From Acidobacteriota bacterium (lineage in GTDB: Bacteria > Acidobacteriota > Terriglobia > Terriglobales > Acidobacteriaceae), in assembly GCA_021780315.1 (NCBI GenBank), contig JAJXYY010000033.1, positions 345,497 to 409,496 on the forward strand: a DNA stretch of 64,000 nucleotides, written 5' to 3'. Both the position numbers and the translations under genes were made by a program. Below, piece after piece: positions 1 through 64,000 of the stretch; the first letter of the stretch is position 1, and every line of letters begins with the position of its first letter. The notes under the pieces are model-generated. The model saw only the letters and a program-made list of their open reading frames with translations. It did no database searches and was not told where the DNA came from.

Positions 1-1188
1 GCAGGATGGTGTGACTGCACAGCAGCAGATGGAGTGTACTTGAGCGGTGAATCCCGGCCATCCCTAGCGCGCATGATGAGCTACGGGGCATTAGAAGCAG
101 TGTACTTGAGCGGTGAATCCCGGCCATCCCTAGCACGCCATATCAGCAGAGCTGCACCACATCCAGTGTACTTGAGCGGTGAATCCCGGCCATCCCTAGC
201 ATGAGTTGTTGAATGTGAAGGAAGCAAACAAGTGTACTTGAGCGGTGAATCCCGGCCATCCCTAGCTTATGCAGCAAACGCCCGGTCAAAGCGGTAAGTG
301 TACTTGAGCGGTGAATCCCGGCCATCCCTAGCGATGCACGATGGGCATGAGGCCTATTTGGGAAGTGTACTTGAGCGGTGAATCCCGGCCATCCCTAGCA
401 AGTACTTGGCGATGCGATTGGAGAGGTCGAGTGTACTTGAGCGGTGAATCCCGGCCATCCCTAGCCGGGATGACGTAAATCTGCGGTTGGTTGCGAGTGT
501 ACTTGAGCGGTGAATCCCGGCCATCCCTAGCAGAGGAGTTTCCCGATGCCCAGACCCATCTAGTGTACTTGAGCGGTGAATCCCGGCCATCCCTAGCAAG
601 CTCTGCGCAGGTAGTGCTGTCATTGAAGTGTACTTGAGCGGTGAATCCCGGCCATCCCTAGCCAACATGCTGTACGTGTTTCTGTACAAAGAAGTGTACT
701 TGAGCGGTGAATCCCGGCCATCCCTAGCTCAACCTCCGCTTGGTTCTCCGCAAACAGAAGTGTACTTGAGCGGTGAATCCCGGCCATCCCTAGCTGCTTA
801 TCTGCCGTCGCGATGCAGCTAGAGAGTGTACTTGAGCGGTGAATCCCGGCCATCCCTAGCCGCCATCTTCGATGATCGCTCTCGTCTCAAGTGTACTTGA
901 GCGGTGAATCCCGGCCATCCCTAGCTTCCAGATGCGATGAAGATCGAACCGAATGAGTGTACTTGAGCGGTGAATCCCGGCCATCCCTAGCGGAGCCTAG
1001 CAACAGAATCCCGGCACTAACAGTGTACTTGAGCGGTGAATCCCGGCCATCCCTAGCATGAGATGGATGCTGAATTGGAAGACGACGAGTGTACTTGAGC
1101 GGTGAATCCCGGCCATCCCTAGCAGCGGCCTTACATCCCTTGCAGTTGTAGAAGTGTACTTGAGCGGTGAATCCCGGCCATCCCTAGC
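1..1188. CRISPR. CRISPR array, 18 full repeats, open at left edge
   Basis: There are eighteen identical 36-bp repeats, beginning AGTGTACTTGAGC and ending CCATCCCTAGC on the + strand. They start at 33, 99, 165, 231, 297, 363, 430, 496, 562, 627, 693, 759, 825, 890, 956, 1022, 1088 and 1153. Spacers are unique and 29-31 bp. Bases 1-2 (GC) match the end of another repeat and 3-32 are another 30-bp spacer, so the array continues to the left. The last repeat at 1153-1188 is perfect, so no decayed terminal repeat is visible. A 36/30 layout is common in type II and some type V arrays, but no cas gene, tracrRNA anti-repeat or clear leader is seen here, so type and direction are not assigned. Confidence 0.97.
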
Positions 1189-1570
1189 GGACAAACCCCT
1201 CCAGGCTATTCTTCATCCGCTAGGTGACTGTGGTGTAGAAGCTGCATTGGCCTCGCGTACTTCTCTGGAAATAGCCTGAAGGGCTTTCCCCGCTTGAAAT
1301 GAACCCAGGAAGAGGGTCGTCGATGCTTTGCCAATCATTCGCTCCAACGTGCGCCTACTGACTGATTGAAGCCTAACTAACGGTCGTGAAATCAGTTGGT
1401 CGCATCGCGTAAGTATTTGTGACGTAAATTGTGACGTACAGGCTCAATGAAGCTCTGCAACTACCAACAAAATCAACGGTGGTGCATTTCTCTTCCGTGC
1501 GGGCGATTGGTTGTACATCACTATTTGTTTCAAGTGGTTACGTTAGTCTTTGAACCGAATCCAGACCAAA

Positions 1571-1615
1571 CTCATAATCCCTTGGTTGGGGGTTCAAATC
1601 CCTCCGGGCCCACCA
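1571..1615 (+). other. tRNA-Met 3'-half fragment, probable attachment-site scar
   Basis: From CTCATAA (an anticodon loop with CAT) onward the sequence reads as a tRNA 3' half: anticodon-stem strand TCCCT, T-arm GGTTCAAATCC and acceptor end GGGCCCACCA. The 5' side of the anticodon stem (AGGGA expected) is missing; GACCAAA precedes the loop instead. No D-arm or 5' acceptor strand lies upstream. A tRNA sequence that begins exactly at the anticodon loop is what tyrosine-integrase crossover leaves behind. Confidence 0.75.
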
Positions 1616-1690
1616 CTCTATCCCATCGGTAGCCGTCATTCCAAGCGGACCCTATCCGATTCGCCAATCTACCCCATCGGTATCCGTCAT

Positions 1691-1717
1691 GGGGTTCAAA
1701 TCCCTCCGGGCCCACCA
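1691..1717 (+). repeat. Second copy of tRNA 3' end (T-arm to CCA)
   Basis: These 27 bases, starting GGGGTTCAAATCC and ending GGGCCCACCA, exactly repeat 1589-1615 about 102 bp downstream; the following C is also shared. Only the T-arm and acceptor strand are present. It looks like a second, shorter attachment-site remnant from stacked integration or excision events. Confidence 0.75.
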
Positions 1718-1997
1718 CAAACACCCTATATAAATTGACGATTGATTACTTGCCTCACTGGCGAGCTTAGCGGAACTCGGCTTCGTATCAGCTCTGGTGT
1801 CAGTTCTGCTTTTCAGCTTCCGTTGGCAGGATGTCGGAGTTACTCCGGCACACTTGGAAGATGCGAAGCCGTCTGAAGGTTTTCTACGCCATATGGGATA
1901 TCTGGTTGAAAGGATCGTCGGGATAGGACAAACGATCTAGGTTCAGCCGTGCTAGTCTGCGAAAGCTATACGCAGAAATTCCAACTGAGGGTCCCTT

Positions 1998-2681
1998 ATG
2001 TCGAGACGTAACCTGATGTTCCTGCTCTTCGCGCTCTTCCTACTGCCTTCTGCACTTCTAGCGAAGCCCAAAGTCAAAACCTACAAGAACACTCCCGATG
2101 AGGTTTACCTCGCCGCGCTACGAACGGCACGAAGCCAGCACGTCGTCACCTTTACAGATGATAAGAACCGTATGTTTACGTTTGAGACAGGTGTATCTGC
2201 CCTCTCGTCTGGCTTCGTCGCGAACGCATCAGTGGAACCTTCCGCCAACAACACAACACAACTGACGATCAACGTTCAGCACAAGAACAATAGTCAGAGT
2301 CCTGGCTTTTCGTTCAACGCTGGCGACAGAATGGCAGACAAGTTTTTTGAGCAGGTACAAGCGGAGTTGGCAAACACGAGCACTCAAAAGATTGCGCAGA
2401 AACCAGAGTCCGCTCACGTGGACGTTCCCATCGGCACTCCTGCGTCTCCGACAGTTGCAGCGTGCGACGATCAGGGCACCATCAGCCTCACCTCCAATCC
2501 AGATGGTGCCGATGTTTCAGTTGACGGTGCTTTCGTCGGGAGCGCACCAGCGGTACTCAAACTCGCACCCGGAAAGCACACAATCAGTGTCGTTCAGGCT
2601 GGATACAGCGCATGGGCTAAAGATCTGACCGTGATGGCGGGGTCAAGTGTAGAACTCAAGGCGACACTGATAAAGCAGTAG
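1998..2681 (+). CDS. Secreted PEGA-domain protein
   Basis: A 227-residue protein with an N-terminal signal peptide (positive start, then MFLLFALFLLPSALLA). Residues about 30-130 form a region I do not recognise. Residues about 155-225 are a PEGA domain, with the pattern SNPDGADVSVDGAFVG, then APGKHTISV and GY. PEGA domains are found in surface or periplasmic proteins and probably aid cell-envelope attachment. The start at 1998 follows GAGG about 8 bases upstream. It is the only plausible protein gene in the island-like left end and its composition is less C-rich than the genes that follow. Precise function is unknown. Confidence 0.88.
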   Translation: MSRRNLMFLLFALFLLPSALLAKPKVKTYKNTPDEVYLAALRTARSQHVVTFTDDKNRMFTFETGVSALSSGFVANASVEPSANNTTQLTINVQHKNNSQSPGFSFNAGDRMADKFFEQVQAELANTSTQKIAQKPESAHVDVPIGTPASPTVAACDDQGTISLTSNPDGADVSVDGAFVGSAPAVLKLAPGKHTISVVQAGYSAWAKDLTVMAGSSVELKATLIKQ

Positions 2682-2808
2682 TCCGTTCAAAACACACAGT
2701 GTGCAGTCCACGTCGCACCGGAGTCAGTTTTGTTGTAACTTTCGTCTGTAAATTGCTGCCAGGGCTGACACCCTACGCGTGGCTACGCGGCGTCCTGAAA
2801 ATAAGCAA

Positions 2809-2845
2809 GGCTCTAAACATCCTTTCGCTACTGATGTTTAGAGCC
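2809..2845. terminator. 13-bp inverted repeat, possible terminator
   Basis: GGCTCTAAACATC at 2809-2821 is perfectly complementary to GATGTTTAGAGCC at 2833-2845, with an 11-base loop. No T-run follows, so it may be a factor-independent hairpin of the PEGA gene or a structural part of the adjoining integration site. Confidence 0.5.
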
Positions 2846-2886
2846 TCACTCATGACAACGTGCAGCCAGATGCTAAAGCCCGAAAC

Positions 2887-2933
2887 AGGACTCAGTATCC
2901 TTACTGCGGATTCAAATCCCGCCCTCCCCACCA
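2887..2933 (+). other. Third tRNA-like 3' fragment at island edge
   Basis: AGGA-CTCAGTA-TCCT forms an anticodon-arm-like hairpin. It is followed by a T-arm (GCGGA, TTCAAAT, CCCGC) and an acceptor end CCTCCCC-A-CCA. The expected 5' acceptor GGGGAGG and D-arm are absent nearby, and the 53-61 T-stem pair is mismatched (A-C). It is therefore a scar, not a working tRNA. It ends 4 bp before the next gene and marks the point where strong + strand C-skew begins. Confidence 0.6.
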
Positions 2934-2937
2934 CTCA

Positions 2938-3429
2938 TCAGTCGTACCCCAGCTCATGCGGAGCAGGCCACGTCAGCGTCCCATCCTTGCGGATATAAAA
3001 CATAAACAGTTTGTGGTCGCCGTTCACCCGCACCGCCACAATAATCCCCGTCCCAAACGCCCCTGACCCATCTGTCTTCGAGATGTCCACATGGTGCGAC
3101 GTAATCTCCGCCCCAATCGGACTCGATGACGTCCAGTCCTCCGTAAACCGCTTCAGCGTGTAGTCGTACTTCTGCGGATGCTGCGCCCACTCCGCATCGT
3201 TCATGTAGATCCCATACGCCTTCGCGTAGTCCTTCGCCTCCAGAGCCGTAAAGAACGTGCTCACCCGATGCTCCGCCGGCAGGTTCGAGAAAAACCACCC
3301 ATGCCCCAGCAGAAATCCACCAATCCCCGTCACCACCAGCAGCGCCACCAGTATCCCCGAACCCACCAGCACATTTCGCTTCCGGTTCTCTTTCCGCTCG
3401 TCAAACTCAGGTGCATTCAGCAGCGTCAT
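2938..3429 (-). CDS. Single-pass membrane protein, unknown function
   Basis: A 163-residue protein. Residues 1-19 are polar and charged, residues about 20-43 form one transmembrane helix (VLVGSGILVALLVVTGIGG), and the remaining ~115 residues are predicted outside the cytoplasm. That part contains TFFTALEAKDYAKAYGIY, a pattern seen in NTF2-like/DUF4878-type domains that bind or sense small ligands. The family assignment is tentative. The gene lies downstream of the YraN-like gene on the same strand with a 54-bp gap, so they may be co-transcribed. Confidence 0.85.
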   Translation of the reverse strand: MTLLNAPEFDERKENRKRNVLVGSGILVALLVVTGIGGFLLGHGWFFSNLPAEHRVSTFFTALEAKDYAKAYGIYMNDAEWAQHPQKYDYTLKRFTEDWTSSSPIGAEITSHHVDISKTDGSGAFGTGIIVAVRVNGDHKLFMFYIRKDGTLTWPAPHELGYD

Positions 3430-3483
3430 CGTCTCTCATCCTCACTCGGTTTTTACAACCCATCCATACACAAACTGCCAGCT

Positions 3484-3951
3484 CTACTCCTGCCAGCCAA
3501 ACGCTCCGCGATACACCTCAAACTCCACGCCCGTCGGCTGCAAGTATACCGACACCACATCAAACCGCACCGCCACCTCGCCCCGCAGCTTCGCCGGAAA
3601 CCGCTTCCCATACGCCCGCGCCATCCGCCGCAGCATCTCCCGCTTCGGTTCATCCACCGCCGCCTCTGCCGGGTCCATCCCATCCCGCCCAGTCCGCGTC
3701 TTCACCTCCACAAAGCACAACCGATCCCCATCCCACCCGATCAGATCCACATCCCCCCGCAGCTTCGCCGTCCGCCACCGCCGCGCCACCACCACATACC
3801 CCAGCCGCCGCAGATGAAACAGCGCCTCCCGCTCGCCCCGCAGCCCCACCGCCAGATGCTCCGGCACCTTCCGTCGCCGCCATCCCCACTCATCCAGCCA
3901 GCGCAGCACCCCACCCTGAGCCCGCAACCAAACCAATCCGCTCAACCCCAT
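3484..3951 (-). CDS. yraN: YraN/UPF0102 family putative endonuclease
   Basis: About 155 residues. The core matches UPF0102: GERE at the start of the domain, LRRLGYVVVARRWR, then GDVDLIGWDGDRLCFVEVKTR, which is the restriction-endonuclease-like D...E-V-K signature. Family members have an unknown role, possibly in DNA repair or uptake. An N-terminal stretch of about 45 residues precedes the core, making it longer than the ~120-residue E. coli type. Start is uncertain: ATG at 3951 abuts AGGAGG, TTG at 3945 has that Shine-Dalgarno 6 bases upstream, and an upstream TTG at 3996 is also open. Confidence 0.88.
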   Translation of the reverse strand: MGLSGLVWLRAQGGVLRWLDEWGWRRRKVPEHLAVGLRGEREALFHLRRLGYVVVARRWRTAKLRGDVDLIGWDGDRLCFVEVKTRTGRDGMDPAEAAVDEPKREMLRRMARAYGKRFPAKLRGEVAVRFDVVSVYLQPTGVEFEVYRGAFGWQE

Positions 3952-4014
3952 CCTCCTGCTTCGCTCCCTGCCACCACACCTCGCCGTGGCAGCCAACGCC
4001 GCCCCAGTCTATAG

Positions 4015-5790
<1,776 letters not shown>

Positions 5791-5922
5791 CCCCTTCACC
5801 CACCTTGCCTTCCACCCACGGGAAGCTGCTGAAGCCCAGCACTTCCCGAAACCTCCACCAACGCCCCATGATTGCGTTACCATGACATTAGCCCAACTCC
5901 GAACTTTAGAAGGGCTCCATAC

Positions 5923-8466
5923 ATGAACTCCACCGCATCCATGCGCCTCCTGCCGCTGCTCCTCGCGCTGACCCTGCCTGCTCATGCGGCCATCGGACCC
6001 ACGTCCGTACCCACCCCCTCGCTCGCTCCCCCCACCATCCCCTCGTCCTCAACCCCCTCGTCCTCAACCCCAACATCCTCCCCCCAGCAGCAAAACGCCC
6101 CCGCAGGCCCCATCCTCCAGCAGGGAACCGTCCCCACCACCGGAGCACCCCCGCAACCCACCCGCTCCACCCAACCCGTCCCCCGCGCCGATGTCCGCCT
6201 CCGCCACGACGCCGCCACCCCCGACTCCATCATCGACCGCCCGCCCCTACTCATCCCCAAACTGCCGGACCCACCGCACCTCGAAGACTTCCTCACCGGA
6301 GCCCCCACCACCCCCGCCGCCCAGGCCATGCAGCAGCTCACCAGCTTCATCCAGCAGGACCCCGAAGACGGTGCCCCAGCCACCGAAGACACCTCCGCCT
6401 ACATGGGCTACTCCGCCCGCAACCTCTACCTCGCCTTCGTCTGCCGGGACAAAAACCCCGGCCTCATCCGCGCCCACCTCGTCCCCCGCGACGAGATCTC
6501 CGACGACGACAAAGTCGAAGTCACCCTCGACACCTTCGACGACCACCGCCGCGGACTCCTCTTCCAGACCAATCCCCTCGGCGTTCAGGCCGACGCCACC
6601 TGGACCGAAGGTAACGGACAACCCGACTTCTCCTTCGACACCGTCTGGGACACCTGGGGCCGCCGCACCCCCTTCGGATACGTAGTCCTCATGCGCATCC
6701 CCTTCCAAAGCCTCCGCTTCCGCCACGCAGACACCGGCGAAACCCAGATCTGGGGCCTCGTCCTCCGTCGCTGGATCTCCCACGAAACCGAGCGCGTCTA
6801 CTGGCCCCGCGTCTCCCGCCAGTTCGCAGGACGCCTCACCCAGGCTGCCCCCATTGAAGGCTTCGCCAACGTCCAGCGCGGACACAACATCCAGCTCATC
6901 CCCTACGTCCTCGGACAGGGCTACCGCAAACTCGACAACCGCAACCCCCTCGCCCCCACCTTTGACCAAAAGCTCGCCCAGGGAACCGCTGGCATCGACG
7001 CCAAAATAGTCCTCCACGACTCCCTCGTCTTCGACGCCACCCTCAACCCCGACTTCTCCCAGGTCAACGTCGACGACCCCGCCTCCCCCAACCAGCGCTT
7101 CCAGCCCTTCTTCCTCGAGCAGCGACCCTTCTTCATCGAAAACGCCAGCTACTTCGCCACCCCCATCAACCTCTTCTATACCCTCAACATCGTCAGCCCC
7201 CAGTTCGGAGCCCGCCTCTCCGGCAAAAAAGGCCCTTGGGCCATCGGCATGCTCGCCACCGACGACCGCAGCCCCGGACAAGCCGTCGCTCCCGGAACCA
7301 CCGACTTCGGCACCCGAGCCCACTTCTTCGTCTCCCGCATCGCCCGCGACATCGGCCCCTTCTCCTCCGCCGGAATCCTCTACACCGACCGCGAGTACCT
7401 CAACTCCTTCAACCGCCTCGGAGGAATCGACTACCGTTACCGCTTCCACAAACAGTGGACCCTCACCGGACAGGCCGTCACCTCCGCCAGCCGCAACCTC
7501 GACAACTCCACCCAGTCCGGCAACACCTACAAGCAGAACCTCAACTTCGCCGGAGAAAACCTCTACTTCTCCGCCACCTACAACGACACCGCCAAAGGAT
7601 TCCTCGACGCCGCCGGCTTCTTCCGCCGCCCCGACGACCGCGAAGGACACATCTACTCCACCTACACCTGGCACCACAACGGAAAATACCTCCTCGCACA
7701 CGGCCCCATGTACTACGTCGAGCAGGACTGGGACCACACCAGCCTCCCCCTCGACTCCGTCGCCCACCTCAGCTACAACATCGCCTTTCAGCGCAACACC
7801 TCCATCTCCCCCTACGTCTCCGTCAGCAACGACCGCCTGCGACCCTCCGACTACGCCGCCCTCACCTCCAACGTCGAGTACCGCAGCCAGGTCGCCGGAC
7901 TCAACCTCTCCACCTCTCCCGTCGGACAGCTCGCCTTCAGCCTCTCCGCCTACGCCGGACAAACCGTCAACTACAATCCCCCCGCCAACCAGCCCCCAGC
8001 ACCCGTCGACGTCCAGTCCGTCAACGCCAACCTCGAGCTCAAGCCCTTCACCCAGCTCGACCTCCAGAACCGCTACGAGTTCGACCGCTTCCGCGACCCC
8101 GGCAGCCCCCTCATCGCCTACGACAACCACCTCGTCGTCTCCCGCTGGAACCTCCAGCTCAACCGCGCACTCTCCGTCCGGCTCATCGGCGTCTACCAGT
8201 CCACCATCCCCAACCCCACCTACACCGCCCAGCAAAACTCCCGCGACCTCTTCGGAAACGCCCTCGTCTCCTACGTCCCCCACCCCGGAACCGCCATCTA
8301 CTTCGGCTATACCAGCGACAACCAGAACCTCGACCCGGCCCTCTGCGCTCGCCTCGAATCAGGCCAGTGCAACCCCTCCGGTCCCTTCCTCAACCACTCC
8401 GGAAACTCCCTCATCAACGATAGTCACACCCTCTACATGAAGCTCAGCTACCTCCTCCGCTTCTAG
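5923..8466 (+). CDS. DUF5916 outer-membrane protein with CBM9-like N-terminus
   Basis: An 847-residue exported protein. A signal peptide (LLPLLLALTLPAHA) is followed by a Pro/Ser/Thr-rich linker to about residue 90. A CBM9-like carbohydrate-binding beta domain spans about 110-270 (AYMGYSARNLYLAFVCRD, then DKVEVTLDTFDD). The rest is a DUF5916 region rich in alternating aromatic strands and ends LYMKLSYLLRF, with a terminal Phe as in outer-membrane barrels. Family members are thought to be outer-membrane barrels with a sugar-binding module, but the substrate is unknown. The start ATG at 5923 is chosen because it places the signal peptide at the N-terminus; an upstream ATG at 5872 is less likely. 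Confidence 0.9.
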   Translation: MNSTASMRLLPLLLALTLPAHAAIGPTSVPTPSLAPPTIPSSSTPSSSTPTSSPQQQNAPAGPILQQGTVPTTGAPPQPTRSTQPVPRADVRLRHDAATPDSIIDRPPLLIPKLPDPPHLEDFLTGAPTTPAAQAMQQLTSFIQQDPEDGAPATEDTSAYMGYSARNLYLAFVCRDKNPGLIRAHLVPRDEISDDDKVEVTLDTFDDHRRGLLFQTNPLGVQADATWTEGNGQPDFSFDTVWDTWGRRTPFGYVVLMRIPFQSLRFRHADTGETQIWGLVLRRWISHETERVYWPRVSRQFAGRLTQAAPIEGFANVQRGHNIQLIPYVLGQGYRKLDNRNPLAPTFDQKLAQGTAGIDAKIVLHDSLVFDATLNPDFSQVNVDDPASPNQRFQPFFLEQRPFFIENASYFATPINLFYTLNIVSPQFGARLSGKKGPWAIGMLATDDRSPGQAVAPGTTDFGTRAHFFVSRIARDIGPFSSAGILYTDREYLNSFNRLGGIDYRYRFHKQWTLTGQAVTSASRNLDNSTQSGNTYKQNLNFAGENLYFSATYNDTAKGFLDAAGFFRRPDDREGHIYSTYTWHHNGKYLLAHGPMYYVEQDWDHTSLPLDSVAHLSYNIAFQRNTSISPYVSVSNDRLRPSDYAALTSNVEYRSQVAGLNLSTSPVGQLAFSLSAYAGQTVNYNPPANQPPAPVDVQSVNANLELKPFTQLDLQNRYEFDRFRDPGSPLIAYDNHLVVSRWNLQLNRALSVRLIGVYQSTIPNPTYTAQQNSRDLFGNALVSYVPHPGTAIYFGYTSDNQNLDPALCARLESGQCNPSGPFLNHSGNSLINDSHTLYMKLSYLLRF

Positions 8467-8637
8467 CAAATCACCCCACCCAGCCACCTCCACACCCGCA
8501 TCCAGGACGCGCCCGGCCCCGCCCAGACCCTCCCCCCACCCCCACAGCTCTAAATCCCCTACATCCCCGCCACCACCCACCCCACTGTGACATCATGGGG
8601 AGCACCCGGACCTCCCGGCCAAGGCATCCAACCAACC

Positions 8638-9294
8638 ATGACCACGCAATACTCCTCCGGCCGCGGCTCCTCCGGCAGCTCCCTCGCCTTCCTCCTCGCG
8701 CTCATCCTCGGAGCCCTCGCCATGGCCGTCTTCCTGCGCCACGCCACCTCCGGTATCCTCGCCCGCGCCGCCACCGCCATCACCGGACGCAACTTCACCG
8801 TAGACACCTCAGTCCCCGTCATCGTCCAGAAAATCCAGCGCCTCAACCGCCTCGAAACCGTCACCTACGCTCTCGACACCATCGTCGAAGGATCCAAATC
8901 CAGCCCCATCCTCCCCGACCTCCTCGCCGGAGACCGCATCCTCCTCGTCGTCCACGGACAGGCCATCGCTGGCATCGACCTCGCCCAACTCAAACCAGAA
9001 GACGTACACATCGACGATCCCAACGGCATCCGCACCATCCACCTCACCCTCCCGCCCTCCCAGCTCTTCGTCACCACCATCGACAACCAGCACACCCGCG
9101 TCTACCTCCGCTCCACCGGCATCCTCGTCCCCGTAGACCAGAACCTCGAATCCGACACCCGCACCAAAGCCCAGGATCAGCTCCAGAAAACCGCCCTCGC
9201 CGACGGTATCCTGGACACCGCCACCAAAAACGCCCGCGTCGCCATCACCACCCTCCTCTACGGACTAGGCTTCCAGAAAGTAGATATCAACTAA
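8638..9294 (+). CDS. DUF4230 membrane-anchored protein
   Basis: About 218 residues from ATG 8638. One transmembrane helix (SLAFLLALILGALAMAVFL) is followed by an extracytoplasmic DUF4230 domain containing IQRLNRLETVTYALD and, near the C-terminus, a long helix ending in ALLYGLGF-type sequence (TTLLYGLGFQKVDI). The role of DUF4230 is unknown. A GTG at 8587 is in frame and would add 17 residues, but AAGG near 8620 favours 8638. The gene lies 171 bp after the DUF5916 gene on the same strand. Confidence 0.85.
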   Translation: MTTQYSSGRGSSGSSLAFLLALILGALAMAVFLRHATSGILARAATAITGRNFTVDTSVPVIVQKIQRLNRLETVTYALDTIVEGSKSSPILPDLLAGDRILLVVHGQAIAGIDLAQLKPEDVHIDDPNGIRTIHLTLPPSQLFVTTIDNQHTRVYLRSTGILVPVDQNLESDTRTKAQDQLQKTALADGILDTATKNARVAITTLLYGLGFQKVDIN

Positions 9295-9319
9295 CCCACC
9301 CCCCACCCAGACATTGCCA

Positions 9320-9485
9320 GGGTGCCCCATGTCTCGCTCCTGAGACATGGGTATGTAAAAAGCCCGGGTGCTGGGTACCCCATGTCTCGCCTCTGAGACA
9401 TGGGTATGTAAAAAGCCAGGGTGCCCCATGCCACCCAGCCTCATCGCAGCTAAGCTGGGCATTCGCCAGGCGAACCGCACTCCCA
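9320..9485. repeat. REP-like cluster: two A-type and one B-type element
   Basis: Two A-type units (9320-9364 and 9366-9418) have GGGTGCCCCATGTCTC or a variant, a short loop, GAGACATGGG and a tail TATGTAAAAAGCC. A B-type unit (9419-9485) starts GGGTGCCCCATGCC and contains the GGGCATTCGC and GCGAACCGCACTCC segments. The same units recur near 15.6, 53.0, 55.4 and 57.3 kb. After them, 9508-9541 is a CCCTA/TTCCCTA-type tandem repeat. The whole interval 9295-9606 holds no gene. Confidence 0.85.
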
Positions 9486-9606
9486 ACCAAGCCCCACACG
9501 CCTGCCCTCTATTCCCTACTCCCTATTCCCTACTCCCTGCCCTTCCGCCCTCCCCCAATCCGGGGATGTGCCATCTGTCATCAACCTGCGCTATCATTTC
9601 AGCACC

Positions 9607-9876
9607 ATGAAGTTCCTCCCCCAGCGCCGCATCTTCGGTCAGGAGTTCACTGAAACTCCCTCTGCCACCCCCACCCAACAGCCCCAGGCCGAAGCCAATG
9701 ACTCCACCATCATCAAAACCCTCGGCTGGATCACCGCCGGCCTCGGCGCCGTAGCCCTCGGCCTCGTCGTAGGACGAGAACTCCGCCAGCGCTACAAGTT
9801 CAACCGCCAAACCCCCTACGACCTATACGCCCACTCCGGCGACAACCAGGACGTAGACTTCGGCCTCGGCATCTAA
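9607..9876 (+). CDS. Small single-pass membrane protein
   Basis: 89 residues. A polar N-terminus rich in Pro/Gln/Thr is followed by one transmembrane segment (TLGWITAGLGAVALGLVVG) at about 37-55, then a basic stretch RELRQRYKFNRQ and an acidic tail. The positive-inside pattern suggests the tail is cytoplasmic. I do not recognise a family. Codon use is like neighbouring genes, so it is probably real. It sits between a repeat cluster and fabD. Confidence 0.7.
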   Translation: MKFLPQRRIFGQEFTETPSATPTQQPQAEANDSTIIKTLGWITAGLGAVALGLVVGRELRQRYKFNRQTPYDLYAHSGDNQDVDFGLGI

Positions 9877-10037
9877 CCAACATCTGCAGCCGACAAATAC
9901 CCCCTCCGCTCGACCTCGGGATGCCATTAGGCAACAGGCGCACGTTCGAACTAGCCCTTCGGACATCCACATCCCTGTAAAGCCTCTGACCACAGAACTC
10001 ACCCCTCCCGCCCAGCTCTGATTTACCATCATTCTCG

Positions 10038-11144
10038 ATGAGCACTCACAAAATAGCCTTCCTCTTCCCTGGTCAAGGCTCCCAGTCCGTAGGCATGGGA
10101 CGCGACCTCTACGACCACTTCCCCACCGCTCGCGCCACCTTCGACGAGGCCGATGCAGCTCTCGGATTCCCTCTCTCCCGCCTCATCTTCGAAGGCCCCG
10201 AGGAAGACCTCAAGCTCACCGAGCACACCCAGCCCGCCATCCTCACCGTCTCCGTCGCCGCCGCCCGCGTCCTCATCGAACACGGCATCACCCCCGCTCT
10301 CGCCGCCGGACACTCCCTCGGCGAGTACTCCGCCCACGTCATCGCCGGAACCCTCTCCTTCACCGACGCCGTCCGCACCGTCCGCGCCCGTGGCCGCTTC
10401 ATGCAGCAGGCCGTCCCCGCCGGAGAAGGTGCCATGGCCGCCATCCTCGGCCTCCCCGCCACCCAGGTCGCCGAACTCTGCGCCCAGGCCTCCGACCAGC
10501 TCCTCGCCGAACTCACCCGCCTCGAACCCACCCCACCGGAACCAGCACCCCTCGGCGGCTACGACTCCGAGTTCGACTCCGCCGCCCACATCGAAGCCGA
10601 CTCCGCCATCCCCAACGCCTCCGCCATCCAGCGCGACCTCGTCAACCAGGCCACCGTCGCTCCCGCCAACCTCAACTCCCCCGAGCAGACCGTCATCTCC
10701 GGCTCCACCCCAGCAGTTCATCGCGCCGTAGACCTCTGCAACGCCGCCGGCGCCAAAAAATCCGTCCTCCTCGCCGTCTCCGCGCCCTTCCACTGCGGCC
10801 TCATGGCCCCCGCCCAGAAAGCTCTCATGATCGAGCTCGAAGGCGTCCGCTTCCAGGACCCCCACATCCCCGTCGCAGCCAACGTGGACGCCCGCTTCAC
10901 CGCCCGCGACTCCGACGCCCGCGACACCCTCATCCGCCAGGTCACCGGAGCCGTCCGCTGGGTCGAGTGCATCCAGCTCCTCATCGCCAACGGTGCCACC
11001 CACTTCATCGAAGTAGGCCCCGGACGCGTCCTCGCCGGACTCATGCGCCAGATCGACCGCGACCAGAAAGCCCTCAACGTCTCCGACTCCGCCACCCTCC
11101 AGAAAACCCTCGCCGCCCTCAACCCAACCCCCACCGCGGAGTAA
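10038..11144 (+). CDS. fabD: Malonyl-CoA:ACP transacylase
   Basis: Loads malonyl groups onto acyl carrier protein for fatty-acid synthesis. The LFPGQGSQSVGMGRDL start, the nucleophile Ser93 in GHSLGEYSA and His252 in APFHCGLM are all present. At 368 residues it is about 55 longer than E. coli FabD. Most of the excess is a Pro/Ala/acidic insertion at about residues 158-207 (after LLAELTRLEPTPPEPAP), which could reflect local expansion. The next gene begins 3 bases after the stop, so the two are probably co-transcribed. Confidence 0.97.
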   Translation: MSTHKIAFLFPGQGSQSVGMGRDLYDHFPTARATFDEADAALGFPLSRLIFEGPEEDLKLTEHTQPAILTVSVAAARVLIEHGITPALAAGHSLGEYSAHVIAGTLSFTDAVRTVRARGRFMQQAVPAGEGAMAAILGLPATQVAELCAQASDQLLAELTRLEPTPPEPAPLGGYDSEFDSAAHIEADSAIPNASAIQRDLVNQATVAPANLNSPEQTVISGSTPAVHRAVDLCNAAGAKKSVLLAVSAPFHCGLMAPAQKALMIELEGVRFQDPHIPVAANVDARFTARDSDARDTLIRQVTGAVRWVECIQLLIANGATHFIEVGPGRVLAGLMRQIDRDQKALNVSDSATLQKTLAALNPTPTAE

Positions 11145-11147
11145 CTC

Positions 11148-11633
11148 ATGCCCAGCCCCCAACCCAACGACATCATCGAAAACTTCACCCTCCAGAATCA
11201 GGACGACAAAACCGTCAGCCTCTCCGACTACGCCGCCACCCCCGTAGTCCTCTTCTTCTACCCCCGCGCCGACACCCCCGGCTGCACCATCGAGTCCTGC
11301 GGCTTCCGCGACATCTTCGCCAAATTCAAAAAAGCCGGCATCACCGTCCTCGGCATCTCCCGCGACACCGTCAAAGCACAGAAAAAATTCCAGACCAAGT
11401 ACGACCTACCCTACGATCTCCTCGCCGACCCCGACATGGAACTCATCAATCGCTTCGACCTCGTCAAGCCAAAAAACATGTACGGCAAGCTCGTCAAAGG
11501 CGTCAAGCGCACCACCTACCTCATCGCCCCCGCCGATTCCCACGGCCACCAGCGCCTCATCCATGCCTTCGAGGACGTCACCCCCAAAGGGCACGCCGAA
11601 GAGGTCCTCGCCCTTTTGCAACCAAAAAAGTAA
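11148..11633 (+). CDS. bcp: Thioredoxin-dependent peroxiredoxin, BCP/PrxQ type
   Basis: 161 residues with an AhpC/TSA-thioredoxin fold. The peroxidatic Cys46 and resolving Cys51 sit in TPGCTIESC, the five-residue spacing typical of PrxQ/BCP. FFYPRADTPGC and ISRDTVKAQKKFQTKY are also diagnostic. It reduces hydrogen peroxide and organic peroxides in the cytoplasm with thioredoxin. It is tightly coupled to fabD (3-bp gap) and followed by a strong hairpin. Confidence 0.95.
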   Translation: MPSPQPNDIIENFTLQNQDDKTVSLSDYAATPVVLFFYPRADTPGCTIESCGFRDIFAKFKKAGITVLGISRDTVKAQKKFQTKYDLPYDLLADPDMELINRFDLVKPKNMYGKLVKGVKRTTYLIAPADSHGHQRLIHAFEDVTPKGHAEEVLALLQPKK

Positions 11634-11641
11634 CAAATACC

Positions 11642-11683
11642 GCAGCGGCCCGATCTGTCTCACCACCCCCTCCGGGCCGCTGC
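11642..11683 (+). terminator. Hairpin terminator after fabD-bcp
   Basis: GCAGCGGCCCG at 11642-11652 pairs with CGGGCCGCTGC at 11673-11683 across a 20-base loop, 8 bases after the peroxiredoxin stop codon. There is no clear T-run. Confidence 0.6.
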
Positions 11684-11722
11684 TCTCACGCCCATCCAGG
11701 CACCCAAGGATCACCTCCCCCT

Positions 11723-12478
11723 ATGCGCACTGCCCTCCTTTCCCTGCTCCTGCTCGCCTCCCCCATCTTCGCCCAGTCCTCTCCCACCGTCGCCGAACAA
11801 TATCTGTTACAAATGGCCAACCGCCACCGCGCCGAGCTGCATCTCCCTCCGCTCGTCTGGGATGCAGCCCTCGCTCGCGCCGCCCAGGACCACGCCACCC
11901 TCATCGCACAGTCCCCCGGCCCCGCCCTCCACCGCTACCCCGGCGAACCCGACACCCTCACCCGCGCCGCCAACGCAGGAGCCCACTTCAGCACCATCGC
12001 AGAAAACGTCGCCGGCAACGGCAACACCACCGTCGAAATCGAATCCGCCTGGATGCACTCTCCAGTACACCGCGCCAACATCCTCGATCCCAACCTCAAC
12101 GCCGTCGGCATCTCCGTCGTCCAGTCCCGCGGCCTCCTCTTCGCCGTCGAAGACTTCTCCCGCAGCGTCCAGCCTCTCGCTTCCAGTCAGGTCGAGCAGC
12201 AGGCACTCGCCCTCTTCCGCGCCCACGGCCTCCAGCCCAACCCCGACCGCGCCGCCCAGCAGGACGCCCGCCGCAGTTGCCTCAACGAGTCCGCCACCCT
12301 TCCCTCCGCACCCAGCCTCATCCTCCACTGGGAAGGCCCCGACCTCACCCAGCTAGCCGACACCATCCGCGAGCAACTCCCCCAGCCCCACGACCACTCC
12401 GTCGCCGTAGGTTCCTGCCCCGCCACCAAAACCACCCCCGGCTTCACCACCTTCCACCTCGCCGTCCTCATCTACTAA
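11723..12478 (+). CDS. Secreted CAP (SCP/PR-1) domain protein
   Basis: 251 residues. The signal peptide MRTALLSLLLLASPIFA is followed by a CAP domain at about 25-155: LLQMANRHRAELHLPPLVWDA, HATLIAQSP, FSTIAENVAG, ESAWMHSPVHRANILDP and LNAVGISVV. The CAP His and Glu residues are present. Bacterial members are exported and of mostly unknown activity. The C-terminal ~90 residues are not part of the CAP fold and are not recognised. A longer frame open from the peroxiredoxin side is a shadow; 11723 gives the signal peptide. Confidence 0.9.
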   Translation: MRTALLSLLLLASPIFAQSSPTVAEQYLLQMANRHRAELHLPPLVWDAALARAAQDHATLIAQSPGPALHRYPGEPDTLTRAANAGAHFSTIAENVAGNGNTTVEIESAWMHSPVHRANILDPNLNAVGISVVQSRGLLFAVEDFSRSVQPLASSQVEQQALALFRAHGLQPNPDRAAQQDARRSCLNESATLPSAPSLILHWEGPDLTQLADTIREQLPQPHDHSVAVGSCPATKTTPGFTTFHLAVLIY

Positions 12479-12510
12479 AACCCCACCCAATCCGTACAAT
12501 CATCCTCAAC

Positions 12511-13242
12511 ATGCCAGCCACCCTCCTCCAGGCCGCAGCCGTCACCTCCGCCGCCACCGGGCTCCTCCTCGGCGGCTGCGCCTACGCTGCCCTCTGGCCC
12601 CAGTCCCAGCTCTTCGGACACGTCCTCGTCGCCGGTCCCAACCCCAACCACATCGCCCTCACCTACGACGATGGCCCCAACCCCGCCGCCACCCCCCAAC
12701 TCCTCGAAGTCCTCAGCCATCACCACGTCCGCGCCACCTTCTTCATGATCGGCACCTTCGTCCGCCAGCAGCCCGCCCTCGTCCGCCAGGTCGCCGCCGC
12801 CGGACACCTCATCGGCAACCACACCATGACCCACCCCTGGCTCGCCTGGCAATCCAACACCCGCATCCGCCGCGAGCTCACCGACTGCAACCACGCCCTC
12901 GAAGACACCCTCGGCACCCCCATCCGCTTCTTCCGCGCCCCCCACGGAGCACGCCGACCCTTCGTCCTCCGCACCGCCGCCCAACTCGGCCTCACCCCCG
13001 TCCAGTGGAACGTCACCGCCTTCGACTGGAACCCCATCCCCCCCGAAAAAATCCTCAGCCACCTCCAGCGCGGCATCGCCCACAACCAGCGCCGCCACCG
13101 TGCCTCCAACCTCCTCCTCCACGACGGCGGCCATCTCGGCCTCAACCAGCCTCGCCTAGCCTCCGTCCACGCCACCGACCTACTCCTCCACCAACACGCC
13201 AACACCGCCACCCAGTTCGTCACCCCCGAAGCCTGGATCTAG
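12511..13242 (+). CDS. Polysaccharide deacetylase (NodB domain)
   Basis: 243 residues. A hydrophobic N-terminus with LLLGGC is either a membrane anchor or a lipobox-like site. The NodB domain has the metal and catalytic motifs LTYDDGPNP (Asp-Asp), GNHTMTHPWL (His pair), FFRAPHGARRP (Arg) and LLHDGGH. Family members (CE4) remove acetyl groups from chitin-like or peptidoglycan sugars. The next gene begins 3 bp later, so it may be translated together with the MFS carrier. Confidence 0.93.
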   Translation: MPATLLQAAAVTSAATGLLLGGCAYAALWPQSQLFGHVLVAGPNPNHIALTYDDGPNPAATPQLLEVLSHHHVRATFFMIGTFVRQQPALVRQVAAAGHLIGNHTMTHPWLAWQSNTRIRRELTDCNHALEDTLGTPIRFFRAPHGARRPFVLRTAAQLGLTPVQWNVTAFDWNPIPPEKILSHLQRGIAHNQRRHRASNLLLHDGGHLGLNQPRLASVHATDLLLHQHANTATQFVTPEAWI

Positions 13243-13245
13243 CCC

Positions 13246-14532
13246 ATGACGACTCCCACATCCCAACCCACATCCCAGCCCGAACACCTCAGCATGTCCG
13301 AAGTCCTCCGCATCCACATGCTCCGCCGCCTCTGGTACGCGCAGATCATCTCCGTCTTCGGCGACTTCCTCGCCCTCTTCGCCGTCATCAGCATCCTCAC
13401 CTTCAAACTCCACGCCAACCCCCAGCAGATCATCGGCGTACAAATCGCCTACATGCTCCCCATCGCCGTCCTCGGCATCCTCGCCGGAGTCTTCGTCGAC
13501 CGCTGGCCCCTCAAGCCCACCATGGTCTCCAGCGACGCCATCCGCGCCGTCCTTGTCCTCCTCCTCATCTTCGCCACCAACCCCTGGCACTTCTACCTCA
13601 TCCTCGCAGCCATCAGCATCGTCTCCAGCTTCTTCGGCCCTGCGCAAGGCGTCGCCATCCGCTCCGCCGTCCCCCTCCACGGCCTCCGCTCCGCCAACGC
13701 CCTCATGCAGCAGGTCATGTTCGGCATGCGCATCATCGGCCCCGCCGTCGCCGCCTTCATGGTCGCCTCCTTCGGAGCCATCAGTTGCTATCTGCTCGAC
13801 TCCGCCAGCTTCGTAGGCTCCGCCCTCCTCATCGCCTCCGTCCCCCTGCTCAGCTCCGTAGCCGCCCAGCAAGCCGCCGCCCAACCCAACAACATCGCAT
13901 CCACCAGCACCGCCTCACCCCTCGCCAAAATCTGGCTCGACATGAAGCAGGGCATCAACTTCATCCTCCACCACGCCGCCCTCCTGTTCGTCATCCTCGC
14001 CATGGCCTCCGGCATGTTCGTCCTCGGCTGCTTCGGCCCCCTCATCGCCGTCTACGTGCGCGACTCCCTCCACGCCTCCACCCGCGTCTTCGGCGTCGCC
14101 TCTGCCATGATCGGCCTCGGCATGCTCCTCGGCATCAACGGCCTCACCACCTTCGGTAAAAAACTCGGCAACACCCTCCTCGTCTACTCCGGCCTCTTCG
14201 GCATCGCCATCGGCCTCGTCCTCCTCACCACCCTCACCCACATCTGGTCCACCCTCCTCGGCAACCTCATCATCGGCTTAGCCGTCGCCGCCATCATCAT
14301 CCCCTCCCAGACCCTCTTCCAGCAGGAGACCCCGCCCGAACTCATGGGCCGCGTCGGCTCCACCTTCATGTCCATCATCTTCACCGCCCAGATCGCCGGC
14401 CTCGTCCTCAGCGGCCAACTGGCCCAATACACCGGCGTCCGTCAGGTCTTCGCCCTCTGCGCCATCCTGCTCCTACTCCTCATGGCCGCAGGCAAACTCT
14501 GGATGGAACCCAAACCCCACCCCACCACCTGA
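13246..14532 (+). CDS. MFS transporter, MFS_3-like
   Basis: 428 residues with about 12 transmembrane helices. The first lies near residues 40-60 after a polar N-terminus. The second loop has the MFS-type motif GILAGVFVDRW, and the cytoplasmic centre separates helices 6 and 7 near SPLAKIWLDMKQG. The layout and the QETPPELMGRVGSTFMS segment resemble MFS_3/enterobactin-exporter-like carriers. Substrate is unknown. The gap of 3 bp to the deacetylase suggests one transcript. Confidence 0.92.
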   Translation: MTTPTSQPTSQPEHLSMSEVLRIHMLRRLWYAQIISVFGDFLALFAVISILTFKLHANPQQIIGVQIAYMLPIAVLGILAGVFVDRWPLKPTMVSSDAIRAVLVLLLIFATNPWHFYLILAAISIVSSFFGPAQGVAIRSAVPLHGLRSANALMQQVMFGMRIIGPAVAAFMVASFGAISCYLLDSASFVGSALLIASVPLLSSVAAQQAAAQPNNIASTSTASPLAKIWLDMKQGINFILHHAALLFVILAMASGMFVLGCFGPLIAVYVRDSLHASTRVFGVASAMIGLGMLLGINGLTTFGKKLGNTLLVYSGLFGIAIGLVLLTTLTHIWSTLLGNLIIGLAVAAIIIPSQTLFQQETPPELMGRVGSTFMSIIFTAQIAGLVLSGQLAQYTGVRQVFALCAILLLLLMAAGKLWMEPKPHPTT

Positions 14533-14754
14533 ACCCCAACTCCTCGTCTGCTGCTTCATCCAAATCCTCCACCACAAAAAGAAATGTTTTTGTTTAAATC
14601 AATATTCATTACACTTTTTATGCTCACTGTGAACTCCAATTGAGATTCACGAGCCGCATACCATTGACTCTGAAAAAGAATTCGTATCGCAATCTTCTTT
14701 GACATGACAACTCTTTGGCCATGCCCGGCCTCTCACTGAGAGAGGTCTTCCCAA
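14533..14754 (+). promoter_or_regulatory. AT-rich upstream region of ice-binding gene
   Basis: This is one of the few AT-rich stretches in the window (for example around 14580-14620). It must carry the promoter of the downstream gene, but no -35/-10 pair or sigma-54 site is convincing. A small inverted repeat CCTCTC/GAGAGG lies at about 14729-14745, overlapping the likely ribosome-binding region. Confidence 0.4.
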
Positions 14755-15552
14755 ATGAAGAACATCGCTGTACTTATTGCCGCTGGCATGTTGTCTTTCT
14801 CTGCCACTTCCCTGCTAGCCAACCCCATCGGTCTCGGATCCGCGAACACCTTCGCCGTCCTCGGCGCGTCCACCGTCACCAACACCGGCAATACCGTTCT
14901 CAACGGAAACCTCGGATTGAGCCCCGGCTCCTCCATCACCGGCTTCCCCCCCGGAACCGTGAACGGAACCACCTACATCAACGATGGCGTAGCCATGCAG
15001 GCGCAGACCGATGCCCTCACCTGGTACAACTTCCTCGCCGCCATGTCTTCCACCAGCAGCCTCACCGGACAAGACCTCGGAGGGCTGACCCTAACACCCG
15101 GCGTCTACTCCTTCGCCTCCTCCGCCCAGCTCACCGGACCTCTCACCCTCAACTTCTCCGGCCTCAACAACGCCAACATGGTCTTCCAGATCGGCAGCAC
15201 GCTCACCACAGCCAGCGCCGCCAGCATCAACATCATCAATCCCGGCCTCAATGACAACATCTACTGGCAGGTAGGTAGCTCCGCCACCCTCGGCACAACC
15301 TCCGCATTCCAAGGCAACATCCTCGCCGCACAAAGCATAACGCTCAACAACAGCGCCACCATCAACTGCGGCAGTGCTATCGCGCTCAACGGTGCCGTCA
15401 CCTTGGACAACAACACCATCGGCACCTGTTCCAACGCAGCCAACTCAGGTCCGGGAGCCATCAGCGCCGTACCCGAACCAGGCACCTTTGGCCTACTGGC
15501 AACCGGCATTCTCGGAGCAGCCGGAGCCATGCGCCGCCGCTTCCTCGCCTAA
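14755..15552 (+). CDS. Ice-binding-like DUF3494 protein with PEP-CTERM anchor
   Basis: 265 residues. A signal peptide ([19 protein letters not shown]) precedes a DUF3494 domain at about 25-230: [26 protein letters not shown]-type sequence ([16 protein letters not shown]), [10 protein letters not shown] and [18 protein letters not shown]3494 proteins form beta-solenoids, and many bind ice or act as adhesins. The C-terminus is a PEP-CTERM signal: [16 protein letters not shown] followed by RRR. An exosortase is expected to process it at the envelope, but none lies in this window. It is probably transcribed alone. Confidence 0.93.
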
Positions 15553-15557
15553 CAACC

Positions 15558-15860
15558 GGGTGCCCGACACATCCCGCAACGCTTCACCGCGGGATGTGTC
15601 GGAATGTAAAAATCCCTCCCCACCACCCGAGCCGGGTGCCCCATCTTCACCGCAGTCTCATCGCGGTTAAGGTGGGCATTCGCAAAGCGAACCGCACTCC
15701 TCACCCCGCCCCACAGCCCGGGTGCCCCATACATACCGCAACGCTTCACCGCGGGATGTGTGGGAATGTAAAAATCCCAGCCCGCCGCCCTTGCCCTTGC
15801 AGTTGTTTTTTAGTTGTCATCCTTCGCGAAGCGGAGGATCTGCTGTTCGCCTTTGCCCTT
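15558..15860. repeat. REP-like cluster with C, B, C and D elements
   Basis: C-type units at 15558-15616 and 15720-15778 have CACATCCCGC or a variant, CAACGCTTCACC, GCGGGATGTG and a tail ATGTAAAAATCCC. A B-type unit lies at 15634-15700. A D-type unit at 15782-15860 contains TTTTAGTTGTCATCCTTCGC, then GCGGAGGATCTGCTG. The order C-B-C-D recurs at 52970-53275. The rest of 15553-16214 has no gene. Confidence 0.88.
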
Positions 15861-16023
15861 CGGAGGTAGCGTGGGCCTTCCCCCACACCCATTTCCCAGC
15901 AAAATCGCATGTCAACCCCCAATCCCCACATCCGAACCCATAACCCCATTCCCACCAACACTTAGCCAACCCCACCCCCCTGAACAACCAGTTCCCCCCA
16001 ATCCCATACAATTAAAACCAGAC

Positions 16024-16059
16024 AGAAAAAGCCCCTGCCAACCAGCAGGGGCTTTTTCT
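16024..16059. terminator. Bidirectional rho-independent terminator
   Basis: AGAAAAAGCCCCTGC at 16024-16038 is perfectly complementary to GCAGGGGCTTTTTCT at 16045-16059 with a 6-base loop. The T-run and A-run flanks make it active in both directions, closing hemL from the right and insulating the repeat cluster on the left. Confidence 0.9.
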
Positions 16060-16140
16060 ATTTCAAACTAAACCCAATCAATCGAAGACTTTAGCAGACA
16101 AGAATGCAAAATATAGGACTTTTCACCCAATCCGCACCCC

Positions 16141-16204
16141 CAAGTCCAGACCTAAAGCCCATGTTTCGAAGACTTTGCACACATTTGACGGGGGTGGGGG
16201 GGAT
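16141..16204 (+). repeat. G-tract element, copy 1
   Basis: CAAGTCC, about 23 bases later GACTTTGCAC, then ACGGGGGTGGGGGGG. The same arrangement occurs at 59838-59899. It lies just beyond the hemL stop codon. It could form a G-quadruplex on the + strand. Confidence 0.7.
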
Positions 16205-16214
16205 ACCATCTCGC

Positions 16215-17507
16215 CTAAGCCCGCAAAGCCCCCCGCGCCGCCGCCAGCAACATCTCCACCTCGCCCACACCAATCGCCGTACTCACAAACGCCGCCTCAT
16301 ACTGGCTCGGCGGCAACCACACCCCGGCATCCATCATCGCCCGGTGGAACCGCCCAAACCGCTCCGTATCCGACGTCGCCGCACTCGCAAAATCCTCCAC
16401 CGGCTCGTCCGTGAAGAACCATGTAAACATCGACCCCACCCGGTTCGTCGTCATCGCAATCCCCGCCTCCCGCGCCAGCGCCGCCACACCATCGGCAATC
16501 GCCGCCGATGTCGCCTCCAGCCCTGCATACACAGCCTCCCGATGCGCCATCAGGTGCTTCAGCGTCGCAATCCCCGCAGCCATCGCCAGCGGATTCCCGC
16601 TCAGCGTCCCCGCCTGATACACCGGCCCCAGCGGAGCCAGAAACTCCATCACATCCTTCCGCCCGCCGAACGCCCCACACGGCAACCCGCCGCCGATAAT
16701 CTTCCCCAGCGTCGTCAGGTCCGGCCGTACACCATACAACTCCTGCGCCCCACCCAGCGACAGCCGAAACCCAGTCATCACCTCATCCACAATCAGCAGC
16801 GCACCATGCTCCGTCGCCAGCTTCCGCAGACCCTGCAGATACCCCGGCCCCGGCGCAATCGTCCCCGCATTCCCCACCACCGGCTCCACGATAATGCACG
16901 CAATCTGCCCAGGGTAAGCGTCGAAAGCCGCCTCCACCGCCGCCAGATCGTTATACGGCAGCGCCAGCGTATGCTGCGCCGTCTCCTCCGGAATCCCCGC
17001 CGACCCCGGAATCCCCAACGTCGCCACCCCACTACCCGCCTTCACCAACATCGCATCCGAGTGCCCGTGATAGCACCCCTCGAACTTCACCACAAATTTT
17101 CGCCCCGTAAAGCCCCGCGCCAGTCGCACCGCCGACATGCACGCCTCGGTCCCCGAACTCGTAAACCGCAACCGCTCCACGCTCGGGAAACACTGCATCA
17201 CCAACTCCGCCAGATCACCCTCCCCCGCATGACTCGCCCCGAAACTCGCTCCCCGCGCCGCCGCCGCCTGAATCGCCTCCACCGCCGCCGGAAACGCATG
17301 ACCCAGGATCATCGGCCCCCACGAGCCAAACATATCCAGATAGCGGTTCCCATCCTCGTCCCACAGGTAAGCCCCCGCAGCCCGCGCCACAAACGGTGGA
17401 TCGCCCCCCACCGAGCGAAACGCCCGCACCGGCGAGTCCACGCCACCGGGTAAAAGGGATTCAGCACGAAGTTGCAACTCTCGGGAGCGTGTCAGCATTC
17501 TAGGCAT
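16215..17507 (-). CDS. hemL: Glutamate-1-semialdehyde 2,1-aminomutase
   Basis: A 430-residue PLP enzyme that converts glutamate-1-semialdehyde to 5-aminolevulinate in the C5 heme pathway. Motifs include [14 protein letters not shown] at the N-terminus, [37 protein letters not shown] and the PLP-lysine segment [18 protein letters not shown]. Length matches the family. Starts at 17507 or 17498 are equally open. It is convergent with the repeat cluster and divergent from the DCC gene, with 41 bp between the start codons. Confidence 0.97.
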
Positions 17508-17548
17508 CTACTCCAGTATAAGAGTCCCAGCACCCTCTCGACACACCT

Positions 17549-18004
17549 ATGACCGATCTTCAACACTCCCAACTCGAAGCCCGCGACGTCATCCTTTACG
17601 ACGGCGTCTGCGCCCTCTGCAACGGAGTCGTCCGCTACCTCCTCCGCCACGACCCCGCCGCCCGCTTCCGCTTCATCCCCCAGCAAACCCCGCTCGCCCA
17701 GCAACTCCTCGCCGCCTTCCCCACCCCCACCCAGCCCGAACCCGAAGGCGTCATCCTCATCACCGCCGCCCTCACCCCCCACCAGCGCCTCTACCGCCGC
17801 TCCCAGGCCGTACAGCAGGCCCTAAGCCTCATCCCTGGCCCCTGGCCCCTCCTCGGTCGCCTGGCCCGCCTCATCCCCCACCCCCTCAGCGAACTCGCCT
17901 ACTCCCTCATCGCCCGCTTCCGCTACCAAATCTTCGGCAGATATTCCACATGCCCCATCCCAACTCCAGCCCAAAGAGAGCGTATTCTAGGTCTCGTAGA
18001 TTAA
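17549..18004 (+). CDS. DCC family thiol-disulfide oxidoreductase (DUF393)
   Basis: 151 residues. The DUF393 signature is ILYDGVCALCNGVVRYLLRHD, a DxxCxxC motif that gives the family its name. Later segments include RFRFIPQQT, VILIT, RSQAVQQAL and the end of the domain at YQIFGR. Members are predicted thioredoxin-like redox proteins of unknown substrate. The gene is divergent from hemL and may share its promoter region. Confidence 0.92.
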   Translation: MTDLQHSQLEARDVILYDGVCALCNGVVRYLLRHDPAARFRFIPQQTPLAQQLLAAFPTPTQPEPEGVILITAALTPHQRLYRRSQAVQQALSLIPGPWPLLGRLARLIPHPLSELAYSLIARFRYQIFGRYSTCPIPTPAQRERILGLVD

Positions 18005-18086
18005 CGTTAAAAACACAAAGATAGGCTCTGACACCCACGAGCCAGCACCGCCTTACCAAACTATTCTCTCCCCCCTGCTAGACTTA

Positions 18087-19244
18087 ATGTTTTCCGTGCC
18101 TCACCAGGCAAGCCCTCAAGGATGGAGCATCACTTTGCCGGACGAAACCCTTCCCACGCCCGATCCCACCGCAGCCACCCAGGCCACACCCAAAGCCACC
18201 ACTGCCGAGAAGAAGAAGTCCATCAGCTACGCCGACGCCGGTGTAGACATCTCCTCCGGCGACCGCAGCAAACAGCGCATCAAGATGCTCGCCCGCAAGA
18301 CCTTCAATAAACAGGTCCTCAGCGAAATCGGCGGCTTCGGCGGTCTCTTCGCCCTCGACCTGGAGAAGTTCCCCGACCCCGTCCTCGTCTCCTCCGCCGA
18401 CGGCGTCGGCACAAAGCTCAAGGTCGCATTCGACCTCAATATCCATCACACCGTCGGCCAGGATCTCGTCAACCACTGCGTCAACGACATCGCCGTCCAA
18501 GGGGCCACCCCGCTCTTCTTCCTCGACTACCTCGCCTCCGGCAGACTCGAAGACATGGTCATCGAGAAGGTCGTCCAGGGCATCAGCGAAGCCTGCCGCG
18601 CCAACGGCTGCGCCCTCATCGGCGGCGAAACCGCACAGATGCCCGGCTTCTACGCCGACGGAGAATACGACCTCGCCGGAACCATCGTCGGTGCCGTCAA
18701 CCGCGACAAGATCATCACCGGTGAACACATCCAGGTCGGCGACGTCCTCCTCGGACTGCCCTCCAACGGTCTCCACACCAACGGCTACTCCCTCGCCCGC
18801 AAGCTCCTCTTCGAGGTAGCAAAATACGGCCCCGACCAGTACGTCAACGAGCTCAAGGACAAGACCGGTGCAGCCCTCATGCGCACCCACCGCAGCTACC
18901 TCGCAATCATCAAGAAACTCACCGCCGCAGAAGTCGTCAACGGCATGGCCCACATCACCGGCGGCGGCATCACCGAGAACCTCCCCCGCATCCTCCCCAA
19001 GGGCTCCGGCGCACTCATCGACCTTGCCTCATGGACCGTCCCACCCCTCTTCGAACACCTCCAGCACCTCGGCAACGTCGCTCAGGACGAGATGCTCCGC
19101 ACCTTCAACATGGGCATCGGCCTCATCTGCGTCGTCCCCGCCGAAAAAGTCAAAAAAGCCAAGGCCATCCTCAACCGCGCCAACGAACGCCACTGCATCA
19201 TCGGTCGCGTCGTCCGCGGAGAACGCAAAGTCAGCTACACCTAA
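18087..19244 (+). CDS. purM: Phosphoribosylformylglycinamidine cyclo-ligase (AIRS)
   Basis: Catalyses step five of purine synthesis, closing the imidazole ring with ATP. Key segments are SYADAGVDISSGDR, SSADGVGTKLKVAFD, GQDLVNHCVNDIAVQGATPLFFLDYLA, LIGGETAQMPGFY and HITGGGITENLPR. At 385 residues it is about 40 longer than E. coli PurM. The extra length is an N-terminal Pro/Ala/Thr-rich leader from ATG 18087, so a later start is possible, although no ATG lies closer to the conserved region. Confidence 0.96.
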   Translation: MFSVPHQASPQGWSITLPDETLPTPDPTAATQATPKATTAEKKKSISYADAGVDISSGDRSKQRIKMLARKTFNKQVLSEIGGFGGLFALDLEKFPDPVLVSSADGVGTKLKVAFDLNIHHTVGQDLVNHCVNDIAVQGATPLFFLDYLASGRLEDMVIEKVVQGISEACRANGCALIGGETAQMPGFYADGEYDLAGTIVGAVNRDKIITGEHIQVGDVLLGLPSNGLHTNGYSLARKLLFEVAKYGPDQYVNELKDKTGAALMRTHRSYLAIIKKLTAAEVVNGMAHITGGGITENLPRILPKGSGALIDLASWTVPPLFEHLQHLGNVAQDEMLRTFNMGIGLICVVPAEKVKKAKAILNRANERHCIIGRVVRGERKVSYT

Positions 19245-19258
19245 CACATCGCTCCGAG

Positions 19259-19296
19259 TACGGCTGCGCTCTGGTCATCCTCCACGCACAGCCGTA
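19259..19296 (+). terminator. Weak inverted repeat after purM
   Basis: TACGGCTG at 19259-19266 pairs with CAGCCGTA at 19289-19296 around a 22-base loop. There is no T-run, so terminator function is tentative. Confidence 0.35.
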
Positions 19297-19353
19297 TCCC
19301 CAACCTGCCTCCCCGCAGTCATCATCCGCACCGCGCCCTCAGGACCCACCCCC

Positions 19354-20436
19354 ATGCCGCGTCTCCGCTCTCTGGCCCAGCATCGCAGCATACTGTATCG
19401 ATGGTCCTTACCTCTCGGGCTCCTGGCCTTGGCGCTGCACCTTCCCGCCCAGCAAATCCCTCAGCCAGTCCTGCCTGCCGCCCAACTTCCCAACTCCCCC
19501 GGCAGCCAACTCCCCGCCACCATCACCGGAACCGTCGCCGACCGCGACAACGCCACCATCGCCGCCGCCCGCATCACCCTCATCCGCCAAAACTCCGCCC
19601 CTCCCGAAGTCCACTCCACCACCTCCGCCGCCGATGGCACCTTCACCTTCACCAACCTCACCCCGGGCACATTCCAGCTCACCATCCTCGCAAACGGCTT
19701 CGCCCCACAACAAACCATCGTCACGCTGCACCCCGGCGAGTCCTTCTCCCTCCCCCAACTCGCCCTCGCAGCCTCCTCCTCCATCGAGGTCCAGGCCATC
19801 TCGCAGCACGAAGAAGCCGAGCAGCAGATCCACGCCGAGGAGCAGCAGCGCGTCCTCGGCTTCATCCCAAACTTCTACGTCAGCTACGCCAGCCGCCCTG
19901 TCCCGCTTGCACCGCGGCAGAAATTCGAACTTGCATGGCACAACCTCTACGACCCCACCACCTTCATCTTTACCGGTGTCATCGCCGGTATCGAGCAGTC
20001 CCAAAACATCTACAACGGCTACGGCTCCGGGGCCTCAGGCTACGCCAAACGCTACGCCGCATCCTACGGAGATTTCCTCACCGCTACCCTGATCGGCAAC
20101 GCCATCCTCCCCTCCCTCCTCAAACAAGATCCTCGCTACTTCTACAAAGGCACCGGCTCCACCCGCTCCCGCATCGGCTACGCCCTCGCCAACGCCGTCA
20201 TCTGCAAAGGCGACAACGGCCGCTGGCAGGCCAACTACTCTGGCATCCTCGGCAGCCTCGCCTCCGGTGGCATCTCCAACCTCTACTACCCCGCCGCAGA
20301 CCGCCAGGGCTTCAGCCTCACCATCGAAAACACCCTCCTCAGCATCGGAGCCAGCGGCGTCTCCAACCTCTTTCAGGAGTTCCTCGTCCGCCGCCTCACA
20401 CCCCATCTCCCGCCCCCCGCACCCGCCAAGCCATAA
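19354..20436 (+). CDS. Secreted carboxypeptidase-regulatory-like domain protein
   Basis: 360 residues. A signal peptide (LGLLALALHLPAQQ) is followed by a carboxypeptidase regulatory-like/SdrD-B type beta domain at about 45-130: ITGTVADRDNATIAAARITLI, SAADGTFTFTNLTPGTFQLTI and ANGF. The C-terminal ~220 residues carry aromatic and glycine-rich stretches, including QDPRYFYKGTGS and LSIGASGVSNLFQEF. This architecture is common in Acidobacteria as part of the TonB-receptor-associated envelope set. Function is unknown. ATG 19354 is used because it places the signal peptide at the N-terminus. Confidence 0.85.
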   Translation: MPRLRSLAQHRSILYRWSLPLGLLALALHLPAQQIPQPVLPAAQLPNSPGSQLPATITGTVADRDNATIAAARITLIRQNSAPPEVHSTTSAADGTFTFTNLTPGTFQLTILANGFAPQQTIVTLHPGESFSLPQLALAASSSIEVQAISQHEEAEQQIHAEEQQRVLGFIPNFYVSYASRPVPLAPRQKFELAWHNLYDPTTFIFTGVIAGIEQSQNIYNGYGSGASGYAKRYAASYGDFLTATLIGNAILPSLLKQDPRYFYKGTGSTRSRIGYALANAVICKGDNGRWQANYSGILGSLASGGISNLYYPAADRQGFSLTIENTLLSIGASGVSNLFQEFLVRRLTPHLPPPAPAKP

Positions 20437-20824
20437 ACCCCACTAGCCCGGCTACTTCGAACCATCCCAGCCTCGTCCCTGCCGCCCAATCTCCAAAGCC
20501 CTCCCCCATGCACCACGCGCATTTCATGTCGCTTCCCTGCAAACACTTACCGTTCCTTACTCCCTCATAAAGCCTGCCACTTTCGTGGCATTAACATCCT
20601 CGATTCAACCGTCCTATAACGGGATTGGTACAAAACGCATCGGTGTCGAGACCCTCGCCTAACCGCCCGGAAATCGGCCAATCCGCCGCCATCAGCACCA
20701 TGACGACGGCTCAAACCGCGCCTCGCGCCAACACTGTTTTCTGCCCACAACAGGCACCAAACTGCCTCGCCGCAACACTGCACCGATGGCACTCAGATTC
20801 TCGGAACTTCCAGGAGGAATACTC
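20437..20824. other. Intergenic region upstream of secreted protein
   Basis: No gene is supported in 20437-20824. A short hairpin TGCCAC-TTTC-GTGGCA sits at 20575-20590. A TGGCACT sequence at 20787-20793 resembles half of a sigma-54 promoter but lacks a proper -12 element. The strong Shine-Dalgarno AGGAGG at about 20812-20817 belongs to the next gene. Confidence 0.5.
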
Positions 20825-21424
20825 ATGAAACGCCTATTCAACAAGTTTGCAATCGTCGCCGTACTGGCGCTTGCAACCGCCGTGGCATCCCACGCTCAAT
20901 CCACTTCAACCATCGAATACGGCAGAAGCGTATTGCACTTCGATCCCAGCTTCACCGGCGGAATCGCTTCGCTTGGCGCACAGTTGGGTGGCGTAGGCTT
21001 CTCCAACCTCGACTCCACCGGCACCATCGTCTTCCCAGTCGTCAACGGCGCGGTCGACCTGCAAAGCTCCCAGGGTGAGGTCAACCACCTCGGCGGAATC
21101 AGCGTCGTCGCCAACGGCCTCCAACTCCGCCTCCAGAACTTCGTCATCGACACCACCGGCGCACCCGTCATGACCGCCATCCTCGTGGTCAACAACAAGT
21201 TCTACGGTAGAATTCCCCTCTTCAACCTCACCCCGCCTGCTGGCACCTCGCTGCCCCTGCCAACCACGCTCGGCGTCCTCCAGATCAACGGATTTGTCGT
21301 CACCTTCAACGCAACCGGTGCTGCCACCATCAACAAAGTCTTCGGCAATAACGCGATCCCCGCAGGAATGTTGGTCGGCTCACTCAATCTCTACGCCATC
21401 ATCTCCCCCAACTCCGCCAGCTAA
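20825..21424 (+). CDS. Secreted hypothetical protein
   Basis: 199 residues with a clear signal peptide (FAIVAVLALATAVASHAQS). The mature part is a beta-rich sequence with EYGRSVLHFDPSFTGGIASLGAQLG and repeated hydrophobic strands. It has no PEP-CTERM tail, no Cys and no motif I recognise. It resembles HtaA-like or spondin-like surface proteins only in general character. The start at 20825 is fixed by AGGAGG 7 bases upstream; an in-frame ATG at 20786 has no such site. It has its own terminator. Confidence 0.85.
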   Translation: MKRLFNKFAIVAVLALATAVASHAQSTSTIEYGRSVLHFDPSFTGGIASLGAQLGGVGFSNLDSTGTIVFPVVNGAVDLQSSQGEVNHLGGISVVANGLQLRLQNFVIDTTGAPVMTAILVVNNKFYGRIPLFNLTPPAGTSLPLPTTLGVLQINGFVVTFNATGAATINKVFGNNAIPAGMLVGSLNLYAIISPNSAS

Positions 21425-21445
21425 CCGCAAACGCAGCCCAACCTG

Positions 21446-21476
21446 ACGATGCCGGCGCATCCAGCGCCGGCATCGT
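21446..21476. terminator. Bidirectional hairpin between convergent genes
   Basis: ACGATGCCGGCGC at 21446-21458 is perfectly complementary to GCGCCGGCATCGT at 21464-21476 with a 5-base loop. It lies between two convergent genes and probably ends both transcripts. Confidence 0.85.
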
Positions 21477-21495
21477 CGCATTGCATCCCGAACAG

Positions 21496-22089
21496 CTATC
21501 CAACCAGCCGGCGCCGAACCGCCCCAAACACGCCCAGCAGACCCGTCGCCATCAAGCCGAGACTACCCGGCTCCGGAACCGCCGACACCGGCGCAATCGA
21601 CGTGTAATCGAACTCAGCCGTGCCCCCGCCAAACTTCGGATCGCCCGCAAACGTCAAAAATCCGGCATTCCCACCAAACGCCGCATCGTACCCGTAACCA
21701 TACGTCACATTCGAAAACCCAGTGGCATTCACCACGTTGTATCCCGTGATGTAGGGACTATAGAAACGCGCAGTAAACGGAGTCTGACCGCAACCCGCAC
21801 CAACGCACGTGTCCGTCAGCAGCACGGTTGTCCCCGTAAAGTCGACCGTCAACAGATCCTCGTGATTCGTCGCGGCAAACTCGATCCCCGGCCCAATCAC
21901 CACCGTGCCATTCGTCATACTGTTCCCATAACCGGGCGGCACTGCCCCATTCGCACTGTCAAAGTAATTTGTCGTTCCGGAGGTCGTCAGTATCCCCTCC
22001 ACCGACAACCCAATACCATCGGCCCAGATCGGCCCCGTTGAGACACCTAAAAACACCACTCCCAATACCGCCGCAAACCGCTTCATCAT
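21496..22089 (-). CDS. PEP-CTERM sorted exported protein
   Basis: 197 residues. The signal peptide (FAAVLGVVFLGVSTGPIWA) is followed by a beta-rich mature region with YFDSANGAVPPGYG, an internal DTCVGAGCG disulfide-like pair and YGYGYDAAFGG. The C-terminal tripartite signal is VPEPGSLGLMATGLLG then RRR. It would be an exosortase substrate displayed at or secreted through the envelope; the molecular role is unknown. The GGGGAGAG Shine-Dalgarno lies just upstream of two adjacent ATG codons at 22089 and 22086. Confidence 0.92.
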   Translation of the reverse strand: MMKRFAAVLGVVFLGVSTGPIWADGIGLSVEGILTTSGTTNYFDSANGAVPPGYGNSMTNGTVVIGPGIEFAATNHEDLLTVDFTGTTVLLTDTCVGAGCGQTPFTARFYSPYITGYNVVNATGFSNVTYGYGYDAAFGGNAGFLTFAGDPKFGGGTAEFDYTSIAPVSAVPEPGSLGLMATGLLGVFGAVRRRLVG

Positions 22090-22471
22090 CTCGTCTCTCC
22101 CCAGTTCAAAATTGAATGCTGTCCACCATCAACGAGCCCAATTCGCTCGCCTCGTTCCACCAACTTCGAACGAACGCCTGCCTGCAGCGGTCTAGTCAGC
22201 TCAACACCTTCAGATGGCTTTCATCCCTTTCGGGTTAGCTGCACTTTCCACAACGCAACACTCGCCGCACCTCACCCCCACCGCGAGCAAACTACCTTGA
22301 TTGCGCCGAAATCATCTCCACCACACCAAAACGTATCCCCAGGTATCCATCCGGAGAACACCCGGAGGAGTAGCATTCGTTATCATCAGCAGAGAGTAGA
22401 GCAGGAAGCTTCCACTCCTGGATTGGGTCCATGCTGTTTGCAGATCGTGTTCTATTTCAAGAGGTGATCGG
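22090..22471. other. Divergent intergenic region
   Basis: It separates the - strand PEP-CTERM gene from the + strand acyltransferase-like gene and must hold both promoters. I found no sigma-54 site, operator or repeat family member here, and no supported small gene. Confidence 0.4.
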
Positions 22472-23266
22472 TTGCTGCGTCGAATGCTAAGCAGATCACT
22501 CAAGGGTATCGCCAGCCTTGTTCCGCTCTCGAGACGTGCCCGTATCGTGGCCGCTCTTCTACCCGCGCAACATTGGTACCGATTCGCCGTCTTTGCCAGC
22601 AGCCTCCACAGAAAGCTCGGACCACGCGTCGGAACCAGCGGCCCGCTCACCGAAGCCCTCATGCTCGACAACTGGATGCGCGCGCTCACCTTCTGGGGAG
22701 AATTCGACATCCCCTGGAAGCCCAGCCAGATCGACATCCTCGCCCAGCATAAGCCTGGACACGGGGTCCTCTACTGCTGGACCCACCTGCCGCTCGTCGA
22801 AGTCCCCCTCCGCGCACTCCTCGACCTTGGCTACACTCTCGACTACATCGTGGCACACCCCGGTAAAATCGTGGAAGACGATAAATTCGTCGTCCCCGGT
22901 CTCCGCCGCCGAGTCAACGCCATCTCCGCAGACAAACGCGTCCTCACCAAGGTCAGAACCGCCCTCACGCAAGGAAAATCCGTCGCCTGCCTCGCCGATA
23001 CCGAACTCTTCGGCCCGCTCTCCTCCCAGATCCTCCGCGTCGCCGGTATGGTCAACGCCTTCGTCATCTTTCAGTGGGCCGAGCGGCTACCCGACAACTC
23101 CATCCACGTCAGCTTCATACCCGCACCCCACCCCCTATGCGCCAACGACGCCGAGATCGAAGAGAACCTCGAATTCCTCCGCACCATGAATCGAAAGACC
23201 CTCAACCAACTCGGCGCAAGCCTCAATCACGATACCGTAACCGAAGCCCCAATCCTTGATCTATAG
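22472..23266 (+). CDS. LpxL/HtrB-like lysophospholipid acyltransferase
   Basis: 264 residues. The segment YCWTHLPLVEVPLRALLDLGY contains the HX4E pair that is catalytic in LpxL-type acyltransferases. The later LTQGKSVACLADTELFGP matches the family's Gly-Lys...Asp region, and VNAFVIFQWAERLPD resembles the substrate-pocket strand. These enzymes add secondary acyl chains to lipid A or related lipids at the inner membrane. Sequence divergence is high, so the substrate is not assigned. Translation appears to start at TTG 22472, which has AAGAGGTGA 3-12 bases upstream. A later ATG at 22484 lacks this site. Confidence 0.72.
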   Translation: MLRRMLSRSLKGIASLVPLSRRARIVAALLPAQHWYRFAVFASSLHRKLGPRVGTSGPLTEALMLDNWMRALTFWGEFDIPWKPSQIDILAQHKPGHGVLYCWTHLPLVEVPLRALLDLGYTLDYIVAHPGKIVEDDKFVVPGLRRRVNAISADKRVLTKVRTALTQGKSVACLADTELFGPLSSQILRVAGMVNAFVIFQWAERLPDNSIHVSFIPAPHPLCANDAEIEENLEFLRTMNRKTLNQLGASLNHDTVTEAPILDL

Positions 23267-23323
23267 AGAACCCAACTCCCTCCACGCAACCCCACACCCT
23301 ACCATCAAGTCAGGAACATACCC

Positions 23324-23938
23324 ATGCATCGCCTAGGCATTCTCCTCTCTGGCAGAGGTTCCAACTTCCTCGCCATCGCCGCCGCCATCCGCGACCAACG
23401 CCTCCCCGACACCCAGATCGCCGTCGTCCTCTCCAACCTTCCCGAAGCGCCAGGACTCGCCGCAGCACGCGAACTCGGCATCCCCACCCTCTGCATCCCC
23501 TCAGCAGGCCGCAAACGCGCCGAGCACGACGCCGACATGATCGCCGCGCTCCACCAGCATCACGTCGATCTCGTCTGCCTCGCCGGATACATGCGCATCA
23601 TCTCGCCCGCCTTCGTGCAGGCCTTCCCCCAGCGCATTCTCAACGTCCACCCTTCGCTACTCCCCGCCTTCCCCGGCCTCGACGCCCAGCAGCAGGCCTT
23701 CGACTACGGAGCCAAAATCGCCGGCTGCACCGTCCACTTCGTCGACGAAGCCGTTGACCACGGTGTCATCATCCTCCAGAGAACCGTACCCGTCGACGAC
23801 GCCGACACCGCCGCCACCCTGGCCATCCGCATCCTCCAGCAAGAGCATCAGGCCTATCCCGAAGCCATCGCACGCGTCCTCAGCGGCCAATACACCACCC
23901 AAGGACGCCGCTACCTGCGTCACCAGCAGCCGCTCTAG
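23324..23938 (+). CDS. purN: Phosphoribosylglycinamide formyltransferase
   Basis: 204 residues. It transfers a formyl group from 10-formyl-THF to GAR in purine synthesis. Motifs are GILLSGRGSNFLAI (GAR binding), LAGYMRIISPAF, RILNVHPSLLPAFPG (catalytic Asn and His) and TVHFVDEAVDHGVIILQ (catalytic Asp). Length is normal. The stop codon overlaps that of the convergent htrA-like gene by 4 bp. FolD, which supplies folate one-carbon units, lies only 2 kb away. Confidence 0.97.
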   Translation: MHRLGILLSGRGSNFLAIAAAIRDQRLPDTQIAVVLSNLPEAPGLAAARELGIPTLCIPSAGRKRAEHDADMIAALHQHHVDLVCLAGYMRIISPAFVQAFPQRILNVHPSLLPAFPGLDAQQQAFDYGAKIAGCTVHFVDEAVDHGVIILQRTVPVDDADTAATLAIRILQQEHQAYPEAIARVLSGQYTTQGRRYLRHQQPL

Positions 23939-25128
23939 GTCTGCTGCCCCATCGACTGCTGGTCCTTCGCATCTCCCAGCGTCACCTTCACATCCAGCTT
24001 CTTCCGCCCACGGAACACCGTCAGCGTCACCGTATCTCCCGCCCGGTGTGCATTCATCGCCGCCGACAAGTCCTGCGGACTCGCAATCTCCTGCCCATCC
24101 AGCCCAACAATCAGATCCCCGCCCAGCATCACCGGTGTGTTCCCCTGGTACGCCCGCTGCGTCCCGCCCTTCAACCCGGCACGATCCGCCGCGCCGCCCG
24201 GCAGCACCCGCTCAATCAAAATCCCATACTCCGCAGGCAGCCCGATCTGCTCCGCAACATCCGGCCCCACCGGCAGCGTCACAATATCCAGCGACGGCCG
24301 CCGGAAATACCCATACTTCGCATAATCCGCCAGCACCGCCTTCGCCGTATTGATCGGAATCGCAAACCCGATCCCCGAACTCTGGTCCGCACCATTATTC
24401 GCAATCAACGTCGTAATCCCAATCACCTCGCCCCGAGAGTTCAACAGCGGCCCACCCGAGTTGCCAGGATTCACCGCCGCATCCGTCTGAATCGCATCTT
24501 CAATCGGATTCCCCTGCGGCCCACGGATCGAACGAATCGCAGAGATAATCCCCCGCGTCATCGTCCCCTGCAATCCAAAAGGGTTCCCAATCGCATACAC
24601 CCGCTGCCCCACTACCAGCCCGTTCGACTCCGCCAGCGTCGCCGGAACCAGGTTCGGGGCATTGATCTTCAACAGCGCCAGATCATGGTTCTTGTCCACC
24701 CCCAGCACCTGCGCCTTGTAGGTGTGCTTGTCCGACAGCTTCACCTCCACCCGCTGCGCATTGTCAATCACGTGGTTGTTCGTCAGAATCAACCCGTCCT
24801 TGTTCAAAATAAAGCCCGAACCCTGCCCCTGCTGCGGCACCGGCCCGTAGAAGAAATCAAACTGCACCGCCGTCGACGTAATGTTCACCACGCTCGGCAG
24901 CGCCTTCTTGTACACCGCGATATTCTGCTGCTCTTCCACATCGAACGCAGGCGCAGCCGCAGCCTCCGTCAGCTCAAACGATCCCAGCGGCCCCGTCGCA
25001 CTCGTCCCCGGAGCAGCCGCAACCCGGTGCAACCACGGAGCCAGCACCCCAGTCGAGGCCACATGCGTCGTTACATAATAAAAACCCGAAAGCAACAACA
25101 CCACCAGTACTACCGGCCGTATTTTCAT
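23935..25128 (-). CDS. HtrA/DegP-like periplasmic serine protease
   Basis: 397 residues. An N-terminal hydrophobic segment (VVLVVLLLSGFYYVTTHVA) acts as signal or anchor. The S1C protease domain carries the triad: His in TNNHVID, Asp in NHDLALLKI and Ser in NPGNSGGPL. A PDZ domain follows at about 285-375 (AEYGILIERVLPGGAADRAGLKGG). It should degrade or refold damaged proteins in the periplasm. The start at 25128 is preferred over 25155, which adds only nine polar residues. It is last in a same-strand run folD-coaE-htrA. Confidence 0.95.
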   Translation of the reverse strand: MKIRPVVLVVLLLSGFYYVTTHVASTGVLAPWLHRVAAAPGTSATGPLGSFELTEAAAAPAFDVEEQQNIAVYKKALPSVVNITSTAVQFDFFYGPVPQQGQGSGFILNKDGLILTNNHVIDNAQRVEVKLSDKHTYKAQVLGVDKNHDLALLKINAPNLVPATLAESNGLVVGQRVYAIGNPFGLQGTMTRGIISAIRSIRGPQGNPIEDAIQTDAAVNPGNSGGPLLNSRGEVIGITTLIANNGADQSSGIGFAIPINTAKAVLADYAKYGYFRRPSLDIVTLPVGPDVAEQIGLPAEYGILIERVLPGGAADRAGLKGGTQRAYQGNTPVMLGGDLIVGLDGQEIASPQDLSAAMNAHRAGDTVTLTVFRGRKKLDVKVTLGDAKDQQSMGQQT

Positions 25129-25270
25129 CGTCGTCTCAACCCTCGAATCGTCCACGGCATACCCAACCCGCCGTCACCGATATTGTATCGATCTCTACCG
25201 CACCCGATCATTACCAACATTGGATGCACCCACCCACCCGCCCGCACCAAATCACCCCACCCACCCGCCC

Positions 25271-25939
25271 TTACCCCGCCGCCGCCTTCAAAATCGGCCA
25301 CAACTGGTCCACCTGCCACTCCAACTCTTGCCGGGCCCCACCATTCACCAGCACAAAATCACACTGCCCACTCTTCTGATCATCCGGAATCTGTTCGGCG
25401 ATCCGCCGCCGCGCCTCGGCCTCCAACGCCTCCCGCTCCTCCGCCGTCAGCACCCGCCCTCCCGCAACCCGCGCCACAAACCGGGCAATCCGCACCTCTT
25501 CCGGAGCCGTCACCAGCACCACCCGGTCAAATCGACTCCGCCACCCCCCACCTCCGCCATGCTGCGTCTCAAAGATCAGCGCCGACTCCACCACCACCAC
25601 CGCATCCGGCTCCCGCGCCGCGATCTCCGCGCACAACTCCTCCTGCCGCGCAATCACTGCCGGATGCACAATCGCATTCAACTCAGCCACCCGTCCCCCG
25701 CCCGCACCGCTGCGGTCAAACGCCATCCGGGCCAGCGCAGCCCGGTCCAGACGCCCATCCGCCCCCACCACCTCCGGCCCAAAGTGCTCCACAATCTCCG
25801 CAAACACCTGCTCGCCCGGCTCCATCAGCGCCCGGCCAATCTCGTCCGACGACAGCACCACCGCACCATGCGCCCGAAACAACTCCGCCGCAGTAGACTT
25901 CCCGCTCCCCAGACCTCCGGTCAGCCCTACCCGCAGCAT
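25271..25939 (-). CDS. coaE: Dephospho-CoA kinase
   Basis: 222 residues. It phosphorylates dephospho-CoA to CoA, the last step of CoA synthesis. The P-loop GLTGGLGSGKST is at residues 5-16, followed by LSSDEIGRAL, ELNAIVHPAV and VVVVESALIFETQ, all typical of the family. The C-terminal RIAEQIPDDQKSGQCDFVLVNGG is also conserved. It begins 4 bp after the folD stop, indicating co-transcription. Confidence 0.97.
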   Translation of the reverse strand: MLRVGLTGGLGSGKSTAAELFRAHGAVVLSSDEIGRALMEPGEQVFAEIVEHFGPEVVGADGRLDRAALARMAFDRSGAGGGRVAELNAIVHPAVIARQEELCAEIAAREPDAVVVVESALIFETQHGGGGGWRSRFDRVVLVTAPEEVRIARFVARVAGGRVLTAEEREALEAEARRRIAEQIPDDQKSGQCDFVLVNGGARQELEWQVDQLWPILKAAAG

Positions 25940-25943
25940 CCCG

Positions 25944-26906
25944 CTACCCCCGCCGAGCCCGCGCAGCCGTCACCGTATTCTTCATCAGCATCGCAATCGT
26001 CAACGCACCCACACCTCCAGGTACCGGCGTATACGCCCCCGATCGCGCAAACGCTCGCGGATCAATGTCCCCCACCACCGTCGAACCCCGCTTCGCAAAG
26101 CCAGCCGCTCGCCCCGCATCCCCAGGAAAAAATCGCTCCACCTCCGCCGCATCCGTTACCCGGTTGATCCCTACATCGATCAGCACCGCTCCCGGCTTTA
26201 CCATCTCCGCCGTCACAAAACCCGCACGACCTATCGCCGCCACCAGTATGTCCGCATCCCGCGTAAATCGCGCCAGATCAACCGTTCGGCTGTGGCATAC
26301 CGTCACCGTCGCAGACGCATTCAGCAACATCATCGCCGCCGGCTTGCCCACAATATCTGAACGCCCCACCACCACCGCATGCTTGCCCGCTATCGCCAGC
26401 CCGCTGCGCTTCAATATCTCCACAATCCCCGCCGGCGTGCACGGTGCCAGCGCAGGCTGACCACTCTGCAAACGACCCGCATTCACCGGATGGAACCCAT
26501 CCACATCCTTCGCCGGAGACACCGCCTCCAGCAACCGCTTCGTATCCACATGCGCCGGCAGCGGCAACTGGATCAGTATCCCGTCGATATCCTCCCGCGC
26601 ATTCAACTCCGCCACCAACTCCAGCATCTCCTCCGTCGTAATGCTCTCCGGCGGAGTCAACATCTCGCTATGGATCCCCAACTCCCCGCACGTCTTCACC
26701 TTGCTCCGAACATAAATCTGCGACGCCGGAACCTCCCCCACCAGAATCACCGCCAGCCCCGGCGTTATCCCCCGAGCCCGCAACTCCTGAACCTCCAACG
26801 CAACTTCTGCTTTGATCTCCCCCGCGATCGCCACTCCATCCAGAATCCGTGGACTCACGCCATCCTCTGTCCGAACACTTTCAATCGTCCCGCTGCTCAT
26901 AGTCAT
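25944..26906 (-). CDS. folD: Methylenetetrahydrofolate dehydrogenase/cyclohydrolase
   Basis: 320 residues. It interconverts 5,10-methylene-THF and 10-formyl-THF. Motifs are GLAVILVGEVPASQIYVRSK (catalytic Lys), DGILIQLPLP, KDVDGFHPVNAGRL, CTPAGIVEIL, VVVGRSDIVGKPAAMMLL (NADP-binding) and VPGGVGALTIAMLM. Several in-frame ATGs lie close together; 26906 has GAGGGG about 7 bases upstream, while the longest frame back to 27062 would run into the divergent Trm112 gene. Confidence 0.97.
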   Translation of the reverse strand: MTMSSGTIESVRTEDGVSPRILDGVAIAGEIKAEVALEVQELRARGITPGLAVILVGEVPASQIYVRSKVKTCGELGIHSEMLTPPESITTEEMLELVAELNAREDIDGILIQLPLPAHVDTKRLLEAVSPAKDVDGFHPVNAGRLQSGQPALAPCTPAGIVEILKRSGLAIAGKHAVVVGRSDIVGKPAAMMLLNASATVTVCHSRTVDLARFTRDADILVAAIGRAGFVTAEMVKPGAVLIDVGINRVTDAAEVERFFPGDAGRAAGFAKRGSTVVGDIDPRAFARSGAYTPVPGGVGALTIAMLMKNTVTAARARRG

Positions 26907-26975
26907 AGTCATCCCCTCTGATGGTATCGCGCCCATGCCCACCGCCGCCTGCCAATCCTGCTCTAAAATCGCTCC

Positions 26976-27173
26976 ATGCCCCACACGCCCGCCGCCATCC
27001 GCCCCCTCACCCAGCAACATCTCGACTGGCTCGCCTGCCCCGCCTGCCACGGCCCACTCCAACTCGCCACCTCAGCAGACGCTCCAGCCGTCCTCTGCAC
27101 CACCTGCCGCCTACAATACCCCATCCGCGACGGCCTGCCCGTCCTGCTCACCAGCTTAGCCACCACCCTCTAA
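26976..27173 (+). CDS. Trm112-like zinc-ribbon protein
   Basis: 65 residues. Two Cys pairs, LACPACHGPL and LCTTCRLQYPI, followed by DGLPVLL, match the Trm112/YcaR family. Eukaryotic Trm112 activates several methyltransferases; bacterial members are small zinc proteins of unclear role. It is divergent from folD with about 70 bp between them. Confidence 0.92.
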   Translation: MPHTPAAIRPLTQQHLDWLACPACHGPLQLATSADAPAVLCTTCRLQYPIRDGLPVLLTSLATTL

Positions 27174-27307
27174 CCCCTACTCCGCACAAAATTTCAAAAA
27201 AATAACAGAAATTGCAATAACACAAAATAATTACTAATCCAAAGCCATTCCGTGACGTATACCTCTCACAGATGCGTCTCATTACAGTAGGAGCGCATCA
27301 AATAATC

Positions 27308-27607
27308 ATGACCAACTCCACCGCATTCGGCTCACAGTTCAGTTCCAAGAGAGCAGGGCTTCCGATGGCACACAGTTGCGATATCGAAAAATTCTCCGCC
27401 AGTGACCTCTCCTATCTGCTTCAGGAGCTTACCCAATCAGGAGTAGACTCCTGGCAGGCAGCCGAACTCATCGGCCACTTCCTCTCCTCCCGCGGCTACG
27501 GTGTCTCCAACAACGACGCGCGCACCGCCGCCTCACGCATCGAGTTCGTCAACTGCTCCGTCAACTGCATGCAGCAGGAGCTTGAAAAACTAGCCCGCGT
27601 GATGTAA
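27308..27607 (+). CDS. Conserved-looking small soluble protein
   Basis: 99 residues from ATG 27308, mostly helical, with CDIEKFSASDLSYLLQELTQ and SWQAAELIGHFLSSRGYGVS. The C-terminal helix carries two Cys in NCSVNCMQQELEKLARVM. No family is recognised. An ATG at 27272 is also open, but TAGGAG lies only a short way before 27308. Upstream bases 27174-27307 are AT-rich and probably contain its promoter. Confidence 0.65.
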   Translation: MTNSTAFGSQFSSKRAGLPMAHSCDIEKFSASDLSYLLQELTQSGVDSWQAAELIGHFLSSRGYGVSNNDARTAASRIEFVNCSVNCMQQELEKLARVM

Positions 27608-27679
27608 CCCACACGCATCTGCCGCCCGAACGAAACATTCGCTGCGTTCTTCCGTATCCTCAAAGATAGGAGCGATGTC

Positions 27680-29953
27680 ATCGTCCAGCAGAGTTCAACC
27701 CGCCTTTCCACACTTCTCCTCCTCACCCTGACCCTCGCCGGCTCAGCCCAGTCCCCCACTCCCAGCAAATCAGCCCTCCCCTCCAGCACCTCCACCGCAC
27801 CCTCCACCCCGCCCCCCAGTACCGCTACCCGCCCCCGCATCGGTCTCGCCCTCGGCGGCGGTGGAGCCCTCGCCATGTCCGAAGTAGGCGTCCTCCAGTG
27901 GCTCGAAGAGCACCACATCCCCGTCGACCTCATCGCCGGAACCAGCATGGGCTGCATGGTCAGCGCACTCTACTCCTCCGGAAAATCCGTCGACCAGCTC
28001 AAAACCGTCATGACCGACGACGTCTTCACCTCTGTCTTCAGCTTCAACTCCACCTTCACCAGCCGCAGCTTCCGCCGGCGCGAAGACACCCGCGCACTCC
28101 CCAACGGCATCACCGTCGGCCTCAAACACGGCATCTCCCTCCGCAACGCCGTCCTTATCGACCAGGGCCTCAACGCCTTCCTCGACCGCCAGTTCCTCCG
28201 CTACGACGACCGCACCGACTTCAACGCACTCCCCATCCCGCTACGCTGCCTCGCCACCGACCTCAACGACGCTAAAACCGTCACCTTCTCCCGCGGCTCC
28301 CTCCCCGATGCCGTCCGCGCCTCCGTATCCCTCCCCGGCGTCTATCCCCCCGTCCTGCTCAACGGCCACCAACTCGTCGACGGCGGTGTCCTCGAAAACC
28401 TGCCCACCCGCACCATCCGCTCCATGCAGGCCGATGTCGTCCTCGCCGTCAGCCTCCCCCTCCAGCCCGTCGCCCCAACCGACCTCAACAACATCCTCGG
28501 CGTTCTCCAACGCAGCTTCGCCGTCGCCATCGAGGCCGAGGAACAACGCTCCCGCAGCCTAGCCAACGTCGTCATCGAGCCTGACATCGCCGGCTTCGGA
28601 GCCACCGACTACCTCAAAACCGCAGAACTCGCCCAACGCGGCTACCAGGCCGCCGATCGCCAGAAGAACGCACTCCTCCCCTACGCCGTCACCGACCAGC
28701 AATGGTCCGACTACCTCACTCACCGCGCCTCCCTCCTCCGCGGCGCCCCCGGCTCCATCCTCCATATCCGCGTCCAGGCCCCCAACCCCGACGTCACCCA
28801 CGCCGTCGAACGTAAATTCCAGCCCCTCGTCAACCAACCCCTCAACACCGACCAGATCGAGTCCCTCCTCAGCGAACTCCGCAGCGACGGACGCTACGAC
28901 GCCGACTACTCCATCACCTACGACTCCCCCACCCCAGAACACCCCATCATCCACGTCACCGTCCTCGACAAAAAAACCGGCCCGCCCTTCCTCCTCCTAG
29001 GCTCCAACGTCGAACTCATCTCCGGCGGTGACACCCGCGCCACCTTCGAAGGCATCCTCCTCGATCAGGACCTCGGCGGCTACGGCTCCGAACTACGCTC
29101 CAACTTCAAACTAGGCTTCCTCACCGAGTTCAACTCCGAGTACTACCGCCACCTCCACGACCTCGGACGTACCTCCGGAGGCATCTACCTCGCACCCCAC
29201 ATCAACTTCCTCCGCCAGCCCTACTACCTCTACCAAAACCAGGTTCGCATCTCCGAGCGACAACTCCAGCACGCCGGTGGTGGCCTCGATCTCGCCTGGA
29301 CCGACCAGCGCCTCCAGGAACTCCGCCTCGGCTGGGAAGCAGCCCAACAACGATGGCTCACCGAAGTCGGCACCGGAGCCGTAGGCCAGCCAGACATCAT
29401 CGGCCCCATGCAGCGCGCACGCATCCGTTACACCTTCGATAGCCAGGACCGAGCCCTCATCCCCCAGTTCGGCATCCGCTCCACCACCGAAGTCGGATAC
29501 CTCTACAACACCGTCGCCAGCCCCAACGCCCCCTTCTTCACCACCCAACTCTCCCTCGCCCACCAGATCAACAAAAACATCTTCGTCTTCAACACCGAAG
29601 CCGGAACCATGCTCAACCGCAACGTCGCCGAGCCCTTCCGCTTCACCCTCGGCGGGCCCCTCCGCCTCTCCGCCTCCGCCATCGACGAGTACCGCGGCAC
29701 CGACTACTTCCTCGTCGAACCCGTCTTCCTCCACCGCATCTTCCAGCTACCCCAGCCCTTCGGCCACAGCCTCTACCTCGGTACCGCCTACGAAGCAGGG
29801 CAGATCCACGCCCCCGGACAGCCCACCACCACCCGCCAGGACCTCTTCTTCGGTTTCATCACCGAAACCCCCATCGGCATCATCACCATAGCCCCTGCCA
29901 TCGGTGACGCAGGCCACCACAAACTCATCTTCACCCTCGGAAAACTCTTCTAA
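27680..29953 (+). CDS. Patatin-like phospholipase with POTRA and outer-membrane barrel (type Vd-like)
   Basis: The open frame encodes about 757 residues. A hydrophobic leader (LSTLLLLTLTLAGSA) and Pro/Ser/Thr linker precede the patatin domain: IGLALGGGGALAMSEVG (oxyanion loop), IAGTSMG (Ser of GxSxG) and VDGGVLENLP (catalytic Asp). A POTRA-like region (about 320-420) and a C-terminal barrel ending FTLGKLF follow, as in PlpD-type self-secreted phospholipases. The frame lacks an ATG, GTG or TTG upstream of the patatin motif. AGGAG at 27668-27672 serves either ATC 27680 (7-base gap) or ATG 27675, which is in a different frame and stops after 18 codons. The true start is therefore unresolved: rare ATC start, frameshift or sequence error. 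ATG 27875 would remove the oxyanion loop. Confidence 0.85.
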   Translation: MVQQSSTRLSTLLLLTLTLAGSAQSPTPSKSALPSSTSTAPSTPPPSTATRPRIGLALGGGGALAMSEVGVLQWLEEHHIPVDLIAGTSMGCMVSALYSSGKSVDQLKTVMTDDVFTSVFSFNSTFTSRSFRRREDTRALPNGITVGLKHGISLRNAVLIDQGLNAFLDRQFLRYDDRTDFNALPIPLRCLATDLNDAKTVTFSRGSLPDAVRASVSLPGVYPPVLLNGHQLVDGGVLENLPTRTIRSMQADVVLAVSLPLQPVAPTDLNNILGVLQRSFAVAIEAEEQRSRSLANVVIEPDIAGFGATDYLKTAELAQRGYQAADRQKNALLPYAVTDQQWSDYLTHRASLLRGAPGSILHIRVQAPNPDVTHAVERKFQPLVNQPLNTDQIESLLSELRSDGRYDADYSITYDSPTPEHPIIHVTVLDKKTGPPFLLLGSNVELISGGDTRATFEGILLDQDLGGYGSELRSNFKLGFLTEFNSEYYRHLHDLGRTSGGIYLAPHINFLRQPYYLYQNQVRISERQLQHAGGGLDLAWTDQRLQELRLGWEAAQQRWLTEVGTGAVGQPDIIGPMQRARIRYTFDSQDRALIPQFGIRSTTEVGYLYNTVASPNAPFFTTQLSLAHQINKNIFVFNTEAGTMLNRNVAEPFRFTLGGPLRLSASAIDEYRGTDYFLVEPVFLHRIFQLPQPFGHSLYLGTAYEAGQIHAPGQPTTTRQDLFFGFITETPIGIITIAPAIGDAGHHKLIFTLGKLF

Positions 29954-29987
29954 ACCCGTCCGTACCAATAAAAAATTATGCTTCTTG

Positions 29988-30017
29988 GCAAATATATTGC
30001 GAATCAGCAATATATTG
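29988..30017 (+). promoter_or_regulatory. Paired AT-rich palindromes, candidate XRE operators
   Basis: GCAAATATATTGC at 29988-30000 and GCAATATATTG at 30007-30017 share the self-complementary core AATATATT, centred about 18 bp apart. They lie just before the regulator's ATG at 30023, a position fitting autorepression. Confidence 0.55.
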
Positions 30018-30022
30018 ATGCA

Positions 30023-30322
30023 ATGAGCAACATCCTCTACAACCGCATCGCCGTCCTCCGCGCAGAGCGCAATCTCTCTCGCCAGGACCTCGCCGACGCC
30101 CTTGGCATCAACTACCAGACCATCGGCTTCCTCGAACGCGGTGACTACAACCCCTCCCTCACCCTCGCCCTCGATCTCAGCGCCTACTTCAACCTCCCCA
30201 TCGAAGCCATCTTCTCCCGCCAGCCCTTCCAGCCTCTCAGCCAGCAGGTCTACTCCAGATGGCAGCTACCGGCGCTTCGGACTCGTCAAAAACTTCAACA
30301 ACCAGCCACCCCGCGAGCCTAA
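30023..30322 (+). CDS. XRE-family helix-turn-helix regulator
   Basis: 99 residues. The HTH core reads NRIAVLRAERNLSRQDLADALGINYQTIGFLERGDYNPSLTLALDLSAYFNLPIEAIF, a compact Cro/CI-like domain. The family usually ends soon after IEAIFS; here the frame runs on for about 35 residues that overlap a decayed membrane-protein gene in another frame. ATG 30023 begins the conserved domain; an upstream ATG at 29978 would overlap the putative operators. It is probably a local autoregulator. Confidence 0.9.
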   Translation: MSNILYNRIAVLRAERNLSRQDLADALGINYQTIGFLERGDYNPSLTLALDLSAYFNLPIEAIFSRQPFQPLSQQVYSRWQLPALRTRQKLQQPATPRA

Positions 30323-30686
30323 CGTACAGTCCCAACTCATCAGCATCCACCTCGAACAACTCACCCACCTCCCCCTCACCCGCACGCCGTCCGACCAATC
30401 CTGGCAAAATGACGAGCGCGAGATCAGCCGCCGCGACGCCGTACACTTCCGCGCCTACCAGCCCCTCGCCCTCACCCTGGCCGTCATCGTCCTCCTTGCC
30501 GACTGGTCCCTCCACCACCCCAACTGGCTCCCGGAAAGCCTATAGCTCCCCCTCCTCTACTCAGTCTCACTGCCCGCCGTAATCCTCGCCTTCACCCTCC
30601 CCCAGGCCATCATCCTCTGGTCGGAACCTGACTGGAACGACCCAGACCTTACCGAACAACTCTCCATCGCACCGCCGATGCAATAA
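30259..30686 (+). pseudogene. Broken small membrane-protein gene after the XRE regulator
   Basis: In the frame of base 30258 the sequence reads YRRFGLVKNFN, REPNVQSQLISIHLEQLTHLP, a polar stretch, then a transmembrane helix (LALTLAVIVLLADWSLHH). It meets TAG at 30543 and continues in the same frame through a second hydrophobic helix (LPAVILAFTLPQAIILW) to TAA 30684-30686. No start codon exists in this frame. ATG 30259 is one base out of register, as if a base were lost just after it. This looks like a two-helix membrane partner of the regulator inactivated by a frameshift and a nonsense codon. Confidence 0.6.
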
Positions 30687-30692
30687 TCAATC

Positions 30693-33659
30693 ATGCCCTC
30701 TCTTTGGACACCCGCCAGTTGGCCCGAACGCCTCGCCGAGCTGCAAGCCAGCACCCCCGAACGCAAAGAAGCTCCCCTCCGCCGCGACGTCCGCTCCCTC
30801 GGCACTCTCCTCGGCACCGTCCTCCGCGAGCAGGCCGGCACTCCCCTCTATGACGCCGTAGAAGCCCTCCGCCGCACCGCCATCCTCCGCCGCGAGGCCG
30901 ACGCAGCCAGCGACACCACCGCCGCCCACCAGCACCTCCAGCAGGCCATCGCACGCGTCAGCACCCACGCCCAAAACCCCGACCTCACCCCCGCCTACCA
31001 GCTCGCCCGAGCCTTCTCCTTCTACTTCGAGCTCATCAACCTCGCCGAAACCAACCACCGCAAGCGCCGCCGCCTCGCCTCCCAGCTCGATCCCGCCAAC
31101 ACCCTCCACCAGAACGTCCAGCGCGGCAGCCTCCGCGGAACCCTCCGCCGACTCCGCCTCGCCGGCATCTCCGCCGCCCACGCCCACGAACTCCTCAGCC
31201 ACATCTGCATCTCCCCCGTCTTCACCGCCCACCCCACCGAGATCGCTCGCCGCAGCGTCATGTTCAAACGCCGCCGCATCTCCGACCTCCTCGAGCAGCT
31301 CGACCGCATCCCCGTCCCCAACCCCCAGCTCGACGCCCTCGAGCGCGACCTCACCGCCGAAATCACCGCCCTCTGGCAGACCGACGACGTCCGCAGCGCT
31401 CGCCCCACCGTACGCGACGAGATCCGCATGGCCCTCGACTACTACGAGTCCTCCCTCTTCGACACCCTCCCCGTCCTCTACGCCGAAGTCGCCGCCGCCC
31501 TCGCCGCCGAATACCCCTTCGAACCCTCTACCCTGGGTGCCCCACGTCTCGACTCTGAGACGTGGGTTGGTCCACCGCAAACTTCATCCGCCCCTCCCCC
31601 CTGCCTCGTCTCCTTCGGCTCCTGGATCGGCGGAGACCGCGACGGCAATCCCTTCGTCACCCCCACCGCCACCCGCGAAGCCCTCGCCATGGCCCACACC
31701 CTCATCCTCACCCACTACCGCCGCCGCCTCCAGAACATCTTCGACCAGCTCGGCAGCTCCACCCAGCAGGTCCCCGTCTCTCCCCAGCTCACCCAGCTCC
31801 TCGGCTCCTACACCGAACAACTCCGCAGCGCCGGACAAAACGCCCTCGCCGAGCGCTTCCCCAACGAGACCGTCCGCCTCTTCATCGCCTGCGTCATGAT
31901 GCGCCTCGGAGCCACCCCGCAATCCTCCGTCCCGCTCCCTCCCAACCCAGCCCTGGCCCCCTACACCCGCGCAGAACAGCTCCTCAGCGACCTCACCACC
32001 CTCCGCGAATCCCTCCTCCACAACCGTGGCCAACGCCTCGCCGAACTCCTCATCGACCCTCTCCTGCTCGAAGTCCGCACCTACGGCCTCCACCTCCAGA
32101 CCCTCGACATCCGCCAACACGCCAAGGTCCACTCCGCCGCCCTCGCCGAAATCCACAGCTCCGAATCGCCCTCGACCCCCTGCATCTCCACTCTCTCTCC
32201 CCAGACCGCCGAAGTCCTCGACACCTTCCGCGCCATCGCCGAGCTCAAACAGACCTACCCACCCGAGGCCATCCGCCAGTACGTCATCAGCGGAGCCACC
32301 TCCGCCGACGACGTCCTCAACGTCCTCCGCCTCGCCCGCCTCGGCGGTGTCAATGTCGAAGCCAACCCCACCATCGCCGACCCCGGCCTCCAGCCCGTCC
32401 CCCTCTTCGAGTCCATCGAAGACCTCCAGAACGCCCCCGCCATCATGCGCCAGCTCTGGACCAGCCCCGCCTACCAGCCTCTCCTCGCCAGTTGGAACCG
32501 CCATCAGGAAGTCATGCTCGGCTACTCCGACTCCAACAAAGACGGCGGCATGATCACCTCCACCTGGGAGATCTACAAAGCCCACCGCGCCCTCCATCAG
32601 GTCGCCCGAGACTGCAACATCACCCTCCGCCTCTTCCACGGCCGCGGAGGCACCGTAGGCCGTGGTGGAGGCCCCACCCACCGCGCCATCATCGCCCAGC
32701 CCATGGACTCCTTCACCGGTGAACTCCGCCTCACCGAACAAGGAGAAGTCCTCAACTGGAAGTACTCCGACGTCGTCCTCGCCGAGCGCAACCTCGAACT
32801 CATGATCGCCGCCAGCCTCGACGCCCTCGCCCGCCCCGACGCCCTCATCCAGGCAAATCAACATCCCTCGCCCAACCACATACCCGCAGCTCCTACCCCC
32901 TACCCCCTACCCCCTACCCCCTCACCTCACCTCACCGGAGAAATACTCCCCACCTGGGAGGCCGCCCTCGACCAGCTCTCCACCACCTCCTTCGCCTTCT
33001 ACAAGCAGCACATCGTCGACAACCCCGACACCTTCACCTACTTCGAACAGGCCACCCCGGTCGCCGAACTCGAACACGCACGCCTCGGCTCCCGCCCCGC
33101 CAAACGCTCCGGCAAAAAATCCATGGCCGACCTCCGCGCCATCCCCTGGGTCTTCGGTTGGATGCAGTCCCGCCAACTCGTCCCAGCATGGTTCGGTGTA
33201 GGCCACGCCCTCCAGCAACTCACCTCCGCCTCACCCAACGGCCTCGCCCTCCTCCAGACCATGATGAAGGACTTCCCCCTCTTCATCGACATCATCCGCA
33301 ACGTCGAGATGGCCCTCGCCAAATCCGACTTCGGCATCGCCCGCCTCTACGCCTCCCTCGTCGAAGACGAAGCCCTCCGCGACCGCGTCTACAACACCCT
33401 CAAAGCCGAGTTCGACCTCACCCACCGCATGGTCCTCGAAATCACCGGACAGGCCGCACTCCTCCAGACCAACCCCGTCCTCGAACGCTCCATCCGCCTC
33501 CGAAACCCCTACGTCGACCCCATGTCCCTCATCCAGGTCGAACTCATCCGCCGCAAACGCGCCGCCGCCGCCAAAGGTGAACCCGACTCCCCCGAACTCA
33601 ACCGCGCCATCTCCGCCACCATCAACGGCATCAGCGCAGGCCTCCGCAACACCGGTTGA
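30693..33659 (+). CDS. ppc: Phosphoenolpyruvate carboxylase
   Basis: 988 residues. It carboxylates PEP to oxaloacetate, replenishing the TCA cycle. Catalytic motifs are VFTAHPTEIARR, SFGSWIGGDRDGNPFV, VMLGYSDSNKDGGM and FHGRGGTVGRGGGPTHRAI. The C-terminus ends NGISAGLRNTG as in the family. It is about 100 residues longer than E. coli Ppc. Two low-complexity insertions explain part of this: about residues 280-302 (encoded by a REP-like element) and about 725-752 (heptanucleotide repeat). Both keep the frame. The gene starts 6 bp after the broken membrane-protein gene. Confidence 0.97.
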   Translation: MPSLWTPASWPERLAELQASTPERKEAPLRRDVRSLGTLLGTVLREQAGTPLYDAVEALRRTAILRREADAASDTTAAHQHLQQAIARVSTHAQNPDLTPAYQLARAFSFYFELINLAETNHRKRRRLASQLDPANTLHQNVQRGSLRGTLRRLRLAGISAAHAHELLSHICISPVFTAHPTEIARRSVMFKRRRISDLLEQLDRIPVPNPQLDALERDLTAEITALWQTDDVRSARPTVRDEIRMALDYYESSLFDTLPVLYAEVAAALAAEYPFEPSTLGAPRLDSETWVGPPQTSSAPPPCLVSFGSWIGGDRDGNPFVTPTATREALAMAHTLILTHYRRRLQNIFDQLGSSTQQVPVSPQLTQLLGSYTEQLRSAGQNALAERFPNETVRLFIACVMMRLGATPQSSVPLPPNPALAPYTRAEQLLSDLTTLRESLLHNRGQRLAELLIDPLLLEVRTYGLHLQTLDIRQHAKVHSAALAEIHSSESPSTPCISTLSPQTAEVLDTFRAIAELKQTYPPEAIRQYVISGATSADDVLNVLRLARLGGVNVEANPTIADPGLQPVPLFESIEDLQNAPAIMRQLWTSPAYQPLLASWNRHQEVMLGYSDSNKDGGMITSTWEIYKAHRALHQVARDCNITLRLFHGRGGTVGRGGGPTHRAIIAQPMDSFTGELRLTEQGEVLNWKYSDVVLAERNLELMIAASLDALARPDALIQANQHPSPNHIPAAPTPYPLPPTPSPHLTGEILPTWEAALDQLSTTSFAFYKQHIVDNPDTFTYFEQATPVAELEHARLGSRPAKRSGKKSMADLRAIPWVFGWMQSRQLVPAWFGVGHALQQLTSASPNGLALLQTMMKDFPLFIDIIRNVEMALAKSDFGIARLYASLVEDEALRDRVYNTLKAEFDLTHRMVLEITGQAALLQTNPVLERSIRLRNPYVDPMSLIQVELIRRKRAAAAKGEPDSPELNRAISATINGISAGLRNTG
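31535..31572. repeat. A-type REP-like element inside ppc
   Basis: GGGTGCCCCACGTCTC, a 6-base loop and GAGACGTGGG match the intergenic A-type unit. It encodes the in-frame residues LGAPRLDSETWVG between the conserved segments EYPFEPS and VSFGSWIGG of PEP carboxylase. Confidence 0.88.
32891..32938 (+). repeat. 7-bp tandem repeat inside ppc
   Basis: Four CTACCCC units are followed by three TCACC/CTCACC units. They encode a PTPYPLPPTPSP-like linker between two conserved parts of the enzyme. Similar CCCTA-rich repeats occur in the gene-free stretch near 9508-9541. Confidence 0.8.
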
Positions 33660-33721
33660 TCTCCACCCAAACCAACACCTGCCAGATGCCTCTGCTACAG
33701 TTGCCCCTACAAGGGGCCGAC

Positions 33722-34426
33722 ATGGACGCTAAACCCTACAAGAATAAAATCCTCCGCGCGCTCGAACCCGACGTCATCGAACGCCTCAACCTCAAGCCCC
33801 GAAAACTCCTCGTCGGAAGCGATATCGAAATCCCCGGACGACCCATCCGCAACCTCATCTTCATCGAGGACGGCATCGGCTCCATGACCACTACCTTCAG
33901 CGACGGATTTCAGGTCGAAGTCGGCATGTTCGGTGTCGAATCCGTCATGGGCACCGCTGCCCTCATCGGTACCCATCGCAGCCTCAACAAGGTCTACATG
34001 CAAATGGCAGGTTACGGCTTCGCCTGCACCACCGACGCAGCCATCCAGGAGTTCGCACGCTTCGGACGTTTCCACGACCTCATCCTGCGCTGCGTCCAGG
34101 CCCAACTCGTCCAAACCTCCCAGTCCGCCGGATGCAACGCACACCACAACATCTCCCAGCGCCTCGCTCGCTGGCTCCTCCTCTGCGCCGACCGCTCCGA
34201 ATCCTCCACCCTCCAACTCACCCACGAGTACCTCGCCGACATGCTCGGCACCAACCGGTCCACTGTCAGCGTCGCCGCCGAATCCCTCAAAACCAAAGAC
34301 CTCATCCAATACACCCGCGGAAAAATCGTCATCCTCGACCGCCCCCGCCTCGAAAAACAAGCCTGCGAGTGCTACCACGTCGTCAGAGACCACTTGGCAA
34401 ACTTACTCTCCGTCTCCCAGGACTAA
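33722..34426 (+). CDS. Crp/Fnr-family transcription regulator
   Basis: 234 residues. The N-terminal cyclic-nucleotide-binding-like fold spans about 20-130 (IRNLIFIEDGIGSMTTTFSDG, VEVGMFGVESVMGTAAL). A dimer helix (ISQRLARWLLLCADR) follows, and a C-terminal winged HTH spans about 165-215 (LTHEYLADMLGTNRSTVSVAAESLK). The classical cAMP-contacting Arg/Ser pattern and the Fnr iron-sulfur Cys cluster are not evident, so the ligand is unknown. ATG 33722 follows AAGGGG by 6 bases; the frame stays open upstream but without a site. Confidence 0.9.
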   Translation: MDAKPYKNKILRALEPDVIERLNLKPRKLLVGSDIEIPGRPIRNLIFIEDGIGSMTTTFSDGFQVEVGMFGVESVMGTAALIGTHRSLNKVYMQMAGYGFACTTDAAIQEFARFGRFHDLILRCVQAQLVQTSQSAGCNAHHNISQRLARWLLLCADRSESSTLQLTHEYLADMLGTNRSTVSVAAESLKTKDLIQYTRGKIVILDRPRLEKQACECYHVVRDHLANLLSVSQD

Positions 34427-34539
34427 CCCCACCACCAGCCATCCACCACCCACCGATTACTCCCTCTGCATCAGGGGGCACTCCCACACCCAAAATCGAA
34501 CTTCCCATCACGCCACCATTCCACTAACATTCGTCCATC

Positions 34540-35415
34540 ATGCCATCGGACTCCGCTGCGTTCCACCTCCGCTGCATCCTCGCCCTCGCCTGCGTCAGCC
34601 TCATAGCCCCAGTCAGCCACGCCCAATCCACAGCCGCCGAAATCAAGGCCCGCCTGCTCAACAAACCGCTCTACCTGCGCGGCTTCTGGAGCAACGACAA
34701 CCTCCACTTCGATGCCACAGGCAACCTCACAGTCCCCTCCAACTCCGTCTCCTTCACCCTCAGCGGCTTCGAACTCGAAAGCGTCAATCTCAAGCAGAAC
34801 AAACTTATTCTGGAGGGGCGACGTGTAGGGCTTGAACTAGCCAACAATCAGCAAAAGCGTGTTGCCATCAATGTGGGCAATCCGCGGCATCCGAAAGATG
34901 AAAAAATCGCCATCGAAGTAGACCCCGGCCCCGACGGAAACTACGCCCACGCTCTCGACGCCATCTTCGTCGACAACCTCGCGGATATCGTTCCTACCCT
35001 GCCGCTCTACTGGACGCACTACGCCCACAATAATCTTGTACCTGCCTCCACTACCCCAACCCCAGCATCACCCGCAGCAATCACCACTGCCCCCAACCAA
35101 CAGCCTCCAGAGGCAGCGAACGCACGCCCGAAACGCGTCGGGGGCAGCATTACCGCACCCAAGCTTTTACATGCCAGCGAGCCGGACTTCAATAACTTCG
35201 CCCGCAATCTCAAATACAGCGGCAAAGTACTCGTCAACTTTCACATAGAAACCGACGGAACCGTCAGCCATGCATCAATAATCCTTCCACTTGGACTGGG
35301 CCTGGACGAACGAGCTTTGGACGCAGTGCAACACTACGTCTTCTCACCCGCAAAAGAAGCTGGCCAGCCCGTCGTAGTCGAAGCTAACGTCGAAGTAAAC
35401 TTTCAGATCTACTAA
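34540..35415 (+). CDS. Secreted protein with TonB C-terminal domain
   Basis: 291 residues. A signal peptide (CILALACVSLIAPVSHAQS) is followed by an uncharacterised region at about 30-160, a Pro/Thr/Ala linker at about 170-200, and a TonB C-terminal domain at about 205-291: LKYSGKVLVNFHIETDGTVS, LDERALDAVQHYVFSPAKEAGQPV and VEVNFQIY. It lacks the N-terminal membrane helix of classical TonB, having a cleavable signal instead, so it may act as a periplasmic TonB-like protein rather than an energy transducer. The mid-section is less C-rich than neighbouring genes. Confidence 0.85.
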   Translation: MPSDSAAFHLRCILALACVSLIAPVSHAQSTAAEIKARLLNKPLYLRGFWSNDNLHFDATGNLTVPSNSVSFTLSGFELESVNLKQNKLILEGRRVGLELANNQQKRVAINVGNPRHPKDEKIAIEVDPGPDGNYAHALDAIFVDNLADIVPTLPLYWTHYAHNNLVPASTTPTPASPAAITTAPNQQPPEAANARPKRVGGSITAPKLLHASEPDFNNFARNLKYSGKVLVNFHIETDGTVSHASIILPLGLGLDERALDAVQHYVFSPAKEAGQPVVVEANVEVNFQIY

Positions 35416-35423
35416 CCCGAAGC

Positions 35424-36167
35424 TCAATACCCCTGATCCGCCCGGAACGCCGTCACCTGGTTCTTCACAAACGTTACCGCCATCGGCTTGCCCAGATTCG
35501 CAAACACCACCATCCGATTCCCATAGTCCTTGCTCGTACTCTTGCTCACCTGCCCCAGCGACAACTCCACCATCCGCTCGTTCATCCCCAGAATCACCTC
35601 ATGCGCATCCACCGCCTTCCACACCTCCGGCCCCCAGTGCTTGTACAGCACATGCGGATCGTCATAGAAGAAAATCTCATCTGTATAAAACGTGTACTGC
35701 CCCGCCTGCCGATACCCCACCGGCACCGCATACTCCTTCGCCGCATCCGCTGAACCCGGCAGCGTAAACACCAGCGAAACCTGCCGATCACCACCCGGAA
35801 TCCGGAACGTCGCCGCCTTCGGGGCCACCTGCTCCACCGCCCCCTTCACCTTCAACTCCTGCGCCCCCAGCAGCGTCCCCGCCGGCTTCGCATACTGCAC
35901 CGTCTTCCCCACCACCGGGTAATACTCCAACTGCCCACCCGCAGAAACCCACACCGTCGTCCCAAACAAATCCTTCATGTCCGCCATCGACGAAGGCCGT
36001 TTCTGCTTCAAAAACACCAGGTCGTCATCCGCAATCACCTCCCGCACCGGAGCCTTCACCGCGACCGGAGCATTGCGTTCATGCCGCAGCCACAGCAACT
36101 CCCCACCCACCGCCAACACCAGCACCAGGCTCGCCCCAATAACCGCCTTCGTCCCCTTCTCCATCAC
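35424..36167 (-). CDS. Membrane-anchored hypothetical protein
   Basis: 247 residues. One N-terminal transmembrane helix (AVIGASLVLVLAVGGELLWL) is followed by an extracytoplasmic region with FLKQKRPSSMADMKDLFGTTVWVSAGGQLEYYPV and several GY-rich strands. No domain is recognised. It is read in the same direction as the MFS gene, 60 bp downstream of it, and converges on the TonB-like gene with an 8-bp gap. Confidence 0.8.
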   Translation of the reverse strand: MMEKGTKAVIGASLVLVLAVGGELLWLRHERNAPVAVKAPVREVIADDDLVFLKQKRPSSMADMKDLFGTTVWVSAGGQLEYYPVVGKTVQYAKPAGTLLGAQELKVKGAVEQVAPKAATFRIPGGDRQVSLVFTLPGSADAAKEYAVPVGYRQAGQYTFYTDEIFFYDDPHVLYKHWGPEVWKAVDAHEVILGMNERMVELSLGQVSKSTSKDYGNRMVVFANLGKPMAVTFVKNQVTAFRADQGY

Positions 36168-36227
36168 ACCCTCCCCTTGCGTTTTAAGTCCTCTACACCC
36201 TAAACCCTATACGCCGCTTGCTGCACC

Positions 36228-37574
36228 TCAATCCACCGGCTCCGCCTCACTCAACTCCGTGTCCGCCACCATCAACGCATCCGCCGTCAGCGCATCCGCC
36301 CGCCGCAACTGCGGAAACAGCCCTCCCGCCGACGCCGTCACTACCAGCGATCCAATCCCGCCCACCACCACCGCCCGCACCGCGCCCCACCAGTGCGCCG
36401 TCACTCCGCTCTCAAACTCCCCAAACTCGTTCGACGCCCCGATAAACAGCCAGTTCACCGCGCTCACCCGCCCCCGCATCTCCGGCGGAGTCGCCAATTG
36501 CAGCACGCTGCTCCGTATCACCACGCTCACCATATCGCTCGCACCCACCACCACCAGCGCCACCAAGCTCAGCACCATGCTCCGCGACAACCCAAACACC
36601 ACCGTCGCCGCACCATAAATCCCAACGCACGTCAGCATCGTCCACCCCGCCCGCCGCTTGATCGGACGCACCAGCATCGTCAGGCTCACCGCCAGCGCGC
36701 CCACACTCGGCATCGCCCGCAGCAGCCCCAACCCCCGCGGCCCTGCATGCAGTATGTCCGTCGCAAAGATCGGCAGCAGCGCCACCGCACCGCCCAGCAG
36801 CACCGCAAACAGATCCAGCGAGATCGACCCCAGCAGCAGCTTCGCCCGCCACACATACTCCAGCCCTGCCAGCATCGTCCGCACGTTGAACGCCTTCTTC
36901 TCCGTACGCTCCACCCGCGCCCGAATCATCCCCACCAGCACCAGAAATCCCACCAGCATCACCAGCGTGAACCCATACACAATCGACGCACCATTCCACC
37001 GCAGCAGAATCCCCGTCAGCGGCAGCGTAAACAGCAGCCCACCCACCGCCGGCCCCGCCATATTGGCAATCTGATACACCGTCGCCCCCCACGTCACCGC
37101 GTTCACAAAGTGCTCCTTCCGCACCAGACTCGGCAGCATCGCACTCGCCGCAGGTCCGCTGAACGCCCGCCCCAGCCCAATCCCCACCAGCACCGTATAG
37201 ATCGGCCACACCCGCCCGCTCGCCATAAATACCCGGTCCATCGACAGCCACAACAGCCCCGCCGTGCACGCGGCCTGCAGCCCATAACAGCTCAAAATAA
37301 TCTTCCGCCGGTCATACCGGTCCGCCACATGCCCCGCCGCCAGCATAAAGAACAGCCCCGGCAGAAACAGCGCCAGCCCCGTATACCCCAACGCCAGCGC
37401 CGAGTGCGTTATCTGGTACACCTGCCACGCCACCGCCACCGACTGCGCCTCGGCACCCAGAATCACCATCAGCCGCGCTGACTGATACAGCCGGAAGTCC
37501 CGCGACTCAAACGCAGAACGAAACGACTCTCTGCTCCTCAACTCCGTTGCCGCCCTGCTGCTCCCCACTGCCAT
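36228..37574 (-). CDS. MFS transporter, EntS/MFS_3-like
   Basis: 448 residues and 12 predicted helices. The N-terminal part FRDFRLYQSARLMVILGAEAQSVAVAWQVYQI is typical of the MFS_3 group, and the loop AAGHVADRYDRRKII is the MFS signature between helices 2 and 3. LATPPEMRGRVSAVNWLFIGASNEFGE follows helix 10. Related carriers export siderophores or drugs; the substrate is not predictable. It is followed on the same strand by the hypothetical membrane-anchored gene. Confidence 0.93.
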   Translation of the reverse strand: MAVGSSRAATELRSRESFRSAFESRDFRLYQSARLMVILGAEAQSVAVAWQVYQITHSALALGYTGLALFLPGLFFMLAAGHVADRYDRRKIILSCYGLQAACTAGLLWLSMDRVFMASGRVWPIYTVLVGIGLGRAFSGPAASAMLPSLVRKEHFVNAVTWGATVYQIANMAGPAVGGLLFTLPLTGILLRWNGASIVYGFTLVMLVGFLVLVGMIRARVERTEKKAFNVRTMLAGLEYVWRAKLLLGSISLDLFAVLLGGAVALLPIFATDILHAGPRGLGLLRAMPSVGALAVSLTMLVRPIKRRAGWTMLTCVGIYGAATVVFGLSRSMVLSLVALVVVGASDMVSVVIRSSVLQLATPPEMRGRVSAVNWLFIGASNEFGEFESGVTAHWWGAVRAVVVGGIGSLVVTASAGGLFPQLRRADALTADALMVADTELSEAEPVD

Positions 37575-37586
37575 ATCCGTATGCTT

Positions 37587-38360
37587 TCACAGTTTCCCGC
37601 GTTCCACCCCAACCCCGCTCGCATCCACCTCCAGACGCTTCTCCTTCATAAACGCCCACGCATCCCGATTCACATCCTCACTCAACGCGTAGTAGTTATG
37701 GTCATGCCCTTCAATCTCCACATAATGCACCGAAAATCCATGCGCCTGCAGCAGCTTCCGCGTCGCCCGCGCCCGCGCCACCGGAACCAGCGCATCATCC
37801 ACCCCGCAATACATCGCCACCGGAATCTTCCGCACCGCCTGCTTCACCAGCCCCTCATACTCCGGATCGATCACCATCGCATGCACCGCCACCGCCGCAA
37901 AGTAGTCCGGCCGCAACAGCCCCGCGTCATACGCGAGGTACCCACCCATCGAGTTCCCAAACAGATACACCCGCGCCGCATCCAGCCGCACCACCCGCTT
38001 GCTCGCCTCCACCATGCACACAAACACCGCCGGAGCCAACGCCTCAAAGCTCGCCACCCGCGGCAACTCCGGGGCAATCAACACCACACCCTGCGCCTTC
38101 GCCAGTGGCATCCACGCCGCCACCATCGGGTCCGGAGAATCCCCAGCCCCATGCAGCACCACCACCGCCGGCAGACTCGCTCCCGCCGCAGCCTTGCCAT
38201 CAGGCACAAACAGCACATACCGGTAACTAACCCCACCGCACGAAACCCCCTCATGCAGCACCCGCCCCGCACCCCGGCACACCGGCCCACACACCATCGC
38301 CAGCCCCGTCAACAACACCCCCAGCACCCGTCCCGTACGCGGCATCCATTCCATGCCCAA
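37587..38360 (-). CDS. Exported alpha/beta hydrolase
   Basis: 257 residues with a signal-like N-terminus (VLGVLLTGLAMVCGPVCRG). The hydrolase fold shows VVVLHGAGDSPDP (oxyanion), the nucleophile elbow VYLFGNSMGGYLA (GxSxG), YCGVDDALVPV (Asp) and EGHDHNYY (His). It resembles PHB-depolymerase/LpqC-type esterases. The substrate is unknown. It lies 12 bp upstream of the MFS gene on the same strand, so co-transcription is likely. Confidence 0.9.
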   Translation of the reverse strand: MGMEWMPRTGRVLGVLLTGLAMVCGPVCRGAGRVLHEGVSCGGVSYRYVLFVPDGKAAAGASLPAVVVLHGAGDSPDPMVAAWMPLAKAQGVVLIAPELPRVASFEALAPAVFVCMVEASKRVVRLDAARVYLFGNSMGGYLAYDAGLLRPDYFAAVAVHAMVIDPEYEGLVKQAVRKIPVAMYCGVDDALVPVARARATRKLLQAHGFSVHYVEIEGHDHNYYALSEDVNRDAWAFMKEKRLEVDASGVGVERGKL

Positions 38361-38390
38361 CAGTCTACTCGCACAGCTTGCTCAACCGAC

Positions 38391-39011
38391 CTAAACCTTT
38401 CGCGCCACCACCTGCACCACCTCGGACACCCCGTTGTGATACTTCCCCTCATGCACCTCGTGTACCAACTCCTCCGCCACCACAAACTCCAGCCCCGCCA
38501 ACTCCTCTCGCAGCCCCGCCACCGACATGCACATCGCCGGATCGCTCGGCCCACCCGTTCCCCGCCCAGGTTGTCCCGGCGTATACGCCGTCAATACCAG
38601 CAGCCCGCCCGGCTTCAGCGCCCGCACCACCTGTGCATGAACCTTACGCCGCAGCTCCGGCGGCAGATGGCACCAGATCGACACCACCAGCTCCCAACGC
38701 TCCACCCCCAGGTCGTACTCCGCCAGGTCCGCATGCACCGTCGTTATCTCTACCCCAGCCCGCGTCGCCAACCCCTCCGCCTTCGCCAACCCCACCGCCG
38801 ACTGGTCCACCGCCGTCGCCCTGTACCCCAGCCCCGCCAGCCACACCGCATTCCGCCCCTCACCCTCAGCCAGGCACAGCGCCTCCCCCACATGCGCCCG
38901 CAACAACGGCTCCTGCGACCGCAGAAAATCGTTCGGCTCATCCCCGTACGCATACCCGTCGCCCGCATACCGGGTGTCCCACAAAGGAGCTGCCACCTTC
39001 TCTACCGCCAT
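38391..39011 (-). CDS. SAM-dependent methyltransferase, TehB-like
   Basis: About 206 residues from ATG 39011. WDTRYAGDGYAYGDEPNDFL opens the domain, as in TehB/thiopurine methyltransferase relatives. The SAM-binding motif is weakly visible in EALCLAEGEGRNAVWLA (GEGRN) and TAVDQSAVGLAKAE, followed by YDLGVERWELVVSIWCHLP. Related enzymes detoxify tellurite or halides or methylate small molecules. The upstream ATG at 39044 would add 11 residues, and AGGA before 39011 supports the shorter form. Confidence 0.88.
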   Translation of the reverse strand: MAVEKVAAPLWDTRYAGDGYAYGDEPNDFLRSQEPLLRAHVGEALCLAEGEGRNAVWLAGLGYRATAVDQSAVGLAKAEGLATRAGVEITTVHADLAEYDLGVERWELVVSIWCHLPPELRRKVHAQVVRALKPGGLLVLTAYTPGQPGRGTGGPSDPAMCMSVAGLREELAGLEFVVAEELVHEVHEGKYHNGVSEVVQVVARKV

Positions 39012-39074
39012 CGTCCTAACTCTCCCGTCTCGATCCCGTTCCACCCAGCGCTCACCGGCAATCAGCGCCTTGAA

Positions 39075-40553
39075 TCAACGTCCCAGATAAACCTTGTACT
39101 GCGTCTCCACCACGCCCGTATCCCGCGCCAGCGTCAGCTTCGACTGGTTGTACTCATACAGCGTCTCCACCAGCCTGCTCTGCGCCGCCGCCAGCCCAGC
39201 CTGCGCCTGCACCACCGCCAGATTGTCGTCTACCCCAGCCGAAAACCGGTCCATCGCATCCTGCAGCTCCTGCGTCGACAGTTCCACGTTGCTCTGCGCC
39301 ACCTTCACCAACTCATCCGCCGCATTCACATCCAGCATCGCCGACCGGATCTGCGCATCGATCGTCACCCGCAGCGATGCAATATGCTGCTTCAGCGCAA
39401 TCATCTGGGCCGCAGCCACCTCCCGTTCGCCCCGCTGCTGAGCCTCCTGAAAGATCGGCACACTCAACGTCCCCTGCGCGCTGAACACACCGTGATACAG
39501 CCCCTGCGTCTCCCCCAGCACCCCATAGAATCCCTTGAACGACAGCGAAGGTAGCCGCTCCGATCGCACCGCCTTCGCCGTCTGGCGCGCCACCTCCATC
39601 TGCGCCTCCAGATCCAGCAGATCCTTCCGCCGCTCAAACGCCAGCTTCAGCGCATCCTCATGCGACAACGTCGCATACGCCGCATACGGAGCCGTATCCG
39701 TCAGCTCCAGCTCCTGCTCCGCCGGCAACCCGATCAGCCGATTCAGCGCAATCTTGTCCTTCGCCAGCGCGTTCTCCGCATTGATCACCACCTGCTGCTG
39801 CGTCTGCAACTGCACCCGCGCCCGCAGTACATCCAGATTCGTCCCCACCCCCGCATCATGCGAGGCCGTCGCCTGCCGCAACACCTCCGCATCCGCATTC
39901 TCCAAAGACTTCGCGTTCGCGATCGCAGCCTCCGCTGCCAGTGCCTGCAGATACTGCGTCCCCACCGCCAGCACCACATTGCCGCGAACATTCAGCGTCG
40001 TCATCTCCGCCGCACGCTCCGCCTTCTGCGCCGCACGATACAGGTAATATGCCGGAACATTGAAAAGCTGCTGCTCCAGCCGCAGCGACGCACTCGTCGT
40101 GTCCACCTTCACAATCTCGTGAAACGACCCCGCCGGCAACCCAAACGCCGCCAGCGACGCCGGCTTGAACCCCATCGCCGCCAGATTGATCTGCTGTGTC
40201 TCCGTCCGCAAATCCGCCGTCAGTCCCGGCAGCAGCGCATTGCCCACTGTCAGCAACTCACCATGGACCGCCGCCTCGTTCTGCTTCGCCAACTCCACCT
40301 GCAGATTCTTCTGCAACCCACGCTCGATCGCATCGTCCAGCCCCAGCGCCAGCGCGCCCGCCTGGCCATGCTCCACCGCCACCCCGTAAGCCATCGTCGT
40401 ACTGGCAACCGCGCCACCCCCCGGCATCGGAGCCGCCGGCAAACCGCTCCCGCCATCCTGCGCCCAACCACCCACGCACGCCAGCGACAACATCCCCAAC
40501 GTCAAACCGCGCACCAGCGCGCTCCCGCTATCTATTCCCAATACACTCATCAT
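39075..40553 (-). CDS. TolC-family outer-membrane efflux protein
   Basis: 492 residues. A signal peptide (GLTLGMLSLACVGGWA) is followed by two copies of the outer-membrane efflux (OEP) alpha/beta repeat: LGLDDAIERGLQKNLQVELAKQ (helix start) and a second beginning near LSHEDALKLAFERRKDLLDL. It should form a trimeric channel through the outer membrane. No inner-membrane pump or adaptor gene is adjacent, so its partners lie elsewhere. The closest upstream gene is the divergent DsbA-like protein. Confidence 0.93.
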   Translation of the reverse strand: MMSVLGIDSGSALVRGLTLGMLSLACVGGWAQDGGSGLPAAPMPGGGAVASTTMAYGVAVEHGQAGALALGLDDAIERGLQKNLQVELAKQNEAAVHGELLTVGNALLPGLTADLRTETQQINLAAMGFKPASLAAFGLPAGSFHEIVKVDTTSASLRLEQQLFNVPAYYLYRAAQKAERAAEMTTLNVRGNVVLAVGTQYLQALAAEAAIANAKSLENADAEVLRQATASHDAGVGTNLDVLRARVQLQTQQQVVINAENALAKDKIALNRLIGLPAEQELELTDTAPYAAYATLSHEDALKLAFERRKDLLDLEAQMEVARQTAKAVRSERLPSLSFKGFYGVLGETQGLYHGVFSAQGTLSVPIFQEAQQRGEREVAAAQMIALKQHIASLRVTIDAQIRSAMLDVNAADELVKVAQSNVELSTQELQDAMDRFSAGVDDNLAVVQAQAGLAAAQSRLVETLYEYNQSKLTLARDTGVVETQYKVYLGR

Positions 40554-40641
40554 GTTCTCTAGTTAGAGTGACACGCCAACCCCAGGGTTGCGAAATCTGC
40601 ACGCATTTTCCGCTCTCAAGTAAAATACAATCCACAACCCT

Positions 40642-41307
40642 ATGCGTCTCACTCAAATGACCCGACTCACCCTCGCCGCCGCCCTCCTCCTCACCCTGCC
40701 TGCCGTCGCGCAGTTCTCCGCGCCGCCCAACACCGGCAACCGCTTCAAAGATACCTCCATGGTCAAGCCACCCGCCGGTGCCAAGGTCGCCATCTACGAG
40801 TTCGAAGACCTCGAATGCCCCGCCTGCGCCCACGCCTTCCCCATCGTCCACTCCGCCGTCGAACACTACAAAATCCCCCTCGTCCGCCACGACTTCCCCC
40901 TCAACATGCACATCTGGAGCCGCGACGCCGCCGTCATCGCTCGCTACATCCAGGACAAAATCTCGCCCCAACTCGCCGAAGACTACCGCCGAGCCGTCTT
41001 CGCCAGCCAGACCGCCATCTCCTCCAAGGAAGACCTCCAGAACTTCTCCCAGAAGTTCTTCCAGTCCCACGGACACCCCATGCCATTCGTCATCGACCCC
41101 TCCGGCCTCTTCAGCGCCGAAGTCCAGGCCGACTATACCCTCGGAGAACGCATCGGACTCTCCCAGACCCCCACCATCTTCGTCGTCACCCAGAAAAACT
41201 GGGTCCAAGTCACCGACATCACCTACCTCTACCAGACAATCGACGCAGCACTCGCCCAGGTCAGCACCCCAACTCCCACCACCACCAAATCCGCCAAAAA
41301 GAAATAG
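40642..41307 (+). CDS. Secreted DsbA/DsbC-like thioredoxin-fold protein
   Basis: 221 residues. A signal peptide (LTLAAALLLTLPAVAQ) is followed by a thioredoxin domain with the active site ECPACAHAFP (CPAC) and the cis-Pro segment LSQTPTIFVV. The helical insert between them and the KVAIYEFEDLECP strand match the DSBA-like thioredoxin_4 family. It probably catalyses or isomerises disulfide bonds in the periplasm. The tail is Thr/Lys-rich. A strong terminator follows. Confidence 0.93.
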   Translation: MRLTQMTRLTLAAALLLTLPAVAQFSAPPNTGNRFKDTSMVKPPAGAKVAIYEFEDLECPACAHAFPIVHSAVEHYKIPLVRHDFPLNMHIWSRDAAVIARYIQDKISPQLAEDYRRAVFASQTAISSKEDLQNFSQKFFQSHGHPMPFVIDPSGLFSAEVQADYTLGERIGLSQTPTIFVVTQKNWVQVTDITYLYQTIDAALAQVSTPTPTTTKSAKKK

Positions 41308-41331
41308 CCCCACCCAACCTCCGCACCACCC

Positions 41332-41358
41332 ATGAGCCCCTCCACAGGGGCTCATTTT
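41332..41358 (+). terminator. Rho-independent terminator after DsbA-like gene
   Basis: ATGAGCCCCT at 41332-41341 is perfectly complementary to AGGGGCTCAT at 41346-41355 with loop CCAC, and a short TTTT run follows. Confidence 0.85.
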
Positions 41359-41410
41359 GCTGCCTGTCCATCCCTCCCCCCTACGCATCAACCCCAAAAA
41401 TACCCGCCCT

Positions 41411-41455
41411 CAACAGTGGAGTTCCCCTTCTTTTCCCAGGGAAAAGAACTTCCCT
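41411..41455 (+). promoter_or_regulatory. Candidate enhancer (UAS) upstream of sigma-54 promoter
   Basis: CAACAGTGG at 41411-41419 is identical to a motif at 43203-43211, and both stand about 140-150 bp before a sigma-54 promoter. CCCAGGGAAAAGAAC and TTCCC sequences follow, similar to the GGGAAAC repeats at the other site. Such a position is where bacterial enhancer-binding proteins usually bind. Confidence 0.5.
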
Positions 41456-41558
41456 TTCCGCCGCATAATCTTGCGCAACACCTCCGCCTTATCCGGGCCA
41501 CCCCTCATAAACAACTCATATATATAGCGTTACGACAAAAATTAACATTCCCACACTT

Positions 41559-41574
41559 TGGCACGCAGCTTGCA
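41559..41574 (+). promoter_or_regulatory. Sigma-54 promoter (-24/-12)
   Basis: TGGCACG-CAGC-TTGCA matches the sigma-54 consensus TGGCACG-N4-TTGCA exactly, with ten bases between GG and GC. Transcription should start near 41585, giving an 85-base leader before the microprotein ATG at 41670. Confidence 0.85.
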
Positions 41575-41669
41575 ATAGGTACAGCAACGAAGCATGCGCC
41601 CAGGCTAGGGCGTGCCACTCCATCCGGACTCTTGTCCGCTCAACCCTTTTTCGACCTCAGGAGGCCGAT

Positions 41670-41762
41670 ATGTACGTCTTGTTCACCCCTGCTTGCCTTG
41701 CTCTTCTCATCATTGGCTACATCCAGCTCCGCGAACAGTTCCGCTTGACCCAGGAACAGTAG
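41670..41762 (+). CDS. 30-residue membrane microprotein under sigma-54 control
   Basis: ATG 41670 is preceded by CAGGAGG with a 5-base gap. The product is one hydrophobic helix of about 17 residues (VLFTPACLALLIIGYIQ) followed by a polar, charged tail (LREQFRLTQEQ). Both the Shine-Dalgarno site and the exact sigma-54 promoter 96 bp upstream argue that this is a real gene, and a hairpin at 41831-41859 closes the unit. It has one Cys and no known family. It could be a small regulator or stabiliser of an envelope complex; this is not shown by sequence. Confidence 0.72.
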   Translation: MYVLFTPACLALLIIGYIQLREQFRLTQEQ

Positions 41763-41830
41763 CCCCCAACAGCAGACCAGCCTGCTGCCCCGCCGCAGCC
41801 GCTCCGTCCGCTCACCCAGAACCGTCAACA

Positions 41831-41859
41831 GGCAGACCGCCCCAATGGCGATCTGCCTG
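41831..41859 (+). terminator. Hairpin terminator of microprotein transcript
   Basis: AGGCAGACCGCC at 41831-41842 pairs with GGCGATCTGCCT at 41848-41859 (one G-T pair) around loop CCAAT. It lies 69 bp after the microprotein stop and just before the convergent GH105 gene. Confidence 0.75.
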
Positions 41860-41890
41860 TCCATCCGGCTCTTCTTCTGTCTCGACTCTG

Positions 41891-42988
41891 CTACTTGCCA
41901 GCACCGTCCCGCAACAGCGCACTCGCAGCCCACAACACCGGTGCCTGCCCATGGAAGTCGCCCGTCCGCCGCTTCCGGGCATAGTAGTACGCCATATCGT
42001 CCTTCTTGCCCGTGCCCTCACACACCTGCGTTACATCGTGGTTCTGGTCCACATAACCCACCACCGCAATCCACGACTTCCGCGCCGCTGGACCATACGT
42101 CGCCGCATCCAGCCACCCATGCTTTACCCCCGTAATCAGTGCAAAGCTGAACATCGCCGAACTCGAACTCTCCGGCCACGCATCATCCTTGTCGATCAAC
42201 TCCCGCCACATCCCATCCTTGCCCTGGTACTGCAGCAGCGAACTCATCATCAGCTTGTAACCCTTCATGATCCGCGCCCGGTCCGGATGCGACTCCGGCA
42301 ACTCGCTCAGCATCTCCGCCATCCCCGCCGCCACCCACCCATCCCCGCGGCCCCAGAAGTACTTCACATCCGGAGCGTGATAAAACAAGCCATTCGGCTG
42401 CTGTAGCTTGTCCAGATACGACACCATCTCCTTCGCATCCCGGTCCAGATACTTCTTATCCCCTGTCGCCCGGTACGCCTCCAGTTGCAGCATCGTCAGC
42501 ATATACATGTCGTCGATCCAGTACCGCGTCTCCGCCGACAAGCCATCCGCCTGCGGATTCTCCCACTGCCGGTCCGCCCAGCCCTTGCCCACCGCCAGAA
42601 AACGCGGATCCTTCGTCTGAATCGCAATCTCCAACGGCACCACCCCAAAGATCGAGTCATCCACATGGTGCCGCAGCGGAGTACGATCCGCCTCCGCCCC
42701 ACCCGGCATCAACGGCTCAAACTTCTTGATCAACTCATCCCGCAACACATCGTCATGCGTCAGCTTCGCAAACGTCAACGCCCCATACCACGTGCACACC
42801 TCCGAGTAGTGGATCGTCTTCGTATACTGGTGCGGACTCGTCACAAAGTGCTCCGCCAGAGCCTTCCCCACCTCCTGCGGAGACGTCCCCGCAGGCCAGT
42901 TGTTCAAATCCCCCGACTGCGCCACGCCCGCCACCGTGCCCGCCAACAACATCGCGCCACATACCGCCCATCCACTTACTGTCTTCAC
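41891..42988 (-). CDS. Exported glycoside hydrolase family 88/105
   Basis: 365 residues. A signal peptide (AMLLAGTVAGVAQS) leads into an (alpha/alpha)6-barrel hydrolase. Motifs are YWIDDMYMLTMLQLEAY (catalytic Asp, as in YteR/GH105), FYHAPDVKYFWGRGDGWVAAGMAEML, and PESSSSAMFSFALITGVKHGWLD. GH105 enzymes hydrate the unsaturated galacturonyl residue released by pectate or rhamnogalacturonan lyases, so a role in pectin or rhamnogalacturonan use is likely. No lyase gene is adjacent. Confidence 0.93.
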   Translation of the reverse strand: MKTVSGWAVCGAMLLAGTVAGVAQSGDLNNWPAGTSPQEVGKALAEHFVTSPHQYTKTIHYSEVCTWYGALTFAKLTHDDVLRDELIKKFEPLMPGGAEADRTPLRHHVDDSIFGVVPLEIAIQTKDPRFLAVGKGWADRQWENPQADGLSAETRYWIDDMYMLTMLQLEAYRATGDKKYLDRDAKEMVSYLDKLQQPNGLFYHAPDVKYFWGRGDGWVAAGMAEMLSELPESHPDRARIMKGYKLMMSSLLQYQGKDGMWRELIDKDDAWPESSSSAMFSFALITGVKHGWLDAATYGPAARKSWIAVVGYVDQNHDVTQVCEGTGKKDDMAYYYARKRRTGDFHGQAPVLWAASALLRDGAGK

Positions 42989-43412
42989 GTAGTCTTCTCC
43001 ATCTCAATCGAAATTTGCCCACCCCAGTCCCGCAATCCAGCCCAGCGGCCAGCTCCCCGGAACTTCAGCACGGCATCCAAACCCAATCTCAAAGCCTAAA
43101 AATCTTAGCCCCCCTGCCATCGACACGCCAGCTTCAAATCAGAAATAAATCCTCCCCGAACAAAATCCACCATCAGGGAAACTCCCTTCCACTCTGTTTC
43201 CCCAACAGTGGCAAACATCTTCCCTCAACATGGGAAACATCGGCACACCTCTGCATCCTGCCCGCTCTCGATCCCAACTCAAATCACACCCATCACAACA
43301 TCTCTAATCAATTCAATAACTTACAATTTGTACGCAATTTTTTGCGCAAATCGAGCACTTTGGTACTCCCCTTGCTCCTACCCCCAGCAACAACATCACT
43401 GGAGGTAACACC
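42989..43412 (+). promoter_or_regulatory. Sigma-54 control region of PEP-CTERM gene: UAS repeats
   Basis: Two near-direct repeats, CAACAGTGGCAAACATC (43203-43219) and CAACATGGGAAACATC (43226-43241), and a looser third, CATCAGGGAAAC (starting about 43172), lie 120-190 bp before the promoter at 43361. This arrangement is like an enhancer for a sigma-54 activator. The rest of the interval to the GH105 start has no gene. Confidence 0.55.
43361..43376 (+). promoter_or_regulatory. Sigma-54 promoter of PEP-CTERM gene
   Basis: TGGTACT-CCCC-TTGCT keeps the invariant GG and GC ten bases apart and differs from the consensus at only a few less conserved bases. It ends 36 bp before the TTG start at 43413, so the leader would be about 25 bases. 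Confidence 0.78.
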
Positions 43413-43952
43413 TTGAAGAACTTTGTCGCACTGCTCGCCCTCTCTGCCGCCGCCCTCACCGCCACCACCGCCCACGCGTCCACCATGGATGCCTTCACCC
43501 TCACCACCAGCACCGACACCTACACCTTCTCCCTGCCTGCCAGCCCCTCCACCAGCTTCAATAACGCCGGCGACTTCACCCTACAGCCCGTCTCCATCAG
43601 CGACAACGGAAAAACCCAGAACGGCGCCGTCGAGTTCTTCAGCAGCAATGACCTTGGCGGGATCTCTATCACCTTCGGCCAAAACAATCCCGTCAACGAC
43701 ATCGGCAGCCAACTCTTCACCATAAGCAAGGGTGTGCCCACCTTCACACTCGGCACCTTCACCCTTACCCCCCTCAATGGCGGCGGTGGTGACAACTACT
43801 GGGGCGACAACGGTTGCGTCAGCAACAACGACTACCTCACCATCACCCAGATCCCCAACGCCTCCCCCGTCCCGGAACCCTCCTCCATCGCCTTCCTCTC
43901 CACCGGCCTCCTCGCCGCGGCCGGAACCATCCGCCGCCGCTTCAGCCGCTAA
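43413..43952 (+). CDS. PEP-CTERM exported protein, paralogue 1
   Basis: 179 residues. Translation starts at TTG 43413, with GGAGGT six bases upstream. The signal peptide (FVALLALSAAALTATTAHAS) is followed by a short beta-rich domain with DAFTLTTSTDTYTFSLPASP and GAVEFFSSNDLGGISI. The C-terminal signal is VPEPSSIAFLSTGLLA followed by RRR. It is transcribed from an apparent sigma-54 promoter. The next gene encodes a clear paralogue (identical PEPSSIAFLSTGLLAA tail and similar mature domain). Function is unknown; it may be part of extracellular matrix. Confidence 0.92.
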   Translation: MKNFVALLALSAAALTATTAHASTMDAFTLTTSTDTYTFSLPASPSTSFNNAGDFTLQPVSISDNGKTQNGAVEFFSSNDLGGISITFGQNNPVNDIGSQLFTISKGVPTFTLGTFTLTPLNGGGGDNYWGDNGCVSNNDYLTITQIPNASPVPEPSSIAFLSTGLLAAAGTIRRRFSR

Positions 43953-44238
43953 CCCAACTCAATCCCCCCGGGGAGGAGATGCCTCCAGTCCTCCCCGCCC
44001 ACCTCCCCATCTCCAGCACAAAACCAGCATCAGCCATTCTTTAAACCAGTAACTGCACCACAGAATTAACGTGAAACTCAGCAAGTCAGCCGTTACAATC
44101 ACCTTGGTAACGCTGCTCCACTGGTACTCTCGCCTTCTAAAAGTCTGCCTGGCCGCACCGGAAACACACCTCGCCCCAGATCCGCACCCACCGTGCGCAC
44201 TCGGGCGCTGCGCAGAATTTATTATTCGGAGGAGTCCC

Positions 44239-44790
44239 TTGAACAAAAACTACATTTCCCTGCTCACCCTGGCTGCTGGTCTTCTCTCCAGCCTCGCCAC
44301 CGCTCACGCCTCACCCTTGGACGCCAACTTCACCCTCAGCGCCGGCTCCGACCACTACCAGTTCACCGTCCCGGCCAACCCCACCCCCAGCGCCACCAAT
44401 CTCTCCTGCCCTGACAGCAACATGGGTGACTTCTGCCTCTTCAACATCAACATCACCAAAAATAACGTCACCTCCGCCGGCACCATCGAGTTCTTCACCA
44501 CCGCCGCATTCGGCGGCTTCGAGATCTTCCAGAACGGCATCTCCGAACTCAGTGCCTCTGGCGGACAGCTATTTACCGGCACCGTCTTCAACCCCACCAT
44601 CAACACCAATCCCTTCAGCTTCAGCCTCATGGGATACGTCAACCCGCCAAACTGCGCCAAAACCAGCAACTGCCGGACCGTCGACCAGAGCGACATCACA
44701 GCCGTCGTACCCGAACCCTCCTCCATCGCCTTCCTCTCCACCGGCCTCCTCGCCGCCGTTGGAACCCTGCGCCGCCGCATCAGTCGCTAA
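44239..44790 (+). CDS. PEP-CTERM exported protein, paralogue 2
   Basis: 183 residues from TTG 44239, with CGGAGGAG four bases upstream. The frame stays open further upstream, but that extension has no ribosome site and would bury the signal peptide (LLTLAAGLLSSLATAHAS). The mature domain has DANFTLSAGSDHYQFTVPANP and GTIEFFTTAAFGGFEIF, matching paralogue 1, plus four extra Cys. The tail VPEPSSIAFLSTGLLAA is identical to its neighbour's. A TGGTACT sequence upstream (around 44120) lacks the correct -12 spacing, so this copy may have lost sigma-54 control. Confidence 0.9.
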   Translation: MNKNYISLLTLAAGLLSSLATAHASPLDANFTLSAGSDHYQFTVPANPTPSATNLSCPDSNMGDFCLFNINITKNNVTSAGTIEFFTTAAFGGFEIFQNGISELSASGGQLFTGTVFNPTINTNPFSFSLMGYVNPPNCAKTSNCRTVDQSDITAVVPEPSSIAFLSTGLLAAVGTLRRRISR

Positions 44791-44841
44791 GCCCACCAGA
44801 CAGCAGCCAAGGGAGAGGTCCCATCCTCTCCCCACCATCCC

Positions 44842-45597
44842 TCACCGAGCCACAAACACCAGAAAATAATCCTGCCCGTCAGCCTTCGTAAAGTCGTACT
44901 GCCCCACCAGCCGATACCCTGCCTGCAGCATCTCCCCCATCACCACTCCCATATCCACCCCGTGGTCCGCACCATTGCCGTTCCGGTCGATGATCCCCAC
45001 CTTCGCCCCCGGCCGCAGCCCTGCCCGCACCTTCGTCATCACCGCCACCGGATGCGAAATCTCGTGGTACACCTTCAGCAACAGCACCGCATCCACGCTC
45101 CCCGGCGGCAGCGATGGATCATCCGGACTCCCCAGCACGCACCGCACATTGGTCAGTCCCTCACGCTTCGCCCGCGCCTCCACATACGTCACCGCATTCG
45201 GATTGATGTCCTCGGCATACACCCGCCCCCCAGGCCCCACCCGCCGCGCCGCTCGCGCCGTAAACCAACCGGACCCCGCACCCAGGTCTGCCACACTCTT
45301 CCCCACACTGATCCCCAACAGGTCCATCACCCGCCCTACCTGAAGCTTCTTGTCCCGGTCCGGATAATCAAAGATCGACAAGTCCCCCGCATACGGAGCA
45401 CTCGTAGCCCGTTGCGTCCCGCCACTCTTCTGCTCAGGAAAGGGAAACGCCAGTGCCGCAGGTTGCTGGGCACCTCCAACTGCTTGTGCTGCCGCAGGCG
45501 GTGTCGCAGGTGGAACAGTCGTCTGCGCACCCGCACCCAAACCCCCAACCAGACAAACCGCCAACACCCGTAGCGTAATCGTTCCCCGAAGACTCAT
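44842..45597 (-). CDS. Exported SAM-dependent methyltransferase
   Basis: 251 residues from ATG 45597. A signal peptide (ITLRVLAVCLVGGLGAGAQT) and a Pro/Ala linker precede a class I methyltransferase domain. It has motif I VADLGAGSGWFTARAAR, then GRVYAEDINPNAVTYV and VDAVLLLKVYHEISHP. An exported methyltransferase is unusual but is a recurring acidobacterial family. Substrate unknown. A longer frame reaches 45717, but only 45597 puts the signal at the N-terminus. It lies 73 bp downstream of the radical SAM gene on the same strand. Confidence 0.88.
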   Translation of the reverse strand: MSLRGTITLRVLAVCLVGGLGAGAQTTVPPATPPAAAQAVGGAQQPAALAFPFPEQKSGGTQRATSAPYAGDLSIFDYPDRDKKLQVGRVMDLLGISVGKSVADLGAGSGWFTARAARRVGPGGRVYAEDINPNAVTYVEARAKREGLTNVRCVLGSPDDPSLPPGSVDAVLLLKVYHEISHPVAVMTKVRAGLRPGAKVGIIDRNGNGADHGVDMGVVMGEMLQAGYRLVGQYDFTKADGQDYFLVFVAR

Positions 45598-45670
45598 CCC
45601 CACAGCATCGGCCAATCCGGACGTTCTGGCAAACCCACCCAGACAGCCGTTACCATCGCATCGCAAACCG

Positions 45671-46753
45671 CTACTGAATCTGTACCAACTCCGAAGCACC
45701 ATGCGACGACGCACCACCCGGCGTAATCGTCGACGTCTGCTCCGCCCGCCAGTGGTCGATGTAACTCACCTGGTGGACACAGCTGATCGTGCAACTCGGC
45801 GCACAGCTCTTCTCCGTCAGAAACTCCCGCTTCACATCCGCAGTCTGATATCCACTCAACGGAACTCCCGGATAACCCCGCTGCTGGCTGCAATAATGCA
45901 CCAGCCCAAACTCGCAGATGTAGAGATACCGCCCACCCGCGCGGCAACGCCAGTCATTCGTCTTCCCGTTCGCAATCGCCTCTTGAAAGTGATTGAACCG
46001 CGAGTAGCTCCGCCGCGTCAGTTGCCGCACCTTGTCCCACACGCCGCGCTCCGCCGCGCCCAGTGGCTTCAACTGCCCGCTTCCATCATGGATAATCCCG
46101 ATCGTCGAACTGAATCCCAACGCCAGCGCCCGCTCACTCACCGTCAACGCATCGTTCGGGTCGGCGATCCCGCCCCCCACCACCGAGTTGATATTCACAT
46201 GAAAATCCGCGTGCTCCGCCAGCATCCGCAGCTTCGCATCCAGCACCTTCAGGCTCTTCTTCGAAACCTCATCCGGCATCACATTGTCGATCGAGATCTG
46301 CATGTGATCCAGGCCCGCATCGTTCAGCCGCTTGATCCGCTCCGGCATCAGCAGATAGCCGTTCGTAATCATCCCCGCAATCGCGCCCGTCTTCCGAATC
46401 CGCGCAATAATCTGGTCCAGCTCCGGGTGCAGCAGCGGCTCCCCGCCAGAGATCGTGATCACGCTCGTCCCCAGCCGGCCCAGGTCGTCGATCCGTCGCA
46501 GCATCTCCGCCACCGGCACCGGATCGGACACATCGTCAAACTCATTGCAATACGTGCAGGCCAGGTTGCATCGACGCATCGGCACAATATGCGCCATATA
46601 CGGATGCCCCGTCGAAGCCAACGCCGACCCGATCGACCCCAACTCACGCAGCTTCCGCGTTACTGCCTTCCAACGGCGTCGCCCACTGGGCTTCACACGC
46701 GGTACTTCCGTGAACGTTCGGCCCGCAGGCACACCTACACTGGCTTCTGACAT
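45671..46753 (-). CDS. Radical SAM protein with SPASM-like C-terminus
   Basis: 360 residues. The cluster motif is MRRCNLACTYCNEF (CxxxCxxC), followed by TISGGEPLLHPELDQII and HMQISIDNVMPDEVSKKSLKVLDAKL, as in radical SAM enzymes. The C-terminal part has at least six further Cys (CRAGGRYLYICEFG, YCSQQ, EKSCAPSCTISC), consistent with an auxiliary SPASM/twitch cluster. These enzymes often modify peptides or build cofactors; the substrate is not known. It follows the PDZ gene by 61 bp. Confidence 0.9.
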   Translation of the reverse strand: MSEASVGVPAGRTFTEVPRVKPSGRRRWKAVTRKLRELGSIGSALASTGHPYMAHIVPMRRCNLACTYCNEFDDVSDPVPVAEMLRRIDDLGRLGTSVITISGGEPLLHPELDQIIARIRKTGAIAGMITNGYLLMPERIKRLNDAGLDHMQISIDNVMPDEVSKKSLKVLDAKLRMLAEHADFHVNINSVVGGGIADPNDALTVSERALALGFSSTIGIIHDGSGQLKPLGAAERGVWDKVRQLTRRSYSRFNHFQEAIANGKTNDWRCRAGGRYLYICEFGLVHYCSQQRGYPGVPLSGYQTADVKREFLTEKSCAPSCTISCVHQVSYIDHWRAEQTSTITPGGASSHGASELVQIQ

Positions 46754-46814
46754 AACACCTTAGAGTATAAATCCCCAGCCCCCACCAGCGAAATTCCCAC
46801 CCAACCCCTGGCAC

Positions 46815-47861
46815 TTACCGCAGCGAGAACCCACCCTTCATCGCCACCTGCACCGCGCTCTCCCCACTCCCCGGCTGCTCCACGCTCGACCGCTTCTTCC
46901 CATCCGGAACCAGCGTCAACGTCTGCTCCTTCTTCTCCCGCAACACCACCACCGCCATCGACTTGCCTTTGTTCTCCCGCACCACCTTGGACCAGTCCGA
47001 CTGGCTCATCATCTTCACCCCGTTGGCCCGCACCACCACATCCCCGGCCCGCAGTCCAGCACTCGCCGCCGGCGAATTCGCCTCGACGCTATGTACCAGC
47101 ACCCCTACCCCGCCCGTGCCAAAAAACTCCGCCAACTGCGTCCCCATCGTCTCCACCATCGCGCCCGTATACGAAGAGCCAGGCGTCAACGAACTCATAA
47201 AGCTGTGCGTATGTCCCTCCGCCACCGGCGCCGAAGACCCCAAAAACGCCCCACTCCGAACCGTCCCCTGGATCGTACTCCCCTGCCCTGCCGAACCCTG
47301 TCCACCAGCAGCCTGCCCCACCAACGCCTGACCGGAAGCCGCCTGCCCCGCTACCGCCCCACCATCATTGCTCTCAGGCTCCGGAACAATCCACCGCTGC
47401 TTCCACGCATCCCGCTCTACCTCTTCGCGGTTCCCCATCTGCGTCGACACCGTCTGCTGCACCCCATCCCGGCTGATCAGCAGCGTCACGCTCCGCCCCG
47501 CAGGCGTCTCCCGCAGCATCCGCCGCAGTTGATCTTCTCCCTCAATCGCCTGGCCATTCATCTGCAAAATCACGTCATGCTCCCGCAACCCCGCCTTGCC
47601 CGCCGGAGCGTCATGGTCCACATGGATAATCTCCGCACCCCGCGACTCCTTCAGCTTCAACGCACCAATCCGCTCGTCGCTGATGTCCTGGATATCCACC
47701 CCCAGATATCCCTGCGAGGCATGGCTCCCCCCCACCAGCAGCCACTCCACACCCTGACCAAGCCCACTCCCATAGGCCACCCGGCCCGCCATCGAACTCA
47801 TCGCTACGCCCACCGCCAGCGCTGCCACTCCAATTCGCCGCCCGCTCAACTTCATCATCAT
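46815..47861 (-). CDS. Exported double-PDZ protein
   Basis: 348 residues. A signal-like N-terminus (IGVAALAVGVAMSSMAGRVA) is followed by PDZ 1 at about 45-125 (GYLGVDIQDISDERI, GLREHDVILQMNGQAI) and a Ala/Gln/Gly-rich linker. PDZ 2 spans about 235-320 (VGVLVHSVEANSPAASAGLRAGDVVVRANGVKM). There is no protease domain, so it is probably an adaptor or scaffold in the periplasm. ATG 47861 is chosen because AAGGA is nine bases upstream; 47870 is also open. It lies 71 bp after the anti-sigma-like gene. Confidence 0.9.
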   Translation of the reverse strand: MMMKLSGRRIGVAALAVGVAMSSMAGRVAYGSGLGQGVEWLLVGGSHASQGYLGVDIQDISDERIGALKLKESRGAEIIHVDHDAPAGKAGLREHDVILQMNGQAIEGEDQLRRMLRETPAGRSVTLLISRDGVQQTVSTQMGNREEVERDAWKQRWIVPEPESNDGGAVAGQAASGQALVGQAAGGQGSAGQGSTIQGTVRSGAFLGSSAPVAEGHTHSFMSSLTPGSSYTGAMVETMGTQLAEFFGTGGVGVLVHSVEANSPAASAGLRAGDVVVRANGVKMMSQSDWSKVVRENKGKSMAVVVLREKKEQTLTLVPDGKKRSSVEQPGSGESAVQVAMKGGFSLR

Positions 47862-47932
47862 GGTGCTCATTCCTTTAATCTGATTCGTTCGCCGTACGCA
47901 ACCCAAGCCATGGGCCCGCTCCACAAGTCCGA

Positions 47933-48907
47933 TTACTGGATATCCCCAACACTCTGCAGCGCCTGGTACGACGCCGTTCGGATATACGGATTCGCATCCT
48001 GCGTCGACACCGTCCGCAGCACCGTCCGCACGCTCGAGTCCGACTGCACCGGCTCCAGCAGCCCAATCGCAGCCGTACGTACCTGCGCGTCCGAGTCATG
48101 CATCAACGCCTCCAGCACCGCATCCCGAACCCGCCGGTCCTGCCCGATGTACCGCTGCAAACCCTCCAGCGCCTTCATCCGCACGCCCGCGTCCTTGTCA
48201 TACCGCAACGACACCATCAGCGCGCTCCGGATCGGATGCCCCTGTGGCTCCGCCGTGCAATCATGTCCCGCCTTGCACTCGCTCGCCAGCAGCGCCACCG
48301 AGTTCACCCGCACCCCGCTCGTCGCCGCAGGACGCATCCCCAGCAACAACAACTCTCGAATCCGGGGCTCATCCAGCGAGCCTTCCATCGTCTCCGGAAC
48401 CACCTTGTTGTAGTTCACCTGAACAATCTCGGAGTTCGGCGTCTGCACAATCCCCGTCACATTCGCAATCACGCCCTCGGAAGGATGACCCATCACCACC
48501 ACTCCCTTGCTCGCCTGCGCCTTCACATTTGCCTCATGCACCTGGTACCGGTAGGTAAAATTTCCCCCCAGAAAGCCCACGCCCAACAGCAAAGTCGCCA
48601 GCGCCGGCGCACTCTGCACATGCCCCACCCAGCCAAAGAAATTCGTCCGAAGCCGCGTCAGAAAACCATGCGGCGGTATCGCATCCAGCGCATCGTCCAG
48701 CCGCATCCGAGACTGCGCCAACAGGTTCGGCGAAGGCTCCAGCACCGGCGTCAGCGTCAGCAACTCATGCAGCGCACGCATCGCATTCAACTCGCGCCGG
48801 CAGCCCTCACACTCTCCCAGATGCTGCTCCAGACCGCCAGCCAACTCATCCGGCAGTTCGCCGTAGCTCATCAGTACGATTCCGTCTCGTGCCGTTTCAC
48901 AGTTCAT
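47933..48907 (-). CDS. Anti-sigma-factor-like zinc-finger protein with HEAT repeats
   Basis: 324 residues. The N-terminal zf-HC2 domain has MNCETARDGIVLMSYGEL and the HLGECEGCRREL zinc site (H-x3-C-x2-C), as in ZAS-type anti-sigma factors. A transmembrane helix (ALATLLLGVGFLGGNF) lies at about 102-117. The C-terminal region has HEAT-like repeats (SLRYDKDAGVRMKALEGLQ, DSDAQVRTAAIGLLEPV). The gene directly follows the ECF sigma factor on the same strand (101-bp gap), so it likely restrains that sigma factor and senses an envelope signal. Confidence 0.9.
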   Translation of the reverse strand: MNCETARDGIVLMSYGELPDELAGGLEQHLGECEGCRRELNAMRALHELLTLTPVLEPSPNLLAQSRMRLDDALDAIPPHGFLTRLRTNFFGWVGHVQSAPALATLLLGVGFLGGNFTYRYQVHEANVKAQASKGVVVMGHPSEGVIANVTGIVQTPNSEIVQVNYNKVVPETMEGSLDEPRIRELLLLGMRPAATSGVRVNSVALLASECKAGHDCTAEPQGHPIRSALMVSLRYDKDAGVRMKALEGLQRYIGQDRRVRDAVLEALMHDSDAQVRTAAIGLLEPVQSDSSVRTVLRTVSTQDANPYIRTASYQALQSVGDIQ

Positions 48908-49008
48908 TGCTCTACCTCAACCAGCCTCTATAAAAAACTCGTCCCTGCATTGCTGGGTCTGTACCTCTGCCCATTTTGCTGCAACCGAAACCAACTACCT
49001 CGCCCTGC

Positions 49009-49821
49009 TTACCGAACCCCCGCCAGATTGGCCCGCAGCTTCCGCGTGGCCCGAAACAGCGTATTCTTCGCCGTCTCCTCCGTCGTGCTCAACATCTCGC
49101 CAATCGTGCGCAGCTTCAATCCCTGGTAGTGCTTCAACTCAAAAACCGTCCGCTCCCGTGGCGTCAGCTTGTCCAGCGCCTCGTTGATCCTTTCGCTCAT
49201 CACCTTGCGCTCCAACTCCCGCGCCGGATTCGCCATCGCCCGGTCGTCCGTGATGTTCGCCATCAGGTCCAGTTCGCCGCCACTCGCATCCAGTACCGTC
49301 GCCGGATCTTCCCTGCGGCTCTTACGCCGACGCATCTGGTCTAAACACAGATTCGTCACAATCCGGTACAGCCACGTATAAAACGAACACTCAAACCGGA
49401 AGTTCCCTAGATGCCGGTAGGCCTTGATAAAAGCCTCTTGATGGACATCCTGAGCATCCTGCTCGTTGCCAAGCATATGAAGTGCCAGCCGCAGCACACT
49501 CTGGTCGTACCGCCGCACCAGCGCGTCGAACGCACCCCGATCGCCCTTCTGCGCCTCGCGAATCAGCTCGTCGTCTTCGACCCGCTGCTGCGCCCGCGCC
49601 TCTATCTGAGCCGGCGTCAGCTTGCTGTTGCGCGTTCCACTCTCGGTCGCTGCCTTATTCATCGCTGGCAACGATTCTAACGCCGCCACACTGCCCGCAC
49701 CCTGAAATCCCATCGCAAACGGACTCATCTGCCGTCCGCCAACCACACTCGACGGCGCCGACACCATCTCACCGCCGCGAAGACGATTACCAAGTTCCAT
49801 CCCTAAAACGTCTGCATTCAT
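49009..49821 (-). CDS. ECF-type RNA polymerase sigma factor
   Basis: 270 residues. Region 2 is LVRRYDQSVLRLALHMLGNEQDAQDVHQEAFIKAYRHLGNF with the -10-binding helix SFYTWLYRIVTNLCLDQMRRRK. Region 4 is LDKLTPRERTVFELKHYQGLKLRTIGEMLSTTEETAKNTLFRATRKL. The first ~85 residues are a low-complexity extension, unusually long for ECF factors; internal ATGs at 49761 or later could be the true start. It begins the - strand run sigma, anti-sigma, PDZ, radical SAM and methyltransferase. Confidence 0.92.
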   Translation of the reverse strand: MNADVLGMELGNRLRGGEMVSAPSSVVGGRQMSPFAMGFQGAGSVAALESLPAMNKAATESGTRNSKLTPAQIEARAQQRVEDDELIREAQKGDRGAFDALVRRYDQSVLRLALHMLGNEQDAQDVHQEAFIKAYRHLGNFRFECSFYTWLYRIVTNLCLDQMRRRKSRREDPATVLDASGGELDLMANITDDRAMANPARELERKVMSERINEALDKLTPRERTVFELKHYQGLKLRTIGEMLSTTEETAKNTLFRATRKLRANLAGVR

Positions 49822-49915
49822 TGGTCTGACTCCGGAGTCAGGAAATCAATTCAATCCAATAGACCGTCCCCACGCAAAAAAGGTGAGCAGCCCTCCCTTC
49901 CGATAAACTGCCATA

Positions 49916-50632
49916 ATGCCTCCCCGTCCCCCCGCACCCGGCCTCTTCCACACCCCCGACCCCACCGCCTCCTGGATCACCGCCCACTGCGACGGTGGCT
50001 CCCGAGGCAACCCCGGCCCCTCCGGCTACGGAGCCGAAATCACCGGCCCCAACGGGGAACTCATCGCCGAACTCTCCGAATTCCTCGGCATCCGTACCAA
50101 CAACTTCGCCGAATACTCCGGCCTCCTCGCCTCCATCCAGTACGCCCTCGACCACGGCTACCGCCGCCTCAAAGTCATCTCCGACTCCGAACTCATGGTC
50201 AAGCAGATCCAGGGCAAATACAAAGTCAACTCCCCCGACCTCAAACCCCTTTGGCAAGAGGCCCGCAACCGCATCGCCCGCCTCGACGCCTTCGAGATCA
50301 CCCACGCCCTCCGCCACAAAAACAAGGCCGCCGACGCCCTCGCCAATCAGGCCATGGACCGTGGCATGAAGCGCACCCCCATAGCGCCCACATCGCAAAA
50401 TCTGCCGCCCGGAACCCCCAGCGCCAGACCCGCTGCTCCCACCCCACCCCCCCAACCCATCATCGCCAGACCGGACTCCCGCCCCGCCAGCCAACCATCC
50501 ACCCCAGCACCCGCCTCCCCGCCCTCCAAAGCCGACTCCATGCTCCGCGGCTTCACCCGCGACGGCGTCGTCCACATCCTCGGCTCCGCCACCCTCCCCG
50601 ACGGCATCTTCGTCAAAATCATCCGCGAGTAA
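49916..50632 (+). CDS. RNase HI with linker and C-terminal extension
   Basis: 238 residues. The RNase H domain (about 18-145) has the catalytic acids in HCDGGSRGNPGPSGYG (Asp), NFAEYSGLLASIQYA (Glu), VISDSELMVKQI (Asp) and NKAADALANQAMD (Asp). It degrades RNA in RNA-DNA hybrids. A Pro/Ala-rich linker (about 150-205) leads to a conserved-looking tail (MLRGFTRDGVVHILGSATLPDGIFVKIIRE) not found in E. coli RNase HI. Its end overlaps the convergent marR-like gene by 14 bp. Confidence 0.93.
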   Translation: MPPRPPAPGLFHTPDPTASWITAHCDGGSRGNPGPSGYGAEITGPNGELIAELSEFLGIRTNNFAEYSGLLASIQYALDHGYRRLKVISDSELMVKQIQGKYKVNSPDLKPLWQEARNRIARLDAFEITHALRHKNKAADALANQAMDRGMKRTPIAPTSQNLPPGTPSARPAAPTPPPQPIIARPDSRPASQPSTPAPASPPSKADSMLRGFTRDGVVHILGSATLPDGIFVKIIRE

Positions 50633-51074
50633 CCCACCCCTCACACACCGCCGCCACCGCCGCCAGTTGCTCCAGCATCCCCGTCACCTCGCCCGCGCCC
50701 AGCCGCTGCTCCAACTCCCGCTGCGTCCGGTCCAGTATCCCCATCACCCGCACCGCACGCCGCCGGCCCAGCGGCTGCAGCACCAACTGCACCCCACGCG
50801 CATCCTCCGCGTCGATCTGACGCTTCACCAGACCCTTCGCCTCCAGCGAAGACACGCAATGGCTCACATTCCCACGCGTCGTCTGGAAAGTCTCCGCCAG
50901 ATACGACGGCTTCACCGCGCCCCGCTTCTCGAAAAACAACGCCGCCAGCACCAGCGCCTCCAACAGATTCACCCCCTCCGCTGCCAGCAGCCCATTCATC
51001 GCCGCCTCCATCCGCCGCGCCACCCGGCTCACCTGAAACACCGGACTCTGCTCCAAAAACGATTCGATCCGCAT
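50619..51074 (-). CDS. MarR-family transcription regulator
   Basis: 151 residues. A winged HTH: LVLAALFFEKRGAVKPSYLAETFQTTRGNVSHCVSSLEAKGLVKRQID gives the recognition helix, and DARGVQLVLQPLGRRRAV forms the wing. It should bind a palindrome as a dimer and release on ligand binding. It is divergent from a TonB-dependent receptor gene, with an inverted repeat between them. Confidence 0.93.
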   Translation of the reverse strand: MRIESFLEQSPVFQVSRVARRMEAAMNGLLAAEGVNLLEALVLAALFFEKRGAVKPSYLAETFQTTRGNVSHCVSSLEAKGLVKRQIDAEDARGVQLVLQPLGRRRAVRVMGILDRTQRELEQRLGAGEVTGMLEQLAAVAAVCEGWVTRG

Positions 51075-51080
51075 ATCCCG

Positions 51081-51101
51081 ATAGTTTACACAGTCAACTA
51101 T
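51081..51101 (+). promoter_or_regulatory. Candidate MarR operator
   Basis: ATAGTT at 51081-51086 is the exact inverse of AACTAT at 51096-51101, spaced by nine bases (a 21-bp palindrome). It lies between the divergent marR-like and TonB-dependent receptor genes, 6 bp from the regulator's start. Confidence 0.6.
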
Positions 51102-51163
51102 TTACTCTTGCTGCAAACTACCCCCAATGCCTCCCGGTCTTCCGTCATCATAAAGATCAACCC

Positions 51164-52954
51164 ATGCTCACCCGCACCCTCTGCCTCTGCCTTCTCGCAA
51201 CCGCTGCCGCCTCCTTAGCCCAAACCGCCGCCACCCCCCAAAGCATCACCGTCACCACCACCGTCGAGCCACTCCCCCTCGACGCCGCCGACCGCTCCGT
51301 CACCGTCCTCGATCCCCACTCCCAGCCCCTGCTCCTCAACAACCCCATCGACCTCCTCCGTCAGGACGCCTCCCTCAACCTCCAGGCCCGCGGCGGCAAC
51401 GGCGTCCAGACCGACCTCTCCATCCGTGGAGCCACCTTCGAGCAGTCCCTCATCCTCCTCAACGGCCTCCGCATCAACGACCCCGAAACCGGTCACCTCA
51501 ACCTCGATCTCCCCATCCCCTTCGACGCCATCGACCGCATCGACGTCCTCCACGGCTCCGGCTCCACCTTCTACGGCTCCGACGCCCTCGCCGGCGCCGT
51601 CAACCTCATCACCAGCCAGCCCACCCTTACCTCCCTCACCGCCAGCACCGGATTCGGCAACTACAACTCCCTCGAACACCACCTCCGCGCCGCCCTCCGT
51701 ACCCACGCGCTCTCCGAACAACTCACCGCCAGCCGCGACACCTCCGATGGCTTCCTCCCCGACCGCAACTACTCCAGCAACGCCATCGCCGCCGAAACCT
51801 GGCTCACCCTCCGCCCCGGCACCACCGACATCCTCCTGGCCGCCAGCGACCGACCCTACGGCGCCAATCTCTTCTACGGCCCCTACGACTCCTGGGAGCG
51901 CACCAAAGGCTGGTTCGCCTCCATCCAGCAGCAGCTAGGACCCAGCACCGCCGCCAGCTTCGGCTACCGCCGCCACTCCGACCTCTTCGTCCTGTTCCTC
52001 GACAACCCCACCTACTACCGCAACAACCACATCGTCTCCAGCTACGAGTCCGCCCTCCGCCGCGCCGATACCTTCGGCCCCAACACCACCCTCTCCTACG
52101 GCCTCGAAGCCGACGGCGACACCATCCACAGCTCCAACCTCGGACACCACGCCCGCAACCAGGGCGCCGGATACGCCAACCTCTCCCTCCGCGCCCTACG
52201 CCGCTTCTCCCTCTCCCTCGGTGCCCGCGAAGAGATCCTCTCCGGCGGAACCAGCGTCTTCTCCCCCAGCCTGGCCGCCGCCTATGCCCTCACCAACTCC
52301 CTCCGCCTGCGCGCCTCCGCAGGACACGGCTTCCGCCTCCCCACCTACCTCGACCTCTACTACGCCGACCCCGCCACCATCGGCAACCCCAACCTCAAAC
52401 CCGAGTCCTCCTGGAGCTACGAGTCTGGCCTCGACTGGAACCCCGGCGGACGCTTCGCCCTCTCCGCCACCGCCTTCCGCCTCCAGGAGAGCAACACCAT
52501 CGACTACTCCAAATACAACCCCGCCCAACCCTGGCAAGCCAACAACGTCCCCAGCTTCCGCTTCACCGGTGCAGAAGCCACCCTCCACCTCCGCCTCACC
52601 AACACCCAGCAGCTCCAACTCAGCTACACCGCCACCCACGCCGCCCCACCGCCCACCGGCCTCATCAGCGAGTACGCCTTCAACTACGCCACCCAGAACG
52701 CCCTGCTCCTCTACACCGCACAGCCCTTCCCCCAACTCATCCTCACCACCCAGCTCAACATCGTCCAAAAAACCACCCAGACCGCCTACCCCCTCTGGGA
52801 CCTCTCCCTCGCCCGCAACCACGGCCACCTCCGCCCCTACCTCCGCCTGCTCAACCTCAGCAACACCGGCTACCAGGAGATCCCCGGAGTCCCACTGCAA
52901 GGCCGCACCATCATGGGCGGCGCAGAACTCAACTGGTCCCCCACCCACCACTAA
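51164..52954 (+). CDS. TonB-dependent receptor, BtuB-like
   Basis: 596 residues. A signal peptide (LCLCLLATAAASLAQT) is followed by a plug domain with DLLRQDASLNLQARGGNGVQTDLSIRGATFEQSLILLNGLRINDPETGHLNLDLP, and a 22-strand barrel with FRLPTYLDLYYADPATIGNPNLKPESSWSYE, a typical receptor C-terminal third motif. It takes up a scarce nutrient such as a siderophore, cobalamin or oligosaccharide through the outer membrane; the substrate is not evident. Control by the divergent MarR protein is likely from the intergenic palindrome. Confidence 0.93.
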   Translation: MLTRTLCLCLLATAAASLAQTAATPQSITVTTTVEPLPLDAADRSVTVLDPHSQPLLLNNPIDLLRQDASLNLQARGGNGVQTDLSIRGATFEQSLILLNGLRINDPETGHLNLDLPIPFDAIDRIDVLHGSGSTFYGSDALAGAVNLITSQPTLTSLTASTGFGNYNSLEHHLRAALRTHALSEQLTASRDTSDGFLPDRNYSSNAIAAETWLTLRPGTTDILLAASDRPYGANLFYGPYDSWERTKGWFASIQQQLGPSTAASFGYRRHSDLFVLFLDNPTYYRNNHIVSSYESALRRADTFGPNTTLSYGLEADGDTIHSSNLGHHARNQGAGYANLSLRALRRFSLSLGAREEILSGGTSVFSPSLAAAYALTNSLRLRASAGHGFRLPTYLDLYYADPATIGNPNLKPESSWSYESGLDWNPGGRFALSATAFRLQESNTIDYSKYNPAQPWQANNVPSFRFTGAEATLHLRLTNTQQLQLSYTATHAAPPPTGLISEYAFNYATQNALLLYTAQPFPQLILTTQLNIVQKTTQTAYPLWDLSLARNHGHLRPYLRLLNLSNTGYQEIPGVPLQGRTIMGGAELNWSPTHH

Positions 52955-52969
52955 CCCACCCCCAATCCC

Positions 52970-53420
52970 GGGTGCCCCATACATACCGCAACGCTTCACC
53001 GCGGGATGTGTGGGAAGGTAAAAATCCCAACCCACCACCCGAGCCGGGTGCCCCATCTTCACCGCAGTCTCATCGCGGTTAAGGTGGGCATTCGCAAAGC
53101 GAACCGCACTCCTAACCCCACCACTAAAGCCCGGGTGCCCCATACATACCGCAACGCTTCACCGCGGGATGTGTGGGAAGGTAAAAATCCCAACCCGCCG
53201 CCCTTGCCCTTGCAGTTGTATTTTTAGTTGTCATCCTTCGCGAAGCGGAGGATCTGCTGTTGCCCTTGCCAACCGCCCCAAAGCCCGGGTGCCCCATACA
53301 TACCGCAACGCTTCACCGCGGGATGTGTGGGAAGGTAAAAATCCCAACCCGCCGCCATTGCCCTTGCGGTTGTTTTTTAGTTGTCATCCTTCGCAAAGCG
53401 GAGGATCTGCTGTTCGCCTT
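52970..53420. repeat. REP-like cluster: C-B-C-D-C-D
   Basis: C-type units at 52970-53028, 53133-53191 and 53286-53345, a B-type unit at 53046-53112, and D-type units at 53197-53275 and 53350-53420. The order C-B-C-D matches 15558-15860 and the last C-D pair is a further duplication. No gene lies in 52955-53441. Confidence 0.9.
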
Positions 53421-53441
53421 TACTCTCCCCGCCACCCACCC

Positions 53442-53915
53442 CTACTTCATCAACTCCGCCTTAACCAGATCACTCACCATCTTCCCATCCGCACGCAGCC
53501 CCGCAGCCCGAATCCACTGCTGCGTCACCTGCATCGCCGTCCCCATATCCTTCAGACCCGGCCTGACTCCGCCCGCATCGTTCTGCAGATGAGCCATCAC
53601 CCCTTCCACCAGCTTGCGCACCTCGTCCTCTCCCGCAGCCTGCGGCAGGTACCCTTCGATCATCCCGATCTCAACCCGCTCCTTCTCCGCCAGCTCCGGT
53701 CGCCCGCCCTTGGTAAACGACTCCACCGACTCCTTCCGCTGCTTGATCAGCGTCGTCAGTATCTGGCTCTCCTCCGCATCCGTCAGCGCCTCGCGCTTGT
53801 CGATCTCCTTGTTCCTCAACGCCGACTTCACCATCCGCAGCGTCGTCAAACGATGCTCATCCTTCGCCTTCATCGCCACGATAATGTCTGCCTGAATCTT
53901 CTGTCCGATGCTCAT
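53442..53915 (-). CDS. GatB/YqeY domain protein
   Basis: 157 residues, close to the ~148 typical of YqeY. It starts MSIGQKIQADIIVAMKAKD and has LTTLRMVKSALRNKEIDKRE, EESQILTTLIKQRKESVESF and EEVRKLVEGVM-type helices (EDEVRKLVEGVMAHL). The domain is related to the C-terminal domain of GatB, so a tRNA-linked role has been suggested. An upstream ATG at 53939 would add eight residues. It ends next to the repeat cluster. Confidence 0.93.
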   Translation of the reverse strand: MSIGQKIQADIIVAMKAKDEHRLTTLRMVKSALRNKEIDKREALTDAEESQILTTLIKQRKESVESFTKGGRPELAEKERVEIGMIEGYLPQAAGEDEVRKLVEGVMAHLQNDAGGVRPGLKDMGTAMQVTQQWIRAAGLRADGKMVSDLVKAELMK

Positions 53916-54028
53916 AGCGTCCTCATCTCTCACGCGCAACTACACATTATAAATTCTCAACCCTCACCCTCCATAAGCCACGCTTATACACCTAACCGCA
54001 AATCACTCCGGTCGCTACAATAGTTAGC

Positions 54029-55282
54029 ATGATCCGCAAAACCCGCCTCTTCACCCCCGGACCCACCCCACTGCTCCCCGCCGCCCAGTTCGCCATGGCA
54101 GCCGCCGACATTCATCACCGCACCGCTGAATTCCGCGCCATGTACACCCGCGTCCTCAGCCAGCTCAAAGACTTCTTCGGCACCAAAAACGACGTCCTCA
54201 TCCTCTCCAGCTCCGGCACCGGAGCCATGGAAGCCGCCGTCTCCAACCTCACCTCCCCCGGCGACCGCGTCCTCGTCCTCACCGCCGGAAAATTCGGCGA
54301 GCGCTGGTCCGGCATCGCCAAGGCCTTCGGCTGCGAGGTCGATGTCGTCTCCGCTCCCTACGGCCACACCTTCTCCATCGAGGAAGTCAAAGCCGCTCTC
54401 AAGCTCGAAACCCGCGCCATCTTCATGCAGGCTACCGAGACCAGCACCGGCGTCCGCCACTGCGTCCCCGCCGTGGCCAAGCTCATCAAAGACACCCACT
54501 CCGAAGCCCTCCTCGTCGTCGACGCCATCACCGGTCTCGGCACCACCCACCTCGACATGGACGCATGGGGTGTAGACGTCCTCATCGGCGGCTCCCAGAA
54601 GTCCTTCATGATTCCCCCCGGCCTCTCCTTCATCGCCCTCTCCGACAAGGCCTGGGACCGCATGGAAGCCAGCTACAACCCGCGCTACTACTTCGATCTC
54701 CGCAAAGAGCGCAAAAACGCCCGCAACGGTGAATCCGCCTACACCCCGGCCGTAGCCCTCATCGCCGCCCTCGGTGCGGCCCTCGACTACATCGCCGGTC
54801 AGGCCGCCACTACCGACAATCCCGCTGGCGATCTCGTCGCCGGTCGCAAAAAGCTCGTCGAAAACGCCGAAACCATCGCCGCCATGACCCGCGCCGCCGT
54901 CCAGGCTCTCGGCATGACCCTCTTCGCCCCCGACGCACCCTCCGCCGCTGCCACCGCCGTCCTGCCGCCCGTCGGCATCGACTCCGGCGTCATCGTCAAG
55001 GAGCTCAAAGCCCGCTTCGCCGCAGTCATCACCAACGGACAAGGCGAGATGAAGGGTCAGATCTTCCGCATCGCCCACCTCGGCTTCTTCGACTTCATGG
55101 ACACCATCGCCTTCATCGGTGCCCTAGAACAGGTCGTCATGAAGTCCTTCCCCCAACCCGGAGTCCAGTTCGGCAGCGGCCTCATCGCCGCCCAGAAGGT
55201 CTACGCCGAGCGCTCCGCCACCGCCGCCGCCGACAACCAATGCCTCTGCGGCCGCACTCAAGCCTGCTGCTCCCTCAAATAA
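54029..55282 (+). CDS. Class V aminotransferase, AGXT-like
   Basis: 417 residues. FTPGPTPLLPAAQFAMA and HRTAEFRAMYTRVLSQLKDFFGT open a fold-type I PLP domain. The Lys-containing segment is GGSQKSFMIPPGLSFIALS, and VVDAITGLGTTHLDMDAWG precedes it. The sequence resembles alanine-glyoxylate or serine-pyruvate aminotransferases and phosphoserine aminotransferase relatives. The C-terminal 20 residues have four Cys (CLCGRTQACC), which may be a metal site. serA lies 4.8 kb away, so a shared serine role is possible but not shown. Confidence 0.9.
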   Translation: MIRKTRLFTPGPTPLLPAAQFAMAAADIHHRTAEFRAMYTRVLSQLKDFFGTKNDVLILSSSGTGAMEAAVSNLTSPGDRVLVLTAGKFGERWSGIAKAFGCEVDVVSAPYGHTFSIEEVKAALKLETRAIFMQATETSTGVRHCVPAVAKLIKDTHSEALLVVDAITGLGTTHLDMDAWGVDVLIGGSQKSFMIPPGLSFIALSDKAWDRMEASYNPRYYFDLRKERKNARNGESAYTPAVALIAALGAALDYIAGQAATTDNPAGDLVAGRKKLVENAETIAAMTRAAVQALGMTLFAPDAPSAAATAVLPPVGIDSGVIVKELKARFAAVITNGQGEMKGQIFRIAHLGFFDFMDTIAFIGALEQVVMKSFPQPGVQFGSGLIAAQKVYAERSATAAADNQCLCGRTQACCSLK

Positions 55283-55298
55283 CCCACCATCCCCGAAT

Positions 55299-55335
55299 AC
55301 CTGACCGTTTACAGTCTCACCGGAGACGGTCAGGT
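55299..55335 (+). terminator. Hairpin after aminotransferase gene
   Basis: ACCTGACCGT at 55299-55308 is perfectly complementary to ACGGTCAGGT at 55326-55335 with a 17-base loop. It starts 17 bp after the stop codon and no T-run follows. Confidence 0.55.
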
Positions 55336-55368
55336 ACTCAACGACTCCTGCCGCATCTCCAAAATCTT

Positions 55369-55550
55369 GGGTGCCCCATGTCTCGCCCTTGAGACATGGG
55401 AATGTAAAACGCCAAACACCCATCTCCCCTGAACTTTCCGCGCCCAGCGTCCAAGTACACCCAGCTTCTAGGTACGCTAACCCTTCAGGCTTGGCTCTCT
55501 CAACCCCACCAAAACGCGGGCTTTAACCCCTGGGGTATGCTCTCCTGTCC
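55369..55550. repeat. A-type element followed by E-type element
   Basis: A-type unit at 55369-55413 (GGGTGCCCCATGTCTC, GAGACATGGG, tail ATGTAAAACGCC). It is followed at 55441-55550 by an E-type region with a TTCAGGCTTGGCTCTC segment and CCCCTGGGG. The same A-E pair occurs at 57389-57575. The gene-free interval is 55283-55625. Confidence 0.8.
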
Positions 55551-55625
55551 AATCCAAAACCCCAGCATCCCCCGTCTCGATTCCGAGATGTGGCATCATG
55601 GTTCAACCTCCACATACGAGCCCCC

Positions 55626-56012
55626 ATGCGCCGCTCCGCCCAGGTCACCGCTCCCCTTCTCGCCGCCGCCGCCCTCGCCTTCACCACCGGCTGCCAGAAA
55701 CCCCAGATGCAACGCTGCGTCGATGAGTCCAACCACGTCGTCGACGACAGTCTCTGCGCCAACCAGCCGCAAACCCAGCAACAACGCCCCGACGGCCACG
55801 GCGGCTTCATCCCCATCATCCTCCCCTACCGCTACTACTACGGCGGATGGGGCGGCTACGGCCTCGGCTCCATCGTCGGCGGCGGAGCCTACGATCCCGC
55901 CTTCGGCCGCAGCTACGCCAACCGCTCCGGCATCACCACCCGCGGAGGCTTCGGCAGCTCTTTCTCCGAGGGCGGCAGCCACGCCACCGCCGGCGAAGGT
56001 GCGGGAGAATAG
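55626..56012 (+). CDS. YgiB-like (DUF1190/UPF0441) lipoprotein
   Basis: 128 residues. The N-terminus is a lipoprotein signal with lipobox FTTGC (Cys at about 23). The mature start QRCVDESNHVVDDSLCANQ and the C-terminal SGITTRGGFGSSFSEGGS match DUF1190, the E. coli YgiB family. The middle is Gly/Tyr-rich. It is followed 14 bp later by a YgiC-like gene, the same pairing as E. coli ygiB-ygiC, which supports the assignment. An ATG at 55590 is also open. Confidence 0.85.
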   Translation: MRRSAQVTAPLLAAAALAFTTGCQKPQMQRCVDESNHVVDDSLCANQPQTQQQRPDGHGGFIPIILPYRYYYGGWGGYGLGSIVGGGAYDPAFGRSYANRSGITTRGGFGSSFSEGGSHATAGEGAGE

Positions 56013-56026
56013 CAGCAGGAGATTCC

Positions 56027-57196
56027 ATGCAGCGCATCAACCTCACACCCCGCACTAACTGGCAGCAAATCGTCGAACAGCAGGGCCTCACCTTCCACAC
56101 TCTCGATAACGGCCTCCCCTACTGGGACGAGTCCGCCGCCTACCTCTTCTCCGCAGCCGAAATCGACACCCTCGAAGCCGCCGCCAACCAGCTCCAGACC
56201 ATGTGCCTCGCCGCCGCCCAGCACATCATCGACAACCAACGCTACGCCGAACTCGACATCCCCGCCCAAGCCATCCCCGCCATCGAGTGGGCCTGGAACA
56301 ACGAGCCTCCCGCCCTCTACGGACGCTTCGACCTCGCCTGGGCCGGCGCCGCCAGCGGCCACGCCCCCAAGCTCCTCGAATACAACGCCGACACCCCCAC
56401 CTCCCTCCTCGAAGCCGCCGTCATCCAGTGGAGCTGGCTCCAGGATGTCTCCCCAGCCCTCAAGGCCGCTTCGCACTTAGTAGATCCAGACCAGTTCAAC
56501 TCCATCCACGAACGCCTCATCGCCAAGTGGAAGGACATCGATCCCTACCTCACCAAGCCCGTCTACTTCGCCGCCCTCGACAACCCCGAAGACCAGCTCA
56601 CCATCGCCTACCTCCGCGACACCGCCCAGCAGGCCGGCCTCGAAACCATCCCCATGTTCATGCACGAGATCGGCTGGAACGACCAGCAACACGCCTTCCT
56701 CGATCCCAACGAAGACCCCATGTTCTCCATCTTCAAGCTCTACCCCTGGGAGGCCATGCTCCAGGAAGAGTTCGGCGTCCACGCCATCGACACCTACCAA
56801 TCCACCCGCTGGATCGAGCCCATCTGGAAGATGCTCCTCTCCAACAAAGGCATCCTCCCCATCCTCTGGCAGCTCTACCCCAACCACGAACTCCTCCTCG
56901 AAGCTCACTTCGACGGCCCCCACGCCATGCGCAGCTACGTCCGCAAACCCCTCATGTCCCGCGAAGGCGCCAACATCACTCTGGTCCGCGACAACGCCAC
57001 CATCACCTCCACCCCCGGCCCCTACAACGGTCCGCAAATCTATCAGGCACTCGCACCCGAAGCCACCTTCGACCAGCGCCACCCCGTCCTCGGCCTCTGG
57101 ATGATCGACCAGGACTGCGCCGGCATGGGCATCCGCGAGTCCAACACCCCCATCACCGACAACCGCAGCTCCTTCATTCCCCACTTCTTCCAATAA
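56027..57196 (+). CDS. Glutathionylspermidine synthase-family ATP-grasp protein (YgiC-like)
   Basis: 389 residues. RTNWQQIVEQQGLTFHT and YWDESAAYLFSAAEID open the family's fold, LLEYNADTPTSLLEAAVIQW is highly diagnostic, and the ATP-grasp core shows KPVYFAALDNPED, EPIWKMLLSNKGILPILW and RKPLMSREGANI. E. coli YgiC and YjfC are members with peptide-ligase-like chemistry and unknown substrate; there is no amidase domain. CAGGAG lies about 8 bases before ATG 56027. It is co-transcribed with the upstream lipoprotein gene. Confidence 0.92.
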   Translation: MQRINLTPRTNWQQIVEQQGLTFHTLDNGLPYWDESAAYLFSAAEIDTLEAAANQLQTMCLAAAQHIIDNQRYAELDIPAQAIPAIEWAWNNEPPALYGRFDLAWAGAASGHAPKLLEYNADTPTSLLEAAVIQWSWLQDVSPALKAASHLVDPDQFNSIHERLIAKWKDIDPYLTKPVYFAALDNPEDQLTIAYLRDTAQQAGLETIPMFMHEIGWNDQQHAFLDPNEDPMFSIFKLYPWEAMLQEEFGVHAIDTYQSTRWIEPIWKMLLSNKGILPILWQLYPNHELLLEAHFDGPHAMRSYVRKPLMSREGANITLVRDNATITSTPGPYNGPQIYQALAPEATFDQRHPVLGLWMIDQDCAGMGIRESNTPITDNRSSFIPHFFQ

Positions 57197-57213
57197 CCAG
57201 AAGCATCCGCCCG

Positions 57214-57575
57214 TCGCCCTTGCACGTGCTTGTTTTTAGTTGTCATCCTTCGCGCAGCGGAGGACCCGCTGTTGCCCTTGCCGTTGCCTGTCCTTCAGAC
57301 CGGGTGCCCCATCTTCACCGCAGCTTCATCGCGGTTAAGGTGGGCATTCGCAAAGCGAACCGCACTCCTTTCCCCACCACAAAATCCCGGGTGCCCCATG
57401 TCTTGCCCTTGAGACATGGGAATGTAAATGGCCAGAATCCCCATCTGCGCTGCACCTTCCCACCCACCGTCCAGCTACACCCACCGTCCAGCTACACCAA
57501 GCCTTCAGGCTTGCTCTCTCAACCCCACCACCACTTCGCACTCCAGCCCCTGGGGCATGCCATCCTGCCCCCAGA
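57214..57575. repeat. REP-like cluster: D, B, A and E elements
   Basis: D-type unit at 57214-57288 (TTTTTAGTTGTCATCCTTCGC, GCGGAGGACC), B-type at 57302-57368, A-type at 57389-57433 and E-type at about 57465-57575 (CAAGCCTTCAGGCTTG hairpin, then CCCCTGGGG). The A-E composite repeats 55369-55550. No gene lies in 57197-57631. Confidence 0.85.
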
Positions 57576-57631
57576 CGCTCCGCCCATATCCCAGCATCAT
57601 CACGATGGGGTGCATATTCGCACCCCATCCA

Positions 57632-57835
57632 CTACACCGCCTTGCGTTGGAACGTAGTCTTCTTCGTTCCCGCAAATGAGTCCTTCGCCTTCACCGAAGC
57701 CGTCGAAGCCCCCGGAGCCACCTTCGCTCCGCTCTTCATACGCTCCGCCTTCTCACGCGCAGCCTGTAACTTCTGCGCCTTCGGACCAAGTCCGCCTACC
57801 TTGATGCTGCCTGCTTTAGGAATAAAATCGCTCAT
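57632..57835 (-). CDS. Small basic hypothetical protein
   Basis: 67 residues, Lys/Ala-rich, with KAGSIKVGGLGPKAQKLQAAREKAERMKSG and a tail FAGTKKTTFQRKAV. No transmembrane segment and no domain I recognise. Its codon use and intact frame support expression; the charge suggests nucleic-acid or surface binding, but this is speculation. It lies between a repeat cluster and the tandem membrane-anchored paralogues. Confidence 0.6.
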   Translation of the reverse strand: MSDFIPKAGSIKVGGLGPKAQKLQAAREKAERMKSGAKVAPGASTASVKAKDSFAGTKKTTFQRKAV

Positions 57836-58008
57836 ATTTAAATCCTCTCACGCCCTGTCAAATTCTGCCCTTTCCTTACGCCATGCCCAACCCAATCCTG
57901 ATACTCTGTTGGCTCCACCCACAACCACTTCATGTTCATCGTGTGCCAGCTACCACATCGTGTAGTTGAGTTATGGACTGCATCCCACACCCTCCCTCCG
58001 GAGCCTCA

Positions 58009-58833
58009 ATGCTAGATGTACACCCGCCCCACCAAGCCGCCCACTCCTGGAAAGACTTCCTCATCCACATTGCCACCATCGTCGTCGGCCTGCTGATCGC
58101 CATCGGCCTCGAGCAGACGGTCGAATACTTCCATCACCGCCATCAACTCCACCAACTACACGAAGACCTGCACGCCGAGACGCTGCGCAACCTGCACCTC
58201 GCGCTGGCCAACGTCGATGACTGCGAGTCGCGCCGGGATATCGGAAGGGGCGTCTATCAGGAGGTCATCGTGGCCAACCGCGACCACCGTGCGCCCGTCC
58301 TGAACACCAACCTCGGCCGCTCCAGCTACATGAAGCCCGCCTCTGCCGTATGGACCGTGGCACAACAGAGTGGAACCCTCGGCCTGCTGCCGCGTGAGGA
58401 GGCACAACGCTACGTGCGGGTGTACAGCCTCGTCGACCAGGTCAACGCCGTCCTGGTGCTGCAGAATGCCGCCTTCATCAAGCTGCGCGAGGCACTCGAG
58501 CCGGGCCGAACCGTTCTCACCCCGGAGCAGCTCAAGCTGGGTCCCGTCAACGAGTACAGCGCTGCCTGGGCGGCACTGGATTCGGAGGACTTTCGCGAAG
58601 CTCGCAACGCGCTCGCACAGATGAACGAGGCGGAGGCATACGGCGCAGACAGAAATGTCTTCCTCTATGGCATTGAGTGGTCTGTCCTCCACGGCTCGCA
58701 TTCCGATGAAGAGAACTTCCGCATTCTCTTCGACGCCGTGGCGATCTACAGGAAGAGTGGCAAGGCAGCACTGCTCGCCAAGTACCCCCTGCCCAAGGAC
58801 GACAACACCACCCTCACCGCCCCGGAACAGTAG
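58009..58833 (+). CDS. Membrane-anchored protein, paralogue 1
   Basis: 274 residues from ATG 58009. The N-terminal ~45 residues (MLDVHPPHQAAHSWKDFLIH, then IATIVVGLLIAIGLEQTVEY) hold one transmembrane helix and are nearly identical to the next gene. The C-terminal ~225 residues, predicted extracytoplasmic, are mostly helical with RSSYMKPASAVWTVAQQSGTLGLLP and a coiled-coil-like REARNALAQMNEAEAY, and differ strongly from the paralogue. The central part of this gene is richer in G on the + strand than any neighbour. ATG 58009 matches the paralogue's start. Confidence 0.82.
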   Translation: MLDVHPPHQAAHSWKDFLIHIATIVVGLLIAIGLEQTVEYFHHRHQLHQLHEDLHAETLRNLHLALANVDDCESRRDIGRGVYQEVIVANRDHRAPVLNTNLGRSSYMKPASAVWTVAQQSGTLGLLPREEAQRYVRVYSLVDQVNAVLVLQNAAFIKLREALEPGRTVLTPEQLKLGPVNEYSAAWAALDSEDFREARNALAQMNEAEAYGADRNVFLYGIEWSVLHGSHSDEENFRILFDAVAIYRKSGKAALLAKYPLPKDDNTTLTAPEQ

Positions 58834-58878
58834 CCCGGTCACATACTCTAGAAACTCTTTAACGGAGCGCAAACACCC

Positions 58879-59517
58879 ATGCTCGATGTACACCCGCCCC
58901 ACCAGCCCGCCCACACCTGGAAAGACTTCTTCATCCATATCGCCACCATCGTCATCGGCCTCCTCATCGCCATCGGCCTCGAGCAGACCGTAGAGCACTT
59001 CCATCACCGCGAGCAGGCACACCAACTCGAAGAGTCCCTCAACCGCGAGATCGACAAGAACCTGGCCATCCTGCGCGACGACACCGCCGTCATGGAGCAC
59101 ATCCAGCAGATAGAGGAGCAAAACAAGACCGCGCTCGAAACCACCCGCGCCAGCCACGGCAAGATTCCCTTCACCTATATCGACTTCGACCCCACCCCCG
59201 CCTGGCTCGCCCCCACCAACGCCGTCTGGGCTTCGGCACGCGATAACGGCACACTCAGCCTCCTGCCGCCCGCACGCGCCAGCTACCTATCCCGCATCGA
59301 CTTCAGCAACACCACCACCATCGACGTCTCCCACCAGGTCTTCGACGCGCGTTATCGCGTCCTCGCACTCGTGCATCTGCACCGCAGCCTCGCCCAACTC
59401 AGCCCGGCCGAGCAGGACGCACTGCTACTCGCCATCAGCAACTACCAACAGACCGCCAACCATGCCCGCTCCGTCATGGCCAAAGGCCAGATCACCCTGC
59501 ACCTCAACGACCACTAA
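58879..59517 (+). CDS. Membrane-anchored protein, paralogue 2
   Basis: 212 residues. MLDVHPPHQPAHTWKDFFIH and IATIVIGLLIAIGLEQTVEH match paralogue 1 over the first ~45 residues. The rest shows only loose similarity: TNAVWASARDNGTLSLLPPARASYLSRID parallels SAVWTVAQQSGTLGLLPREEAQRYVRV. It is likely helical outside the membrane and has several Glu/Gln-rich coiled-coil-like stretches. It begins 45 bp after paralogue 1 and probably shares its transcript. Role unknown; the constant anchor with a variable sensor-like part suggests partner or ligand diversification. Confidence 0.85.
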   Translation: MLDVHPPHQPAHTWKDFFIHIATIVIGLLIAIGLEQTVEHFHHREQAHQLEESLNREIDKNLAILRDDTAVMEHIQQIEEQNKTALETTRASHGKIPFTYIDFDPTPAWLAPTNAVWASARDNGTLSLLPPARASYLSRIDFSNTTTIDVSHQVFDARYRVLALVHLHRSLAQLSPAEQDALLLAISNYQQTANHARSVMAKGQITLHLNDH

Positions 59518-59533
59518 CCCCACCCAATCATTC

Positions 59534-59555
59534 CACCTTTCGATTCCGAAAGGTG
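59534..59555 (+). terminator. Hairpin after paralogue 2
   Basis: CACCTTTCG at 59534-59542 is perfectly complementary to CGAAAGGTG at 59547-59555 with loop ATTC. Confidence 0.65.
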
Positions 59556-59837
59556 CAATCATCCCCCGGCACTCCAGACACCACCCGTTTTGACCACACC
59601 AATCCCTTGTCAAGCCCGCAAACCACCTAACTCCCTAAAAACAAACCACATCGCCCTGAACAATCAGTTAGCCCCCATCCACTAAAATAGAACCAGTAAG
59701 ACCAAGCCCCAGCCCACCCGCAGGCGGCTTGTCACCTAACACCCACGACAACCTCAAACCTAGCACCCCGACACTGCTAACTCCATACGCCTCAAGACTT
59801 TACAGCTAAACCGCTTACAATCAATACTTTACCACCC

Positions 59838-59899
59838 AAGTCCGAAGCTAAGCTAAATAGAATCAAGACTTTGCACAAAATACGGGGGAGGGGGGGAGG
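59838..59899 (+). repeat. G-tract element, copy 2
   Basis: CAAGTCC, then GACTTTGCAC and ACGGGGGAGGGGGGG in the same order and spacing class as 16141-16204. It lies about 175 bp before serA, in an otherwise gene-free stretch (59518-60072) whose other part shows only scattered AT-rich sequence. Confidence 0.7.
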
Positions 59900-60072
59900 T
59901 AGCGCACTCCACCACACCCAGCCTCCCCCTCGCTACTACCAACCAAACTCACCTTTCCGCCCTATCCCCAATCCCAAGTACACTAGAGACTCGCAGCTTC
60001 TTACGCTTTTCCCTGTCACAAACCGCCCCGTCGCGGTCACTTTGCTCAACTGCAGCAATCGGAAGAGGATCA

Positions 60073-61689
60073 ATGAAGATCGTTCTCGCAGAAAAAGTCT
60101 CCCCCGCCACCCTCGCAGTCTTCCAACAAGAGCCCGGCTGGAACGTAGTCACCCCCGACCAGATTAAAAACGGTCTCGCTGCCGAACTCGCCGACGCCGA
60201 CGCCCTCGTCGTCCGCTCCGCCGTTCAGGCCGACGCGAAACTCCTCGAAGCCGCCCCCAAACTCCGCGTCATCGGCCGCGCCGGCGTAGGCGTAGACAAC
60301 ATCGACACCGACGCCGCCACCCGCCACGGCATCGTCGTCATGAACACCCCCGGTGCCAACGCCGTAGCCGTCGCCGAACTCACCCTCGGCCTCATGATCT
60401 CCATGGCCCGCTCCATCCCCCGCGCCAACGCCACCATGCACGCCGGCAAATGGGACAAAAAAAACCTCCAGGGTCAGGAACTCCGCGGCAAAACCCTCGG
60501 CATCGTAGGCCTCGGACGCATCGGCCTCGAAGTCGCCCGCCGCGCCAAAGCCTTCGGCATGGACATCATCGGATACGACCCCTTCATCTCCCCCGTCATC
60601 GCCCGCGAGAATGAAGTCACCCTCGTCCCTATCGACGAGATATTCAAATCCTCCGACTACCTCACCCTCCACGTCGGCCTCACTACCCAGACCGAAGGCA
60701 TCATCAACGCAACCTCCCTCGCCATCATGAAGAAGGGCATCCGCATCATCAACTGCGCCCGTGGCGAACTCATCGTGGAGCAGGCCCTCGCCGACGCCAT
60801 CGCCTCCGGCCACGTCGCCGGTGCCGCCCTCGACGTCTTCCACCACGAACCCCTCAAGGAATCCCCCTTCCACAACCTCGACCACGTCCTCCTCTCCCCC
60901 CACATCGCCGGAGCCACCGACGAGGCCCAGGAAGCCATCGGCATCCAACTCGCTCACCAGGTCCGCGACTACCTCAAACTCGGCGTCGTCCAGAACGCCG
61001 TCAACCTCCCCTCCCTCTCCCACGAGGAGTACATCGAGGTCGCCCCCTACATCGAGATGGCCGAGCGCCTCGGCCACTTTCTCTCCCATGCCACCCCCGG
61101 TAATCTCGAAAACATCCAGATCACCTACAGCGGTCGCATCGCTGCCGGCAAAACCGACCTTATCCGCAACGCCGCCATCGCCGGCATCTTCGCCGATACC
61201 GATGCCGTCAACCGCATCAACGCCGCAGCCATCGCTCAGGAGCGAGGCATCCGTATCCAGGAAGATAAGAAGGAGTTCACCACCGGCGGTACCGGCTCCG
61301 TACTCAAGCTCACCCTCCACTCCTCCGAGGGCGACGCCTCCGCCTCCGCCACCGTCCTCCACGGCAACTCGCCCCGCCTGCTCACCTACGATGGAGTCGA
61401 TATCGAGGCTCCCCTCACCGGAACCCTCATCTCCATCCGCAACCACGACGTCCCCGGCGTCATCGGTCGCATCGGAACCATCCTCGGCGAGCACTCCGTC
61501 AACATCGCCAACTTCGCCCTCGGACGTTCCACCAGCCCCACCCGCTCCCAGCGCGTCCCCCAGGGTCAGGCCCTCGCCGTAGTCCAGATCGACGTACCCA
61601 ACGCCGCCACCGCCAACGCCGCCGTCGAGGCCCTCCGCAAGGTCAACGCCATCGCCAGCGTACGTCTCATCGAACTAGGCAAACTCTAA
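60073..61689 (+). CDS. serA: D-3-phosphoglycerate dehydrogenase, long form
   Basis: 538 residues. It oxidises 3-phosphoglycerate in the first step of serine synthesis. The NAD-binding Rossmann motif is LGIVGLGRIGLEVARRAKAFG. The active-site Arg is in NCARGELIVEQALADAI, and DVFHHEPLKESPFHNLDHVLLSPHIAGAT contains Glu and His. The C-terminal ~220 residues are the allosteric substrate-binding and ACT domains (ISIRNHDVPGVIGRIGTILGEHSVNIANFALGR), which usually mediate serine feedback. Length fits the ~530-residue form. GGAAGAGG precedes ATG 60073. Confidence 0.97.
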   Translation: MKIVLAEKVSPATLAVFQQEPGWNVVTPDQIKNGLAAELADADALVVRSAVQADAKLLEAAPKLRVIGRAGVGVDNIDTDAATRHGIVVMNTPGANAVAVAELTLGLMISMARSIPRANATMHAGKWDKKNLQGQELRGKTLGIVGLGRIGLEVARRAKAFGMDIIGYDPFISPVIARENEVTLVPIDEIFKSSDYLTLHVGLTTQTEGIINATSLAIMKKGIRIINCARGELIVEQALADAIASGHVAGAALDVFHHEPLKESPFHNLDHVLLSPHIAGATDEAQEAIGIQLAHQVRDYLKLGVVQNAVNLPSLSHEEYIEVAPYIEMAERLGHFLSHATPGNLENIQITYSGRIAAGKTDLIRNAAIAGIFADTDAVNRINAAAIAQERGIRIQEDKKEFTTGGTGSVLKLTLHSSEGDASASATVLHGNSPRLLTYDGVDIEAPLTGTLISIRNHDVPGVIGRIGTILGEHSVNIANFALGRSTSPTRSQRVPQGQALAVVQIDVPNAATANAAVEALRKVNAIASVRLIELGKL

Positions 61690-61698
61690 CCACCCAAC

Positions 61699-61738
61699 CC
61701 AGCCGGAGCAGGAAGCAGCATCCGTCCGCTCCGGCTGG
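61699..61738 (+). terminator. Hairpin terminator after serA
   Basis: CCAGCCGGAGC at 61699-61709 is perfectly complementary to GCTCCGGCTGG at 61728-61738, ten bases after the serA stop. Confidence 0.7.
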
Positions 61739-61791
61739 CATCCAAATAAATATTCAGTAGCAAAGCAATTCAGATCAAGAGAACACATCCC

Positions 61792-62112
61792 ATGCCCCTG
61801 TACGAATACAAATGCACCGCCTGCCACAAACACACGGAAAAGATCCAGAAGTTCTCCGACCCAGAGATCACCACCTGCCCTCACTGCGGCGGACACATTG
61901 AGCGTGTCCTCTCCGCCCCCGCCGTCTCCTTCAAAGGTGGCGGCTGGTACGCCGACGGCTACGGCAACGCAAAACCCAAGTCCTCCGGCGAATCCAGCAG
62001 TACCCCGGCCCTGGCAACCAGCAAGTCCACCACCGACACCGCAACCGCATCCACCCCCGCGCCAGCAGCACCCACGCCAGCGCCAGCCACTACCCCCTCC
62101 GATACGAAGTAG
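61792..62112 (+). CDS. FmdB-family zinc-ribbon protein
   Basis: 106 residues. The FmdB-type start MPLYEYKCTACHKHTEKIQKF gives the first Cys pair and ITTCPHCGGHIERVLSAPA the second; together they bind zinc. A Ser/Thr/Ala/Pro-rich low-complexity tail follows from about residue 60. Members are putative regulatory or scaffold proteins. A hairpin overlaps its stop codon and likely ends transcription. Confidence 0.93.
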   Translation: MPLYEYKCTACHKHTEKIQKFSDPEITTCPHCGGHIERVLSAPAVSFKGGGWYADGYGNAKPKSSGESSSTPALATSKSTTDTATASTPAPAAPTPAPATTPSDTK

Positions 62113-62131
62113 CCGCTCTCAGGCTACTTCG
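62105..62131 (+). terminator. Hairpin overlapping fmdB-like stop codon
   Basis: CGAAGTAGCC at 62105-62114 is perfectly complementary to GGCTACTTCG at 62122-62131. The TAG stop lies in the stem. Confidence 0.65.
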
Positions 62132-62251
62132 CAACATACCCAACTTCCACTATCCTCTCTCTAACCCCGGCAGTCCCTGTCGCACTGCTCCGAAGGCCCG
62201 ACGGCTGAACTCCTTCCGTCCATCCACAATCCCTGCCCCCGGAGACACGCA

Positions 62252-63637
62252 ATGGAGCAAGCCCTGGCCCCAGCACCACCATCCACCTCTACCTCCGGTC
62301 TCCGCCCCAACATCCTGTCGCCCGTCGAGACCCTCGCACAATCCATCTCGACCATCGCGCCCACCACCTCCCCGACCATGACCATCCCTCTGGTCTTCGT
62401 CCTCGCCGGCAACGGCACCTGGCTTGCCTATCTCCTCGCCACCGCCGCCGTCCTGCTCATCGCGCTCACCATCAGCCGCTTCGCCCGCTACACCTCCTGC
62501 TCCGGATCCCTCTACACCTACGCCACCTCCTCCCTGCCACCCCTGGTCAGCGGCATCGCCGGATGGGCACTCCTGCTCGCCTACATCGCCACCGGAGCCG
62601 CCGTCACCGGTGGCTTCATCAACTACGCCAACGTCTTCCTGCTCTCGCTCGTCGGACATAGCGCTCCCGCCATCGCACTCGCTGCCCTATGCGTCGTAAC
62701 CGCCACCGGTATCGCCTACCGCGACGTCCAGGTCTCTGCCCGCCTCATGCTTTGGATCGAAGCCATCTCCGTCGCCATGATCGCCATCGTGCTGGGCCTG
62801 CTCCTCTACCGCAACGGTCTGCACTTCGACCACGCCCAGCTAGGCCTCCACGGAGTCACTCCCTCCGCCGTCCGCCTCGGCGTCGTCCTCGCCCTCTTCA
62901 GCTTCGTTGGCTTCGAGAGCGCCACCACCCTCGGCCACGAAGCCGTCAACCCCCTCCGCACCATCCCCCGCGCGGTAATCCAGTCCGCCATCTTCTGCGG
63001 ACTGTTCTTCGTCCTCTGTGCCTATCTCGAAACCCTCGGCATGGCCGCCGCCCACCAGGACCTCGGCACCAACACCGCTCCCCTCCGCGCCTTGTCCACA
63101 CTCGCAGGCGTCCCTCTGCTGGGCCCCTTCATCGACCTGGGAGCTATGGTCAGCATGTTCGCCTGCACCCTCGCCTGCATCACCGCTGCCGCCCGAGTCC
63201 TCATGCGCATGGCCCACAACGGACTCGCCCACCGCCAACTCAGTACCGCCCACAACACCAACGCCACCCCAGCCTCGGCCGTCCTGCTCATCGGCGTACT
63301 CACACTGCTCCTCGTCGGCTCGCTCGCCGCCCGCGGTATCTCAGGCTCCGACATCTACGGATGGATGGGCTCCCTCTCCGTCTACGGATTCCTCACCACC
63401 TACGGTCTCGCTGCCATTGCGCTGCCCTTCTACCTCCACCGCAATCACCACCTCACCAGCACCAACCTGCTGCTCTCGGTGGCCGCTGTACTCGCCATCT
63501 TCCTCGCCCTCGCCGGAACCCTCTACCCGGTCCCCGCTGCCCCCTACAACTTCCTCCCTTACCTCTACCTCGCCTACATTCTCTGCGGCATGGCCTGGCA
63601 CTTCATCACCACCCGCAACCAAACTGCCAGCCGATAA
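62252..63637 (+). CDS. APC-family amino-acid permease
   Basis: 461 residues with about 12 transmembrane helices. The first helix begins near AQSISTIAPTTSPTMTIPLVFVLAGNG, and the family's GS-type loop appears in RFARYTSCSGSLYTYATSSLPP. The helix 6 unwound segment is VGFESATTLGHEAVNP. It resembles amino-acid/polyamine permeases, with the substrate not resolved. GGAG lies 7 bases before ATG 62252. It lies downstream of the FmdB-like gene but behind that gene's terminator. Confidence 0.92.
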   Translation: MEQALAPAPPSTSTSGLRPNILSPVETLAQSISTIAPTTSPTMTIPLVFVLAGNGTWLAYLLATAAVLLIALTISRFARYTSCSGSLYTYATSSLPPLVSGIAGWALLLAYIATGAAVTGGFINYANVFLLSLVGHSAPAIALAALCVVTATGIAYRDVQVSARLMLWIEAISVAMIAIVLGLLLYRNGLHFDHAQLGLHGVTPSAVRLGVVLALFSFVGFESATTLGHEAVNPLRTIPRAVIQSAIFCGLFFVLCAYLETLGMAAAHQDLGTNTAPLRALSTLAGVPLLGPFIDLGAMVSMFACTLACITAAARVLMRMAHNGLAHRQLSTAHNTNATPASAVLLIGVLTLLLVGSLAARGISGSDIYGWMGSLSVYGFLTTYGLAAIALPFYLHRNHHLTSTNLLLSVAAVLAIFLALAGTLYPVPAAPYNFLPYLYLAYILCGMAWHFITTRNQTASR

Positions 63638-63682
63638 GCCCATCATCCCTCACACATAGGAACGACGACGCCTCGTGCTCAT

Positions 63683-64000
63683 CTACTCCTCCCCAATGTC
63701 CTCGTTCCACACCTCAGGCTTCTCCGCAATAAACCCCTCCAGCAATTCGCGGCACTCCTGCGAATCCAGATCCACCACCTTCACCCCCAGCGCCCGCAGC
63801 GAATCCACTCCACCTGAAAAAGTCCTGCTCTCCCCCACCACCACTGTCCCAATTCCAAACTGCCGGATCAGTCCCGTGCAATACCAGCACGGTGCCAGCG
63901 TCGTCACCATAATCTTGTCCTTGTACGATCGCTGCCGTCCCGCCCGTCGAAACGCATCCGTCTCTCCATGCACCGAAGGATCGTCCTCCTGCACCCGCCG
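63683..64000 (-). CDS. Cytosine/nucleoside deaminase, cut by right edge
   Basis: The visible part, about 105 residues, is the C-terminal two thirds of a cytidine-deaminase-fold enzyme; the start lies beyond 64000. The zinc and catalytic site is HGETDAF (His and Glu) plus LAPCWYCTGLI (two Cys). The end is DWNEDIGE-type (EVWNEDIGEE) and the pattern VVVGESRTFSGGVDSLRALGVKVVDL strongly resembles yeast-type cytosine deaminase Fcy1 rather than tRNA deaminase TadA. It converts cytosine to uracil in that family. Confidence 0.88.
   Translation of the reverse strand, partial: RRVQEDDPSVHGETDAFRRAGRQRSYKDKIMVTTLAPCWYCTGLIRQFGIGTVVVGESRTFSGGVDSLRALGVKVVDLDSQECRELLEGFIAEKPEVWNEDIGEE

Follow-up and report, generated by a model that had tools for sequence, protein, structure and literature searches.

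The microprotein gene and its family

The window, by which we mean the whole stretch of 64,000 nucleotides that was analysed, contains a 30-codon reading frame which begins with ATG 41670, ends at 41762 and sits 95 bp past a sigma-54 element (Table 1). The initial annotation had described a membrane microprotein gene with a CAGGAGG sequence in front of the ATG, one hydrophobic helix and a stable hairpin behind it, and all of these were found. CAGGAGG occupies positions 41658–41664, 5 nt 5' of the ATG, and an AGGAGG-like sequence precedes the ORF in most relatives. AlphaFold predicts a single helix spanning residues 5–29 of the window microprotein, with a mean pLDDT of 84.7. The C-terminal tails are mostly net positive across the family, the window's own member being net zero, and this would favour a C-terminus in the cytoplasm. 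No Pfam or NCBIfam family matched any of three members searched, the NCBIfam search extending to E-values of 10; the PEP-CTERM signature TIGR02595 (C-terminal PEP motif, helix and arginine cluster) was accordingly not found in the microprotein. The hairpin past the ORF is real: the 123-nt region around it folds at -44.4 kcal/mol (z -5.2), and 0 of 200 shuffles were equally stable. It possesses a weak rather than a proper T-run and is absent from the output of the terminator scan, and the convergent gene beyond it codes for a glycoside hydrolase (PF07470).

Table 1. Features of the microprotein and PEP-CTERM region (window coordinates)
Feature	Position	Strand	Basis or remark
Putative enhancer (activator) dyad GGAAAAGAACTTCC	41440..41453		119 bp from dyad start to -24 element start
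Sigma-54 -24/-12 element TGGCACG-N4-TTGCA, TGGCACGCAGCTTGCA	41559..41574	+	Exact consensus
Predicted 5' leader: small hairpin and AGGAGG Shine-Dalgarno (41659–41664)	41585..41669	+	Sequence; putative transcript start
30-aa membrane microprotein gene, encoding MYVLFTPACLALLIIGYIQLREQFRLTQEQ	41670..41762	+	Homologues, pN/pS, helix 5–29
Strong hairpin, possibly transcript end (weak T-run)	about 41828..41860	+	Between convergent genes
Two dyads, GGAAACTCCCTTCC (43177) and GGCAAACATCTTCC (43210)	43177..43223		Upstream of PEP-CTERM gene; 43177 is the exact pattern
Sigma-54-like element TGGTACTCCCCTTGCT	43361..43376	+	52 bp before PEP-CTERM start; 2 mismatches; score 13.6 of 14.6
PEP-CTERM protein gene, TTG start, 179 aa	43413..43952	+	TIGR02595 18.8 bits, cut-off 16
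Second PEP-CTERM protein gene	44071..44790	+	TIGR02595 19.2 bits, cut-off 16

Searching with the peptide gave matches at E<=0.05 in 35 of 62 congeneric genomes (Edaphobacter/Granulicella), and a profile of 31 members matched 36 of the 62 at E<=0.001, every match starting at residue 1; this number includes the genome under study and is strictly 35, the copies in genome G035 being doubtful. The same type of promoter and an ORF with conserved codons, which the initial annotation had suggested looking for in homologous genomes, were recovered. The ORF is not broken in the nearest relative, G046, in which 29 of 30 residues and the whole promoter 16-mer are identical, and 34 further genomes carry homologous frames without internal stops (G035 weakly). 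Members are mostly of 28–32 residues and single-pass form, with the consensus MYLLFxPAxxAVxVIGxIQLRDQF, and M1, P7 and I15 are invariant in the 35 that were aligned. Among 19 non-overlapping pairs of family members, five of which are tandem copies inside one genome, pS was 0.366 and pN 0.074 (pN/pS 0.20). Judged by its sequence, the ORF is a real coding gene of a conserved family.

Sigma-54-dependent sRNAs exist, and a short stand-alone unit ahead of a strong hairpin would also suit a transcript which acts mainly as a regulatory RNA, the ORF being secondary. We consider this highly improbable, since the 192 substitutions in the 19 pairs are distributed 46/23/123 over codon positions 1/2/3, the leader folds no better than its shuffles (z -0.14), and the peptide is kept although leaders differ between genomes.

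Tandem copies of the gene occur in five genomes (G013, G015, G024, G026 and G034). These copies, and a hydrophobic product of about 30 residues, are what one might expect of a stress-induced peptide resembling the type I toxins TisB, Ldr and Ibs. Such a role appears improbable given the strong purifying selection and a position which is kept in many genomes; moreover, 72,556 plasmid records contained no match to the microprotein, viral contigs none to the family pattern, and a consensus scan of the opposite strand from 41300 to 45000 no sigma-70-like promoter.

The named records with the gene (18 loci) bear the labels Edaphobacter, Granulicella, Acidobacteriaceae or unassigned Acidobacteriota. 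Outside the genus, searches covering two sets from the taxonomic family (300 and 398 genomes) and one from the phylum (396) yielded only partial matches at background level (E 0.001 or higher), mostly within longer frames. The microprotein family, like the dyad regulon described below, looks new, the exosortase/PEP-CTERM system to which they would belong being already known. Small membrane-protein modulators such as KdpF, CydX, AcrZ and MgtS have about 30–50 residues and one helix, and are easily missed by annotation. The microprotein is likewise short and single-helical; unlike them, it belongs to a family of which three members had no Pfam or NCBIfam match and which was found in one genus only.

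Genome G035 carries two weak homologues with another tail, L115 (about 729, reverse strand; MYVLFAPSALAFVLIAITQ...) and L116 (2089; MYILFAPSALAFVLIAATQ...), directly after ssb-like genes and with no convincing sigma-54 site. They are doubtful homologues, and may be either remote members of the family or small proteins of a different one.

Sigma-54 promoters and the GGAA-N6-TTCC dyad

The full-consensus sigma-54 site that had been claimed at 41559 is borne out. TGGCACGCAGCTTGCA fits TGGCACG-N4-TTGCW exactly, with both the GG and GC cores; no other exact match exists in the window, and none turned up in 100 dinucleotide shuffles. Using a fixed score (maximum 14.6, threshold 12.2, within 250 bp), a -24/-12 site was located before 29 of 45 family members vs 10 of 303 control genes, the 29 including many close relatives, one site at a doubtful G035 copy and one (G034) without the GC core. 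In G013, G015 and G024 no such site precedes the tandem copies farther downstream, as would be expected if the promoter of the first copy is shared, and the best sites of G001 and G023 are more distant from the ATG (302 and 402 bp upstream, respectively). A sigma-54-type promoter is thus found across the family, and from these elements we infer that the gene would depend upon RpoN.

Word counts upstream of 43 non-redundant promoters of the family and of PEP-CTERM genes revealed GGGAAAA in 12 of them vs 4 of 318 controls, and inspection revealed the dyad GGAA-N6-TTCC. It occurs in 11 of 50 family/PEP-CTERM promoters vs 6 of 302 controls and is spacing-specific, N5 being present in 2 of the 50 and other spacings in 0–1. 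To obtain the set of 50, redundancy was removed from 63 promoters, which left 51 (that of G046 standing in for the window's own), and one from G035 was then dropped. Since the dyad was first noticed in these promoters, 41440 included, the 11/50 measures consistency, and because the set itself had suggested the pattern, the exosortase loci were taken for an independent test. In 21 genomes, 11 carriers of the microprotein and 10 non-carriers, the exosortase-to-wza stretches contained 10 dyads in 16,905 bp vs 3 in the remaining 386,101 bp (0.13 expected, Poisson p 4e-16), and other spacings gave 0–2; the loci, here as elsewhere, are related, so that the counts are not independent events. Carriers and non-carriers contribute five each of the ten dyads, which start 85–110 bp before the best -24/-12-like element facing the exosortase. 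A one-mismatch dyad is present in five more genomes, 88–99 bp before the best element in four of these, the genome under study included; its own exosortase operon possesses a degenerate dyad only, together with a weaker -24/-12 element (12.0). Over all PEP-CTERM loci the dyad is not enriched (3/45 vs 8/300, p 0.16).

A second inverted repeat, TTGCC...GGCAA, lies upstream in the promoters of G010, G057, G033 and G018 and of a PEP-CTERM gene of G030, and is possibly a variant of the dyad.

Within the 64-kb window GGAA-N6-TTCC occurs three times, 0.61 being expected. A matrix built from the ten exosortase-locus dyads of other genomes ranked 41440 (17.1 bits), 43210 (10.9) and 43177 (8.9) highest in the window, the first of these preceding the microprotein and the other two the PEP-CTERM gene at 43413; 43177 and 43210 had played no part in choosing the pattern. 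With a matrix of 14 exosortase-locus dyads, including four one-mismatch sites, and the 97th percentile of the 302 controls as threshold, 28 of the 50 family/PEP-CTERM promoters passed (shuffles: mean 0.43, largest 3), namely 13/24 of the microprotein, 10/11 of adjacent PEP-CTERM genes and 5/15 of other PEP-CTERM genes. Half of the passing matches (14/28) fall between -117 and -121 relative to the -24 element. Of 37 microprotein loci, 27 had their best match inside the 600 bp preceding the microprotein or the PEP-CTERM gene next to it, 2.3 being expected by area; in the other 10 it lay elsewhere. These scans return to the type of promoter in which the dyad was first noticed, and hence attest to consistency rather than supplying independent proof. 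In G046, the closest relative, the dyad is altered at 2 of its 8 fixed bases. Where, in one clade, a PEP-CTERM gene is adjacent, the best dyad stands in front of it, at a distance of about 1 kb from the microprotein; this dyad may be a shared distant enhancer, or the microprotein promoter there may not be so controlled. On sequence grounds, that the microprotein belongs to one likely regulon with the exosortase operon is well supported.

The terminator scan picked up a perfect 9-bp inverted repeat, TTCTTTTCCCAGGGAAAAGAA, at 41428–41448. It overlaps the dyad and more likely belongs to the regulatory region than to a terminator.

PEP-CTERM genes, exosortase loci and candidate activators

Both PEP-CTERM genes listed in Table 1 lie about 2 kb downstream of the microprotein. 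The product of the first also matches PF07589 (19.8, slightly below the cut-off of 20.7), and that of the second has no Pfam match at an E-value of 0.001. Further PEP-CTERM genes are found in the window at about 14755–15552 (+) and about 21496–22089 (-), with no convincing sigma-54 element upstream. Across the genomes, a sigma-54 score of at least 12.2 was recorded for 15 of 46 PEP-CTERM loci, or 14 of 44 when the mis-framed L143 and L235 are omitted. At 15 of 39 microprotein loci, many of them related and therefore representing few independent events, the gene immediately upstream is a PEP-CTERM gene of the same orientation, with its PEP motif 174–223 bp before the microprotein ATG. Locus L106 of G026 contains three microprotein and three related PEP-CTERM genes in about 5 kb, as if co-amplified. 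Of the 39 loci, 26 have an mqnC-like radical SAM gene (CofH_C) within about 8 kb, usually upstream, and a convergent MFS gene often follows. The window, G046 and G013 have a thioredoxin-like and an efflux gene upstream in place of mqnC.

A strong short exosortase (PF09721, E below 1e-60) is encoded by 50 of the 62 genomes, including all 36 microprotein carriers vs 14 of 26 non-carriers (Fisher p 4e-6). At least four PEP-CTERM hits were obtained in 36/36 carriers vs 10/26 non-carriers (Fisher p 2e-8). On a tree of 48 of the 62 genomes the microprotein changes six times and the exosortase four times, an independent-pairs test being without power, and the co-occurrence of the two is not separable from shared ancestry. 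The region behind mqnC was inspected for a hidden copy of the gene, up to 1.5 kb each, and none was present in 22 of the 26 non-carriers, the other four not being readable. The microprotein is optional because 14 exosortase-positive genomes have no such gene; nor does the regulon require it, since five of the ten exosortase dyads are in genomes without the gene.

Such a distribution could also mean that the microprotein is controlled by sigma-54 and acts elsewhere, as a membrane-stress or respiratory/transport protein which merely shares the activator with the exosortase operon; PspG, CydX and KdpF are models for small proteins of these kinds. Besides the 14 exosortase-positive genomes without the gene, the prevalence of mqnC-like neighbours and the absence of an exosortase from the locus maps are in keeping with this reading, and the 28–32 residue single-pass form with its invariant M1, P7 and I15 suits small-subunit modulators. 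We regard it as unlikely: the dyad and promoter type are common to the exosortase operon and PEP-CTERM genes, not one of the 36 carriers is without a strong exosortase, and the family occupies at least two unrelated neighbourhoods.

The exosortase locus of the genome under study is on the same contig, about 230 kb from the microprotein. PrsT (TIGR02917, 361.2 bits, cut-off 312.2), EpsI, exosortase and EpsB were all identified there above the NCBIfam cut-offs, and the layout of exosortase, EpsI, PrsT and Wza-to-EpsB repeats in 20 further loci, one of them cut short. Beside this EPS locus lies a gene for a sigma-54 activator without a receiver domain (L186 17337–18440, minus strand), orthologues of which, 79–91% identical, hold the same place in 11 of the 20 other loci. 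Its product is a candidate activator for the dyad. A role as sole activator is rejected because dyads occur in several loci without an orthologue: none was found in G013, G059, G028, G051, G017, G056, G012 and G043, and G022 has only a 29% match, the loci of G056 and G022 ending at contig ends. PrsR was also considered as activator, and the TIGR02915 cut-off was passed in 0 of the 62 genomes.

Known systems and a proposed role

A PEP-CTERM/EpsH (exosortase) sigma-54 system with PrsR, PrsK and PrsT has been described in Proteobacteria by Haft (2006), with predicted RpoN control of PEP-CTERM genes (PMC1569441). The Edaphobacter/Granulicella genomes have in common with it the exosortase, PrsT and EPS genes, as well as PEP-CTERM genes that are often single units with a -24/-12 promoter and an upstream activator motif. 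Motif 1 of that system, given there for Proteobacteria only, has 17 nt with TTTACA at its 3' end and lies a mean of 63 nt ahead of motif 2 (PMC1569441), whereas the motif found here is the GGAA-N6-TTCC dyad, which mostly starts about 75–130 bp before the -24 element. No microprotein is described for the Haft system in the text consulted (PMC1569441). In Aquincola tertiaricarbonis, RpoN1-dependent transcription of the PEP-CTERM gene pepA was shown (PMC9850573). The mapped pepA promoter is likewise of the -24/-12 type (TGGCAC ... CTGCTT), and the gene lies beside prsT with a terminator behind it; its product is a PEP-CTERM protein (PMC9850573). The microprotein, by contrast, is a membrane peptide of 30 residues and has no PEP motif. 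Neither the family nor the dyad was described among the matches listed in a literature search on PEP-CTERM, sigma-54 and Acidobacteria, and a term search of the main text of PMC7074687 gave no mention of PEP-CTERM, exosortase or RpoN.

We propose that an activator (enhancer-binding protein) bound at dyad 41440, about 119 bp upstream, would turn on the sigma-54 promoter at 41559, and that the short transcript would encode the microprotein, a putative single-pass inner-membrane peptide with a helix at about residues 5–29 and a short charged tail, probably cytoplasmic. We infer both this topology and a common activator for the dyad-bearing promoters. The same layout of dyad and sigma-54 element is seen in many congeneric genomes at the exosortase operon (xrt-epsI-prsT), as well as at a subset of PEP-CTERM genes, including that at 43413, and because of it the microprotein would be co-expressed with the surface system, that is, made when the exosortase/PEP-CTERM/exopolysaccharide surface is built. 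The suggestion of the initial annotation that the product is a small component of an envelope system is to this extent supported, as far as sequence goes.

On balance, the microprotein is probably a sigma-54-controlled, optional inner-membrane accessory of the exosortase/PEP-CTERM/exopolysaccharide system. As to its partner and molecular job, our guess is that it most likely binds and tunes exosortase, EpsI or the EPS export machinery; an enzyme role is unlikely for a single-pass peptide this small. The further claim that it represents a dedicated inner-membrane subunit or modulator of the exosortase/PEP-CTERM system of Edaphobacter/Granulicella, within a GGAA-N6-TTCC sigma-54 regulon of the Acidobacteriota, both previously undescribed, strikes us as plausible, if not quite probable.

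Acidobacteriota are abundant exopolysaccharide-making soil bacteria, and to our knowledge the control and assistance of exosortases are poorly understood. Lying under what appears to be the dyad and promoter type of the exosortase operon, the microprotein gene, which is small and can be deleted, would give experimental access to the system, and the regulon predicted from the dyad is open to direct testing. Sharing of a promoter type can lend functional context even to a gene of 30 codons. The prediction is that the microprotein comes on together with the apparatus which attaches PEP-CTERM proteins to the cell surface, and it is thereby a candidate for a missing part of that apparatus.
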